A program made the position numbers and the translations under genes. The notes beneath the pieces were generated by a model. The model did no database searches. It had not been told where the DNA came from and saw only the letters and a program-made list of their open reading frames with translations. From a virus: DNA of 40,752 nt. The stretch is taken from positions 1 to 40,752 of the IMG/VR virus record IMGVR_UViG_3300019752_000011; one strand, given 5' to 3'. How positions within the stretch are numbered: position 1 is the stretch's first letter; the number at the start of each line of letters is the position of its first letter. Of this stretch, positions 1 to 40,752 are shown piece after piece.

Positions 1-102
1 GAAATATTAGCTATGGATGGAAAAAAAGCATTGAAATTTTGGCGACAATATAAAGAATTCATATTATCTGCACCAAACGAGAAATATAATGAAGCCAACT
101 AA
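1..102 (+). CDS. 3' end of an early gene (partial)
   Basis: The window opens inside a reading frame that runs 33 codons to a TAA at 100-102. The visible C-terminus contains the segment KALKFWRQYKEFIL, rich in aromatic and basic residues. Its last codons overlap the start of the next gene at 89, as is usual in tightly packed phage operons. Too little is visible to name a family. A regulatory or small DNA-binding protein is possible from its HTH neighbour, but this is inference. Confidence 0.55.
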   Translation, partial: EILAMDGKKALKFWRQYKEFILSAPNEKYNEAN

Positions 103-241
103 CACAAACATAGCGGAAAAATACGGACTTGATAGAAAAACTATTGGGAACTATAAAAACAGTAAAGATAAAAAAGTAAGAGAAAGATACGATGCACTAA
201 AAGCACACTTTATAAAAGCACACGAAGAAAAGGGGAAGTGA
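89..241 (+). CDS. Small helix-turn-helix protein
   Basis: This is a 50-residue basic protein. Residues 7-23 (NIAEKYGLDRKTIGNYK) look like a classical helix-turn-helix: a helix, a turn at the YGLD segment and a recognition helix. The rest is a charged helix. The gene overlaps the previous one by 14 bases. Its TGA at 239-241 shares the A of an ATG at 241. It is the only HTH protein visible at this end, so it may regulate the early operon or the promoter just downstream. That role is inferred. The ORF is short, but the HTH pattern and overlap make it credible. Confidence 0.6.
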   Translation: MKPTNTNIAEKYGLDRKTIGNYKNSKDKKVRERYDALKAHFIKAHEEKGK

Positions 242-274
242 TGAACATATTACATTTAAATCTAACACAAACAC

Positions 275-307
275 TTAAAGACAATAAAAGTTTTTAAGTG
301 TTATAAT
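275..307 (+). promoter_or_regulatory. Promoter upstream of the GIY-YIG leader
   Basis: A perfect -10 box TATAAT lies at 302-307 after a T-rich stretch. The -35 region is weak (TTAAAG at 275-280, 21 bases upstream). Transcription would begin near 314, giving a leader of about 160 bases before the gene at 477. That leader holds the folded structure described next. Confidence 0.5.
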
Positions 308-341
308 ATATCATACGAAATAGATATACAACATATATGTT

Positions 342-459
342 TTAGTAAAGGTAAGTCAAATACTCTGGCGGGTCGCTTATCTTTACTAAGGTTTATTTGT
401 TCAAGAATCCGCCAAATTCTTCTATTAAAATCAATAAATCAAATTTAATGTTACTGGCG
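342..459 (+). promoter_or_regulatory. Structured 5' leader with pseudoknot (candidate cis-regulatory RNA)
   Basis: Positions 342-355 and 376-389 form a 14-bp stem (one G-U) closing a 20-base loop. Within the loop, TGGCGGGT at 366-373 is complementary to ATCCGCCA at 407-414, so loop and downstream strand can form an eight-pair H-type pseudoknot. A second TGGCG at 455-459, just before the ribosome binding site (AAGGA at 466-470), can pair with the same CGCCA. The two pairings exclude each other. This is the layout of a translational switch for the gene at 477. I do not recognise a known riboswitch class, and the ligand or trigger is unknown. Confidence 0.55.
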
Positions 460-476
460 AAAAAAAAGGAATTAAA

Positions 477-1001
477 ATGTTTTCTTGTTTCGAAAAGAAA
501 AAATGTCAAAAAGAGTTGTATTTTCAAATAGACAATGCTATAAATTATAATAAAGATTATAAATGCAAATGTGGGGTATACGCAATATTTAAAGATAATA
601 TTTGTCTTTATGTAGGACAGTCTAAGAACTTATCAAGCAGAATCTCTACACACTTAAAAGGAAAATATTCAGAATGTGATTGTATTTTAATTTATGAATC
701 TTATGATAGGGATGAAACTGATATTAAAGAACTTACCAATGGAGAAAAGAAGCTTATTCAGATATTAAGACCTATAGAAAATTTAATAGCAGATTATACA
801 GAAGAAATAGATGAGAAAGAGATATTTGAGTCAAATATTGCCTATACAGCAACAGGACCACTTGACAATAGAACAATCATAAAAGATTACAATTTTGTTA
901 TTTTAAATTCTGAATATAATCTAATGATTGCAAGTGACGATGTATCAGAAAATCTAATGATGAATAAAAATGCTAAAAACTATTTAGAAGGCAAAATATA
1001 A
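477..1001 (+). CDS. GIY-YIG nuclease domain protein
   Basis: This 174-residue protein has an N-terminal GIY-YIG fold. Visible motifs are GVY at 33-35, YVGQS at 45-49, Arg55 in the R-x-S helix, the catalytic Glu90 and Asn102 in the RPIENL segment. Known family members cut DNA as homing endonucleases, repair nucleases or restriction enzymes. The C-terminal 70 residues (from about 105) match nothing I know and may bind DNA. It starts with ATG 7 bases after AAGGA and abuts the O-like replication gene (ATGG at 1001, sharing one base with the stop). A free-standing homing endonuclease is the simplest reading, but a DNA-processing role next to replication genes is possible. Confidence 0.8.
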   Translation: MFSCFEKKKCQKELYFQIDNAINYNKDYKCKCGVYAIFKDNICLYVGQSKNLSSRISTHLKGKYSECDCILIYESYDRDETDIKELTNGEKKLIQILRPIENLIADYTEEIDEKEIFESNIAYTATGPLDNRTIIKDYNFVILNSEYNLMIASDDVSENLMMNKNAKNYLEGKI

Positions 1002-1660
1002 TGGGAGCTTTTATTCCAAATAGTTTCCAAGTTCCAAATGTCTTAATAGACGAGTTGATGTGTTCAATTAATCCTAATGCTTTAAAATGTTACCTTATAA
1101 TAATTAGAAAAACAACGGGATGGCACAAAGAGTGGGATAAAATATCTACTACGCAATTACAGAAATTTACAGGTATTAAAAAGAAAGAAACTATCTATAA
1201 AGCTATTGCAGAATTAGAGAAATTAAATCTAATAGAAAGTGTAAAAGAATTAGGGAAATTAACTAGTTATAGACTAGTACCGATAAAAGGTACTAGTACC
1301 GAAAATAGTAATAAAGTAGTACCTATAAAGGGGACTACTACTAGTACCGATAAAGGGGACTCTACAAAAGACACTAAAACAAAAGACAAATATACAAAGT
1401 TTATAGAGTATTTAAAAGACAATGTAGATATAAAAACTAAAGTAACTTCTACTAAAGAGGGTAAGGTTTTATTTAACAATATAGAAGATAAAAGAAAACT
1501 AATTATGGACTATATTAATCATCAAAAAGAGAAAGGCGAATATTCTCAAAGGATAACAGCATATATGTTGGATTATGAAACAGTACATAATAAAAAACAA
1601 GAATTAAAAGAAAATCAAATATTAAAGGATGGTGTAGTACATACATCAATTTCAATGTAA
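1001..1660 (+). CDS. Phage replication initiator, O-like (winged helix)
   Basis: The 219-residue protein begins with the pattern of the phage replication protein O N-terminal family: IPNSFQVPNVLIDELM, then a KCYLIIIRKTTGWHK segment and a winged helix including TTQLQKFTGIKKKETIYKAI. This domain binds origin repeats. A low-complexity Thr/Ser/Lys linker (about residues 88-125) follows, then a C-terminal region likely to contact the helicase or its loader. The linker DNA contains direct repeats that look like the origin, as in lambda gene O. It overlaps the next gene by one base (TAATG at 1658-1662). The assignment is firm for the N-terminus and inferred for the C-terminus. Confidence 0.8.
   Translation: MGAFIPNSFQVPNVLIDELMCSINPNALKCYLIIIRKTTGWHKEWDKISTTQLQKFTGIKKKETIYKAIAELEKLNLIESVKELGKLTSYRLVPIKGTSTENSNKVVPIKGTTTSTDKGDSTKDTKTKDKYTKFIEYLKDNVDIKTKVTSTKEGKVLFNNIEDKRKLIMDYINHQKEKGEYSQRITAYMLDYETVHNKKQELKENQILKDGVVHTSISM
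1273..1360 (+). repeat. Iterons inside the O-like gene (candidate replication origin)
   Basis: There are four imperfect direct copies of a unit close to ACTAGTACCGATAAAGG, starting at 1273, 1292, 1315 and 1340. Copies 3 and 4 extend to GGGGAC. Spacing is 19, 23 and 25 bases. The repeats lie in the linker-coding part of the initiator gene and are followed by a very A-rich stretch (1362-1420) that could unwind easily. This is the lambda arrangement (iterons in gene O, then an AT-rich region). Confidence 0.7.
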
Positions 1661-2016
1661 TGATACTTGAATACATAGATATATACAAAATAGAATGTGC
1701 TGTACTAAATACTTTTATTAGCGGTGGAGAGTACGTAGAACACAACATAGAGCCTTTCAAAATGGAAAGCAAGTATTTCCAAGGCGAATTAAATAAAATG
1801 CTTTGTGATAGAGTTATGAAGCAAATAGAAGATGATTTAAGTATGGGTGTATTAAGTATAAAACTTTCAGCTTGGGTAAGAGATATACAACCAAGATACA
1901 AGAGTGATTTTTTAAATATAATTTGCAACGGGGTGCTACCAATGAGCGTAGCAAAAAAATATTATGAAGAAATGAAAATACAATACATGGAGAGGTTAGC
2001 AAATGGAAGAAATTAA
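1660..2016 (+). CDS. Replication-module protein, possibly DnaB N-terminal-like
   Basis: A 118-residue helical protein coupled to the initiator by a one-base stop/start overlap. The opening (IECAVLNTFISGG) and a FQGELNKMLCDRV helix are reminiscent of the helical N-terminal domain of DnaB-type helicases or of helicase-loader proteins. The helicase encoded at 2350 lacks such a domain, so this could supply it as a separate chain. That is inference from position and weak similarity. No catalytic motif is seen. It overlaps the next gene by 14 bases. Confidence 0.6.
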   Translation: MILEYIDIYKIECAVLNTFISGGEYVEHNIEPFKMESKYFQGELNKMLCDRVMKQIEDDLSMGVLSIKLSAWVRDIQPRYKSDFLNIICNGVLPMSVAKKYYEEMKIQYMERLANGRN

Positions 2017-2176
2017 AGAAGAACTATTAAAAAGCATCGTTAGAGGATACCTATATACAAATGCAGGAGCAAAGAAATTAAGCTGGTTTTATGAAGTTGA
2101 TATAAAAATAGTAAAAGAGATAATAAAAGATATTAAATTAGGAAAATACAAAAGGTTTGAAAATGGAAGAAGTTAA
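2003..2176 (+). CDS. Small basic protein of unknown function
   Basis: 57 residues, mostly helical, with the central segment KKLSWFYEVDIKIVKEIIKDI. It starts at ATG 2003 inside the end of the previous gene, after GAGAGG at 1990-1995. It overlaps the next gene at its own end. This tight two-sided overlap supports it as real. The sequence could be a small HTH-like fold, but I do not recognise a family. Confidence 0.5.
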   Translation: MEEIKEELLKSIVRGYLYTNAGAKKLSWFYEVDIKIVKEIIKDIKLGKYKRFENGRS

Positions 2177-2360
2177 GAAAAGTTGCAGTACTTGTGAGAG
2201 AAAAAGTTTTAATACTTGTAATTATAGTGGATATTCTTTAGAAGCAGAAAGAAAAGTTCCTACAAAATGTGGACAAAATTATGAAAAAGGATGGATAAAG
2301 AGAAGAAGCATTCTTACTAAAATAAAAGATTTTTGGATAGGGGAAAATAATGGAAGATAG
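2163..2360 (+). CDS. Small cysteine-rich protein (zinc-binding candidate)
   Basis: 65 residues counted from ATG 2163. A TTG at 2157 is an alternative start. Cysteines form CSTC, then single Cys in NTCNY and TKCGQ, giving four possible zinc ligands. Small CxxC proteins of this kind are common near phage replication genes, usually without known function. A second CSTC protein lies at 6095. The gene overlaps both neighbours, so it is translated as part of the replication operon. Confidence 0.6.
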   Translation: MEEVKKSCSTCERKSFNTCNYSGYSLEAERKVPTKCGQNYEKGWIKRRSILTKIKDFWIGENNGR

Positions 2361-3348
2361 AAAACAAATACTAATAGACAAATTAGAAAGTGATATAAAA
2401 GAAAAACAATCAATTTTAAAAGAGATTCAAGACGAATTTAAAACTAATAAACTATTTGCACCTAAAAACATTAGAGATATTAAAGGATTAAATCTTGAAG
2501 TAATAGGACTTAATTATATTCCACTTATCAAAGGAGCTTACAATTTACTAACTGGGCGAGGTGGTTCGGGTAAATCAGCAGTAGCATTAAAAAGTATGAT
2601 TATGTATTTAGCAATAAATCCAACTAAAACTGGATTAGCTTTTTTTACAGAAGATGGGAAAGACGATATTATCTCGCGATTAGAAATGATTTGTAGAGGC
2701 GAAAATATAAATAGTGAAGATATTATTAATCGTGTGCATTTTATAACAGTTGAAAACGACGACCGTATCAAGTGGGCGAAAACTTCAAGAGACGGATATC
2801 AAGTAGAAAGCGTTTACATAAATGAAGTAATAGAATTCGCAAAAAGTCAAAGTGTAGGATTTATCATAATTGACCCATTGAAAAGATTTCATTCATTAAG
2901 TGAAAATTCTAATGATGATATGGATGTTTTAGTAAGAGACGTTTTTGTAGATATGGCGGTTAAAACAGAAGCTTGTCTTTTAGTATTACATCATAGTGCA
3001 AAAGGTGGCGAAAGTGGAGCATCAAGAGGAGCTGGAACAATAAGTGATAGTGCTAGACTTGGTTGGAGAATAGGGAAATTCTATATCAAGAATGAGAAAA
3101 CTGGAGAGATTGTAGTTGATGAAAGCAAAAGAAATAAAATAAAACTTTCAATTATAAAAGATAATCAAGGATTAGAAAGTAAATGTAGTATAAGAGATGT
3201 TTCTGATAGTTCAATACAAAATCCATTAATCGGATTTATTGGTGGATATAATAGAAGTATTGAGCCTGAAACAACAACATACGAAATGACAAACAATTTA
3301 GAAAATCCACCGCAAATTGATGTGGATATTCCTGAGATAGATTTTTAA
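2350..3348 (+). CDS. RepA/DnaB-type helicase ATPase (AAA_25 RecA fold)
   Basis: 332 residues. The RecA-type core shows Walker A GRGGSGKS at 69-76, Walker B FIIID at 171-175, and the family's HH-containing strand (LLVLHHSAKGG, 211-220) followed by GASRGAGTISDSAR. This order is typical of RSF1010 RepA-like hexameric helicases and phage primosomal ATPases, which unwind DNA ahead of the fork. The N-terminal 40 residues form a coiled coil that could mediate oligomerisation or loading. There is no primase domain. Placement just after the O-like initiator fits a replicative helicase. Confidence 0.8.
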   Translation: MEDRKQILIDKLESDIKEKQSILKEIQDEFKTNKLFAPKNIRDIKGLNLEVIGLNYIPLIKGAYNLLTGRGGSGKSAVALKSMIMYLAINPTKTGLAFFTEDGKDDIISRLEMICRGENINSEDIINRVHFITVENDDRIKWAKTSRDGYQVESVYINEVIEFAKSQSVGFIIIDPLKRFHSLSENSNDDMDVLVRDVFVDMAVKTEACLLVLHHSAKGGESGASRGAGTISDSARLGWRIGKFYIKNEKTGEIVVDESKRNKIKLSIIKDNQGLESKCSIRDVSDSSIQNPLIGFIGGYNRSIEPETTTYEMTNNLENPPQIDVDIPEIDF

Positions 3349-3357
3349 GGAGAGAAC

Positions 3358-4014
3358 ATGAAAAAAACAAAACTATTAAATTTATATAGTGGAGTAGGTG
3401 GCAATGTAAAACTGCTAGATAGAACCAAATATGAAATAACATCAATAGAATTAGATACTAAAATATCTGCAAAATATAAAGAACTTTTTCCAGATGATAT
3501 ACTTATTAATGCTGATGCAAAAGAATATTTATTAAATCATTTTGAAGAGTTCGATATTATTTGGGCAAGTCCACCATGTCAGTCTCATTCAAAGATGGCT
3601 AAGTTTGGAAGAAATAGAAAACCTATATTTACTGATATGGCACTTTATGAGGTTATAATGTTTTTGAAAAACTATTGCAATGATAAAAAATGGGTAGTTG
3701 AAAATGTAGTTCCATATTACAAGCCATTAATCGAACCAACAATAAAAATAGAAAGACACCTTTTTTGGAGTAACTTCGAGTTTGAAGAAGTTACAGTACC
3801 AGGGATAAAAAACTTTATAAATAAAACAACAGTAAGTGGATCAAATGAATTAAAAGAATGGCTAGGACTAAACTATACAGGAAATGTCTACTATAGAAAT
3901 AATCATTGTCCAGCTCAAGTATTAAGAAATTGTGTTCATCCACTTGTAGGAAAACATATAATAGATAGTATAGAAAATAAAAACACCAAGAAAAAGAATA
4001 AGACATTAATTTAG
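3358..4014 (+). CDS. DNA cytosine-5 methyltransferase
   Basis: 218 residues, short for the family (often 300-400) but with the key motifs. These are motif I LLNLYSGVGGN (6-16) for S-adenosylmethionine binding, motif IV SPPCQSH with catalytic Cys74, and motif VI ENV at 115-117. A region rich in aromatics and His near the end (NNHCPAQVLRN) should contain motifs IX/X. The target recognition region is small, as in many phage orphan enzymes. There is no partner restriction nuclease. The likely role is protecting phage DNA from host restriction. SD AGGAGAG precedes the ATG. Confidence 0.88.
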   Translation: MKKTKLLNLYSGVGGNVKLLDRTKYEITSIELDTKISAKYKELFPDDILINADAKEYLLNHFEEFDIIWASPPCQSHSKMAKFGRNRKPIFTDMALYEVIMFLKNYCNDKKWVVENVVPYYKPLIEPTIKIERHLFWSNFEFEEVTVPGIKNFINKTTVSGSNELKEWLGLNYTGNVYYRNNHCPAQVLRNCVHPLVGKHIIDSIENKNTKKKNKTLI

Positions 4015-4117
4015 AAGAAAAATAAACAGAAGAACTCTTAAAATTACAATCTGAAATCATCAGACAATTAGCCGAGAGGATATAGTTAGTCGAAGAAGTG
4101 AAATATAAGAGCGAGTG

Positions 4118-4182
4118 AATTTCGAAATTATTTTGAAAAATTATCATCTTTTATTGACGTATGCATCAAAAGATGATATAAT
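4118..4182 (+). promoter_or_regulatory. Strong promoter with palindromic operator
   Basis: TTGACG at 4154-4159, a 17-base spacer and a perfect TATAAT at 4177-4182 make a near-consensus sigma70 promoter. It is enclosed by an 11-bp perfect inverted repeat: TATCATCTTTT at 4142-4152 and AAAAGATGATA at 4168-4178. One arm lies upstream of the -35 and the other overlaps the -10, the usual geometry of a repressor site. A separate 12-bp palindrome AATTTCGAAATT sits at 4118-4129. The 200 bases between 4015 and 4213 hold no convincing gene. Confidence 0.72.
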
Positions 4183-4213
4183 TTGAGTACATTTAAAAAG
4201 AGAGGAAAACAAA

Positions 4214-4627
4214 ATGGAAAACAAAAAATACAAATTAGACTTAGAAGATTTTAAAATAGTAGGGAGTGTAAAGCTATTTAGAATAGTTGCATTAACTTCT
4301 TTTTCATCTGTTTCTGCAGGAGATTTAGGAGGGTATATAAAATCAGAAGAAAATCTTTCTATATCAGGAGATGCTTGGGTATATGGAAATGCTAGTGTAT
4401 CAGAAAATGCTGAGGTATTTTGGATATCTAAAATAGGTTCAGACTTAAGTACACTTACAGTTTTCAGAACGAAAGATGGGTTTAAATTGTCAAGAGGTTG
4501 TTTTTTAGGAACATTTCAAGAGTTTAAGAAAGCAGTAGAAAAAAAAGACAAAGACTGTGAATATAGAAAAGAATACGAATTATTATATCCTTTGATAGAG
4601 CATAAATTCGGAAAGTTTTTAAAATGA
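4214..4627 (+). CDS. Left-handed beta-helix (hexapeptide) phage protein
   Basis: 137 residues. The N-terminal part has the pattern seen in a widespread prophage family: FRIVALTSFSSVSAGDLGGYI, then short beta-helix turns (LSISGDAWVYGNASVSENAEV). The six-residue periodicity with V/A/G marks a hexapeptide-type solenoid, often annotated as polymer-forming. The C-terminus (about 95-137) is a charged helical tail. It is the first gene after the strong promoter at 4154. Function in phages is not established. It is not an acyltransferase, since no catalytic His region is visible. Confidence 0.65.
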   Translation: MENKKYKLDLEDFKIVGSVKLFRIVALTSFSSVSAGDLGGYIKSEENLSISGDAWVYGNASVSENAEVFWISKIGSDLSTLTVFRTKDGFKLSRGCFLGTFQEFKKAVEKKDKDCEYRKEYELLYPLIEHKFGKFLK

Positions 4628-4866
4628 TTAAAAATATAAATATAGATAGCAATATAATAGCAGACCATTTTATAAAGCAATTTTCAAGCAAAAGAAGTGC
4701 AAGACAAAGTATATCTAAGATAAAAAAAGCATACAAGACAAATAAGTTTAACAGTTGGGAGATATACGTAAAAGCCTACAATCACGACATAAGCCAACAA
4801 GTAAAAGGCGATGAGTCGAGTTTTGAACATCAAATATCAGAGTGTTTGGATAAGGATAAGAGATGA
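4624..4866 (+). CDS. Hypothetical protein, 80 aa
   Basis: It overlaps the preceding gene by four bases (ATGA). The sequence is basic in the middle (SSKRSARQSISKIKKAYKT) and acidic at the end, with one central Trp. No family is recognised. Its own TGA at 4864-4866 overlaps an ATG at 4863 that opens a 16-codon peptide frame through the direct repeat at 4874. That peptide is too short to call. Confidence 0.5.
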   Translation: MIKNINIDSNIIADHFIKQFSSKRSARQSISKIKKAYKTNKFNSWEIYVKAYNHDISQQVKGDESSFEHQISECLDKDKR

Positions 4867-4873
4867 TACATGT

Positions 4874-4901
4874 ATATGAAAGTGAACAAAATGAAACAAA
4901 A
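4874..4901 (+). repeat. 28-bp direct repeat, copy 1
   Basis: This copy is identical to 5342-5369, 468 bases downstream. The shared stretch starts ATATGAAAGTGAACAAAATG. It can be read as MKVNKMKQN in one frame and as YESEQNETK in another, and both frames are open in both copies. The pair brackets two small genes. Confidence 0.9.
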
Positions 4902-4914
4902 CAAAGAGGTTAAT

Positions 4915-5139
4915 ATGGAATTAGAAGATTTAAATACAGCAAAGCAAATAATCAGCGAAATGATAAAGACTAAAAAGTCTTATGATAAAGCAGTTGATAG
5001 AATGGGCAAAGAAGATGTTTTTGGATGCAGTAGAGCCAAAATAACAACAATGAATGCGAATATAAGCAAGAATGCAAAACTTTTAAATGACTATATTCCT
5101 CATTTAAAAAGTGTAGCTGATAAAATAGCAAAAGGATAA
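4915..5139 (+). CDS. Hypothetical helical protein, 74 aa
   Basis: The reading frame is open from 4870, but ATG 4915 follows a good ribosome binding site (AGAGG at 4905-4909), while the upstream part is only the direct repeat. From there the protein is 74 residues, mostly alpha-helical and Lys-rich (IISEMIKTKKSYDKAV and a C-terminal DYIPHLKSVADKI). No motif is recognised. It lies within the segment flanked by the 28-bp direct repeats and so may have been gained with it. Confidence 0.5.
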   Translation: MELEDLNTAKQIISEMIKTKKSYDKAVDRMGKEDVFGCSRAKITTMNANISKNAKLLNDYIPHLKSVADKIAKG

Positions 5140-5142
5140 AAA

Positions 5143-5372
5143 ATGGCAGAAGTAAAAGAATGTAAAAACTGCAAAAAAGTAAATCAATATCTAAGTTTAG
5201 ATCGCATTATCACGAATGCAACAAGTGTATAGTATTGACACAGAAGTTTGTTACCGATTTAGGTTGGGATAGAGAAGATGCACGAGAAAGAGCTAGCTTC
5301 GGAGATAGCGTCGAAGGTAAACAAAAATATTGGAGAATGAGATATGAAAGTGAACAAAATGAAACAAAATAG
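5143..5372 (+). pseudogene. Frameshifted zinc-ribbon protein
   Basis: Frame 1 from ATG 5143 encodes MAEVKECKNCKK, then soon stops at 5232. The -1 frame beyond the A6 run (5173-5178) is open to TAG 5372 and continues the expected protein, with HYHECNKC and then TDLGWDREDARERASFGDS. Adding one A at the run joins them into a 76-residue protein with the CxxC...CxxC zinc ribbon common in phage HNH-like and small regulatory proteins. So the gene is disrupted by a one-base loss, a sequencing error in the homopolymer, or unusual slippage. The canonical slippery heptamer is not in the right phase. Confidence 0.55.
5342..5369 (+). repeat. 28-bp direct repeat, copy 2
   Basis: This is the second identical copy of the repeat at 4874-4901. 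Here it supplies both the end of the frameshifted zinc-ribbon gene and the first nine codons of the gene at 5344. Recombination between the copies would delete the 468-base segment and join the upstream gene directly to the gene at 5344. Confidence 0.9.
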
Positions 5373-5988
5373 TTTAGAATTAACACAAAGTCAAGTAAAA
5401 AGAGTTATAGAAGCTGAAAAAGGCGAAACTATTATGTTAATGTTTCCTATAAAGTTATCTGATTATCAAACAAACATGGGTAATATTTTGGAAGATATTG
5501 AAAATATTTACATAAGGGATGGGATATTGCATATATATATTAAAGATGATTATAGGCAATTAAATAAACTTCCAGTCCAAAAGGGCGATAAAGATATTTT
5601 TGTGCAAGAAGAGTTTTTGTTGCAAACCAGAAATGGAAGTATTGGAAATCACACAGATATAAAATATAGAGGTGATAAAAATACAGATTTTCACGGAGTC
5701 CACAAAGATGATAATTCTACATATAATACGGAATGGTATAGTGCTGATATAATGACTAGAGAACAATCAAGGCTAACTATTAGTGAGTGTGTTGATGTTA
5801 GTGTTGTTAGAATATTTGATTTAAAATTAAAAGAAATAGAACAGATAACCTCAGAACCAATATATGCAAATCTTTTACATTATGAACTGATGTTTAAAGA
5901 CTATTACAACAACCAATTAAAAGAACAAAACATAAACAGAACATACGAAGATAACGATTATGTATTTTTACTAGAGTTTAAAAAGTGA
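5344..5988 (+). CDS. ASCH-like phage protein
   Basis: 214 residues. The order of segments matches the ASCH-related family common in phages: an N-terminal TQSQVKRVIEAEKGE stretch, the strand MLMFPIKL, then a 'GDKDIFVQEEF' segment equivalent to the family's 'PGDRLWVRE'. It ends with LTISECVDVSVVRIFDLKLKEI, resembling the family's 'RITV..VRVERLQDI'. ASCH domains have a PUA-like fold thought to bind RNA or modified nucleotides. The role in phages is unclear. The ATG 5344 follows GGAG at 5332-5335. The first nine residues come from the direct repeat. Confidence 0.6.
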   Translation: MKVNKMKQNSLELTQSQVKRVIEAEKGETIMLMFPIKLSDYQTNMGNILEDIENIYIRDGILHIYIKDDYRQLNKLPVQKGDKDIFVQEEFLLQTRNGSIGNHTDIKYRGDKNTDFHGVHKDDNSTYNTEWYSADIMTREQSRLTISECVDVSVVRIFDLKLKEIEQITSEPIYANLLHYELMFKDYYNNQLKEQNINRTYEDNDYVFLLEFKK

Positions 5989-6116
5989 AATACTCAAAAG
6001 AATTCAGAAAAATGCAATGGACGAAGAAAGAAATACACAAACTAATTAAATTTTATAGAGAAAAGAGAGAGAATGAAAATAATAATAAAAGAAAATGCTT
6101 AAAAAGCAAAAAGTAG
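5985..6116 (+). CDS. Small basic protein, 43 aa
   Basis: A GTG start at 5985 overlaps the previous stop in a GTGA arrangement, which supports translational coupling. The product is strongly basic (SKEFRKMQWTKKEIHKLIKF) and could be a nucleic-acid-binding helix pair. It overlaps the next gene by 22 bases. No family is recognised. Confidence 0.45.
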   Translation: MKYSKEFRKMQWTKKEIHKLIKFYREKRENENNNKRKCLKSKK

Positions 6117-6262
6117 AAATGATAGACTGTAGTACTTGCAGTCTATCAATAAAATACAAAAATGAGATACATTGCAAACTGCGAATAAAATCAAATATAC
6201 CAAGTCAATATTCAAAAGTAACAAAAGTAACAGATTGTAGCTGGAATAAATTAAAGAAATAA
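6095..6262 (+). CDS. Small cysteine-rich protein, 55 aa
   Basis: ATG 6095 opens inside the previous gene. Cysteines occur as DCSTCS, HCKL and TDCSW, giving four possible zinc ligands with spacing C-x2-C-x11-C-x20-C. The CSTC motif and the overall size resemble the protein at 2163, so the two may be distant relatives. It is followed by 148 bases without a gene (6263-6410), A+T-rich, with possible but weak promoter sequence ending near 6390. Confidence 0.5.
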   Translation: MLKKQKVEMIDCSTCSLSIKYKNEIHCKLRIKSNIPSQYSKVTKVTDCSWNKLKK

Positions 6263-6410
6263 AAGACACAATTTAAGTCTAATTTAAAGATAAATAAGTA
6301 TACTTTCAATAGTTAAAAAATAACGAGTTCTATTTACAACACATTGTTAAAATTATTTTTCATGTTTGCATCTAAGAGAGGTGTAAATTAGAAAAATAAA
6401 GGATTTAAAG

Positions 6411-6614
6411 ATGAATAATCACGACACAATACAAGCAAAGCAAGAAGATATAAACATCACAAGAAACAAAATGTTTGATGAGATGATTTATCGTTTAGAT
6501 GATAGACTGATTGAGTTTAGAAGCTTAGTAGATTATATGCAAAAAGTAGCAAAAGACTATAAAGGATATGATTTTACAAAGGATTTAAACGAACATTTGT
6601 TGCAAGAAATGTAA
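6411..6614 (+). CDS. Hypothetical protein, 67 aa
   Basis: First gene of the recombination operon, with SD AAGGA at 6399-6403 about 7 bases before the ATG. The product is acidic and helical (MFDEMIYRLDDRLIEFRSLVDYMQKVAKDY). No family is recognised. It probably acts with, or is a small accessory to, the annealing protein encoded two genes downstream, judging from position only. Confidence 0.5.
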   Translation: MNNHDTIQAKQEDINITRNKMFDEMIYRLDDRLIEFRSLVDYMQKVAKDYKGYDFTKDLNEHLLQEM

Positions 6615-6623
6615 GGATTAATT

Positions 6624-6806
6624 ATGAGTTTAGATGAGGAAATAAAAGAATCAGCAATTAAAAGTTTTGAAGAGATAGTAAAGCACGAAATGCTAACTAC
6701 TGAGTCATTAAAAGAGTTAGTGCATAAGCTACACGTTGCAAAAGTAGAAATTGAAGCAGGTTTAGAAGTTGAATTAAATTTAGGATTATTGGAGTTTATA
6801 AGATGA
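6624..6806 (+). CDS. Hypothetical protein, 60 aa
   Basis: SD AAGGA at 6612-6616, overlapping the previous stop, supports ATG 6624. The product is an acidic helical protein (IKESAIKSFEEIVKHEML). Its stop overlaps the start of the Rad52-like gene by four bases (ATGA at 6803), so the two are translated together. No function is recognised. Confidence 0.5.
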   Translation: MSLDEEIKESAIKSFEEIVKHEMLTTESLKELVHKLHVAKVEIEAGLEVELNLGLLEFIR

Positions 6807-7483
6807 GTGATAATTTAAAAGAGATAGAGAAAAAATTAAAAGAACCATTCAAGCAAAATGAGATTGAATGGAGAGTGCAACAAGCTGGATTAGGAGCGGG
6901 TGGAAAAATTTACTGCATGGTATTAGCTTATATTGACGCTAGAGCTATTCAAAACAGATTAGATGAAGTATTTACTCCTTTCTGTTGGGAAGATAGCTAT
7001 CAGCCTATTCAAAATGATTTTATTTGTACTTTAACAGTAGAAGTTGACGGGAAGAAAATATCTAAGCAGAACGGAGCAAGTCAAACACAAGTAGAGGGCT
7101 TTAAAGGTGGTGTATCAAATAGCTTTAAAAGAGTTTGTGCGAGTGGATTTGGAATAGGTCGTTACTTATATGATTTAGATACTGTTTTTGCAGAAGTAAT
7201 AACAGAGCAAAAGCCAAGCGGAAACGAGTGGAAAAAGGCAAGTTTCAAAGACAAGAAAACAAATCAATTTGTACATTATTGGTGGAAACCTCCTAGGCTA
7301 CCAAGAGAAGCACTTCCAAGCGTGGAAACTATTAGTATTGACCAAGCAAAAGAGCTTAAGGAGATAGCAAAACAAAAAAATCAAAGCATAGATATGGTCT
7401 TAAAAAGATTTAAACTTACTCGAATGGGTGAAATGTCAAACGAAATTTACAACCAACTAAAAGAAGAATGGAGCAGATTATGA
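6803..7483 (+). CDS. Rad52/Rad22-type single-strand annealing protein
   Basis: 226 residues. The core matches the Rad52/Rad22 phage recombinase family: QQAGLGAGGKIYCMVLAYID, then RLDEVFTPFCWED, a beta strand FICTLTVEVDGK, and the FKGGVSNSFKRVCASGFGIGRYLYDLD segment, which is characteristic. These proteins form rings that anneal complementary single strands for recombination and repair of phage DNA. The C-terminus (about 170-226) contains a small helical domain (SIDQAKELKEIAKQKNQSID). Partners nearby are SSB (10534) and nucleases (9634, 9962). There is no lambda-type exonuclease. Confidence 0.85.
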   Translation: MSDNLKEIEKKLKEPFKQNEIEWRVQQAGLGAGGKIYCMVLAYIDARAIQNRLDEVFTPFCWEDSYQPIQNDFICTLTVEVDGKKISKQNGASQTQVEGFKGGVSNSFKRVCASGFGIGRYLYDLDTVFAEVITEQKPSGNEWKKASFKDKKTNQFVHYWWKPPRLPREALPSVETISIDQAKELKEIAKQKNQSIDMVLKRFKLTRMGEMSNEIYNQLKEEWSRL

Positions 7484-7992
7484 GTGAAGAATTAGAGGTA
7501 AGAAAACCAAGGAGTATAAGCATCCCAGACGCAGACATACAAGATGTTTTAAAATGGAAGCTTATTCAATATCAAGAGCAAAATATCCCAATAGATGTAT
7601 TAAGTGATTATATATCAAAAGGTCTTGATGAAGTAGAAGCAAAAAAAGCACAACTAAAAGCATATAAGACAATGATAGATAGTGAGATTAAAGATTTAGA
7701 GGCACACAGCACTAAAGTAAAAGTTGAGTGTGCTAAGTTTATGAGTGAAAATGGAGTGGATAAGCTAAATGGCATAGAAGTTTCAAGTATCACTATTACA
7801 AAAGAAAAGCCACAAACACAAGAAGAAACAATTAAAGAAGAGTTTATATGTGACTTAAGTAAAAAAGAGATAAACGACTTTTTAGTTACTCAGAATCTAG
7901 GAAGTTATAAAAGAACTCCAACTACTAAGATTGTTCCAAAAGTTGAAGCAATGATAAAAATAAACAAAAGAAGAGTAAAAAAGGACAAGTAA
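7480..7992 (+). CDS. Gp157-like coiled-coil protein
   Basis: 170 residues from ATG 7480, which overlaps the previous stop (ATGA). A start at 7468 would also be in frame. The middle is a long coiled coil (about 35-85) with the segment AKKAQLKAYKTMIDSEIKDL, followed by a short beta region (GVDKLNGIEVSSITI). This is the outline of the Siphovirus Gp157 family, found beside annealing proteins and linked in some phages to nuclease inhibition. The tail is very basic (KINKRRVKKDK). Family membership is likely, and the function is only inferred. Confidence 0.6.
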   Translation: MSEELEVRKPRSISIPDADIQDVLKWKLIQYQEQNIPIDVLSDYISKGLDEVEAKKAQLKAYKTMIDSEIKDLEAHSTKVKVECAKFMSENGVDKLNGIEVSSITITKEKPQTQEETIKEEFICDLSKKEINDFLVTQNLGSYKRTPTTKIVPKVEAMIKINKRRVKKDK

Positions 7993-8207
7993 TGAACAAA
8001 GTAGATTTAAAACTAGAATGTGACTATTTAGCACAAGTAGAAACATCATACCAAGATGCACAGTTAAGAGTAAGTTTAAAAAATGTAAACGTAGAGCATT
8101 TAATAAGTGAGATTTTAGACGATGTGGAAATTGAACAGATATTAAAACAGATAGACCCTGAAAGTTTAAGCCACGAGATTCAAAGACGATTAGAGGAGGA
8201 GAATTAA
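7992..8207 (+). CDS. Hypothetical acidic protein, 71 aa
   Basis: It starts on the last base of the previous stop (TAATG). It is acidic and helical, with the segment HLISEILDDVEIEQILKQID and a C-terminal EIQRRLEEEN. No known motif. It is part of the recombination operon by its zero spacing to both neighbours. Confidence 0.5.
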   Translation: MNKVDLKLECDYLAQVETSYQDAQLRVSLKNVNVEHLISEILDDVEIEQILKQIDPESLSHEIQRRLEEEN

Positions 8208-8297
8208 ATGACTAATACAGAAAGAGGAATATTACATTTTTTGTTAGGGTTTCAGCTAATAGAAATAATTACTAAAATAGCAATTAAATTTTTATAA
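8208..8297 (+). CDS. Tiny hydrophobic peptide, 29 aa
   Basis: ATG 8208 directly follows the previous stop, with SD GAGGAG at 8193-8198. About 18 residues (ILHFLLGFQLIEIITKIA) are hydrophobic enough for one membrane span. The next gene begins one base after its stop. It is short, so it is called with caution. Confidence 0.35.
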   Translation: MTNTERGILHFLLGFQLIEIITKIAIKFL

Positions 8298-8298
8298 T

Positions 8299-8733
8299 AT
8301 GAAAATAACACTAACTAAGGACGGAAACACATTCTATCCTTACAGCCAGGAAGATGAAGAAAAAGCAAGTAAGCTAAGTAATGCTATTTATGTTATCGAT
8401 ATAAAAAATTCCGATATGAGAACATTAAAGCAAAATAATGCCATTCATTTATGGGCTTCACAAATAGCAGGACTTTTAAATAAAAACGCTTTGTATATGA
8501 CTGGTGTTTTTGGAAATAAAATAGAATGGAGTATGAATTTAGTTAAAGAGCAGATAATAAAAGCAACAATGAAACAAGTCTTTAATAAAGATAGCACTAC
8601 AAAGCTAACTAAAAAAGAAATTGACTCATTGATTGATTTTGTTACACAAGCTTTTGCAACTAAAGGAATAGAAATCCCACCGTTTCCTAGTAGGGAGCTT
8701 TGGGAAGATAAAAATAAAAAGGATAAAGTGTGA
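8299..8733 (+). CDS. NinB-like recombination protein
   Basis: 144 residues. The segment MRTLKQNNAIHLWASQIAGLL resembles the opening of NinB/Orf proteins (RTLEQN...LWAML), which bind single-stranded DNA and SSB to help annealing proteins. The later STTKLTKKEIDSLIDFVTQAF and GIEIPPFPS segments match the family's 'TSKM...F..LIE' region. The match is by pattern only. Its place in a Rad52/SSB operon agrees. It overlaps the next gene by four bases (GTGA). Confidence 0.5.
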   Translation: MKITLTKDGNTFYPYSQEDEEKASKLSNAIYVIDIKNSDMRTLKQNNAIHLWASQIAGLLNKNALYMTGVFGNKIEWSMNLVKEQIIKATMKQVFNKDSTTKLTKKEIDSLIDFVTQAFATKGIEIPPFPSRELWEDKNKKDKV

Positions 8734-8936
8734 AAAAAATTACGATAGATATTCCGGCAGAATTAAAAAGCAATATTATGTTCCGAGTTATTGTTGAAGA
8801 AAAAGAATTTTCTTTAATAGAAAACAAGATTGGTGTAAAATTTAATGTACCCACAATTTTATCAAATGAACATGTAATAATAAGAGATTTAGAAATTGTA
8901 GATAATAAGTTGAGTTTTATGATTGAAGAACTTTAG
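8730..8936 (+). CDS. Hypothetical protein, 68 aa
   Basis: GTG start at 8730, overlapping the previous stop, with SD AAGGAT at 8719-8724. The protein looks all-beta (KKITIDIPAEL, FRVIVEEKEFSLIE, VIIRDLEIVDNKLSFMI). No family is recognised. Confidence 0.5.
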   Translation: MKKITIDIPAELKSNIMFRVIVEEKEFSLIENKIGVKFNVPTILSNEHVIIRDLEIVDNKLSFMIEEL

Positions 8937-8943
8937 ATAAAAC

Positions 8944-8972
8944 AGCATATTATAAATACTATGTGAAAGGAT
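8944..8972 (+). repeat. 29-bp intercistronic element, copy 1
   Basis: It begins AGCATATTATAAATACT and ends GAAAGGAT. It includes TATAAATA at 8951-8958 and the ribosome binding site of the small gene at 8978. Other copies lie at 9349 and 11233. Confidence 0.75.
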
Positions 8973-8977
8973 TAAAT

Positions 8978-9052
8978 ATGATTAAAGAATTCATAGCAAG
9001 ACTAACGATAAAAGGCAAAGAAGCTTTTTATAAAATAAAGGTGTTTTACTAA
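8978..9052 (+). CDS. Tiny basic peptide, 24 aa
   Basis: ATG 8978 follows an excellent ribosome binding site (AAAGGA at 8966-8971) supplied by the repeated element. The product MIKEFIARLTIKGKEAFYKI and a few more residues is basic and amphipathic. It is included because the start region is as strong as those of the genes behind the other two element copies. Confidence 0.35.
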   Translation: MIKEFIARLTIKGKEAFYKIKVFY

Positions 9053-9085
9053 GGTAAAAGTAATCAATAGATAAAAGGGGTTAAG

Positions 9086-9355
9086 ATGGAATTAGTAAAA
9101 AGAGAAAAGCACGAGTTTTTAGATTGTGATATTTATGGATTTAAAAACAGTAATATTGTAATTATGCATTCTATAGAAGATGGATTAAATCATATAAGTA
9201 TGAGCTACAAAGATAAACTTCCTAGTTACGAAGAAATGAAAGAAGCAAGGTATCAAATATGTCCAGACATAGATAAAATGGCACAGATTTTTCCCAATAA
9301 AGAAGAATTTGTAAATTTACATCCATATTGTTTACACTTATGGGAATTAGCATAG
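9086..9355 (+). CDS. Conserved phage protein (DUF7694-like)
   Basis: 89 residues. I recognise the pattern from many phages: a strand with HISMSYKDKLPSYEEMKEARY, then DIDKMAQIFPNKEEFVN and the closing LHPYCLHLWEL. Homologues share the 'HISvS..d..Pt..E...ARy' and 'yVN.Hp.cfHLWE' blocks. The biochemical role is unknown. SD AGGGG stands before the ATG. Copy 2 of the 29-bp element begins at its stop codon. Confidence 0.65.
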   Translation: MELVKREKHEFLDCDIYGFKNSNIVIMHSIEDGLNHISMSYKDKLPSYEEMKEARYQICPDIDKMAQIFPNKEEFVNLHPYCLHLWELA

Positions 9356-9377
9356 TTTAAATACTATGCGAAAGGAT
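9349..9377 (+). repeat. 29-bp intercistronic element, copy 2
   Basis: It begins AGCATAGTTTAAATACT and ends GAAAGGAT. Here GCATAGT at 9350-9356 and ACTATGC at 9363-9369 form a perfect 7-bp inverted repeat. It includes the stop of the gene at 9086 and precedes the lipoprotein gene at 9386. Confidence 0.75.
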
Positions 9378-9385
9378 GGAAGAAG

Positions 9386-9634
9386 ATGATAAAATTAATA
9401 ATTATAACGTGTTTAGCGTTGTTCATAGGTGGGTGTTCTGATAGTAACGGAGCGAAAAGAGTTCTTGAGACAAATGGATATTCAAAGATTACGATAATAG
9501 GAATTGCACCTTTAAGTTGTAGTAAAGACGATTTTTACAGAACAAAATTTAGAGCTGTAAAAAATGGAAATGTAGTAACTGGTGCAGTTTGTTCAGGATT
9601 ATTATTTAAGGGTGCAACAATAAGGTTGAATTAA
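9386..9634 (+). CDS. Phage lipoprotein
   Basis: 82 residues with a lipoprotein signal peptide: hydrophobic IKLIIITCLALFI and lipobox IGGC with Cys17. The mature part (RVLETNGYSKITIIG, then SCSKDDFYRTKF and VCSGLLFKGATIRLN) matches a small lipoprotein family frequent in phages and prophages, whose C-terminal 'CSGLLFKGATIR' is conserved. It should sit in the periplasm, anchored to a membrane. It may protect against superinfection or serve in lysis, both inferred. It is surrounded by recombination genes, not lysis genes. Confidence 0.75.
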   Translation: MIKLIIITCLALFIGGCSDSNGAKRVLETNGYSKITIIGIAPLSCSKDDFYRTKFRAVKNGNVVTGAVCSGLLFKGATIRLN

Positions 9635-9969
9635 TGAGCTTAGGAATAACAAAAGCGGACCAATTGAAAAAGAATAAAGAGCCGAAATTCAATTATAAAA
9701 AATACGCTAATTGGATTCACTCAAACAATAAAGAGTGTGTAATATGTGGAAGAAGTGATATAGAAATACATCATATTACTGATATTAAAAGAATTGCAGG
9801 TAAACGTCGTGATGATAAAAGGGTAGTTCCGTTATGTAAAAGTCATCATAAAGAGGGCGAGAATGGAATACATATCTTAAGTAAAAATGATTTTTATGAA
9901 AATGTTATGGACTTAGACGCGCTTTTAAAACATAGTAGCGAATTATTAGAGGAGTATTTAAATGCTTAG
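9634..9969 (+). CDS. HNH-type nuclease (Ref/DUF968-like)
   Basis: 111 residues. Visible metal and catalytic residues are CVIC (Cys35, Cys38), IHHI with His46-His47, then PLCKSHH (Cys68, His71, His72) and GIHI. This is a treble-clef HNH arrangement, close to small phage recombination nucleases (Ref, DUF968). It probably nicks DNA during recombination. It shares one base with the lipoprotein stop and overlaps the VRR-NUC gene by 8 bases. Confidence 0.75.
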   Translation: MSLGITKADQLKKNKEPKFNYKKYANWIHSNNKECVICGRSDIEIHHITDIKRIAGKRRDDKRVVPLCKSHHKEGENGIHILSKNDFYENVMDLDALLKHSSELLEEYLNA

Positions 9970-10375
9970 CGAGGAAGAAGAACAAAAGAAAGTAGTGCAG
10001 TATTTAAGACTATTGGAAAATAAAAAGAAGATAGTTACATTTTTCGCACCTGTAAACGAAAATAAGCAAAGTAAAGCAAACAGGACAATGGCGATAAGAT
10101 TAGCAACTAAAGCCAAAGCAGTAGGTAAACGTGCTGGGGTTAGCGATTTAGTAATTATTTTCAAAAGTGAAGTTCTGTTTTTAGAAATGAAAGTCGCTCC
10201 TAAAGTTTTAAAAAGTGGTAAATTAAGTTTCACAAATAGCAAAGTCTCAGATAATCAAATAGACTTTTTAAAAAGCGTTTGTGAATCAGATGTGTGTGAC
10301 GGGATAGTGTGTTTTGGATTTAACGATGCAAAAGAGAAAATAGATTTAAAAATAAAGGAATTAGAAAATGATTAA
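9962..10375 (+). CDS. VRR-NUC domain nuclease
   Basis: 137 residues, the normal size of stand-alone phage VRR-NUC proteins. It begins with EEEEQKKVVQYLR (conserved Glu and Gln), then GVSDLVIIF with Asp62, FLEMK with Glu75 and Lys77 (the ExK of the PD-(D/E)xK fold), and DNQIDFL near the end. Such proteins cleave branched or structured DNA such as junctions. It belongs to the recombination operon and overlaps both neighbours. Confidence 0.85.
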   Translation: MLSEEEEQKKVVQYLRLLENKKKIVTFFAPVNENKQSKANRTMAIRLATKAKAVGKRAGVSDLVIIFKSEVLFLEMKVAPKVLKSGKLSFTNSKVSDNQIDFLKSVCESDVCDGIVCFGFNDAKEKIDLKIKELEND

Positions 10376-10547
10376 AATAGAAAATGGGGTAACTACAGCA
10401 GAGGGTAGTGCACAAACTATCACTAAAGAATGGTATGATCTTACAGTAGCAGTAATAGATGGACTCGAAGAGAATATAGGTATAACTATAACAATAGAAA
10501 GTCTAATACAAGGTGCTGAAATGTTAAAGGAAAATGAAGATGTTTAA
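10368..10547 (+). CDS. Hypothetical protein, 59 aa
   Basis: ATG 10368 overlaps the VRR-NUC stop by 8 bases, with SD AAGGAA at 10355-10360. It is acidic, with EWYDLTVAVIDGLEENIG. Its end overlaps the SSB start by 14 bases, so it lies firmly in the operon. No family is recognised. It may be an accessory to VRR-NUC or SSB. Confidence 0.5.
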   Translation: MIKIENGVTTAEGSAQTITKEWYDLTVAVIDGLEENIGITITIESLIQGAEMLKENEDV

Positions 10548-11016
10548 TCGAGTGATTTTAATAGGAAACGTAACAAGAGATACAGATCTTAAATATTTAC
10601 CAAGTGGTTCAGCAATAGCAAATGGTGCAATAGCAACAACACATAAATATAAGATGCAAAACGGAGAACAAAAAGAGGAAGTTTGTTTTTTAGATTTTTC
10701 TATATTTGGAAAAGGTGGGGAGATATTTAACCAGTATGTACGAAAAGGTTCTAAGGTTATGCTTGAAGGTAGATTAGTTTTTCAACAGTGGAAAGCTCAA
10801 GATGGAACAAGCAGAAGCGGACACGCTTTAAGCGTAACAGAATTTAAGTTTTTAGATGGTAAGCAAGACAATCAATCAAACAACAGTCAAACAAACAACC
10901 ATAACAATAATTGCGGTCAACAACAATATCAACAGCCCCAACAAAACTATAATGCACCACAACAGCAGTATAACGAACAAAACAACATAGCCTTAGAAGA
11001 TGAAATCCACTTTTAA
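10534..11016 (+). CDS. ssb: Single-stranded DNA-binding protein
   Basis: 160 residues. The OB fold covers about residues 3-108, with FNRVILIGNVTRDTDLKYLPSG, KEEVCFLDFSIFGKGGEIF and KGSKVMLEGRLVFQQW. A Gln/Asn-rich flexible linker follows, and an acidic tip ending LEDEIHF, like the DDIPF tail of bacterial SSBs that recruits partner proteins. It binds single strands at the fork and hands them to the Rad52-like protein. ATG 10534 and ATG 10540 are both possible starts. Confidence 0.93.
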   Translation: MKMFNRVILIGNVTRDTDLKYLPSGSAIANGAIATTHKYKMQNGEQKEEVCFLDFSIFGKGGEIFNQYVRKGSKVMLEGRLVFQQWKAQDGTSRSGHALSVTEFKFLDGKQDNQSNNSQTNNHNNNCGQQQYQQPQQNYNAPQQQYNEQNNIALEDEIHF

Positions 11017-11025
11017 GAGTAAATA

Positions 11026-11223
11026 ATGGAGTATAATTTAGCAAAAACAAGACCGTCACTCAAAAACATGTCGGTCTTTCATGATACAACAATTAGAAAA
11101 ATCAGAACGATTAAAGCACAAGATACGAAGAGATATGAGAAAATGAAAAAAAAGTTTCTTGTGGGAATGAGAAGCAAAAAGAAAAAAGAAGAGTATCTTA
11201 AAAAACACGAAGAGAATATTTAA
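11026..11223 (+). CDS. Small basic protein, 65 aa
   Basis: Very Lys/Arg-rich (TTIRKIRTIKAQDTKRYEKM and a C-terminal KKKKEEYLKKHEEN). No known motif. A 7-bp inverted repeat AAGACCG/CGGTCTT at 11049-11078 lies within its first codons. It may bind nucleic acids, by composition only. Confidence 0.5.
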   Translation: MEYNLAKTRPSLKNMSVFHDTTIRKIRTIKAQDTKRYEKMKKKFLVGMRSKKKKEEYLKKHEENI

Positions 11224-11232
11224 CAAATAAAT

Positions 11233-11261
11233 AGCATAGTATAAATACTGAGTGAAAGGAT
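11233..11261 (+). repeat. 29-bp intercistronic element, copy 3
   Basis: It begins AGCATAGTATAAATACT and ends GAAAGGAT, with TATAAATA at 11240-11247 and a self-complementary core AGTATAAATACT. It precedes the gene at 11267. A partial fourth match, ATAGTATAAATA, occurs at 11623-11634. Confidence 0.75.
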
Positions 11262-11266
11262 GAGAG

Positions 11267-11626
11267 GTGATAGAAGATAAAGTGTTTAAAACCTTAGTAG
11301 GGAAAATTATTTACGGGATACCACTGTCAAATGCGATAAAGAGAGGCGTGCCACTTCAGGATCAGATTAGAGAGTTTACAGTTATTAAAGTTTCTCGCGT
11401 GAATGTAATTTTGATAGAGAAGGGTTATGATTATGAAGCCACTTTTAAAAAGGATGGTCTTAGCGTCAATAATTATGGCTATGATTTTTATGAGACTATT
11501 GATTTAGCAAATGGTTATTTTATTATTCAAAACTTAAGAGCAAGATTAAACAGTAGTTATAATTTAGATATAAACTTAGATCAAGCAATTAGGATAAACG
11601 AAATTTTAGATGAAAAAATAGGATAG
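11267..11626 (+). CDS. Hypothetical protein, 119 aa
   Basis: GTG start 5 bases after GAGG (11262-11265 region), downstream of copy 3 of the repeated element. The sequence includes KIIYGIPLSNAIKRG, QIREFTVIKVSRVNVIL and FYETIDLANGYFI, and seems mixed alpha/beta. I have the impression of a recurrent phage family but cannot name it. It is the last gene before the strong promoter at 11675. Confidence 0.55.
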   Translation: MIEDKVFKTLVGKIIYGIPLSNAIKRGVPLQDQIREFTVIKVSRVNVILIEKGYDYEATFKKDGLSVNNYGYDFYETIDLANGYFIIQNLRARLNSSYNLDINLDQAIRINEILDEKIG

Positions 11627-11659
11627 TATAAATATGCAATACAAAAAGTATTTTATAAT

Positions 11660-11703
11660 TTGGTGCAAAAACACTTGACAAACACACCAAAATATATTAT
11701 ACT
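11660..11703 (+). promoter_or_regulatory. Consensus promoter with inverted-repeat operator
   Basis: TTGACA at 11675-11680, a 17-base spacer and TATACT at 11698-11703. TTTGGTG at 11660-11666 and CACCAAA at 11684-11690 make a 7-bp inverted repeat across the -35 box, a likely operator. The expected transcription start (about 11710) falls on the A of the ATG of the next gene. Confidence 0.75.
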
Positions 11704-11709
11704 TACGAC

Positions 11710-11880
11710 ATGAAAATAACAAAAGCAGAAATAGTAAGAAAAGCAGAAATACCTTTAACATCACTCGAAAGAATGATTAAAAAATATCCTCATTTGGAGC
11801 ATTATTTGAAACTAGGGGTTTTTGCGGAAAATACTTTTAACGTGGACGTTATCAAAAAAACAGCAGGTAAAAAGGATTAA
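11710..11880 (+). CDS. Small HTH-like regulator, apparently leaderless
   Basis: 56 residues, MKITKAEIVRKAEIPLTSLE then RMIKKYPHLEHY. The first 25 residues fit a small winged-helix or MerR/Cro-like HTH, ending in a basic tail. No Shine-Dalgarno is visible. The promoter -10 box ends only 6 bases before the ATG, so the mRNA should start at or beside the start codon, as for the lambda cI message from PRM. With the operator-like repeat over its promoter, autoregulation is likely. It may be a lysogeny or early/late switch regulator, which is inferred. Confidence 0.6.
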   Translation: MKITKAEIVRKAEIPLTSLERMIKKYPHLEHYLKLGVFAENTFNVDVIKKTAGKKD

Positions 11881-11881
11881 A

Positions 11882-12097
11882 ATGAATTTCGCAGTAGAAA
11901 CAGTAGAAAAAAAAACAAACACAGTAGTAACACTAGACTTCAAAGGGTCTTTAGATTTTACAATCGATGAAAACGGTATGGTGGTTGATGGAAATAAAAC
12001 AGTAACACATCAAGAATTATATGAAATGATTGCACCAAAAGAAGAGCCATTATTGACAGATGAACTGGAAACACAAGAAGAGTGGAGACAAGAATAG
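11882..12097 (+). CDS. Hypothetical acidic protein, 71 aa
   Basis: The frame is open further upstream, but ATG 11882 has AAGGA at 11872-11876 and follows the HTH gene by one base. The protein starts with beta segments (VVTLDFKGSLDFTIDENGMVV) and ends acidic (LLTDELETQEEW). No family is recognised. Confidence 0.5.
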   Translation: MNFAVETVEKKTNTVVTLDFKGSLDFTIDENGMVVDGNKTVTHQELYEMIAPKEEPLLTDELETQEEWRQE

Positions 12098-12101
12098 AAA
12101 A

Positions 12102-12125
12102 AGCTTAGGATTAATTTCCTAAGCT
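12102..12125 (+). terminator. Hairpin after the leaderless operon (possible terminator)
   Basis: AGCTTAGGA, loop TTAATT, TCCTAAGCT: a perfect 9-bp stem directly after the stop at 12097. No U-run follows on the + strand, whereas five T's flank it on the - strand. It may be a weak or factor-assisted terminator, or an mRNA 3' end stabiliser. The remaining bases to 12211 hold no gene. Confidence 0.5.
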
Positions 12126-12211
12126 AAAGTTGTAGTGAGTGTATAAAATACCAGTATCGGAGTTTATTCATTCTTTAGAGCTTTAAGAGAGCCAAAAAGA
12201 GAGGAAAGAAA

Positions 12212-12307
12212 ATGACAACTAACGAACAATTCGCAAAATTGTATAAAACAAATAAAAGCATAAGAGATAGAGTAAACAAATTTTTAGGAGAAAAAGATGA
12301 CAAATAA
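12212..12307 (+). CDS. Small basic peptide, 31 aa
   Basis: ATG 12212 follows a strong SD (AGAGGAAAG at 12199-12207). The product MTTNEQFAKLYKTNKSIRDR and a short tail is basic. Its stop overlaps the start of the next gene by 11 bases. The good start signal is the main support. Confidence 0.45.
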   Translation: MTTNEQFAKLYKTNKSIRDRVNKFLGEKDDK

Positions 12308-12539
12308 TATGAAACAGATAAAAGAGATGTTAAAAAAAGCAGAAGCAGTAGTAGAACAAGCAATTGAATTAAAAGAAGAGAACAAAGAACTTAAAAGACA
12401 AATAGCAATACTAACTGAAAAAGATGAAGAGTTAGACAAAGATATGAGTGACTTCAAAGACAAGCTAGATTATTTTACAAGCTTAAGAGATGAAACAAGT
12501 ATCGAAAATAAAATTGCGATTTTAGAGGAGCAGTCTTGA
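12297..12539 (+). CDS. Coiled-coil protein, 80 aa
   Basis: SD AGGAG at 12287-12291. Nearly the whole protein is a heptad-patterned coiled coil (MLKKAEAVVEQAIELKEENK, then LKRQIAILTEKDEEL). No catalytic motif. It leads into a series of tiny membrane-protein genes, with a 4-base overlap to the next one. Confidence 0.55.
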   Translation: MTNNMKQIKEMLKKAEAVVEQAIELKEENKELKRQIAILTEKDEELDKDMSDFKDKLDYFTSLRDETSIENKIAILEEQS

Positions 12540-12631
12540 GAGAAATAAAAGATAATCGAATATCTAAGTGGGACACAATAAACTTTGTCTTTATTTTGAT
12601 AGTATTATCTTATGTTGTATCAAAGGGTTAA
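12536..12631 (+). CDS. Single-span membrane peptide, 31 aa (TTG start)
   Basis: A TTG start at 12536 overlaps the previous stop (TTGA) and stands 5 bases after a perfect SD (AGAGGAG, 12524-12530). The product has a charged N-terminus and one membrane span (INFVFILIVLSYVV). It is the first of several minute membrane proteins in this region. Confidence 0.5.
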   Translation: MREIKDNRISKWDTINFVFILIVLSYVVSKG

Positions 12632-12632
12632 A

Positions 12633-12824
12633 ATGAAATATGAACCAAGAAGCGAATTGGAAGCAAAAATAAAAGAACTGGAACAAGAGCTAAGAAAATC
12701 AGATAGCTACGATTTAGCACTTTTAACAATGAATGAGCTTATAGAACAAAGAGTAAGGACAGATGAAAGAATGACCGCGATTGATGTTGAGATTTTAAAC
12801 AGAAAAGGTATAGGGGTAAAATAA
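12633..12824 (+). CDS. Coiled-coil protein, 63 aa
   Basis: ATG 12633 begins one base after the previous stop, with a weak SD (AAAGGG at 12622-12627). A start at 12612 is also in frame. The product is a charged coiled coil (ELEAKIKELEQELRKS) followed by a helical region. Unknown function. It ends in ATAA at 12821-12824, overlapping the next frame. Confidence 0.5.
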   Translation: MKYEPRSELEAKIKELEQELRKSDSYDLALLTMNELIEQRVRTDERMTAIDVEILNRKGIGVK

Positions 12825-13177
12825 TCAAAACATTTATACTTATATTAGTAACAATACTTTTTACAGGATGTGTACATAAAAGTAAATACAATTATGTATC
12901 ATACAAATACGCTACTTGTAAAAATAGTGACGATGTTGGTATAAAACTCCATAACGGTGTGTATAAGTGCTTTTATAAGAAAAATAATAAGATTGTATAT
13001 CGCAAACAAAAAAAGAGCGTGAGAGTTGTTAAAAAGCTTAAATCAAGTATTAATCAATGTGAAACAGAAATCACACAAGTTTATACTAGCAAATCAAGCG
13101 GGAAAATAGTAACTTGCAGAGGAAAGATTTTAGAAAAAGGTCAAAAAACAAGAGTAGTTTATGTAGAAGGAAAATAA
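12821..13177 (+). CDS. Lipoprotein with apparent ATA start
   Basis: The frame encodes a signal peptide (IIKTFILILVTILF) and lipobox FTGC at codons 14-17, then a mature part with four more Cys (ATCKN, KCFYK, QCETE, VTCRG) and many Lys. No ATG, GTG or TTG exists between the upstream in-frame stop (12788-12790) and the signal peptide. The only sensible start is ATA at 12821, preceded by AGGGG at 12812-12816 and overlapping the previous TAA as ATAA. If it is not translated from ATA, the next ATG is at 12959, which would lose the signal. It is likely a periplasmic lipoprotein of 118 residues. Confidence 0.55.
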   Translation: MIKTFILILVTILFTGCVHKSKYNYVSYKYATCKNSDDVGIKLHNGVYKCFYKKNNKIVYRKQKKSVRVVKKLKSSINQCETEITQVYTSKSSGKIVTCRGKILEKGQKTRVVYVEGK

Positions 13178-13180
13178 AAA

Positions 13181-13285
13181 ATGGAAGCATATTATGAAAA
13201 GAGAAGTATTTTTGAAGACATAACAAGATGTGACTTATTAAAAATAGTTGCAATAAGTATTGTAGTTACTGAAATAGTAGGCTAA
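13181..13285 (+). CDS. Small membrane peptide, 34 aa
   Basis: ATG 13181, three bases after the lipoprotein stop, with SD AAGGA at 13167-13171. It has a polar N-terminus, then LLKIVAISIVVTEIVG as a short membrane span. No family is recognised. Confidence 0.45.
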   Translation: MEAYYEKRSIFEDITRCDLLKIVAISIVVTEIVG

Positions 13286-13286
13286 C

Positions 13287-13403
13287 ATGACAGCATTTGA
13301 TGAAGCATTAATTGATATAGTAATCGGATTGTACACAACTGCTACAGTTGGATTTATAGTGTTATCGATAATGTTCTGCATATTTATGAAAGAGAGTGAT
13401 TAG
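13287..13403 (+). CDS. Small membrane peptide, 38 aa
   Basis: ATG 13287 follows the previous stop by one base. A central hydrophobic stretch (TATVGFIVLSIMFCIFM) forms one membrane span, with acidic ends. A 14-codon frame follows at 13407, which may be only a spacer to the next gene. Confidence 0.45.
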   Translation: MTAFDEALIDIVIGLYTTATVGFIVLSIMFCIFMKESD

Positions 13404-13441
13404 ATAATGAGTAAGATAGATTTATGTAAAGGTGATTGTTT

Positions 13442-13654
13442 ATGGAGATAGCAATGATTATACTTGTAATTGGTATTGTCTTTTGGTTAAACCAGCCATC
13501 CATAGATAAAGAAAAGTTACAAAAAATTATAAAAACTATTGACAAAAAACTAAACAAAGAGTTTAAAAAAAGAGACGATAAAATAGAATATCTTGAAAAT
13601 AAGATAAAGCGTATAGAAGATACAGCAGTAGAGAAAGGATTGTTTAATGAATAA
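13442..13654 (+). CDS. Membrane-anchored coiled-coil protein, 70 aa
   Basis: ATG 13442 is preferred over TTG 13436, with SD AAAGGTG at 13427-13433. An N-terminal span (IAMIILVIGIVFWL) is followed by a basic coiled coil (KLQKIIKTIDKKLNKEFKKR and YLENKIKRIED). This topology (N-in anchor with periplasmic coiled coil) is like an inner-membrane spanin, but the lysis genes are 26 kb away, so the role is open. Confidence 0.5.
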   Translation: MEIAMIILVIGIVFWLNQPSIDKEKLQKIIKTIDKKLNKEFKKRDDKIEYLENKIKRIEDTAVEKGLFNE

Positions 13655-13751
13655 GTATTTAAAAGAAACAGAAAATAAGATAAAAAGTGATTTAAAAGCA
13701 GTTGCTACACTGATAGCAGTTGCAGTAATAATATATTGGACAGTAAGCTAA
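13647..13751 (+). CDS. Small membrane peptide, 34 aa
   Basis: ATG 13647 overlaps the previous gene by 8 bases, with SD AAAGGA at 13634-13639. A charged N-terminal helix precedes one span (AVATLIAVAVIIYWTV). Unknown function. Confidence 0.5.
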   Translation: MNKYLKETENKIKSDLKAVATLIAVAVIIYWTVS

Positions 13752-13761
13752 GCGACTAGCA

Positions 13762-13783
13762 ATTGTTGCAACGCTCCAACAAT
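13762..13783 (+). other. Short hairpin between small genes
   Basis: ATTGTTG at 13762-13768 and CAACAAT at 13777-13783 form a 7-bp stem with an 8-base loop. No U-run follows. It may stabilise or end the message of the membrane-peptide genes. Confidence 0.35.
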
Positions 13784-13799
13784 AAAAGAAAGGATTGTA

Positions 13800-13925
13800 A
13801 TGAAAAAATTTTGTGTATATGAAGAATGTGGAAGAGAAATAATATGTTTTACAGATGAATCAGATGCTCACGCATGGAATCAGTTGTGGGGTTGGGAGGG
13901 AACTTATGTTGCTCCAAAACAATAA
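13800..13925 (+). CDS. Small Cys/Trp-rich protein, 41 aa
   Basis: SD AAAGGA at 13789-13794. The product has three cysteines (FCVYEECGREIICF) and a Trp-rich end (HAWNQLWGWEG). Overlapping in another frame, a Cys-rich stretch (DICSKCKEHCEV) runs to a stop at 13986, possibly a further small gene. It lacks a clear start and is not called. The bases 13987-14058 hold only the promoter of the next gene. Confidence 0.45.
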   Translation: MKKFCVYEECGREIICFTDESDAHAWNQLWGWEGTYVAPKQ

Positions 13926-14046
13926 TAAAAGAAAGCGATATTTGCAGTAAGTGTAAAGAACATTGTGAAGTAAAAGAAGATGAATAAAAAATAGAAGATT
14001 TATTAAAATAAAGATAGCTATAAGATAACTTTTATATCAAATAAGA

Positions 14047-14052
14047 TATAAT
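14047..14052 (+). promoter_or_regulatory. -10 box of a near-leaderless gene
   Basis: A perfect TATAAT ends 6 bases before the ATG at 14059. The -35 region is poor. As at 11698, the expected start of transcription coincides with the start codon. Confidence 0.5.
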
Positions 14053-14058
14053 TGTATT

Positions 14059-14229
14059 ATGAAAACAATTATTAAAGTACTTGATAAAGAGATACAAGAA
14101 AAAACAGAAATGACACCGCTTCAGTTCCACAGGATAAATGAAAAGCATCCTAAATTGATACAGTTGGCAAGAAAAGCAATGATGCAAGATAAAGTTATCG
14201 AAGAGTTTAAAAAAATAGTTGATGACTAA
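14059..14229 (+). CDS. Small basic protein, 56 aa, apparently leaderless
   Basis: No Shine-Dalgarno lies before ATG 14059, and the -10 box at 14047 predicts transcription from the start codon. The product is helical and Lys-rich (LDKEIQEKTEMTPLQFHRIN, then LIQLARKAMMQDKVIEEF). No family is recognised. It overlaps the next gene by 8 bases. Confidence 0.5.
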   Translation: MKTIIKVLDKEIQEKTEMTPLQFHRINEKHPKLIQLARKAMMQDKVIEEFKKIVDD

Positions 14230-14614
14230 ATCTAAGCTAATTGATATTTATTATGATCTATTCGATTATTTAGACGAAGTTGATATGTTTGCAGAAGCAA
14301 TTAAAACGCTATGTAGCTGTAAACTAAGAAAAAGTGTAATAATATCAAACTTAGAAGAGTTACGCTTACATCATATAGAAAACGAATTAATCAAAATAAA
14401 TACACTTAGCAAAGAAGAGTTAAACACATTTAGTAATACATACACACAAAGGAGAGCAAAGGCAAGATGTATGTACAAAGCAGGTAAAGATACAAAAAAG
14501 ATAGTCAAAACAACTGGAATAACTATAGATGACTTAAAGAAGATGATAAGAGACGAAAATCTCATACAAGAAGTTAGCGGAATTTATCAAACAACTATAA
14601 AGGATTTTGAGTGA
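14222..14614 (+). CDS. Hypothetical protein, possible late regulator
   Basis: 130 residues from ATG 14222. It is mostly helical. The C-terminal part contains an HTH-like segment: RRAKARCMYKAGKDTKKIVK followed by TTGITIDDLKKMIRDE. The pattern 'Y.aGk....ia...gi....v..mi' is like that of small phage transcription factors. Its place just before the terminase would suit control of late genes. This is inference. Two Cys (TLCSCK) occur near residue 30. Confidence 0.5.
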   Translation: MTKSKLIDIYYDLFDYLDEVDMFAEAIKTLCSCKLRKSVIISNLEELRLHHIENELIKINTLSKEELNTFSNTYTQRRAKARCMYKAGKDTKKIVKTTGITIDDLKKMIRDENLIQEVSGIYQTTIKDFE

Positions 14615-14647
14615 AACTAGTAGTAAATACAAAATAAAGGAATCAAA

Positions 14648-14941
14648 ATGAAAAAAATATTATTTGCAAGTTTATTAGTAACAGGAATGTATGCAGCAGA
14701 AAAACCAGTAGTAGAAAGTGCAGAATGTAATCAAGCAGTAGAAGATTTATATGTGAGCGATAGAGAAGCAAGAAGAGAACGTGAAAGAGGAAGAATAAAC
14801 AAGCGTAAAAAACAATTAAAATTATCTATCAAGAATATCGAAAGAGTAAAAAAAGAATGCACTATGCGACCAGGCGAAGTTGAGTATCTAAACGAGAAAA
14901 GAGATTTAATATTAAGTATCATTAAGCGATACGGAGGATAA
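14648..14941 (+). CDS. Exported coiled-coil protein, 97 aa
   Basis: Sec signal peptide (KKILFASLLVTGMYA, cleavage likely after AYA-like MYA). The mature part has two Cys (AECNQ, KECTM) and a very basic helix with DREARRERERGRINKRKKQL. SD AAAGGA at 14635-14640. It is a periplasmic protein of unknown role. It could pair with the next gene's membrane anchor, as two-gene spanins do, but there is no lipobox. Confidence 0.55.
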   Translation: MKKILFASLLVTGMYAAEKPVVESAECNQAVEDLYVSDREARRERERGRINKRKKQLKLSIKNIERVKKECTMRPGEVEYLNEKRDLILSIIKRYGG

Positions 14942-14942
14942 G

Positions 14943-15089
14943 ATGGATTTAATACTAATAATATCAATATTCGGATTAGTAGTCTATTTTAATACTCAGC
15001 TATATAATAGAGACGTAGAAATAAGAAATCTTCAAGATGAAATAGACTTTATAAAAAATGAGTTAGGAATAGAAGATGAAAAGTTTTAA
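14943..15089 (+). CDS. Membrane-anchored small coiled-coil protein, 48 aa
   Basis: ATG 14943 is one base after the previous stop, with SD GGAGG at 14934-14938. An N-terminal span (LILIISIFGLVVYF) is followed by an acidic coiled coil (RDVEIRNLQDEIDFIKNEL). A 15-codon frame at 15076 overlaps its end and is not called. The pair 14648/14943 resembles a small cell-envelope module. Confidence 0.5.
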   Translation: MDLILIISIFGLVVYFNTQLYNRDVEIRNLQDEIDFIKNELGIEDEKF

Positions 15090-15124
15090 AAGATTAATGG
15101 CAAAGAAAGATTATAAGCAATAAT

Positions 15125-15724
15125 ATGGCAAAACTATCAGACACTCAAAAAGAAGAACTAAAGCTATTAAGTATAGAAGTAGATGAAAACAACAAAAAGA
15201 GATATACACAACAACAATTAGCGGATAAGTATGGAATATCCAAAGGGATGGTTAATAGATACATCCAGCCAAAAGTAAACAAAGTAAACAAAATAATAGA
15301 CGAAGAAGTTAGTATTCATCGCGATTATAAAAAATTGCAAGAAGAAAAAAGTAAACATTTGACAAAAAGTGAACAAATTGAAGTAAACAAACAGATTGAA
15401 AGTAAACTTTATGCGGAACAATTAGTAAATAGCGTAGTGTTAAGTTCTCTGCTCGCAAACCAACAAATACTAGAAGATGGATATGTGGAAGATAAGATAA
15501 ATGTAGGGGATAGAGTGCAAAAATTCGAGAAGAGAAAGATAAATACGAGCGATACTCTCAATATAATAAACGGAACAGACAAAGCAAGTATCACACTAGG
15601 AGTAAACCAACGACACGCTAACAGTCAAATTAACGTAAACACTCAGAATAACATGCAACAAAACACAGTATTAAATAAAGAGATAGTAACTCAAACGCTA
15701 GAGAACTTTGAAAATGAGTATTAA
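15125..15724 (+). CDS. terS: Terminase small subunit
   Basis: 199 residues. N-terminal HTH (YTQQQLADKYGISKGMVNRY) for binding the packaging site, followed by a long helical oligomerisation region (DEEVSIHRDYKKLQEEKSKH) and a flexible Asn/Gln-rich C-terminus. The size and layout are normal for phage small terminases. Its end overlaps the large subunit by 11 bases. It recognises phage DNA and directs the large subunit to cut. It is identified by the HTH plus the adjacent terL. Confidence 0.75.
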   Translation: MAKLSDTQKEELKLLSIEVDENNKKRYTQQQLADKYGISKGMVNRYIQPKVNKVNKIIDEEVSIHRDYKKLQEEKSKHLTKSEQIEVNKQIESKLYAEQLVNSVVLSSLLANQQILEDGYVEDKINVGDRVQKFEKRKINTSDTLNIINGTDKASITLGVNQRHANSQINVNTQNNMQQNTVLNKEIVTQTLENFENEY

Positions 15725-17123
15725 CCTATACGCATTAAAAGAGATACTACTACAAGACTTCATCAGATATTTAAGATGGAGTTTTAAAACTAAATACAAT
15801 TCAAAAATAATACTAACTACTTCACACATACTAATATGTAAAAAGCTTATATCAGTATATGAGGGCAACACAAAAAAACTTATTATAAACATGCCACCAC
15901 GAAGCGGAAAAACTGAAATAGTAAACACTTTTATAGAGTGGACTATAACAAAACACCCACAATCAAAATACATTATGACTTCATATTCAGACACATTAGT
16001 CGCTAACAGTTCTCAACAAATTAGAGACACTATAAATTCACAAGAGCATAAATCTATGTTTGAAATAGAAACTAAAAAAGATACTCAATCTAAGAAGCTA
16101 TGGAAGACCAATAAAAATGGTGGAGTATATGCTGTTTCATCTTTTGGGCAAATTACAGGACATGGAGCTGGATTGAAAAGCGTCGAAGATTGGGGTGGGT
16201 GTATTATCGTAGATGACCCATTGAAGCCTGATGACGCAAACTCATTACTAAAGCTGGAAAAAGTAAAAGATTGGTACGAAACAACTTTGTCTAATAGGGT
16301 AAATAATCCAAATGTACCAATAATCATAATAATGCAAAGATTACACACAGATGATTTGGTAGGATGTATTCAGCAGAATCTATTTAAAGATAAAGACGAG
16401 TGGGACTTTTTGAAAATAGAAGCGATGATTGAAGAAACTAAAGAGTCTTTTTGGGAAGAGTATTATCCTTATTCGCGATTAGAGCAAATGAGAAATTCAA
16501 ATAGTGCCTACTTTTATTCTCAGTTTCAGCAAGAGCCAATAATTAAAGGCGGTAATTTAATTAAGTACGATTGGTTTAACTGGTGGGAAGTGTTACCTAC
16601 TCTAACTTACTTGATAATAACAGTCGATACAGCACAAAAAACAAAAGAGATAAACGACTTTACAGTTATGCAATGTTGGGGAGTAAATAAAGATAAAGAT
16701 ATTTATATGCTTGATATGATACGAGGTAAATTTGAAGCACCACAGCTAAGACAAACAGCAAAAACATTTTATAATAAATGGGATAACTATAAACAAAACG
16801 ATAAAAAAGTACAGTTAAGAAAAATGCACATAGAAGACAAGTCGAGCGGTTCAAGTCTAATACAAGATTTAAAAACTGAACGTCTTAAGATAGGTGCTAT
16901 ACAAAGAAATACAGATAAAGTATCAAGAGTAATGGACTTTTCGCCACACATCGAAGCAGGAAGAGTTTTTATAAACACTAATATCAATCAGATACAAGAC
17001 TTAATAGATGAAGCATTAGCATTTCCAAATTCAAAACATGACGACACTATCGATCCACTTATGGATGCGATAGAATTAACACAAGTGAAACGTCAAGGCT
17101 TCAACTCATCCTATTTTAGTTAA
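15714..17123 (+). CDS. terL: Terminase large subunit
   Basis: 469 residues from ATG 15714. ATPase: Walker A PPRSGKT at 61-67, Walker B CIIVDD at about 163-168, and the SYSDTLVANSSQQIRD block typical of the family. The C-terminal nuclease begins with LIITVDTAQKTKEINDFTV, where the Asp is a metal ligand. It continues with IEDKSSGSSLIQDL and ends in HDDTIDPLMDAI, carrying the last acidic residues. The motor cuts concatemers and pumps DNA into proheads. It is most like the Terminase_6C group. Confidence 0.95.
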   Translation: MSINLYALKEILLQDFIRYLRWSFKTKYNSKIILTTSHILICKKLISVYEGNTKKLIINMPPRSGKTEIVNTFIEWTITKHPQSKYIMTSYSDTLVANSSQQIRDTINSQEHKSMFEIETKKDTQSKKLWKTNKNGGVYAVSSFGQITGHGAGLKSVEDWGGCIIVDDPLKPDDANSLLKLEKVKDWYETTLSNRVNNPNVPIIIIMQRLHTDDLVGCIQQNLFKDKDEWDFLKIEAMIEETKESFWEEYYPYSRLEQMRNSNSAYFYSQFQQEPIIKGGNLIKYDWFNWWEVLPTLTYLIITVDTAQKTKEINDFTVMQCWGVNKDKDIYMLDMIRGKFEAPQLRQTAKTFYNKWDNYKQNDKKVQLRKMHIEDKSSGSSLIQDLKTERLKIGAIQRNTDKVSRVMDFSPHIEAGRVFINTNINQIQDLIDEALAFPNSKHDDTIDPLMDAIELTQVKRQGFNSSYFS

Positions 17124-17138
17124 TCTTAGTTTAAGATA

Positions 17139-17161
17139 TATAATCGTATAATTTTATATCA
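17139..17161 (+). promoter_or_regulatory. Cargo-cassette promoter 1 (shared 16-mer)
   Basis: Two TATAAT boxes (17139-17144 and 17147-17152) lie close together. The 16-mer GTATAATTTTATATCA at 17146-17161 recurs exactly at 19172-19187, before the second cargo cassette. Confidence 0.6.
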
Positions 17162-17187
17162 AAACAAAAGAGACAGAAAGGCAAATT

Positions 17188-17652
17188 ATGAGTAAAACAG
17201 TATTATTTGACACAGACAGAAATGAGTTAGTAGAGTTAGACAGTAAGCAAGAAAAATTATATAATGAATATTTAGAGTATGATAAACATGTAGGTATGTT
17301 TGAAACAATGTTTAGTATATCAGATGCTTTAAGTAATAATCTTATTAGTATCACTAAAGATAATATACATTTATATTATGAGTTTATGAGTGATGATGAC
17401 AAAAGCAAATATTCTGTTATTTTATCTCAACTTTTTTATTCGAGGCAAGGCATGGCGATTAATATATTTAATGTTAAAAATGCTTACAATAATAAAAATG
17501 TTTTAAATATAGTTTGGAATTATCACAATAAAAATGTGTGCGGATATTCAATTTTTGGAATTAAAGACACTTTAAAGCCTATAGATGAATATATATCAGA
17601 TATAAAAGAGTCTAGTGAGTATAAAGAGTATATTGAAAGCAAAGAGGTTTAA
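17188..17652 (+). CDS. Cargo protein of unknown function, 154 aa
   Basis: First gene of a two-gene cassette between terminase and portal, with its own promoter and SD AAAGG. It is acidic, mixed helical (DKHVGMFETMFSISDALSNN) with aromatic-rich beta segments (VLNIVWNYHNKNVCGYSIFG). No family is recognised. Its own promoter, and a position that interrupts the terL-portal order, suggest a moron. Confidence 0.55.
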   Translation: MSKTVLFDTDRNELVELDSKQEKLYNEYLEYDKHVGMFETMFSISDALSNNLISITKDNIHLYYEFMSDDDKSKYSVILSQLFYSRQGMAINIFNVKNAYNNKNVLNIVWNYHNKNVCGYSIFGIKDTLKPIDEYISDIKESSEYKEYIESKEV

Positions 17653-17653
17653 A

Positions 17654-17788
17654 ATGTCAAAAGGAACACCAGCAAGAGAGAAAGACGGGAAGTTTAAAAA
17701 AGAAGAAGATATCCCTTTCATAAGAGAACTAGACGATAAAGAAAAGAAGATGCAAGAAGATTTTAGAAAAGCAGTTGTTAGCTCATAG
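17654..17788 (+). CDS. Small charged protein, 44 aa
   Basis: It starts one base after the previous stop with SD AGAGG at 17643-17647. Basic N-terminus (KGTPAREKDGKFKKEED), helical acidic end. The opening resembles short flexible tails of packaging-region proteins, but no family can be named. Confidence 0.45.
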   Translation: MSKGTPAREKDGKFKKEEDIPFIRELDDKEKKMQEDFRKAVVSS

Positions 17789-17819
17789 GTTTTAGATAAT
17801 CCAAGCCTTTTTATTTTGC

Positions 17820-17825
17820 TATAAT
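17820..17825 (+). promoter_or_regulatory. Late promoter before portal (GCTATAAT type)
   Basis: TTTTGCTATAATAAAG precedes the portal gene. It belongs to the repeated late motif also found at 21008, 31203, 35591 and 37186. T-rich upstream, no clear -35. Confidence 0.6.
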
Positions 17826-17845
17826 AAAGATAAAAAAGGTAACAG

Positions 17846-19159
17846 ATGAGTCTACACAGCAGAATCACTAACAATAGAACTACCGATGGATTTAAAAACA
17901 TTCATAAATCAATCGGTAGTAATCGTGATGTAACTACAAACACAGCATTTAAACGTAACCCATATTTATCATTAAATTACTACACTTGCAACAGCTTATA
18001 TTCTAATTCACTGGCAGGTAAAGCAGTAGATATTCCGATAGAAGATGCTTTTCGCGGTGGTCGTGAATTTGAATGTGAAGATACTGAAAAATTAGAAGAG
18101 TATCAAGAGCATTTAACATATATAAAACTTGATGAGAAACTACAAAACTTAATGAAGTGGGGTAAAGTTTTCGGTTCAGCAGTAGCAATAATTATATCAG
18201 ATGATGATGAGATGTCAGAGCCTTTAGTCGTTGAAAATATAAAACAAGGAGACGTTAAAGACATAGTAATACTTGACAGATGGCAAATGTTCGCTATGGA
18301 TGTAAATAGAAATCCTTTGTCAAGTAAATTCCTAGAACCTTACTATTACAATGTAACTAAAACATCTACACCTATTCATCATTCAAGAGTTATCAAACTA
18401 GATGGACTAAGTACGACTATCTACGACAAGGAAATAATGAATGGATGGGGATTATCTGTATACGAGCGACTTTATAAAGAACTAATGAATGCACAGTTAA
18501 GCCCCGATTTACTTATTAACTTATTGGTACAATCAAACTTAGATGTGTTCCATATAGAGAATCTTAATACTACTATCGAAGATGGAAATGATGATTTTGC
18601 TATTAAAAGACTACAAGCTATTATGGATGGGAAATCAATTATGAACGGTTTCGCATTAGATAAAGAAGATACATACACAAATATTAGTAAATCTTTTGCT
18701 GGATTAGGAGAAGTACATGATAAATTCATTGAGCTATTATGCAGTAGTGCAGATATCCCTAAAACGAGATTTATGGGCGAACAATCTGCAGGACTTGCGA
18801 ATGATGGTAGCGGAGATATGAAAATATATTACGATAGAATCGAATCAAGAGAGAGAGCAACATTAAGAACAGTTTATAATATACTTGACCCTATTTTATC
18901 AAAATCATTTTTTGGCGAAAAGCTAGACTTAAAATATAAATTTGCTTCACTATTCCAAATGACAGATAAGCAAAAAGCAGATATTCAATATACTAATGCA
19001 CAAACAAAACAAATCTATTTAGTACAAAATGTAATAACTGAATACGAAGCAAAAGCAAGTTTGATAGATAATCCATTGTTTCCAACAATCACAGCGGAAA
19101 GCCTTGAAGAAGAAAAAGAGTTATATTCTGAGATGGATGATATTAATAAAGAAGAATAA
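17846..19159 (+). CDS. Portal protein (DUF1073 family)
   Basis: 437 residues, the normal length. Features of the DUF1073 portal group: LAGKAVDIPIEDAFRGGREF near the start, then LMKWGKVFGSAVAIII, PIHHSRVIKLDGL, GWGLSVYERLYKELMNA, and AGLANDGSGDMKIYYDRIES in the C-terminal helical region. It forms the ring at the capsid vertex through which DNA passes. The Pfam entry for this family carries an 'Acb1-like N-terminal' name, but the residues and position here are those of a portal. Confidence 0.9.
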   Translation: MSLHSRITNNRTTDGFKNIHKSIGSNRDVTTNTAFKRNPYLSLNYYTCNSLYSNSLAGKAVDIPIEDAFRGGREFECEDTEKLEEYQEHLTYIKLDEKLQNLMKWGKVFGSAVAIIISDDDEMSEPLVVENIKQGDVKDIVILDRWQMFAMDVNRNPLSSKFLEPYYYNVTKTSTPIHHSRVIKLDGLSTTIYDKEIMNGWGLSVYERLYKELMNAQLSPDLLINLLVQSNLDVFHIENLNTTIEDGNDDFAIKRLQAIMDGKSIMNGFALDKEDTYTNISKSFAGLGEVHDKFIELLCSSADIPKTRFMGEQSAGLANDGSGDMKIYYDRIESRERATLRTVYNILDPILSKSFFGEKLDLKYKFASLFQMTDKQKADIQYTNAQTKQIYLVQNVITEYEAKASLIDNPLFPTITAESLEEEKELYSEMDDINKEE

Positions 19160-19171
19160 AGATACTTTATT

Positions 19172-19187
19172 GTATAATTTTATATCA
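19172..19187 (+). promoter_or_regulatory. Cargo-cassette promoter 2 (shared 16-mer)
   Basis: Exact second copy of the 16-mer seen at 17146, with TATAAT at 19173-19178. It drives the YopX-family gene. Confidence 0.6.
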
Positions 19188-19206
19188 TAAATAAAAGGAA
19201 TTAAAA

Positions 19207-19602
19207 ATGAGAGAGATTAAATTTAGAGCGTGGGATAAAAAGAGTGGGTCTTGTGATTATGAAATATGTATAGGAAAAGCCAACGGATCAGATTCTTATA
19301 TAACTTATTTAGGGATTGGTGAAACTGAGACTATTGACGTTACTATTGTTATTGAGCAATACACAGATTTAAAAGACAAAAATGGAGTAGAGATTTACGA
19401 GGGGGACATCGTAAAGTGGGGGAAAGGCTTAGAAAAAAATGAAAGGATAGCTGAGGTAGAAATAAGTCAGTGTGGCGTTTCATTTAATAGTAGAAGAAAT
19501 GGAAGATTTTTTTATAGTAATTTTATATATAAAGATACGGAAAAATATTTAGAAGTAATCGGAAACATACACGAAAACCCAGAGTTGTTAAAGGATAAGT
19601 AA
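19207..19602 (+). CDS. YopX family protein
   Basis: 131 residues. It is recognised by the opening REIKFRAWDKKSG, the middle QYTDLKDKNGVEIYEGDIVKW, and the end KYLEVIGNIHENPELL, which are the signature blocks of the YopX family in phages and prophages. The fold is beta-rich and the function is unknown. It lies between portal and head morphogenesis genes with its own promoter, so it is cargo rather than structural. It overlaps the next gene by one base. Confidence 0.88.
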   Translation: MREIKFRAWDKKSGSCDYEICIGKANGSDSYITYLGIGETETIDVTIVIEQYTDLKDKNGVEIYEGDIVKWGKGLEKNERIAEVEISQCGVSFNSRRNGRFFYSNFIYKDTEKYLEVIGNIHENPELLKDK

Positions 19603-19967
19603 TGATTATAGGTGGAATAGAATACGAAAACTCTATTAAGTATATAGAAAGCATGAGTAAAAGAATGGAAAACAATAAAAAAAATGCGAGTACAGGAAAT
19701 TATATAATACTATTTAGACCTTTAGCATATGTAGATAGCAATAGTCCAGTATTTATAATTTTGGATAAGATTGAAGAAAACGAAAAAATTACAAATGATA
19801 TTTATACTGTGCATAAAAAGCATAAAAAAATATTAAAAAATCTAATGAGTAAAAAGTGTACATATATGAGCAAAGATTTAACCCTTGGAGCTTTGGGAAT
19901 TATAGATTTTTTACAGACTTATAATGAGGGATATAAATACAAAAAAATTAAGTTTAAACAACAATGA
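19602..19967 (+). CDS. Cargo protein of unknown function, 121 aa
   Basis: Second gene of the YopX cassette (TAATG overlap at 19600-19604). It is basic, with KYIESMSKRMENNKKNAS, a beta segment NYIILFRPLAYVDS and a C-terminal ALGIIDFLQTYNEGY. No family is recognised. It ends overlapping the head morphogenesis gene by four bases, so it shares its message. Confidence 0.5.
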   Translation: MIIGGIEYENSIKYIESMSKRMENNKKNASTGNYIILFRPLAYVDSNSPVFIILDKIEENEKITNDIYTVHKKHKKILKNLMSKKCTYMSKDLTLGALGIIDFLQTYNEGYKYKKIKFKQQ

Positions 19968-20827
19968 AAATACAAGAAATAAAAGCTACAACTGGAACTA
20001 AAAAAGATATTAAGCTAGAGCCTATTAAAGAGCCTAGAAAAATCCAGCTTGAATATTATCGAGCATTAAAAAAACTTGCTAACGAGTTAAAGGAAGTAAT
20101 CAATAAAGAGCTACTCCCTGAACTAAAAGGCACAGCAATAACAAAAGATAGTGTTATAAGTGTATTAGGTATTTTAGAGAGTATAAGACGAAGATTTAGT
20201 AATATAGATGGATTCTCTTCAACTGTATCTAACAATATAGTAAATGCAGTTAATAACAATGGCAAACAAAAACTTTTAAACTCAGTCAATACTAATATGG
20301 GTGTTGATATAACAAATGTGTTAAACGAAAAAGGAATTAATGAGGTTGTAGCACTTCAAAGACAAAAGAACAAAGTATTAATTAAGTCTATCCCTGAAGA
20401 GTTTCTTAAATCTGTTGAGGTAGTTATTACAAATGGAATAGCAAATGGAGAAAGCTATAAAGAAATGGAACGACAGCTTAAAGGTGTTAAAAACATTTCT
20501 TCAACATTTGGAAAGTTAAACAATCGTATAAAAATGATAGTAAGAAATGAGACATCTACTATAAACGCTTCAATTAATAAAGCAAGATATGAACAATTAG
20601 GGATAAATCTATATCAATGGGAAACTTCACAAGATGAACGTGTAAGAGCAGACCACGATGTAATGCAAGGCAAGTATTGTACATTCGATGATGCGACAGT
20701 TTACGCTGATACTTTAGAAGATGCGAAAGCTGGTAAATGGAAAAAGAGAAGTTCTATCGGTGGAGTTGAAAAACACCCAGGCGAAGACTTTAACTGTCGT
20801 TGTGTGGCACTCCCTATTATAGATTAG
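19964..20827 (+). CDS. Head morphogenesis protein (Mu F/SPP1 gp7-like)
   Basis: 287 residues. The long helical N-terminus (about 1-190) is followed by the conserved head-morphogenesis domain: RIKMIVRNETSTINASINKA, then YQWETSQDERVRADHDVM, and the final HPGEDFNCRCVALPI. These are the hallmarks of Mu gpF/SPP1 gp7 proteins, which bind the portal and enter the prohead. Context next to portal agrees. The last codons overlap the 3' end of the small reverse-strand gene. Confidence 0.88.
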   Translation: MKIQEIKATTGTKKDIKLEPIKEPRKIQLEYYRALKKLANELKEVINKELLPELKGTAITKDSVISVLGILESIRRRFSNIDGFSSTVSNNIVNAVNNNGKQKLLNSVNTNMGVDITNVLNEKGINEVVALQRQKNKVLIKSIPEEFLKSVEVVITNGIANGESYKEMERQLKGVKNISSTFGKLNNRIKMIVRNETSTINASINKARYEQLGINLYQWETSQDERVRADHDVMQGKYCTFDDATVYADTLEDAKAGKWKKRSSIGGVEKHPGEDFNCRCVALPIID

Positions 20828-20954
20828 CGTCTTTCAGTCTCTTGTTAAATCTCTTAGAAACTTGTCCGAGTTCTAGGGGGGGAGTCATTATATTATCATA
20901 CCCATTACAATTAAAACAGTTTGCTATTCCAATAAAAAATAATTTTAAACTCAT
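20817..20954 (-). CDS. Reverse-strand small protein, 45 aa
   Basis: On the - strand, ATG at 20954-20952 follows a good SD (AAGGA, + strand 20965-20961) by 6 bases, and a TATAAT box lies at + 20978-20973 with GG before it. The product opens with hydrophobic SLKLFFIGIANCFNCNGYD, has two Cys, then TPPLELGQVSKRFNKRLKDA. It includes a run of seven C. It shares a divergent promoter region with the late promoter at 21008. No family is recognised. The complete start signals argue that it is real. Confidence 0.6.
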   Translation of the reverse strand: MSLKLFFIGIANCFNCNGYDNIMTPPLELGQVSKRFNKRLKDANL

Positions 20955-21007
20955 GTAATATCCTTATGTGCTATTATACCGTAATATTTACAACGTCATA
21001 GATTAGC

Positions 21008-21013
21008 TATAAT
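21008..21013 (+). promoter_or_regulatory. Late promoter (AGCTATAAT type)
   Basis: TTAGCTATAATAAG lies 18 bases before the gene at 21031, divergent from the small reverse-strand gene. Confidence 0.65.
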
Positions 21014-21030
21014 AAGAATAAAGGAAAGAA

Positions 21031-21825
21031 ATGAAAAATATTAATTTTTTTGACTATACAAACAATATTAAAACACTTGATTCGTTTTTATCGTTAGGAT
21101 ATGTAGACGAATCGCACGGTGTAAAGATAGATAAATTCGCACGTGCTGAATTACAGAACAATGTGTTAGCGACAGTTGCAAGTTTTAATGAGGGAATATC
21201 TGTAAATACTTTTAAGCCTTTTAACGATTCTTTACTGGATTTAAATATTGTTTCGGATTCTGCATCAGATACACACGAAATTACAATAAATTATGTAAAT
21301 GGAGATAGAGACTTAAAAGTAGCTACTGTAACGCTTCAAGGAACAACACCTATTAATCTATCAACATTATTTAACGATTCGATTTATTGTGTGTGGAGAA
21401 TGACCAATAAAAGCAACAGAGACAATATAGGAACAATATCAGTACAAAGTGTCGTGGGGGAAACTTATTGTAATATGCCAATTACTAGCGGACTACAAGC
21501 AAACAATTCATTAACAAGTATCTTTTCTGTTCCAAGAGGTTACATCGGATTGATTACTAAAGTGTCTATTTCAACTGATAAGGGAGCAGATGCAAAAGGT
21601 GCAATTTTCACAAGAGAAGAAAATCAAGTATTCAGATACGTAAAAGCACTTGCAAGTTATCAAAACCAATCTTTATACAATGATATTTATGCAGTAGTTT
21701 CCGAAAAAACAGACCTATTACCAGTTGCAATAGCTCAAACTGGTGGTATTTTATATTTAGACTACACTGTATTATTGCTGAAAAAAGAATTTGTAGGAAA
21801 AAATTTAAAAGGAAATGATATATGA
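21031..21825 (+). CDS. Putative virion structural protein, 264 aa
   Basis: Beta-rich protein. The middle (LNIVSDSASDTHEITINYVN, then VTLQGTTPINLSTLF and later NSLTSIFSVPRGYIGLITKV) resembles a structural family seen in many phages, where 'ivSss..D....v.v.yld' and 'vtLnGt..v' blocks alternate. It lies between F-like protein and prohead protease and has a late promoter, so a capsid accessory or head-surface protein is likely. The specific role is inferred. It overlaps the protease gene by four bases. Confidence 0.6.
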   Translation: MKNINFFDYTNNIKTLDSFLSLGYVDESHGVKIDKFARAELQNNVLATVASFNEGISVNTFKPFNDSLLDLNIVSDSASDTHEITINYVNGDRDLKVATVTLQGTTPINLSTLFNDSIYCVWRMTNKSNRDNIGTISVQSVVGETYCNMPITSGLQANNSLTSIFSVPRGYIGLITKVSISTDKGADAKGAIFTREENQVFRYVKALASYQNQSLYNDIYAVVSEKTDLLPVAIAQTGGILYLDYTVLLLKKEFVGKNLKGNDI

Positions 21826-22988
21826 TTTATACATACGATAAAGGGTTCAATGACTTTACTTCAAAGATAGATGAATCAACGGGTTATCTTGAAGTAAATG
21901 GAACAATAGCAAGAACAGGCATCCAAGACTATTACGGGATAGAACTAGGAGAGCATTTTATTAAGCAATATGACCTAGACCCTACTAAAATATACGGAGT
22001 ATATAGACCTAAAGAAGAGGTACTTAAACAAGAAAGTTTAGACACTTATATAAATAAGTCAATTACAGATAATCATCCTGCTGAGTTTGTAAACTCTAAA
22101 AACGAGAATAGTCTAGGAAAAGGAAGTGTATCAACAATCAGCACTTATAATAAAGATGGAATTGATTATGTAAAAGGTAAGCTTACTATAAAAGATGAGA
22201 AGACTATCCAAAAAGCTTTAGCTGGTAAAGTGGAATTGAGTCCAGGCTATACACAAACATTAATCAAAGAAAAAGGAGAATTTCAAGGTAAGCAATACGA
22301 CTTCAAACAAACGGATATTAAAATAAATCACGTTGCTTTAGTTGATAAAGGTCGATGTGATGGTAACTGTAAAATAACAGCAGATAAAAATAGTATAATT
22401 AGTCATAGTAAAAAAACTAACAAAGGAATGTCAATGAAAGTTACGATTGATGGTGTAGAGCATGAAATCACAGACTGTGTTGGAAAACACATAGGTAGTC
22501 TTAATTCTAAAATCACTTCTTTAGATGAAGATATGAAAAAACTAGAAGAAGAAAAAAAGAAAACAGATGAAGAGAACGGTAAGCTAAAAGGCAAAAATTC
22601 CAAGTTGGAAGAAGATATGGAAGAAGAAAAAAAGAAAACTTCTGATTCTACAATCGATGCTTTAGTTTCTGAAAAAGTAGAGCTAATGAAAACAGCAGAT
22701 ACTTTAAAAGTAGAAGTTAAAACTTCTGATTCTATTTTAGATATAAAGAAAGCAATTATTGCAGGAAGTTCTAAAATAGATTTAACAAATAAAACACCTG
22801 AGTTTATTGATGGTGTATATCAAACAGTAGTAGATTCAAAAATCACTAAAACTAAAGCAGTAACTGATAGCCAAGCTAATGCATTCGATGGCTTTGATGG
22901 TAAACAACAAGTAGTAACAGATGCTCAGGTATCTGCAAATATGCACGCGAAACGAAAAGAAGCTTTTAGAAAGGTAGGTAGCAAATAA
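21822..22988 (+). CDS. Prohead protease-scaffold (DUF2213)
   Basis: 388 residues in two parts. Residues 1-195 match DUF2213: YLEVNGTIARTGIQDYYG, then ITDNHPAEFVN with the likely catalytic His, and ELSPGYTQTL with the likely Ser, ending HVALVDKGRC. Residues 200-388 form a charged coiled coil (DEDMKKLEEEKKKTDEENGK) typical of scaffolding domains. The protease part cuts scaffold and capsid ends during maturation. The scaffold part shapes the prohead. An internal start at 22434 should make the scaffold alone. Confidence 0.82.
   Translation: MIYTYDKGFNDFTSKIDESTGYLEVNGTIARTGIQDYYGIELGEHFIKQYDLDPTKIYGVYRPKEEVLKQESLDTYINKSITDNHPAEFVNSKNENSLGKGSVSTISTYNKDGIDYVKGKLTIKDEKTIQKALAGKVELSPGYTQTLIKEKGEFQGKQYDFKQTDIKINHVALVDKGRCDGNCKITADKNSIISHSKKTNKGMSMKVTIDGVEHEITDCVGKHIGSLNSKITSLDEDMKKLEEEKKKTDEENGKLKGKNSKLEEDMEEEKKKTSDSTIDALVSEKVELMKTADTLKVEVKTSDSILDIKKAIIAGSSKIDLTNKTPEFIDGVYQTVVDSKITKTKAVTDSQANAFDGFDGKQQVVTDAQVSANMHAKRKEAFRKVGSK
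22434..22988 (+). CDS. Nested scaffold protein (internal start)
   Basis: ATG 22434 lies in frame within the protease gene, exactly at the border between protease and coiled coil, 6 bases after a strong SD (AAAGGA at 22422-22427). An ATG at 22428 also exists. The product would be 184 residues (MKVTIDGVEHEITDCVGKHI...), consisting of the coiled-coil scaffold and C-terminal tail. This is the same economy as lambda C/Nu3. It is not proven by sequence alone. Confidence 0.6.
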   Translation: MKVTIDGVEHEITDCVGKHIGSLNSKITSLDEDMKKLEEEKKKTDEENGKLKGKNSKLEEDMEEEKKKTSDSTIDALVSEKVELMKTADTLKVEVKTSDSILDIKKAIIAGSSKIDLTNKTPEFIDGVYQTVVDSKITKTKAVTDSQANAFDGFDGKQQVVTDAQVSANMHAKRKEAFRKVGSK

Positions 22989-23482
22989 TGGGTGGAATAG
23001 TACAATCAGGTGCTTATGCACAATATATGAATGAAGTTTTAGCAGGTCAAATCTCTAAAGCTTCAATAGGTAATAATATCTCAATGGTATTAAAAGATTC
23101 TAATGTAGGTTTTGGATTGGCAGTAGTTCAAGGTACAAATGATAATGATGCTAAAGTTCCAGCAGGAGCAGGTGGAAAATTCAGAGGTGTTACAGTTAGG
23201 AACTTAAATGTAAATAACAATGATGCAAATGTTGGCGAATATTTACAAGATACTTTCGTAACACTAAGAAATTTTGGAACAATTATCGTTAAAACAGAAG
23301 TAGCAGTAGTAAAAGATGAACCAGTATTTTTCAGACATACGGCAAGTGGTGGAAACACTGTAATCGGAGCATTTAGAAATGATGCAGATACAGCAACAGC
23401 AGATGTAATCACAGGTGCAAGATTTAACGCTAGTGCAGGTGCAGGCGAGTTAGTAGAGATTATTCTACCAACAATATATTAA
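22988..23482 (+). CDS. Head decoration/capsid accessory protein
   Basis: 164 residues, Gly/Ala/Val-rich beta structure (GFGLAVVQGTNDNDAKVPAG, then GVTVRNLNVNN and TFVTLRNFGTIIVKTEVAV). Such a protein directly between protease and major capsid protein is characteristic of DUF2190-like or 'structural cation circulator' decoration proteins that brace the capsid. It overlaps the protease stop by one base (TAATG). The family assignment is by pattern and position. Confidence 0.7.
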   Translation: MGGIVQSGAYAQYMNEVLAGQISKASIGNNISMVLKDSNVGFGLAVVQGTNDNDAKVPAGAGGKFRGVTVRNLNVNNNDANVGEYLQDTFVTLRNFGTIIVKTEVAVVKDEPVFFRHTASGGNTVIGAFRNDADTATADVITGARFNASAGAGELVEIILPTIY

Positions 23483-23493
23483 GGAGTTTATAG

Positions 23494-24399
23494 ATGAACG
23501 AAGCACTATTTTTTGAAGAACAAAGAAGATTCGTATTAGGCGAAGTTGAAAAGATTGAATACGGGGAATTAACTGGTAGACAAGCAGTACAAACTGTTTC
23601 AGAGGGTTCAAGAGGTACTACAGCTGTAAGACAATATGTTTTAGACAAAGTTGGAGTAATGAAGCTTAGAGCAAATAAAGCAGAAGATTATAATCTTATA
23701 GATTTATCTGGTACATATGTAGACGCACCGATATTTTTTTCTGAAAGTGGATTTGAATACGACATTGAAGAGTTGTGGGCAGCAGAACAAGCTAACATGA
23801 ATCTTGACAGTATGAAAGCTGAAACAACAATTGAAGCTTATGAAGAAATGGTAAATAAATTAATTTGGATAGGTCAATCTGATGTTAATTTAACAGGACT
23901 TGCAAATAATGCAAATGTAGATATCGCAACAACACAAGCAGGTGCAGCATTAGATACTTTCACAGCACAAGAGCAAGTAGACTACTTCATGACTGGCTAC
24001 AATGATATATATACTAATTCAAAGCAAAAAGTTAAAGCTAATACTTTGGCTTTATCAACAGCTACGTTTTTGTATTTAGATCAAACTTCTTATGCAATAG
24101 TAGCAGGTGTAACAACTGAAACATTACTTGAAAGAATCTTAAAAAATTCTAGACTTACTATGAATGATGTTATCGTATCTAATGAGTTAGAAACAGCAGG
24201 AGCATCTAATATTGTAAGGGCGATTTGGTATGATAGAACACCTAGAAGGGTTAAGTTTAACGAGGTTTTACCAATTGAATTTAGACCAACACAAGTGAAC
24301 GATAACAGCTTTAAAGTTCCAACAGTTGCAAAACTCGGTGGTGTTTGGATTAAGTATCCGTCAGCATTTAAATACCTAGACTACGAAATCAACGCGTAG
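23494..24399 (+). CDS. Major capsid protein (DUF2184-like)
   Basis: 301 residues. It starts FFEEQRRFVLGEVEKIEYGE and has the DUF2184 traits: YDIEELWAAEQANMNLDSMK, KLIWIGQSDVNLTGLANN, then ERILKNSRLTMNDVIVS and YDRTPRRVKFNEVLPIEF, ending in KYPSAFKYLDYEI. This is an HK97-fold shell protein. SD AAGGAG at 23482-23487. A hairpin after the next small gene probably shapes the message level. Confidence 0.88.
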   Translation: MNEALFFEEQRRFVLGEVEKIEYGELTGRQAVQTVSEGSRGTTAVRQYVLDKVGVMKLRANKAEDYNLIDLSGTYVDAPIFFSESGFEYDIEELWAAEQANMNLDSMKAETTIEAYEEMVNKLIWIGQSDVNLTGLANNANVDIATTQAGAALDTFTAQEQVDYFMTGYNDIYTNSKQKVKANTLALSTATFLYLDQTSYAIVAGVTTETLLERILKNSRLTMNDVIVSNELETAGASNIVRAIWYDRTPRRVKFNEVLPIEFRPTQVNDNSFKVPTVAKLGGVWIKYPSAFKYLDYEINA

Positions 24400-24416
24400 T
24401 CTTAGAGGAGATATAA

Positions 24417-24611
24417 ATGAAAGTAACAAGCAATTTACCAAGATTCGTAAAGTTTGGGAAGATAGAAGTTAAACCAAATGAAAATATATTTAACAAAAAA
24501 GATTCTGATATGTTAAGTAAGCATAAGGGATTCAATCAATATGTAAAGAATAAAGACTTTACAGTCGAAGTACCTGCAACGGCTGCAAAAACAACAACAG
24601 AAACAAAATAG
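24417..24611 (+). CDS. Small head-region protein, 64 aa
   Basis: SD AGAGGAG at 24404-24410. The product is basic (VTSNLPRFVKFGKIEVKPNE, then DMLSKHKGFNQYVKNKDF) with a Thr/Ala-rich end. Small proteins with 'f.....i.v.pg.s..i.....' strands often follow capsid genes. No firm family. The stop at 24609-24611 lies in the hairpin that follows. Confidence 0.55.
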   Translation: MKVTSNLPRFVKFGKIEVKPNENIFNKKDSDMLSKHKGFNQYVKNKDFTVEVPATAAKTTTETK

Positions 24612-24630
24612 AGATTAATTTCTCTATTTT
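24605..24630 (+). terminator. Intrinsic terminator after the capsid genes
   Basis: AAAATAGAGA, loop TTAATT, TCTCTATTTT: a 10-bp perfect stem whose 3' arm ends in four T's. The bases to 24669 hold only C-rich spacer before the promoter. Probably partial termination. Confidence 0.65.
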
Positions 24631-24669
24631 ACCCCACTCCCTCCAATAATCCAAAACATTAAAAACTGA

Positions 24670-24675
24670 TATAAT
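24670..24675 (+). promoter_or_regulatory. Late promoter before the connector genes
   Basis: TGATATAATATAAATAAAAA lies 23 bases before the gene at 24699. A TATAAT box with no -35, directly after the terminator at 24605. Confidence 0.55.
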
Positions 24676-24698
24676 ATAAATAAAAAAGAGATATTATA

Positions 24699-25067
24699 AT
24701 GGCAAATATTACAGACTTTCGTATTAGATTTCCAGAATATGACGATCCAATAGCTACCGATGAAAGAGTCCAATTATTCTTAGAAGATTCAGAATTAATA
24801 GTGCCTACAAGTTGGGGAAATGTTCGAGATGTAGGAATATACTACTTAACAGCTCACGAGTTAGCAGTATCAATTAAAACAACGAGCGGTAGTAGCGGAG
24901 GAGTAGCACAAGTCGCTTCTAAATCAGTAGAGGGCGTAAGCGTAAGCTATAACAATAAAACAGCAGAAAACAGCACAGAAGATTACTATGCTTCAACATC
25001 ATACGGTAAAAGATATCTTGACTTAGCAAGAAGAAAAAATGTAGGTCGTGGGGCTTCACTTGTCTAA
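24699..25067 (+). CDS. Head-tail connector (DUF4054)
   Basis: 122 residues. Opening ITDFRIRFPEYDDPIATDER is the DUF4054 hallmark, followed by the helical DVGIYYLTAHELAVSI and the end TSYGKRYLDLARRKNVG. Such proteins form the adaptor ring under the portal. Its last 20 bases overlap the next gene. Confidence 0.85.
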   Translation: MANITDFRIRFPEYDDPIATDERVQLFLEDSELIVPTSWGNVRDVGIYYLTAHELAVSIKTTSGSSGGVAQVASKSVEGVSVSYNNKTAENSTEDYYASTSYGKRYLDLARRKNVGRGASLV

Positions 25068-25506
25068 TGTAAAACTTGATATGAGTGGACTCAGAAAGTT
25101 ACAAAAACAGCTAAAAGATGCAAAAGTTAAAGTCGGACTACCAAAAGGGACACCAGCAAATGACGAGGGCGAAAGTCTTATTGAAATTGGAGCCACACAG
25201 GAATTCGGTAGTCCATCAAAAAACGTACCAGAAAGGAGTTTTGTAAGAATACCTTTAGACAATGCAAAAGCTGATTATTTTAAATTTTTAAAAAGACAAG
25301 GTATAAATATTTTAAATGGTAAAACTACAACAGATGACGCTATTGAAAAGCTGGGCGTATGGGGACAAACAGTTATTAAAAAATCGTTTACTAATAACAA
25401 CTGGGAAGCTAACAGCGAGACTACAATCGCACTTAAGGGGAGTAGTAGACCTTTAATAGATAGAGGACAATTGAGACAAGCTATTACTTGGGAAGTGATT
25501 AAATGA
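25048..25506 (+). CDS. Neck/tail completion protein (HK97 gp10-like)
   Basis: About 152 residues. The start is uncertain (GTG 25048 or TTG 25060). GGTCGTGGGG around 25044-25053 could be the ribosome binding site for the latter. Traits: LRKLQKQLKDAKVKVGLPKG, IGATQEFGSPSKNVPERSFV, and late SSRPLIDRGQLRQAITWEV. These are the standard blocks of the gp10-like/virion morphogenesis family which finishes tails or the neck. Confidence 0.8.
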   Translation: MGLHLSNVKLDMSGLRKLQKQLKDAKVKVGLPKGTPANDEGESLIEIGATQEFGSPSKNVPERSFVRIPLDNAKADYFKFLKRQGINILNGKTTTDDAIEKLGVWGQTVIKKSFTNNNWEANSETTIALKGSSRPLIDRGQLRQAITWEVIK

Positions 25507-25519
25507 TAAAGGATAATAA

Positions 25520-25873
25520 ATGTTAGATGTAACAGATGCTTTTGATGACCTTTTAGAAGATGTAATTCTTAAAAGAAAAACAGCAGGGTCCAGAGATGGT
25601 AATGGGATTTGGATAACACCAGTACCAACAGAAACGACAATTCAAGTAGTAGCTCAATCTTTAACAGCAGATGAGAGACTAGCATTGCCTGAAGCTGTTA
25701 GAACAAAAGAAACTTTTAAATTTCATACTAAAACAGAATTGAGAACAGCAGATGAAGACACGCAGACAAACGCCGATATAATCGTTTATAATGACGAAGA
25801 ATGGGAAGTATCAAGTGTACACAACAGGAAAAACTTAGGTAATTACTTTAAAGCAATAGGAATTAAACAATGA
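25520..25873 (+). CDS. Putative head closure/neck protein, 117 aa
   Basis: SD AAGGA at 25508-25512. A beta-barrel pattern: ILKRKTAGSRDGNGIWI, TTIQVVAQSLTADERL, then ADIIVYNDEEWEVSSV and NYFKAIGIK. The size, order and 'y.G..W.v' ending fit a head-closure (stopper) protein. It overlaps the next gene by four bases. Assignment mainly from order and fold pattern. Confidence 0.6.
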   Translation: MLDVTDAFDDLLEDVILKRKTAGSRDGNGIWITPVPTETTIQVVAQSLTADERLALPEAVRTKETFKFHTKTELRTADEDTQTNADIIVYNDEEWEVSSVHNRKNLGNYFKAIGIKQ

Positions 25874-26388
25874 TAGATTACACTTTAATTGAAAACGATT
25901 TGAAGCAATGGATACGAGCAGTTACTGGTCTTGGTGGTGGATTTGTAATATCGCAAAACGACAATAATCCACGACCGCGAGGGCAATATGCAACGGTTAA
26001 AATTTATGATGCACAAGTGATAGGACACGATACATACAATGCAACATCAGCACCAAACGACACAGTAAATCTAAACTATAGCGGTGTACGAAAAATAAGA
26101 ATCGGTGTTAATATCTTTAGGGATGATGCAGAAACAGTTCAAAACCAAATGGCAAAATTAACTAGCTCATTTAATCGAATAGATACACAGATTTATTTTC
26201 AATCAAAAAAGATGGGAATAATTGAAAGTGGTGAGGTAATAGACTTGCCAGAATTGGTACGAGATAAATGGGAAGAACGTAAGCAATGTGATTTTTTCGT
26301 ATATGTAAATGATGCAGAAACTAAAAACATTGAATCTATTGAAAAACTAGCAGGTACTGGATTTGGTACACCTTACCAGATAGGCTAG
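25870..26388 (+). CDS. Tail terminator/neck protein (LIC_12616/gp12-like)
   Basis: 172 residues. The opening DLKQWIRAVTGLGGGFVISQ, then PRPRGQYATVKIYDAQVIG and RKIRIGVNIFRDDAETVQNQ, match the LIC_12616 family of neck terminator proteins. It caps the tail tube and joins it to the neck. It lies just before the sheath, as expected. Confidence 0.75.
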   Translation: MIDYTLIENDLKQWIRAVTGLGGGFVISQNDNNPRPRGQYATVKIYDAQVIGHDTYNATSAPNDTVNLNYSGVRKIRIGVNIFRDDAETVQNQMAKLTSSFNRIDTQIYFQSKKMGIIESGEVIDLPELVRDKWEERKQCDFFVYVNDAETKNIESIEKLAGTGFGTPYQIG

Positions 26389-26414
26389 TGAAAAACAGTA
26401 ATCTGAATAAAAGA

Positions 26415-26420
26415 TATAAT
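26415..26420 (+). promoter_or_regulatory. Late promoter before the sheath gene
   Basis: AAGATATAATTAAAAAAAC lies 24 bases before the sheath gene. A TATAAT box without a recognisable -35. Confidence 0.5.
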
Positions 26421-26444
26421 TAAAAAAACAAAAAGGATAAAACA

Positions 26445-27572
26445 ATGGCGAATCCATTCAAGCGATATGTTGATGTCGTGATTACAAAAGAAACAGCTTT
26501 GTTAAGTGCAGCGGGGTTTGGTGTTCCACTCTTACTTACTGATGATGTTTCTATTATCACAACTACTACAAGAGTAAAAGAATATTTGAGTTTACAAGCA
26601 GTGGAGCAAGATTACGCAGATACTACAGATGAATATGCAGCAGCAAGGGCTTATTTCAGCCAACAAGCAGAAAACAAAAGACAACCTGAAAAGCTATTAA
26701 TCGGTGTTTGGGATAAGGCAGGTGCTGAAACTATTACAGACGCTCTACAGGCTATCATAGATACTAATAACGAATGGTATGTAATCGGCATTACTGCATC
26801 ACTTAGAACAGATGAGACTAATCTTGAATTATTAGCGACTGAAATTGAGGGGATGAGAAAAGTTGCAGTTTTTGATTCCAACAACGTAAACAATCTTGTT
26901 TTAGATGAAGCTACTACATTGATGTACAAATTAAAGAATAAAGAAACTAGCGGATATAAAAGATCTATGGTTATTCATCATAGTGATGCAACTAAATATC
27001 TTTCGTGGTCGATTCTAGGAGAGTTCTTACCAATCCAACCAGGCAAGTCTCAAATGGCTTATCATATCTTAGCAGGTGCATCGGATGGTGCTGATTTTAT
27101 TCCAGCTTCAAGCATCACGGAAGTACAAAAAGATAACCTCTTTGCTAATAATGGTAATACAACAGTTGGACTAGCAGGGCAAGTATTTTTCTATCCTGGC
27201 ATAATGGTTGGTGGTAAAAATATTGACCGTGAGGGAGAATGGTTTGATATTATTCGTTCTATTGACTTTTTACAAGCAAGAACAGAAGAGGGGCTTATGT
27301 CACTTTTTTTAGAAAAATCAGAGGCAGGAAGTAAAGTTCCTTTTACAGATGCAGGTATTGCAATGGTATACAATAGATTATCTAATTTATTAGAAGTTTA
27401 CGGAGTAACACAAGGTATATTAGTAGATGGAACAGTTGTAATTACAGTACCTAAAAGAGAAGATACAACAACAGAAGATAGAGACGATAGACTTTTAAGA
27501 GATGTAGATTTCGAAGCAAGTCTTGCAGGTGCTATTGGAAAAGTGATAGTTAGAGGTCGTGTCCGTGTGTAG
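26445..27572 (+). CDS. Tail sheath protein (DUF3383)
   Basis: 375 residues. Recognised by NPFKRYVDVVITKETALL, then STTRVKEY-like TTTTRVKEYLSL, ADTTDEYAAARAYFSQQ, and the C-terminal DREGEWFDIIRSIDFLQAR and ASLAGAIGKVIVRGRV. This is the DUF3383 sheath group of short-genome myoviruses. It contracts around the tube during DNA injection. It proves a contractile tail. Confidence 0.88.
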   Translation: MANPFKRYVDVVITKETALLSAAGFGVPLLLTDDVSIITTTTRVKEYLSLQAVEQDYADTTDEYAAARAYFSQQAENKRQPEKLLIGVWDKAGAETITDALQAIIDTNNEWYVIGITASLRTDETNLELLATEIEGMRKVAVFDSNNVNNLVLDEATTLMYKLKNKETSGYKRSMVIHHSDATKYLSWSILGEFLPIQPGKSQMAYHILAGASDGADFIPASSITEVQKDNLFANNGNTTVGLAGQVFFYPGIMVGGKNIDREGEWFDIIRSIDFLQARTEEGLMSLFLEKSEAGSKVPFTDAGIAMVYNRLSNLLEVYGVTQGILVDGTVVITVPKREDTTTEDRDDRLLRDVDFEASLAGAIGKVIVRGRVRV

Positions 27573-27681
27573 CAAGGTTTGTACTATTTGCTTGGTTGAT
27601 AAAAAAATTGACTCTTTCTGTGTAGCGAAAGGCTACGCAGATGGGTTTAAATATAAATTTAATAAAAAAGGAGATATGTAA
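27565..27681 (+). CDS. Small Cys-rich protein between sheath and tube, 38 aa
   Basis: A GTG frame overlapping the sheath end by 8 bases, and its stop shares one base with the tube ATG (TAATG). The product has CSKVCTICLVDKKIDSFC, four Cys that could bind zinc, then a Lys-rich end. No clear SD. The frame fills the whole 108-base gap, which supports it modestly. Confidence 0.4.
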   Translation: MCSKVCTICLVDKKIDSFCVAKGYADGFKYKFNKKGDM

Positions 27682-28097
27682 TGTTTGGTTCATATTCATT
27701 TAAAAACATAAACGCGATTTTTGGAATTCATGAGATCGAAGGTTGGGCGGATGGTGATGATTGTCTGATTATAGAAGAAGCCCAAGACAGATTCACTAAA
27801 ACGATTGGAGCAAAAGGTGAGGTTATACGTTCTCAAAATAACGATAAATCGGTAATTATCAAACTTAAGCTACTTCAATCAAGTGCTACTATTGCTGTAT
27901 TAAATGGTATTAAGATTCTTGATGATGAGACTGGCACAGGTGTATTGCCATTCATCTATACAGATACAGTAGCAGGGGAGTCATATATCGTGAAAAATGC
28001 GTGGATTTCTAAAACTCCAGTTGTAACAAGAGGTAGAAATCAGAATAATATGGAGTGGGTCCTTCATGGTGACTCATCACAATACTTAAAAGACTAG
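27681..28097 (+). CDS. Tail tube protein (DUF3277)
   Basis: 138 residues. SYSFKNINAIFGIHEIEGWA, then DDCLIIEEAQDRFTKTIGAK and late GESYIVKNAWISKTPVVTRG with NNMEWVLHG are the DUF3277 blocks. It forms the inner tube under the sheath. SD AAAGGAG at 27668-27674. Confidence 0.88.
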   Translation: MFGSYSFKNINAIFGIHEIEGWADGDDCLIIEEAQDRFTKTIGAKGEVIRSQNNDKSVIIKLKLLQSSATIAVLNGIKILDDETGTGVLPFIYTDTVAGESYIVKNAWISKTPVVTRGRNQNNMEWVLHGDSSQYLKD

Positions 28098-28112
28098 ATT
28101 TTATTCTAGTCT
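28091..28112 (+). other. Hairpin at the end of the tube gene
   Basis: AGACTAGA, loop TTTTAT, TCTAGTCT: a perfect 8-bp stem that includes the tube stop codon. No T-run follows. Perhaps an mRNA stabiliser or partial terminator between the abundant tube and the chaperone. Confidence 0.5.
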
Positions 28113-28132
28113 AAATTATAAAGAGGGAATAA

Positions 28133-28585
28133 ATGAAAACAAAAGAGATTATAGTAAATAATAAAAAGTACATCTTAACTAAGCTAAATGCAATAGATGG
28201 ATTAAAATTAAAAGTTAGAGTTACAAAAGTTTTAGCAAGTGCTTTAGGTGGTGTAGACAACATTTCAAAAGATGAAATGGGTAAAATTATGGACCAAGAC
28301 GTAGGCTCACTGGTTGGAAAACTAGCACAAGCAGTCGAAAGAGTAGACGAAGACAAATACATTAGCTTAATCCTTGATTTATTAAGCAAAAACATTGTGC
28401 AAGTTAAAAAAGCAGATGACCAAACAACAGCAGAAGTTCCACTAATCGTAAATAATTTAGAGATTATGGATATGTATGAAATTGCTATTGAGGTTATTAA
28501 ATTAAACCTTGGAAATTTTATCAAAGACATCAAGTTGAAATTAAGCAACCAGTCGGTGTCGCAGAAGAAAGAAAACTTAATATAG
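28133..28585 (+). CDS. Tail assembly chaperone, short form (G-like)
   Basis: 150 residues if translated without a frameshift. Traits: TKEIIVNNKKYILTKLNAID, then LKVRVTKVLASALGG and YISLILDLLSKNIVQV. It lies between tube and tape measure, where lambda has G and GT. It coats the tape measure during tail building. In-frame reading passes the slippery heptamer A AAT TTT (28513-28519) and ends at TAG 28583-28585. Confidence 0.75.
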   Translation: MKTKEIIVNNKKYILTKLNAIDGLKLKVRVTKVLASALGGVDNISKDEMGKIMDQDVGSLVGKLAQAVERVDEDKYISLILDLLSKNIVQVKKADDQTTAEVPLIVNNLEIMDMYEIAIEVIKLNLGNFIKDIKLKLSNQSVSQKKENLI

Positions 28586-28731
28586 ATTTATTGGTGTTCA
28601 GAGTTATAGATAGCTCTTTAGGTGTAACATTACACGACCTTAAGACAATCTATGATATTGATGAACTTTTTGACTTTTTAGAATACATAGACTTAAAACA
28701 AGAAGCTGAATTTTTAGCTAATCAAGAATAA
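28133..28731 (+). CDS. Tail assembly chaperone, frameshifted long form (GT-like)
   Basis: A -1 shift at the heptamer A AAT TTT (28513-28519; codons GGA AAT TTT ATC) allows reading to TAA 28729-28731, giving about 199 residues. The -1 frame is open from 28501, starts YQRHQVEIKQPVGVAEERKL and continues with DLKTIYDIDELFDFLEYIDL. The phase is exactly right for tandem slippage (AAT to AAA, TTT to TTT). The frame has no start codon of its own near its beginning, so the shift is the only sensible way to make it. Confidence 0.75.
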
Positions 28732-28757
28732 CAAAGAGAGGTTTAATTCTCTTTGTT
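28730..28757 (+). terminator. Convergent hairpin after the chaperone gene
   Basis: AACAAAGAGA at 28730-28739 and TCTCTTTGTT at 28748-28757, 10 bp, loop of 8. It stands between the + strand chaperone stop and the - strand endonuclease stop, so it may serve both directions. T-run weak on both sides. Confidence 0.55.
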
Positions 28758-29427
28758 AGCTAAAGTTTTTAGAATGTTCTAAATTGTTATCATCTACATA
28801 CTTATCATAAGCAATTGCAGCTTCTTTTTTATCTTCGTAATTCCCCAAGTTTATCTTTTTATAATTAACATTTATTCTTGAAGCCCACTTTTTAATATTT
28901 TTTTGAAAGCTAACACCTTTGTATCCGCTAGTATTGTTTTTTCTTACTACGCTAATGTTTCTTGACTGTGTTGTTTTTTTAGCCCATCTGCAATTTTCTT
29001 TAGAATATTCTTTGTTGTTATTTATTCTATCCAAGGTTAATCCTTCTTTGAAAGTAGGATACATATCTCTAATAAAGTTTTCTATATTTAACCATCTATC
29101 AGATACTGAAATTCCTCTTCCTCCATAATAAGAATAATTTGTGTCTCTAATGTTATTACATCTTCCCATCATCCGATTCCAAACATTATAAAGTCTATGT
29201 TTACCTAGTCCATGAGTAGACTGTACTTCTGAAGCTCTTTTCTTCTGATAGCATCCACAACTTTGAGTATGCCCTCTCTTCACATTATGAGATTGTGCCC
29301 TGAACTCAACACCACAAAAACACTTATAAAGTCCATGTCTTCTTTTTGTTTTTGACTCTTTATTGGATAGTATCATCCCTAAATCTTTTAACAGTACTAA
29401 TTCTTTTATTTTTTGATTATTTTTCAT
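28756..29427 (-). CDS. HNH-AP2 homing endonuclease
   Basis: 223 residues on the reverse strand. An N-terminal Cys cluster (YKCFCG, SCGCYQK) is followed by the HNH-type core of this family (MMGRCNN, YYGGRGISVSDRW, LDRINNNKEYSKENCRWA) and a C-terminal AP2 DNA-binding domain (TSGYKGVSFQKNIKKWASRI, NLGNYEDKKEAAIAYD). Such proteins are free-standing homing endonucleases that copy themselves between phages. It interrupts the usual chaperone-tape measure order, and its orientation confirms an insertion. Its ribosome site lies in the folded element upstream. Confidence 0.88.
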   Translation of the reverse strand: MKNNQKIKELVLLKDLGMILSNKESKTKRRHGLYKCFCGVEFRAQSHNVKRGHTQSCGCYQKKRASEVQSTHGLGKHRLYNVWNRMMGRCNNIRDTNYSYYGGRGISVSDRWLNIENFIRDMYPTFKEGLTLDRINNNKEYSKENCRWAKKTTQSRNISVVRKNNTSGYKGVSFQKNIKKWASRINVNYKKINLGNYEDKKEAAIAYDKYVDDNNLEHSKNFS

Positions 29428-29435
29428 TTGAGCTT

Positions 29436-29497
29436 CCTAGGGCTAAATTTTTAAGAGAGGCTAAGAGCCCTAGGATAGACCTAGCCACTCTTAAAAA
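29436..29497 (-). promoter_or_regulatory. Interlocking inverted repeats (pseudoknot) over the endonuclease start region
   Basis: Two inverted repeats interleave. The first is CCTAGGGCT at 29436-29444 with AGCCCTAGG at 29466-29474 (9 bp). The second is 29448-29463 with 29482-29497 (15 of 16 pairs, one A-A). The arm order a-b-a'-b' is that of an H-type pseudoknot. On the - strand, the SD AGGAAG of the endonuclease (29438-29433) overlaps the first repeat, so folding should hide it. Confidence 0.6.
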
Positions 29498-29517
29498 CTT
29501 TCTATTCATAATTATAC

Positions 29518-29523
29518 TATAAT
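29518..29523 (+). promoter_or_regulatory. Late promoter before the tape measure gene
   Basis: TATACTATAATACATATAA lies about 30 bases before ATG 29552. Transcripts from here skip the pseudoknot element. Confidence 0.55.
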
Positions 29524-29551
29524 ACATATAATATATAAATAAAGGGTCACT

Positions 29552-31183
29552 ATGAAAGTTGCAGAATTAGTTGGGATTTTAAATTTTGAATTTGATGATA
29601 CCGAACTTATAAACTTTGAAGATGGAATAAAAACAGCTACAAAATCACTAGCAGTCATAGGCACAGCAATAGCGGGGGCAAGTGTAGCGACATTCGCATT
29701 TGTAGAAAGTGTAGCAGGTGCAAATGATGAGTTGGGAAAAACTAGCGAACTATTAGGAATCTCAACAGAAGATTTACAAGGGTGGCAACATGCTGCAGAA
29801 TTGGGCGGTGGTAGTGCTAGTTCAATGACTTCATCTTTAGAAAACTTATCAAAAATAGCAAGTGAATCTGCTCGTGGTGTCGGTGCAGGTGTTGAAGTAT
29901 TTGGAATGTTGGGATTATCTGCAACAGACGCTAACGGACAAATTAAAAGCTCAACTGTTTTAATGGAAGAAGTAGCGGATAAAATGAGTCAGTTATCTAC
30001 ACAAAGTGAAAAGATTGAGTTTGCTTCAAAATTAGGTATTAGTTCAGATACTATTGTAGCATTGCAACAAGGTAGTGAAGCACTAAGAAAACAAAGAGAC
30101 GAAGCTATACAGCTAGGATTCGCATTAGATAAAAACGCTACTAAATCCGCTGCTGAATTTAATGATGAATTTCTAAGAGTAAGTAAAATTATAACTGGAG
30201 TATCTTCTGCAATTGCAACTGGATTAATGCCTGAAATTACCGAAATGATGAAAGCTTTTAAAGATTGGTTTGTAGTAAATAAAGATGTGATTAAACAAAA
30301 CTTGCAAGGCTTTTTAAATAGTGTTATTAAATCATTTAAAGCTATGTTTGATATTGTAAAAAGAGTTGCTAATGTATTAAATGTAATGGCACAAGCAGTC
30401 GGAGGATGGAAAAATGCACTTGTAGGATTAGGAGTCATTTTAACCGCCATAAATGTAAAGATTTTATTATTACCAATTTTAATGACAGCTTTAGCAGTTG
30501 CAGTATTTTTAGCAATAGAAGACATTATTACATATTTTCAAGGTGGAGAGAGTGCTATTGGGGACTTTATAGACCAGTTCCCTGTTTTAAGTGGTGTTAT
30601 CGCTTCACTCGTGATTGGCATAGGAACACTAGTAGCAGGACTGGCAGGTTTAAAAGTAGCAACTATCGGAATGACTGTAGCAATGAACGTATTTAAAGTA
30701 GCGATGATTGCATTTAATCTTATTGCTAGTGTTAATCCATTTGGTTTATTAATAATCGGAATAAGTGCAGTAGTCGCAGGATTAGTGCTATTGACTAACA
30801 ACTTTGATACATTCACCGAACGAGCTAAAGAAATAGGAACATCTATCTATAAGTATCTAGTAGAACCATTTCAAGAAGCAAAAAAACTATTTGAAAACTT
30901 TACAGGTCTTGAAGTAGGTAACCCATTAGATGCAATTAAAAACTTTTTCGGTGGTGGAAGTACAGATATTAACGCTAATGTATTAACTCCACAAAAAGTA
31001 TCAAGTTCTAGCGTAAACTCAACAAGTACAAGCAATAACGACATTAAAGTAGATATTAACGTAAGCGGTGCAAATGGAGACCCTAAAATAATTGCAGAAA
31101 CTGTATCTAATGAAATGAACAAAGTGTTTATTGGTATCAACTCCCAAACTCAAAAAGATATGGCTAGTCCCATTAAAGGATAA
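29552..31183 (+). CDS. Tail tape measure protein
   Basis: 543 residues, short, predicting a short tail. Signs: hydrophobic TKSLAVIGTAIAGASVATFA near the start, helical SELLGISTEDLQGWQHAAEL (a typical tape-measure block), GLSATDANGQIKSSTVLMEE, and two large membrane-like regions (about 292-330 and 345-420). A Ser/Asn-rich C-terminus follows (from about 485). It sets tail length and may form the channel in the host membrane. SD AAAGGG at 29540-29545. Confidence 0.88.
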   Translation: MKVAELVGILNFEFDDTELINFEDGIKTATKSLAVIGTAIAGASVATFAFVESVAGANDELGKTSELLGISTEDLQGWQHAAELGGGSASSMTSSLENLSKIASESARGVGAGVEVFGMLGLSATDANGQIKSSTVLMEEVADKMSQLSTQSEKIEFASKLGISSDTIVALQQGSEALRKQRDEAIQLGFALDKNATKSAAEFNDEFLRVSKIITGVSSAIATGLMPEITEMMKAFKDWFVVNKDVIKQNLQGFLNSVIKSFKAMFDIVKRVANVLNVMAQAVGGWKNALVGLGVILTAINVKILLLPILMTALAVAVFLAIEDIITYFQGGESAIGDFIDQFPVLSGVIASLVIGIGTLVAGLAGLKVATIGMTVAMNVFKVAMIAFNLIASVNPFGLLIIGISAVVAGLVLLTNNFDTFTERAKEIGTSIYKYLVEPFQEAKKLFENFTGLEVGNPLDAIKNFFGGGSTDINANVLTPQKVSSSSVNSTSTSNNDIKVDINVSGANGDPKIIAETVSNEMNKVFIGINSQTQKDMASPIKG

Positions 31184-31202
31184 CAAAGAGGGTTAAATTA
31201 GC

Positions 31203-31208
31203 TATAAT
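31203..31208 (+). promoter_or_regulatory. Late promoter before baseplate genes (AGCTATAAT type)
   Basis: TTAGCTATAATAAAGC lies 22 bases before the gene at 31230. It shares the TTAGCTATAATAA core with 21008. Confidence 0.65.
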
Positions 31209-31229
31209 AAAGCAATTAAAGGGATAAAT

Positions 31230-31751
31230 ATGAGTATTACACAGCTTTTTTATATAGAAGAAACTAAAATCGGAAGTGTTACGATAGATGCAGTTATTAG
31301 TGAATCTGCTACAAGTACAGCGACACTTACTAAAAACCCAGTCGAAAAGGGAGCAGATACTACAGACCATATCAGAATAGAGCCAATGAAGTTTACCGCA
31401 AGAGGTATAGTATCAGATACACCAGTTCAAATTGCAGGTAACTTAGTAAACATTTTTAAAAATAGTGGCTTTAGAATATCTCAGCAGGTTTGGGATAAGT
31501 TACTCATATTACAAGCTAAAAGAGAGCCTTTTCAATTAGTTCAAGGCTTAAAAAGTTATGATAATATCGTAATAGAACAACTCACATATACACAAGATGC
31601 AAGTACTAACAATGTGTTGATATTCGACTGTACAATGAGTGAGATAGTGTTGGTCGGTCAAGATGAAGTTAATGCACAAACTGTAACGGAAAAAGCGACT
31701 TACGATAGAACAAGTCCGCTAATTGACTTAGGGAGGAAAATATTTCAATGA
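31230..31751 (+). CDS. Baseplate protein, Dit-like
   Basis: 173 residues. Traits: IGSVTIDAVISESATSTATL, KGADTTDHIRIEPMKFTARG, then PFQLVQGLKSYDNIVIEQLT and the final TSPLIDLGRKIF. This 'S....T..PVE.Ga.vtDHi...p..l...g.vsdtPv' pattern marks the Dit-like phage tail/baseplate N-terminal family, which connects the tube end to the hub. First gene of the baseplate operon. Confidence 0.75.
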   Translation: MSITQLFYIEETKIGSVTIDAVISESATSTATLTKNPVEKGADTTDHIRIEPMKFTARGIVSDTPVQIAGNLVNIFKNSGFRISQQVWDKLLILQAKREPFQLVQGLKSYDNIVIEQLTYTQDASTNNVLIFDCTMSEIVLVGQDEVNAQTVTEKATYDRTSPLIDLGRKIFQ

Positions 31752-32017
31752 TAATAACATTTGAAGATTTACCGAAACAAAGATTTAGCACAACTTTTAA
31801 TGAGATAGATTATTCTTTTGAATTAAACTACAATGTAATGTATGATTTTTGGTCGCTTGATATTGAAACTAATGACTTCAATTTGTATGGTATTAAATTG
31901 GTTGCAGGGATTGATTTAGTTGAACAATATCCACAAGTACCTTTCGCAATGAAAAGCGTGGGAGTAACAGACCCTACTCGAGAAGATATTAAACTTTTTA
32001 AACTGGAAGTATTATAA
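31748..32017 (+). CDS. Baseplate plug protein (Pam3 gp18-like)
   Basis: 89 residues. QRFSTTFNEIDYSFELNYNV, then DFWSLDIETNDFNLYGIKLV and FAMKSVGVTDPTREDIKLF correspond to the family of the cyanophage Pam3 baseplate plug, a small beta protein that closes the tube. It overlaps both neighbours (ATGA, TAATG). Confidence 0.75.
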   Translation: MIITFEDLPKQRFSTTFNEIDYSFELNYNVMYDFWSLDIETNDFNLYGIKLVAGIDLVEQYPQVPFAMKSVGVTDPTREDIKLFKLEVL

Positions 32018-32877
32018 TGTATTTTATAAGAAAATGGAAAGTTAAAATTGGTACTTTTGAGACTACAGAACTACGTATTAAATTTGAAGTAGATAAATCC
32101 TTGGTAGGTAGTCCAAACTTATTGAAACTTGAAATATACAACCTAAAAGAAAGTAATAGAAATCTAATTAAAAACGAATATGAAAATATAGAATTGTACG
32201 CAGGTTATGTTGATAGTATGCCTTTATTATTTAAAGGGCAACTTAGAACAGTATCACATCTTTTAGTAGGTACTGATTGGATAACAACTATTTACGCAGG
32301 TGATGGAGCTTTAGCACTAGAAAAAGCGAAAGTAAATAAAACATACCCAGCAGGAACATCACAAGAAACATTAGTAAATAGTTTGATTGGAGAACTTTCG
32401 TCTGTTGGTGGAATTGCCAAAGGTAGACTAGAGGGCATTAAAGAATGTATCACTAAAAAGAAATCATTATTAAAATCGATGATTTTGAGCGGTGGAGTAA
32501 AAGAATGGCTAGATACATTATCTAAAAATTGTGGCTTTGATTATTCAGTAAACGATGGGGTAATAGACACTAACACCAAAGACAAACCTTTAAATGATGA
32601 AGCAATGTTTTTGATTAGCCAAAAAACGGGGATGATAGGAAGTCCAGAAATAACTGAAATTGGTGCAAGTGTTTCGGTCTATCTAAGAGGAAATTTAAAA
32701 CTTGCGAGAAGATTTAAGATTGAAGCATTATCAGCAACTTTGAATATTGGTAATCAGTATTTTAGACAAGTTAAAAAATCGGTAACTGATAACCCTTATA
32801 TGATCCAACAAATAAAACATTTGGGAGATTCACACGATAACGACTGGAAAACTGAACTCGTAGGAAAGACATACTAA
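32017..32877 (+). CDS. Baseplate hub protein
   Basis: 286 residues. The opening RKWKVKIGTFETTELRIKFE with SLVGSPNLLKLEIYNLKESN, then YENIELYAGYVDSMPLLFKG, is the hub pattern of small myovirus and Mu-like baseplates (gp44/gpD group). The second half has GSPEITEIGASVSVYLRGNL. It forms the trimeric hub that holds the spike. It ends sharing one base with the spike gene. Confidence 0.78.
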   Translation: MYFIRKWKVKIGTFETTELRIKFEVDKSLVGSPNLLKLEIYNLKESNRNLIKNEYENIELYAGYVDSMPLLFKGQLRTVSHLLVGTDWITTIYAGDGALALEKAKVNKTYPAGTSQETLVNSLIGELSSVGGIAKGRLEGIKECITKKKSLLKSMILSGGVKEWLDTLSKNCGFDYSVNDGVIDTNTKDKPLNDEAMFLISQKTGMIGSPEITEIGASVSVYLRGNLKLARRFKIEALSATLNIGNQYFRQVKKSVTDNPYMIQQIKHLGDSHDNDWKTELVGKTY

Positions 32878-33584
32878 TGAAAATAAGTCCAGAAGAAGCA
32901 TACGCTAGAACACTACGAACTGCACTTGATAGTGTGCTTGTAGATTTACATACTGCTTTACCTTGCGAGGTCGTATCAGTAGACTATGCCGATCAAAATG
33001 TAGATGTTAAAATAGTAGTAGACAGAATAACAGAAGAAGATGAGCCTTTGCCTTTTGACATTATCACAGAAGTTCCGATAGGATATACACAAACAAAACA
33101 ATATAATATCACTTTACCGATTAATCCAGGCGATACAGGACAATTAATATTCAATGAGAGACAGCTTGACAATTGGATAGTGAACAATAAAATAACAATG
33201 CCTGACGATACGAGAAAACACTCTTTAAGTGATGCTTTGTTTATTCCAAATTTTGTAAGTCGTGCAAACAATATTCCTAGCATTTCTACAACAGAATTAG
33301 AAATAAGGTCAAAAGACAATTTAACAAAAATAAGAATCAATGAAAATGGTACAATAACAGCAGATTGTAAAGATTTTATAGTAAATAGCGAAACAACGAC
33401 GATTAATAGTGAAACAACGACAATTAATGCTACTACTAAATTTGAAGTAGTAAGTCCTGATTCTAACTTCACTGGTGGAACAGTTAAAAATGATGGTGTA
33501 AGTATTGATAAAACACATATTCACACACAGGGGGCTGATAGTCATGGTGATAGTGAAGTACCAACAGACCCACCAATAAATTAA
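32877..33584 (+). CDS. Membrane-puncturing spike (Gp138 family)
   Basis: 235 residues. N-terminal OB-like domain of the Gp138 family (LHTALPCEVVSVDYADQNVD, PFDIITEVPIGYTQTK, LPINPGDTGQLIFNERQLDN). Then a repetitive triple beta-helix stem (NSETTTINSETTTIN) and a C-terminal tip with THIHTQG and SHGDS. The HxH at the tip fits the iron-binding apex of P2 gpV-type spikes. It pierces the host outer membrane. A 21-bp tandem DNA repeat encodes the stem. Confidence 0.88.
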   Translation: MKISPEEAYARTLRTALDSVLVDLHTALPCEVVSVDYADQNVDVKIVVDRITEEDEPLPFDIITEVPIGYTQTKQYNITLPINPGDTGQLIFNERQLDNWIVNNKITMPDDTRKHSLSDALFIPNFVSRANNIPSISTTELEIRSKDNLTKIRINENGTITADCKDFIVNSETTTINSETTTINATTKFEVVSPDSNFTGGTVKNDGVSIDKTHIHTQGADSHGDSEVPTDPPIN

Positions 33585-33592
33585 GGTAAATT

Positions 33593-33955
33593 ATGGCAGA
33601 TATACAAATTGACGAGAACGGCGAGTATATATTCGGTAACGAAGATTTAACGATAGTAAAAGATAACCGTGATGAAATCATTCAAGAGCTAAATATTAGA
33701 CTAGGTTTTTATTATACAGAATGGTTTTTAAATGTTCCTAAAGGTGTACCTTATTTAGAAACAGTGCTTAAAAAAGGAACATCATTACAAACAGTAAACG
33801 GAATATTTATCAGTGAGATAAACGCTACCGAGGGTGTAAATGAGATATTAGAATTCTCAACAGATTTCGACGGAGAAAGTAGAGTGTTTCAAGTAGATTT
33901 TAAAGTAAACACGATCTACGGAATTATAGAAAACAGCATAGGAGTATCAGTATGA
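33593..33955 (+). CDS. Baseplate wedge protein (gp25-like, DUF2634)
   Basis: 120 residues. LTIVKDNRDEIIQELNIRLG, then TEWFLNVPKGVPYLETVLKK and RVFQVDFKVNTIYG are the gp25/DUF2634 blocks. It links the sheath to the baseplate wedge. SD AAGG at 33583-33586. Four-base overlap with the next gene. Confidence 0.85.
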   Translation: MADIQIDENGEYIFGNEDLTIVKDNRDEIIQELNIRLGFYYTEWFLNVPKGVPYLETVLKKGTSLQTVNGIFISEINATEGVNEILEFSTDFDGESRVFQVDFKVNTIYGIIENSIGVSV

Positions 33956-34836
33956 TTTATGGAATGACGAGAGATGGATTTAAAAAGAAAAGTTTATCGG
34001 TAATTAAAGAAGAGACCGAAGCAAAGCTAAGAGATGCTTTAGGGGAAGAAATATCTTTTATCCCCCAGTCCGTATTTGGAATTATTGTAGGTATAGAATC
34101 AGAAGAAAAAGCCTTATTGTGGGAAAGTTTAGAGGGTGTATATAATGCAATGTATCCATCAACTGCACAAGGTAAAAGCTTGGATAATGTTGGAGAGTTC
34201 ATCGGTATTACAAGACAAGAAGATGAAACTTATGAAGAGTTTAGAACAAGATACAAAGTGTCTGTTGCAGCGAAAGGCAAGAATAACGCTGACTCTCTTT
34301 TTGGTCAATTATTAGAGTTAGCAGATGTGACAGATGCTAAAGTAGTTGAAAATAAAACTAATGTGGTAGAAAATGGAATCCCACCACATCAATTTTTATC
34401 AGTTGTAGAGGGCGGAACAAATACAGAGATAGCAGATATCATTTGGAAGAATACTCCGCAAGGTATAGACAGTTTCGGAGCAATTACCGAACAAATCACA
34501 GACCAACAAGGCGACTTTCAAAATGTAAATTTTTCGAGACCTTCAAACATTCCTATCTACTTTGAAATAAATGTAACAGTAGATTCAAGTTTTCCTATAG
34601 ACGGAGAAAATCAGATTAAAGAAGCTATTGTTTTATATGGAGATACAAACTTTACTATTAACAAAGAAGTGATTTTAAGTAGATTCTACACGCCTATAAA
34701 CACTGTATTAGGTGTTGTTGATATTGAAATATTTATGGGACTAGTGCCAAACCCTACAACCACAGCAAATATCCCTATAAATGTAACAGAAACATCTTTG
34801 TTTGATGTTGCTAACATTGTTGTAAACGTTAGCTAA
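33952..34836 (+). CDS. Baseplate J-like protein
   Basis: 294 residues. Traits: MTRDGFKKKSLSVIKEETEA, then YPSTAQGKSLDNVGEFIGIT and RQEDETYEEFRTRYKVSVAA, followed by SVVEGGTNTEIADIIWKNTP. These are signature blocks of baseplate J (gp6-type wedge) proteins. It follows gp25-like as in nearly all myoviruses. Confidence 0.88.
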   Translation: MIYGMTRDGFKKKSLSVIKEETEAKLRDALGEEISFIPQSVFGIIVGIESEEKALLWESLEGVYNAMYPSTAQGKSLDNVGEFIGITRQEDETYEEFRTRYKVSVAAKGKNNADSLFGQLLELADVTDAKVVENKTNVVENGIPPHQFLSVVEGGTNTEIADIIWKNTPQGIDSFGAITEQITDQQGDFQNVNFSRPSNIPIYFEINVTVDSSFPIDGENQIKEAIVLYGDTNFTINKEVILSRFYTPINTVLGVVDIEIFMGLVPNPTTTANIPINVTETSLFDVANIVVNVS

Positions 34837-34845
34837 AGGATTATT

Positions 34846-35589
34846 ATGGAATGTAGATTTACAAATTATAAGCCAACGATAAAAGAAAGACTTCCTGAAC
34901 AGTTTAAATATTCTACTTCAATTAATGGAACACTAGAATCCTTTATAGATGACGCTTTAGAAAAGTCTCAATGCGATGTGATAACCAAAAGATGGCTAAA
35001 TACAGCAGTAGGTAAGCAACTTGATGGCGTAGGGGAAATTGTAGGGTATGCACGACCCAAAGGAGAACCTAGCGACGAGGGCGACTTTGGATTTGATGGA
35101 GACGATACATCTAGAACATTCGGAAGTACAGATAATGAAATAGATGGTGGATTTTTAGGAACTGCTTTTCCTGTTCTTATTACACCAGTAAACGATGATA
35201 CTTACAGAATACTTTTAAAAGCTAAGATATTAAGGAACAATAGTGATTTAGATGTGGATAGCACACTAGAAATATTAAGTACATTATTTGATGCGAAAGT
35301 GTCTTATTTTTTATTAGAAAATTTACAACCAATGTACGAAATAGGAAGAGAGTTCTTTTTGTTTGAAAGAGAGATATTAAAGATATTCCCAACTACATTA
35401 TGTATCAAACCAGTCATTTATGCATCTTACAGCGAAGAGGGTGCGTTTGGCTTTAACGATGACGATTTAGGTTTTGCTGATACTGTAGGTACTGGGCAAT
35501 CTCCATCAGATGATTTGCTCCCATCAGATGATTTGTTCCCTTTGTGGGTAGAATCTGAAAATGGTGGCTATCTAGCTTCTGTTATTTAG
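34846..35589 (+). CDS. Baseplate/tail protein (DUF2612)
   Basis: 247 residues. KSQCDVITKRWLNTAVGKQL, GDFGFDGDDTSRTFGSTDNE and DDTYRILLKAKILRNNSDLD are DUF2612 blocks. It is the functional counterpart of P2 tail protein I, joining the wedge to fibres. Near the end, FGFNDDDLGFADTVG repeats the glycine-aspartate motif, and an 18-bp tandem repeat encodes PSDDL twice (35501-35536). Confidence 0.8.
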   Translation: MECRFTNYKPTIKERLPEQFKYSTSINGTLESFIDDALEKSQCDVITKRWLNTAVGKQLDGVGEIVGYARPKGEPSDEGDFGFDGDDTSRTFGSTDNEIDGGFLGTAFPVLITPVNDDTYRILLKAKILRNNSDLDVDSTLEILSTLFDAKVSYFLLENLQPMYEIGREFFLFEREILKIFPTTLCIKPVIYASYSEEGAFGFNDDDLGFADTVGTGQSPSDDLLPSDDLFPLWVESENGGYLASVI

Positions 35590-35590
35590 C

Positions 35591-35596
35591 TATAAT
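35591..35596 (+). promoter_or_regulatory. Late promoter before fibre genes (AGCTATAAT type)
   Basis: TTTAGCTATAATAATAATAA lies 20 bases before the GTG at 35616, overlapping the stop region of the previous gene. Same core as 21008 and 31203. Confidence 0.65.
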
Positions 35597-35615
35597 AATA
35601 ATAAAGGATAGATAA

Positions 35616-36170
35616 GTGGCTTATGAAAAAATAAACTTTGTTAATAATTCCGCACCCCCTTTAAGTGCAGATAATCTAAATAAGATGGATAATAAAATAT
35701 TTGATTTGGATGCAGAGATAGAAAGCGTAAATATTACAAGGCAAGGCAATGAATTTAACGGTGTTGAACAGTTAGTTAAAACTGATGCAACTGGAAAATT
35801 ACCAGCAATAGATGCAAGTCAATTAACAAATTTTCCATTAACAGATATAAGTTCTAAATTAAACAAAACGAATCCAGCAATAGTAGGCTCAATAACTGAA
35901 ACAGTTTATAGCTTAACAGGCACTTTAATCAATCCAGCAAATGGTACAATTCAATACAAAACACTTTCAGCAAATACGACTTTTACAGAGAATTTGACAG
36001 CAGGTCAAAGCGTGACTTTAAGGATAGCAGGTGGAGATACTTTCACAGTAGCATATCCAACAATTACTTGGGTAGGTGGAACAGCACCAATTTTAACTGC
36101 TAATGATGTAATAGTATTTTGGAAAGAATCAACTGTATTATATGGTGCTTATATTGGTAGCTTAGTATGA
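35616..36170 (+). CDS. Tail fibre protein, N-terminal type, 184 aa
   Basis: GTG start with SD AAAGGA at 35603-35608. N-terminus AYEKINFVNNSAPPLSADNL then NLNKMDNKIFDLD is typical of baseplate-binding fibre proteins in Firmicute and Campylobacterota phages. The following part (DATGKLPAIDASQLTNFP) is the usual fibre linker. The C-terminal TLSANTTFTENLTAGQSVTL is a beta-sandwich often seen at fibre ends. Receptor contact is possible. Confidence 0.72.
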   Translation: MAYEKINFVNNSAPPLSADNLNKMDNKIFDLDAEIESVNITRQGNEFNGVEQLVKTDATGKLPAIDASQLTNFPLTDISSKLNKTNPAIVGSITETVYSLTGTLINPANGTIQYKTLSANTTFTENLTAGQSVTLRIAGGDTFTVAYPTITWVGGTAPILTANDVIVFWKESTVLYGAYIGSLV

Positions 36171-36805
36171 CTTTAGCAGATAGACTAAAAGGTATTAAAA
36201 GAGGTGGTGGTGTAGTATCTCTAGTACCAATTCAAACAGGTGCGAATGGAGATGTAATCACAGATGCACAAGCTGGAGATATTGTGGTGGCACTTCACGG
36301 ATATGTAACAAATGCAACGACTACTTTATTAGATGGATTTACTTCTATTATTAGAAAATCATCATCTGTACGATGGAGTACAGGTAGTTTTACTTATTAC
36401 ACAACAGGGGAATTGCAATATAAAATATTAACTGGGGACGAAACCACTATACCTACTATACCCCAAGGGAGTGGAAACTGGGTACAATACAGACCATCAT
36501 CGCCAATTACAAGCGTAACTATACAAGAACTTGTAACCAATAGAGGTACAAGTGACTTATCAGGAGCTTACAATAGTTTCTCACAAAATGAATCTTTAGG
36601 TTGTATTAGAGTAGTTGGTACTGCTGGGTATACTTCGACATCGACTGCACAAACACTTAGTACAGGCGACACACAAACAATATCAGATACAAATACGAGT
36701 CACTCAAAATTCTTAACTACTGATTCTTACGATGCAGGGACATATTCAACAACTAGGGGTAGTTTTAGTTCCCCTTGCTTTTACACAACTATACAATGTA
36801 ATTAA
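36167..36805 (+). CDS. Tail fibre/receptor-contact protein, 212 aa
   Basis: It overlaps the previous fibre gene by four bases. The middle (VVALHGYVTNATTTLLDGFT, WSTGSFTYYTTGELQYKILT, then GNWVQYRPSSPITSVTIQEL) is a beta-rich domain seen in distal fibre proteins of many phages. It ends in a Ser/Thr-rich stretch with two Cys. It probably forms the fibre tip or an associated adhesin. Confidence 0.65.
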   Translation: MTLADRLKGIKRGGGVVSLVPIQTGANGDVITDAQAGDIVVALHGYVTNATTTLLDGFTSIIRKSSSVRWSTGSFTYYTTGELQYKILTGDETTIPTIPQGSGNWVQYRPSSPITSVTIQELVTNRGTSDLSGAYNSFSQNESLGCIRVVGTAGYTSTSTAQTLSTGDTQTISDTNTSHSKFLTTDSYDAGTYSTTRGSFSSPCFYTTIQCN

Positions 36806-36816
36806 AAAGGAATAAA

Positions 36817-37176
36817 ATGATTTACATAAATATAAAAACAAACAAACAAGTAGGGATAAACAAAATCAGAAAAGAAACTGGTATGTCTATCCCTGATGGT
36901 GCAAACTGTGAAGAGTTTGGATATAAAAAACTGATACTTACAGAAAAGCCAGTACAAGATGGATACATAGCAATAGAAAAAGAACCTATTAATTATACTC
37001 AAACTTGGGAGCTAGTAGCAGATACATCAGTAGAAGAGGTTAGAGTTGCTAAAATTTGGGAACAGATTAGAGAGCAAGAAGCACTATCGGTAAGAGCATT
37101 GTTAAATAATGATACAGTATGGATAGAAAAAAGAAAACAAAATATTTTAGACTTGAAAGAAAAAATAGGTATCTAG
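36817..37176 (+). CDS. Fibre-associated assembly protein, 119 aa
   Basis: SD AAAGGA at 36805-36810. It begins with a beta segment, then KLILTEKPVQDGYIAIEKEP and TQTWELVADTSVEEVRV followed by a C-terminal helix. This shape (N-terminal beta, C-terminal helix with DTVWIEKRKQNIL) recurs in small fibre-assembly/DUF4376-like proteins. Chaperone for the preceding fibre is inferred. Confidence 0.55.
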   Translation: MIYINIKTNKQVGINKIRKETGMSIPDGANCEEFGYKKLILTEKPVQDGYIAIEKEPINYTQTWELVADTSVEEVRVAKIWEQIREQEALSVRALLNNDTVWIEKRKQNILDLKEKIGI

Positions 37177-37185
37177 TAATTTAGT

Positions 37186-37191
37186 TATAAT
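37186..37191 (+). promoter_or_regulatory. Late promoter before the collar-domain fibre
   Basis: TTTAGTTATAATTAAAAT, a variant of the AGCTATAAT late motif, lies 23 bases before ATG 37214. Confidence 0.58.
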
Positions 37192-37213
37192 TAAAATAAA
37201 AAAGGGAAAAATA

Positions 37214-38212
37214 ATGGCAAAACCAACAGTATTACCTTTGTGGAATACAGCAGAGGAAAGAGTACTAGCACCATCCGCGACACAACAAGCGACTGGGTGG
37301 ATTTGGACTGGTTCAAAGTATGAAAAACCAAAAGGGGAAGTTTTTAACTACTGGATGAATAATGTGTATAAGTGGATTAAATACTTTGACGAGGAAGTAG
37401 TGCCATCATCTCCTATCGCGACTTCTGAAGAGTATACAGCAACAGGCGGAGAAACATTTGTTACTACATCTAATAATACCAATTTACAAGTGTATAAAAA
37501 CGGTACTTTTTTAATTAAAGATACTGATTACACTATTAATGTCGATGGTGTAACAGTTGATTTGACAGTAGCTTTAAACGTGAGTGATTTTGTACAATGG
37601 TATGATTTAAGAAAGCTAGAAAGAAGTTATATAAATAGAGATATTAATAGCTTAACTAATAAAGCAAATGTAGTAAATGCAGACGAGCTAGTAATAGCTG
37701 ATAGTGAAAGCTCATTTTCACTTAAAAAATTATCTTTGAGTAATTTAAAAGCAAATATCACTCCTGCTGGGTCAGTAATAGCATACCCATCTACTTCTGC
37801 ACCAGGCGGTTATTTAGAATGTAATGGAGCGGCTTTATCAAGAACAACTTATTCTGATTTATTTGCCGTTATTGGAACCACTTATGGTGCTGGGAACGGA
37901 AGTACAACCTTTAATATTCCAGACCTTCGAGGGGAATTTATAAGAGGTTTTGATAATGGTCGAGGTGTTGATGGTGGTCGTGCTATTGGTACAGAACAAA
38001 TATCACAAGCAAATTCAATTGAAAATATTGAAACAGGTGGTGGTTCATTTAATGAACCTGGTGTCTCAAATATTCCAGATGATGGTAATTCTTCTGAATG
38101 GGTAAGAAGTGGACAAGGTGGTGGTTCCTCATTTATAACTATTAGAGCGAAGAAAAAAGGTGTTGAAACAAGACCACGAAATATTGCAATGATGTACTGC
38201 ATTAAATATTAA
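37214..38212 (+). CDS. Tail fibre with phage tail collar domain
   Basis: 332 residues. N-terminal virion-binding part (LPLWNTAEERVLAPSATQQA, then FNYWMNNVYKWIKYFDEEVV), a middle beta domain, and a C-terminal tail collar domain: AGSVIAYPSTSAPGGYLECN, then FAVIGTTYGAGNGSTTFNIP, DLRGEFIRGFDNGRG, and the end ETRPRNIAMMYCIKY. This is a host-binding fibre of a very common type. The C-terminal Gly/Ser-rich loop (about 270-310) may be variable. Confidence 0.88.
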   Translation: MAKPTVLPLWNTAEERVLAPSATQQATGWIWTGSKYEKPKGEVFNYWMNNVYKWIKYFDEEVVPSSPIATSEEYTATGGETFVTTSNNTNLQVYKNGTFLIKDTDYTINVDGVTVDLTVALNVSDFVQWYDLRKLERSYINRDINSLTNKANVVNADELVIADSESSFSLKKLSLSNLKANITPAGSVIAYPSTSAPGGYLECNGAALSRTTYSDLFAVIGTTYGAGNGSTTFNIPDLRGEFIRGFDNGRGVDGGRAIGTEQISQANSIENIETGGGSFNEPGVSNIPDDGNSSEWVRSGQGGGSSFITIRAKKKGVETRPRNIAMMYCIKY

Positions 38213-38221
38213 AGGGATATA

Positions 38222-38752
38222 ATGAAAATATATAATTACAATAAAGAAACAAAAGAGTTTACAACTTCTGCAAATGCAACTGAAAATCCACTTGTGAAAG
38301 GAAAATATCTTGTTCCTGCAAGTGCAACTATAGAAGAACCATTAATTATAAAAGATGGTTTTGCTATTTGCTTTGATGAAGAAAAGCAAGAGTGGGAATA
38401 TCAAGAAGACAATAGGGGTGTAGTGGTATATAACGATACTTTAAAAGAAACTGGTACTATTGATTATCTAGGTATAATTAAAGATGATTGGATTAAGTGT
38501 GAACTTAACGAAAACGGACAACCATATATAAAATATTTACCTGATGGCAAACCTGATTTAGTAGAGATTGAAAAAATAGAGTTAGCAGAGTTAATAGCTG
38601 AAAAAGTGCTAGATGCTAAAGACTTTTTAAACAAAACAGACTTTAAAATGACAGTAGACTATTTCGCAACCATGACAACAGAAGAGCAATTAGCACTAAC
38701 GAATGAAAGAGCAAGTGCAAGAGCTTATGTTGTCGCTAACGAGGTTAAATAA
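38222..38752 (+). CDS. Tail fibre assembly protein
   Basis: 176 residues. MKIYNYNKETKEFTTSANA, then GKYLVPASATIEEPL and CFDEEKQEWEYQEDNRGVVV match the N-terminal domain of fibre assembly proteins. The C-terminal helix (EQLALTNERASARAYVVAN) also fits. It lies right after the collar-domain fibre, its probable client. Confidence 0.8.
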   Translation: MKIYNYNKETKEFTTSANATENPLVKGKYLVPASATIEEPLIIKDGFAICFDEEKQEWEYQEDNRGVVVYNDTLKETGTIDYLGIIKDDWIKCELNENGQPYIKYLPDGKPDLVEIEKIELAELIAEKVLDAKDFLNKTDFKMTVDYFATMTTEEQLALTNERASARAYVVANEVK

Positions 38753-39387
38753 TGAAAGATAATCCATTAGTAAAAGAGTTAGAGGAAAAACTAGCAAAAG
38801 AGAAACAAGAGAAAGAAAAACAAGAGAAAGAAAAACAAGAGAAAACAACTCTTGAAGATGCACCAGTCCAGCAGGAGGAAGAAGTACAAGACTTAAACAC
38901 TATCATTGATGAAGAACTAGAAAAACTTGAAGAAACAAATGATATTAATACTATCGTTGAGGAAGCTTTAAAAGAATCAAATGAAGAGATTATAAATGAA
39001 GAATCATTTTGTAAATGTAAATACTATGAAGATATTATTAATAAGCTTTTACATTCTAAAGAAAGTGGAAGCAGAGTAATTAACGAGCTGAAAGGCGAAG
39101 TAACTACTCAGTCACTACATATTAGAGATAATCAAATAAGTACGCGTGAAGATATTATCAACGCTAGAAATGCAAACAAAGCACTACATGCAGAAAATAA
39201 TGTTTTATTAAAGTCTATCAATAAGCATATTAGCAGATGGTTTATCTCGGTATTGATAATAGCGTGTTTTTCTTCTTTTGTCATTGGTGCTATCGCGTGG
39301 GAAAACAAAGAGACGATTAAAGAAAATGGAAAGCCTTTTATGGAATTTGTAGGATTTTTAAATAAGGCGAAGATAGGGGAACAATGA
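38752..39387 (+). CDS. Coiled-coil single-span membrane protein, 211 aa
   Basis: It shares one base with the assembly gene stop. The N-terminus holds a 15-bp tandem repeat giving KEKQE units, then an acidic region, a Cys pair (FCKCKYYEDI) and a coiled coil. One membrane span lies near residues 165-185 (RWFISVLIIACFSSFVIGAI). A short tail follows. Next to holin and lysozyme, it may be a lysis accessory (spanin-like or holin regulator) or a late cell-envelope protein. This is not settled. Confidence 0.55.
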   Translation: MKDNPLVKELEEKLAKEKQEKEKQEKEKQEKTTLEDAPVQQEEEVQDLNTIIDEELEKLEETNDINTIVEEALKESNEEIINEESFCKCKYYEDIINKLLHSKESGSRVINELKGEVTTQSLHIRDNQISTREDIINARNANKALHAENNVLLKSINKHISRWFISVLIIACFSSFVIGAIAWENKETIKENGKPFMEFVGFLNKAKIGEQ

Positions 39388-39824
39388 TGTTGGGATTTAA
39401 TTGGTTAAGCACTGTTTTTAGTGGAGAAAAAACACTTTCTAAAACAGCAGATGCTATTATTAGCACGGGAGATAAGCTTTTTTATACTGATGAAGAAAAA
39501 GCAGATATGAAAGCAAACTATGTAAAACAAATACCTGGACTTATGGACGCTTACAAGCCTTTTAAAATTGCTCAAAGAGTGTTGGCTTTTTGGTTTAGTT
39601 TCTTGTTTGGTATTTCTTTTTTAGCAGGTGTAGGACTTATACTATCAAATATAATTATTAAGAGAAATGCTTTAGCTGATGGAATACCAGTAGACAAAAT
39701 AGCTTATTTTGACATACAGCCTTTGTTTGATTTAATTAGTACATTTAATATGGGTTGGATAATGATGACAATTATCGCATTTTATTTTAGCGGTGGTATG
39801 ATAAACTCTATGAAAGGCAAGTAA
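39384..39824 (+). CDS. Holin, 3TM (GTA-type family)
   Basis: 146 residues. N-terminal amphipathic part (WLSTVFSGEKTLSKTADAII, then YTDEEKADMKANYVKQIPG), followed by membrane spans VLAFWFSFLFGISFLAGVGL and WIMMTIIAFYFSGGM. This order matches the 3TM/GTA-type holins that sit before lysozymes. It forms the membrane lesion that releases or activates the endolysin. It overlaps both neighbours by one to four bases. Confidence 0.8.
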   Translation: MMLGFNWLSTVFSGEKTLSKTADAIISTGDKLFYTDEEKADMKANYVKQIPGLMDAYKPFKIAQRVLAFWFSFLFGISFLAGVGLILSNIIIKRNALADGIPVDKIAYFDIQPLFDLISTFNMGWIMMTIIAFYFSGGMINSMKGK

Positions 39825-40216
39825 TGAACAGATTAATAACAGATATAAAACAAGATGAGGGATTTAGAGGTCAAGAGTATTTAGACAGTCTAAACATTCC
39901 AACTATTGGATTTGGTACAAAACTTCCTTTGTCTGAAAGCGAAGCAGAACTAATACTTAAATCACGACTTGAAGCAAAAATAAGGCACTTAGTAAAAGAG
40001 AAGCCAATTGTAGCTAAACTAAGTGATGAACGAAAAGAAGTATTGTTTAATATGGCTTACCAATTAGGCGTAAATGGTCTTTTGAAATTCAAGAAGATGT
40101 GGAAAGCTATTGAACTTGGAAACTTTGAAGAAGCATATAATGAGGGACTTAATTCAAGATGGGCTAGACAAACACCAAACAGAGCAAATAAGCTCATGGA
40201 AATTATGAGGGGCTAA
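39824..40216 (+). CDS. Endolysin, T4-type lysozyme (GH24)
   Basis: 130 residues, a minimal GH24 enzyme. The catalytic triad Glu12, Asp21 and Thr27 is visible in KQDEGFRGQEYLDSLNIPTI then GFGT. Later VLFNMAYQLGVNGLLKFKKM and NSRWARQTPNRANKLMEIM are family blocks. No signal peptide is seen, so it needs the holin for export. It cuts peptidoglycan at the end of the cycle. Confidence 0.93.
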   Translation: MNRLITDIKQDEGFRGQEYLDSLNIPTIGFGTKLPLSESEAELILKSRLEAKIRHLVKEKPIVAKLSDERKEVLFNMAYQLGVNGLLKFKKMWKAIELGNFEEAYNEGLNSRWARQTPNRANKLMEIMRG

Positions 40217-40217
40217 A

Positions 40218-40400
40218 GTGGAAGAGCAAAAACAAGCATTAGTTAAACAAAAACTATCTAATATTTACAACAAAGCTAAAAATATTTTAATCGTTGGGCT
40301 TTTTGCACTCGCAATTTATCAATCAGACCTATTAGAAGTGTCTGTGTTAGACAAGGCAATTTGTATTGAACATCAATTTAATCTTGACACTAAAGAATAA
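40218..40400 (+). CDS. Small membrane protein of the lysis module, 60 aa
   Basis: GTG start one base after the lysozyme stop, with SD GAGGGG at 40207-40212. A basic N-terminal helix precedes one span (ILIVGLFALAIYQS) and an acidic tail. It may be a spanin component or holin partner, by position only. The promoter TTGACA at 40384 lies inside its last codons. Confidence 0.55.
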   Translation: MEEQKQALVKQKLSNIYNKAKNILIVGLFALAIYQSDLLEVSVLDKAICIEHQFNLDTKE

Positions 40401-40412
40401 ATTTGATATAAT
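40384..40412 (+). promoter_or_regulatory. Perfect consensus promoter after lysis genes
   Basis: TTGACA at 40384-40389, exactly 17 bases, TATAAT at 40407-40412. This is the best sigma70 promoter in the window. Transcription should begin near 40419, and no gene of useful size follows before the terminator at 40507. Confidence 0.8.
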
Positions 40413-40418
40413 AACTCA

Positions 40419-40537
40419 CTTCTTTAATTCGTAATATTAAATTAGTTATATTTTTAAAACTTTTATTTTGATGAAATCTAGTCCCCCTCTCTTGACTTGA
40501 TAAACGAAAGCTACTTTTAACAGAGTAGCTTTTTTTA
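40419..40537 (+). ncRNA. Candidate small RNA between promoter and terminator
   Basis: About 118 bases lie between the start expected from the consensus promoter (40384-40412) and the U-run of the intrinsic terminator. Only a 9-codon frame occurs inside. The transcript includes a C-rich single-stranded segment (CCCCCTCTC, 40482-40490), able to pair with purine-rich ribosome sites such as GAGAGG. A terminated non-coding RNA is therefore predicted. The region otherwise shows no function. Confidence 0.55.
40507..40537 (+). terminator. Intrinsic terminator
   Basis: AAAGCTACT at 40507-40515, loop of 8, AGTAGCTTT at 40524-40532, continued by T's to 40536. A textbook rho-independent terminator closing the lysis region and the candidate small RNA. 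Confidence 0.9.
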
Positions 40538-40556
40538 TGTCTGAAAATCACAAATT

Positions 40557-40617
40557 GTTAAATATTTTCCCTTTTTTATTCTTTTTCCTTGACAATGGTT
40601 AAATATTACCCTATGAT
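40557..40617 (+). promoter_or_regulatory. Promoter with direct-repeat operator for the next operon
   Basis: TTGACA at 40589-40594, 17 bases, TATGAT at 40612-40617. The 10-mer GTTAAATATT occurs at 40557-40566 and again in the spacer at 40598-40607, each followed within two bases by CCC. The repeats 41 bases apart suggest a regulator binding site. Confidence 0.7.
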
Positions 40618-40649
40618 AACACTATCAAAAAAAATAAAGAGGAATTAAA

Positions 40650-40752
40650 ATGAATAAATTAATAATAGATGAAAACTATGAAGGTGTCTATAAAAAAGAT
40701 TGGTATTTTTGCATAGATGAAGATATCTGTGACATTGAAGCAAGTATAGAAA
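40650..40752 (+). CDS. 5' end of an early gene (partial)
   Basis: ATG 40650 follows SD AGAGGAA at 40638-40644. 34 codons are visible (MNKLIIDENYEGVYKKDWYF, then CIDEDICDIEAS). It is acidic with several aromatics and two Cys. The gene runs out of the window. It is the first gene behind the regulated promoter at 40589. Family unknown. Confidence 0.55.
   Translation, partial: MNKLIIDENYEGVYKKDWYFCIDEDICDIEASIE

Follow-up and report, generated by a model that had tools for sequence, protein, structure and literature searches.

A predicted pseudoknot leader with competing pairings at the head of an early phage replication operon

The control of replication genes by RNA pseudoknots is a classic of conjugative plasmids, and the YUNR U-turn motif is a well-known element of the loops that antisense RNAs target. 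The c4 RNA of P1 and the CI RNA of P4 control antirepressor or replication genes. In IncL/M and IncI plasmids, the translation of rep requires a pseudoknot, and an antisense RNA blocks its formation (PMC8125031, PMC8383071); a loop motif, 5'-rUUGGCG-3', is named in the title of a reference within PMC10724649. The operator of gene 32 in phage T4 is a pseudoknot of ~28 nt, behind which UUAAA repeats are spread over more than 40 nt, and it is overlapped by segG, a GIY-YIG nuclease gene (PMC535899). Finally, RNA structures that sequester the ribosome site precede the nuclease genes I-TevI and mobE (PMC3014915).

We analysed a 40,752-nucleotide stretch of viral DNA (IMG/VR record IMGVR_UViG_3300019752_000011, hereafter the window), in which an earlier note, made from the letters alone, had described a pseudoknotted leader ahead of a GIY-YIG nuclease gene. 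The leader and the genes behind it have the following features.

270-302, no strand: inverted repeat resembling an operator (AACACTTAAAGAC / GTTTTTAAGTGTT), which overlaps the early promoter; retained in the related contig L004
278-307, plus strand: sigma-70-type promoter AAGACA-18-TATAAT; transcript start estimated at ~314
335-396, plus strand: stem-loop H1, 335-356 with 375-396, core 342-355/376-389, loop of 18-20 nt
366-373, plus strand: loop motif X1, TGGCGGGT; its core is the same in L004 and in the IncI plasmid R64
403-421, plus strand: possible hairpin AAGAAT/ATTCTT (arms 403-408/416-421) with CCGCCAA in its loop, which would give the pairing a kissing-loop form
407-414, plus strand: X-bar, the pseudoknot partner of X1, ATCCGCCA; X2 is its possible alternative partner
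441-450, plus strand: piece of an AU-rich element, AAATTTAATG, upstream of the ribosome site; CTTAAAWTT-like and recurring among relatives
455-459, plus strand: X2, a second TGGCG and competitor for X-bar, seven bases upstream of AAGGAA
466-479, plus strand: ribosome site AAGGAA (466-471) and ATG (477) of the GIY-YIG gene, by direct reading
477-1001, plus strand: GIY-YIG nuclease gene (Pfam PF01541, E=6e-7); missing from L004
1001-1660, plus strand: replication initiator (O-like) gene (PHROG 18020, E=1.5e-37; PF04492)
2350-3348, plus strand: AAA_25 replicative helicase gene, the query that found the first relatives

The pairings described in the earlier note are all present. By direct reading, the core of H1 (342-355, TTAGTAAAGGTAAG, with 376-389, CTTATCTTTACTAA) is a helix of 14 bp including one G.U, and it is part of a longer one, 335-356/375-396, with one mismatch in 22 positions. 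The complementarity between X1 (366-373) and X-bar (407-414) amounts to 8 bp, one of them G.U. X1 is preceded by a C, and the resulting CUGG matches the YUNR motif. The second TGGCG, beside the ribosome site, is able to compete for X-bar as had been claimed: in a fold that ignores pseudoknots, 410-414 pairs with 455-459 at a probability of 0.89-0.98, and the long stem forms at 0.98-1.0. The energies of the isolated duplexes are -12.3 kcal/mol for X1:X-bar and -9.1 for X2:X-bar; given these values and the shared X-bar strand, the two pairings are of comparable strength and exclude one another. The hairpin at 403-421, whose loop holds most of 407-414, is weak in the pseudoknot-ignoring fold (probability ~0.015). 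Folding of 300-500 gives -34 kcal/mol (z = -2.1), and the local structure predicted over the ribosome site pairs it with coding bases 481-486. The promoter is the best one on the sense strand of the leader (p=0.02 against shuffles). No ribosome site is evident for a frame that starts with ATGTTACTGGCG at 448 and enters the GIY-YIG gene in another frame.

We scanned both strands with criteria based only on structure, i.e., a long stem with a loop pairing to nearby downstream sequence, and the window leader scored 54. In dinucleotide-shuffled sequences of its relatives (1.05 Mb), scores of at least 48 were reached twice and scores of at least 52 never; these counts are descriptive because the thresholds were picked with the first leaders in view. 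Among 119 unrelated viral contigs, many of them GC-rich (1.96 Mb), we found 38 matches of at least 52. The score alone is thus no proof, and we assessed chance mainly from homologues (the L004 leader and a covariation set, see below). No known cis-regulatory RNA of Rfam, C4 included, matched the window at the gathering score, and searches of the leaders with permissive thresholds returned no credible family match. An intrinsic terminator or attenuator was ruled out, since there is no terminator-like site within 200-560. We also rejected a tRNA or tmRNA identity of the leader, and dismissed as chance the Rfam microRNA matches on hairpins and the further CCGCCA matches in the window that might have acted in trans, which occur only at chance level. 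A put-type antitermination element was considered, and the freely varying sequence argues against it.

The helicase gene led to five viral contigs, among which L004 encodes a helicase 82% identical to that of the window. Similarity also extends to the sequences around the promoter (83% over 64 nt) and around the ribosome site (81%), while the stretch between them is mostly different. L004 has a stem of 18-22 bp with a 20-nt loop (TTTCAAGCTTGGCGGTTCTC) that forms a 10-base pairing with a downstream AGAACCGCCA; it retains the UGGCGG/CCGCCA loop pairing and has TGGC again ahead of the ribosome site. A MAFFT alignment of the two sequences misplaces the stem, so we built no covariance model from it. 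We compared the stems by script, counting positions outward from the loop: 10 of the 21 positions changed on both sides with pairing kept, 2 changed on one side, 6 are identical, and at the remaining 3 one of the two sequences is unpaired. Nucleotide and protein searches of phage and viral collections with the leader and the GIY-YIG gene returned nothing. The exact pattern TGGCGG..CCGCCA..TTANTGGC, searched in viral contigs and filtered for structure, was found in L004 alone among the matches listed, and a tighter version of the TGGCGG..CCGCCA pattern again gave L004 alone. The motif is absent from the Campylobacter plasmids H19 and H20, which were reached by distant helicase similarity. The window's own core is found in one relative only, and the direct covariation of this subfamily is that of two sequences.

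L004 lacks the GIY-YIG gene. Its leader directly abuts the replication initiator gene, which indicates that the leader is part of the replication operon; the GIY-YIG gene was probably inserted later between the two. In the window, the start of the initiator gene overlaps the stop of the GIY-YIG gene in TAATG at 1001. TAATG or similar junctions occur across 1-2360 where early genes overlap, and translational coupling along the replication operon may begin with its first gene.

A small upstream gene (89-241) and additional scans gave access to further relatives. About ten of them have pseudoknot leaders, found by structure only, upstream of replication operons or of their first genes: L129; L132 and L138; L141 with L152 and L232; L144; L276; and L280, which is a second leader in the L144 phage. 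They have the same architecture in different letters. L131 can be aligned to L129, with unchanged pairing segments (TCCTAGTTC/GAATTAGGA), L128 is a weaker candidate only, and a match in L148 was left out of the count because it precedes an unrelated gene. The genes behind the leaders vary, and include DUF6291 replication genes (L138, L276, and, judging by its look, L141) and AntA antirepressor genes (L132, L144). Strong leaders of a related kind are also present in the NrS phages, which are temperate and have deep-sea Campylobacterota as hosts (PMC9723563).

L293, 2334-2433: leader of NrS-1
L290/L291, 3912-4000: leaders of NrS-2 and NrS-3

In NrS-2 and NrS-3, isolated phages of Nitratiruptor, the leader stands directly before the DUF6291 gene and its pairing contains the ribosome site. 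That of NrS-1 precedes genes for a CII-like protein and a primase, and its 3' partner lies in codons 4-6. Across all leaders, the X-bar ranges from ~60 nt upstream of the start to codons 4-6; it overlaps the initiation region in several relatives, and holds the ribosome site in NrS-2, NrS-3, and the leader of an HNH gene of the window. The related genes in Nitratiruptor phages, together with the distant helicases of Campylobacterota plasmids, suggest that the host of the window's phage belongs to the Campylobacterota.

The L144 phage (a 32.9 kb record) has two pseudoknot leaders in one genome (L144 943-1072 and L280 14585-14720), one before the AntA antirepressor gene and one before a gene of no known function; in the second, a downstream CCCTTAAA is able to pair with the lower stem too. 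In L128, a tRNA-like match (Rfam RF00005, 31.8 bits, exceeding the gathering score) occupies 2921-2988, with the early promoter region on one side and the replication genes on the other. Inverted repeats lie at or flank the early promoter in the window (270-302), L129, L132, and L128, and differ among these relatives, as expected for putative repressor operators of differing specificity.

The check proposed in the earlier note, covariation in relatives, gave a positive result, beyond the compensating changes of L004. Five leaders could be aligned (L132, L138, L141, L152, and L232), and we tested the named structure on them. In this set, 96% of the cells pair, and 10 cells are doubly changed, against 4.0 in shuffles. 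None of 500 shuffles scored as high, and the score drops sharply when the partners are slid, although the independent events are few because the five leaders form two clusters and the shuffling ignores relatedness. Both helices covary, two of the doubly changed pairs being in the pseudoknot helix. L144 and L280 have similar flanks and differ, by eye, in X1 (GTCT/GTCG), X-bar (AGAC/CGAC), and the copy preceding GAAAG (GTCT/GTCG), i.e., in one triple co-change. L004 retains X2 itself, and counterparts exist in L144, L280, L132, L138, and L276. When compared with shuffled ribosome regions, X2 complementarity was weak, with p values from 0.04 to 0.26 in the better groups, and none was found in the L141 and L129 families. 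These comparisons hint at X2 as a competitor across relatives. In summary, the sequence data indicate that the window leader folds as a real RNA pseudoknot, maintained in evolution beyond chance.

We propose that this pseudoknot is a cis-acting leader of the early replication operon that controls translation, that it is not specific to the nuclease, and that the GIY-YIG gene was inserted behind it. We estimate the probability of this reading at slightly above one half. Leaders of different sequence precede replication genes in many phages of the Campylobacterota type, and for this reason the leader is probably a translation switch and no special feature of the GIY-YIG gene. Translation as the target is suggested by the position before replication genes, the retained pairing, and the closeness of the initiation region; the computed support consists of the pairings, their retention despite replacement of the sequence, and the repeated position before replication genes. 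Once transcribed, the leader would fold H1, and the X1 loop would pair with X-bar downstream in an H-type or kissing pseudoknot located 5' of the ribosome site. Alternatively, X-bar would pair with X2 next to the ribosome site, and its choice of partner would set the translation level of the first gene. The effect could reach the replication initiator through the overlapping stop and start codons at 1001. By analogy with RepZ of IncI and IncB, the pseudoknot would favour translation and X-bar:X2 would lower it. In the window, X-bar ends ~50 nt upstream of the ribosome site, which it therefore would not occlude directly. For the leaders of the NrS phages and of the HNH gene, the expected polarity is opposite to that of RepZ: the pseudoknot should hide the start region and hinder translation. 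More broadly, the odds seem to us about even that Campylobacterota phages share an undescribed, sequence-diverse class of pseudoknot leaders at the start of replication operons, convergent with IncI, and that free-standing nuclease genes of these phages hide their ribosome site similarly.

The earlier note had seen in the competing pairings a cis-acting switch or sensor, possibly of an unknown class. The cis-acting RNA with competing pairings stands, since L004 keeps both pairings and the distant relatives keep the architecture. A metabolite riboswitch of a class not yet known would account for mutually exclusive pairings near the ribosome site, yet the relatives share no conserved unpaired core of the kind that binds a ligand, their loops and stems vary freely, and Rfam returned no match even at permissive thresholds, which makes this the least credible explanation. 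The note had also invoked the translational control of homing nucleases such as I-TevI. On this reading, the leader would belong to the GIY-YIG gene and delay translation of that gene, in the manner of I-TevI or mobE. The other free-standing nuclease gene of the window (HNH) does have a pseudoknot leader containing its ribosome site, as does an HNH-like gene of L146. However, L004 has the leader, the promoter, and the ribosome flank with no nuclease gene at all, the slot is occupied in other phages by a replication gene or an antirepressor, and AAGGAA (466-471) lies outside both H1 and the pseudoknot of the window. We thus regard this claim as very improbable for the GIY-YIG leader. The HNH leader is of interest in itself. 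The HNH/AP2 endonuclease gene (28756-29427, minus strand) has its own leader at 29427-29503 of the window, with a stem AAGTTTTTAAGAGTGGCTAGG/CTTAGCCTCTCTTAAAAATTT and a loop pairing TCCTAGGGCT/AGCCCTAGGA, where AGCCCTAGGA includes the AGGA ribosome site; it scores 66 in the scan, more than the 54 of the GIY-YIG leader. In L146 (14640-14700), upstream of a gene that we read from its translation as HNH-like, the loop TTCCTACACC pairs with GGTGTAGGAG, which contains the ribosome site.

Three other explanations are unlikely rather than negligible. Under IncI-type copy control proper, the opposite strand would give rise to an antisense RNA that pairs with the H1 loop, blocks the pseudoknot, and limits expression of the replication genes, and the differing loop sequences would define incompatibility or immunity groups. 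Loop length, position, and the UGGCGG/CCGCCA core are as in R64, the architecture is constant while stems and loops diversify, and YUNR loops occur in the window (CUGG), L004, L276, and NrS-2 (UUGG), and L144 and L129 (CUAG), but L132 and L280 lack them. The opposite-strand promoters predicted across H1 did not stand out from shuffles in any of the phage leaders (p 0.24-0.89), whereas one was detected in R64, the positive control (p 0.06); moreover, H1 has no flanking terminator-like site, and we saw no RepA gene of the plasmid type in the vicinity of the leader. The structure might also act at the 5' end of the early mRNA, as a pseudoknot at or near the transcript start that shields it from 5'-to-3' decay without any switching. 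A conserved structure with freely varying sequence would fit, and H1 starts 6-11 nt past the -10 box in L138, L276, L280, and L129. Yet this distance is 27 nt in the window and ~76 in L004, a plain hairpin would suffice, and neither the overlap of X-bar with the initiation region nor the retention of X2 in L004 is explained; we regard such a role as improbable. Marginally less doubtful is an operator of the T4 gene 32 type, where the pseudoknot would nucleate the binding of a phage protein, e.g., a single-strand binding protein (SSB), which would then spread across both the AU-rich stretch and the ribosome site and repress the replication genes. An AU-rich stretch of 45-65 nt lies 3' of the pseudoknot, UUAAA occurs 11 times in nine leaders against 5.7 expected (p=0.008), and 7 of these 9 have a CTTAAAWTT-like motif against 2.0 expected from shuffles, an enrichment overstated because the leaders are partly homologous by descent. 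By our own reading, the window also encodes an SSB-like protein (10534-11016). Still, no SSB gene is among the identified downstream genes (nuclease, initiator, helicase), and the AU-rich stretch is missing in the NrS-2, NrS-3, and HNH leaders.

If the translation-switch reading is true, pseudoknot control of replication extends from plasmids to viruses, and provides a phage replication switch that can be tested directly. NrS-1, NrS-2, and NrS-3 have been isolated and carry related leaders, which allows tests independent of metagenomic sequence. Because pairing is kept while letters change, the class escapes similarity searches and Rfam. The window subfamily, for its part, shares even the UGGCGG/CCGCCA core with the plasmid design.

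Among the systems introduced above, the P1 c4 and P4 CI RNAs resemble this locus in having a structured leader with repeated complementary segments, and two relatives have an AntA antirepressor behind the leader; they differ in that we found no Rfam C4 match, that the pairing is short and in cis, and that no processed trans-acting RNA was identified. The I-TevI and mobE leaders likewise place an RNA structure upstream of a nuclease gene, and the HNH leader (29427-29500) is a better fit to them than the GIY-YIG leader, which leaves the ribosome site unsequestered and occurs without a nuclease. As in gene 32 of T4 and RB69, a 5'-side pseudoknot is followed by an AU-rich stretch with UUAAA and by the ribosome site, but the stem of the window is much longer, no ssb gene lies behind it, and the operator is a putative one, known here from sequence. 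The closest known design is the RepZ (RepA) leader of IncI1/IncI-alpha plasmids (R64, ColIb-P9), whose principle also extends to IncB and IncL/M. Our control scan of R64 recovered a 15-bp stem (CCCCCACTATCTTTC/GAAAGATAGTGGGGG), a 21-nt loop (TTACGAACTTGGCGGAACGAC), the pairing TGGCGGA/TCCGCCA, and a TGTGGC that resembles X2 and covers the start codon of RepA. The YUNR-type motif reads CUGGCGG in the window and UUGGCGG in both L004 and R64, in loops of 18-20, 20, and 21 nt, and the loop pairing upstream of the rep start spans 8, 10, and 7 bp, respectively. The differences from RepZ are that this is a phage and not a plasmid, that the replication proteins are unrelated (a GIY-YIG gene and then an O-like initiator instead of a RepZ/RepA-family initiator downstream), that the first gene of the operon is variable, that an antisense promoter was not found, and that the pairing sequences of most relatives differ; as a leader peptide, the frame from 448 is a doubtful candidate. 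Since the geometry is shared and the antisense test failed, we describe the leader as RepZ-like in its presumed working and not as a RepZ leader: it has the long stem, the loop of ~20 nt, the UGGCGG:CCGCCA pairing downstream, the extra TGGC near the start, and a replication gene behind.
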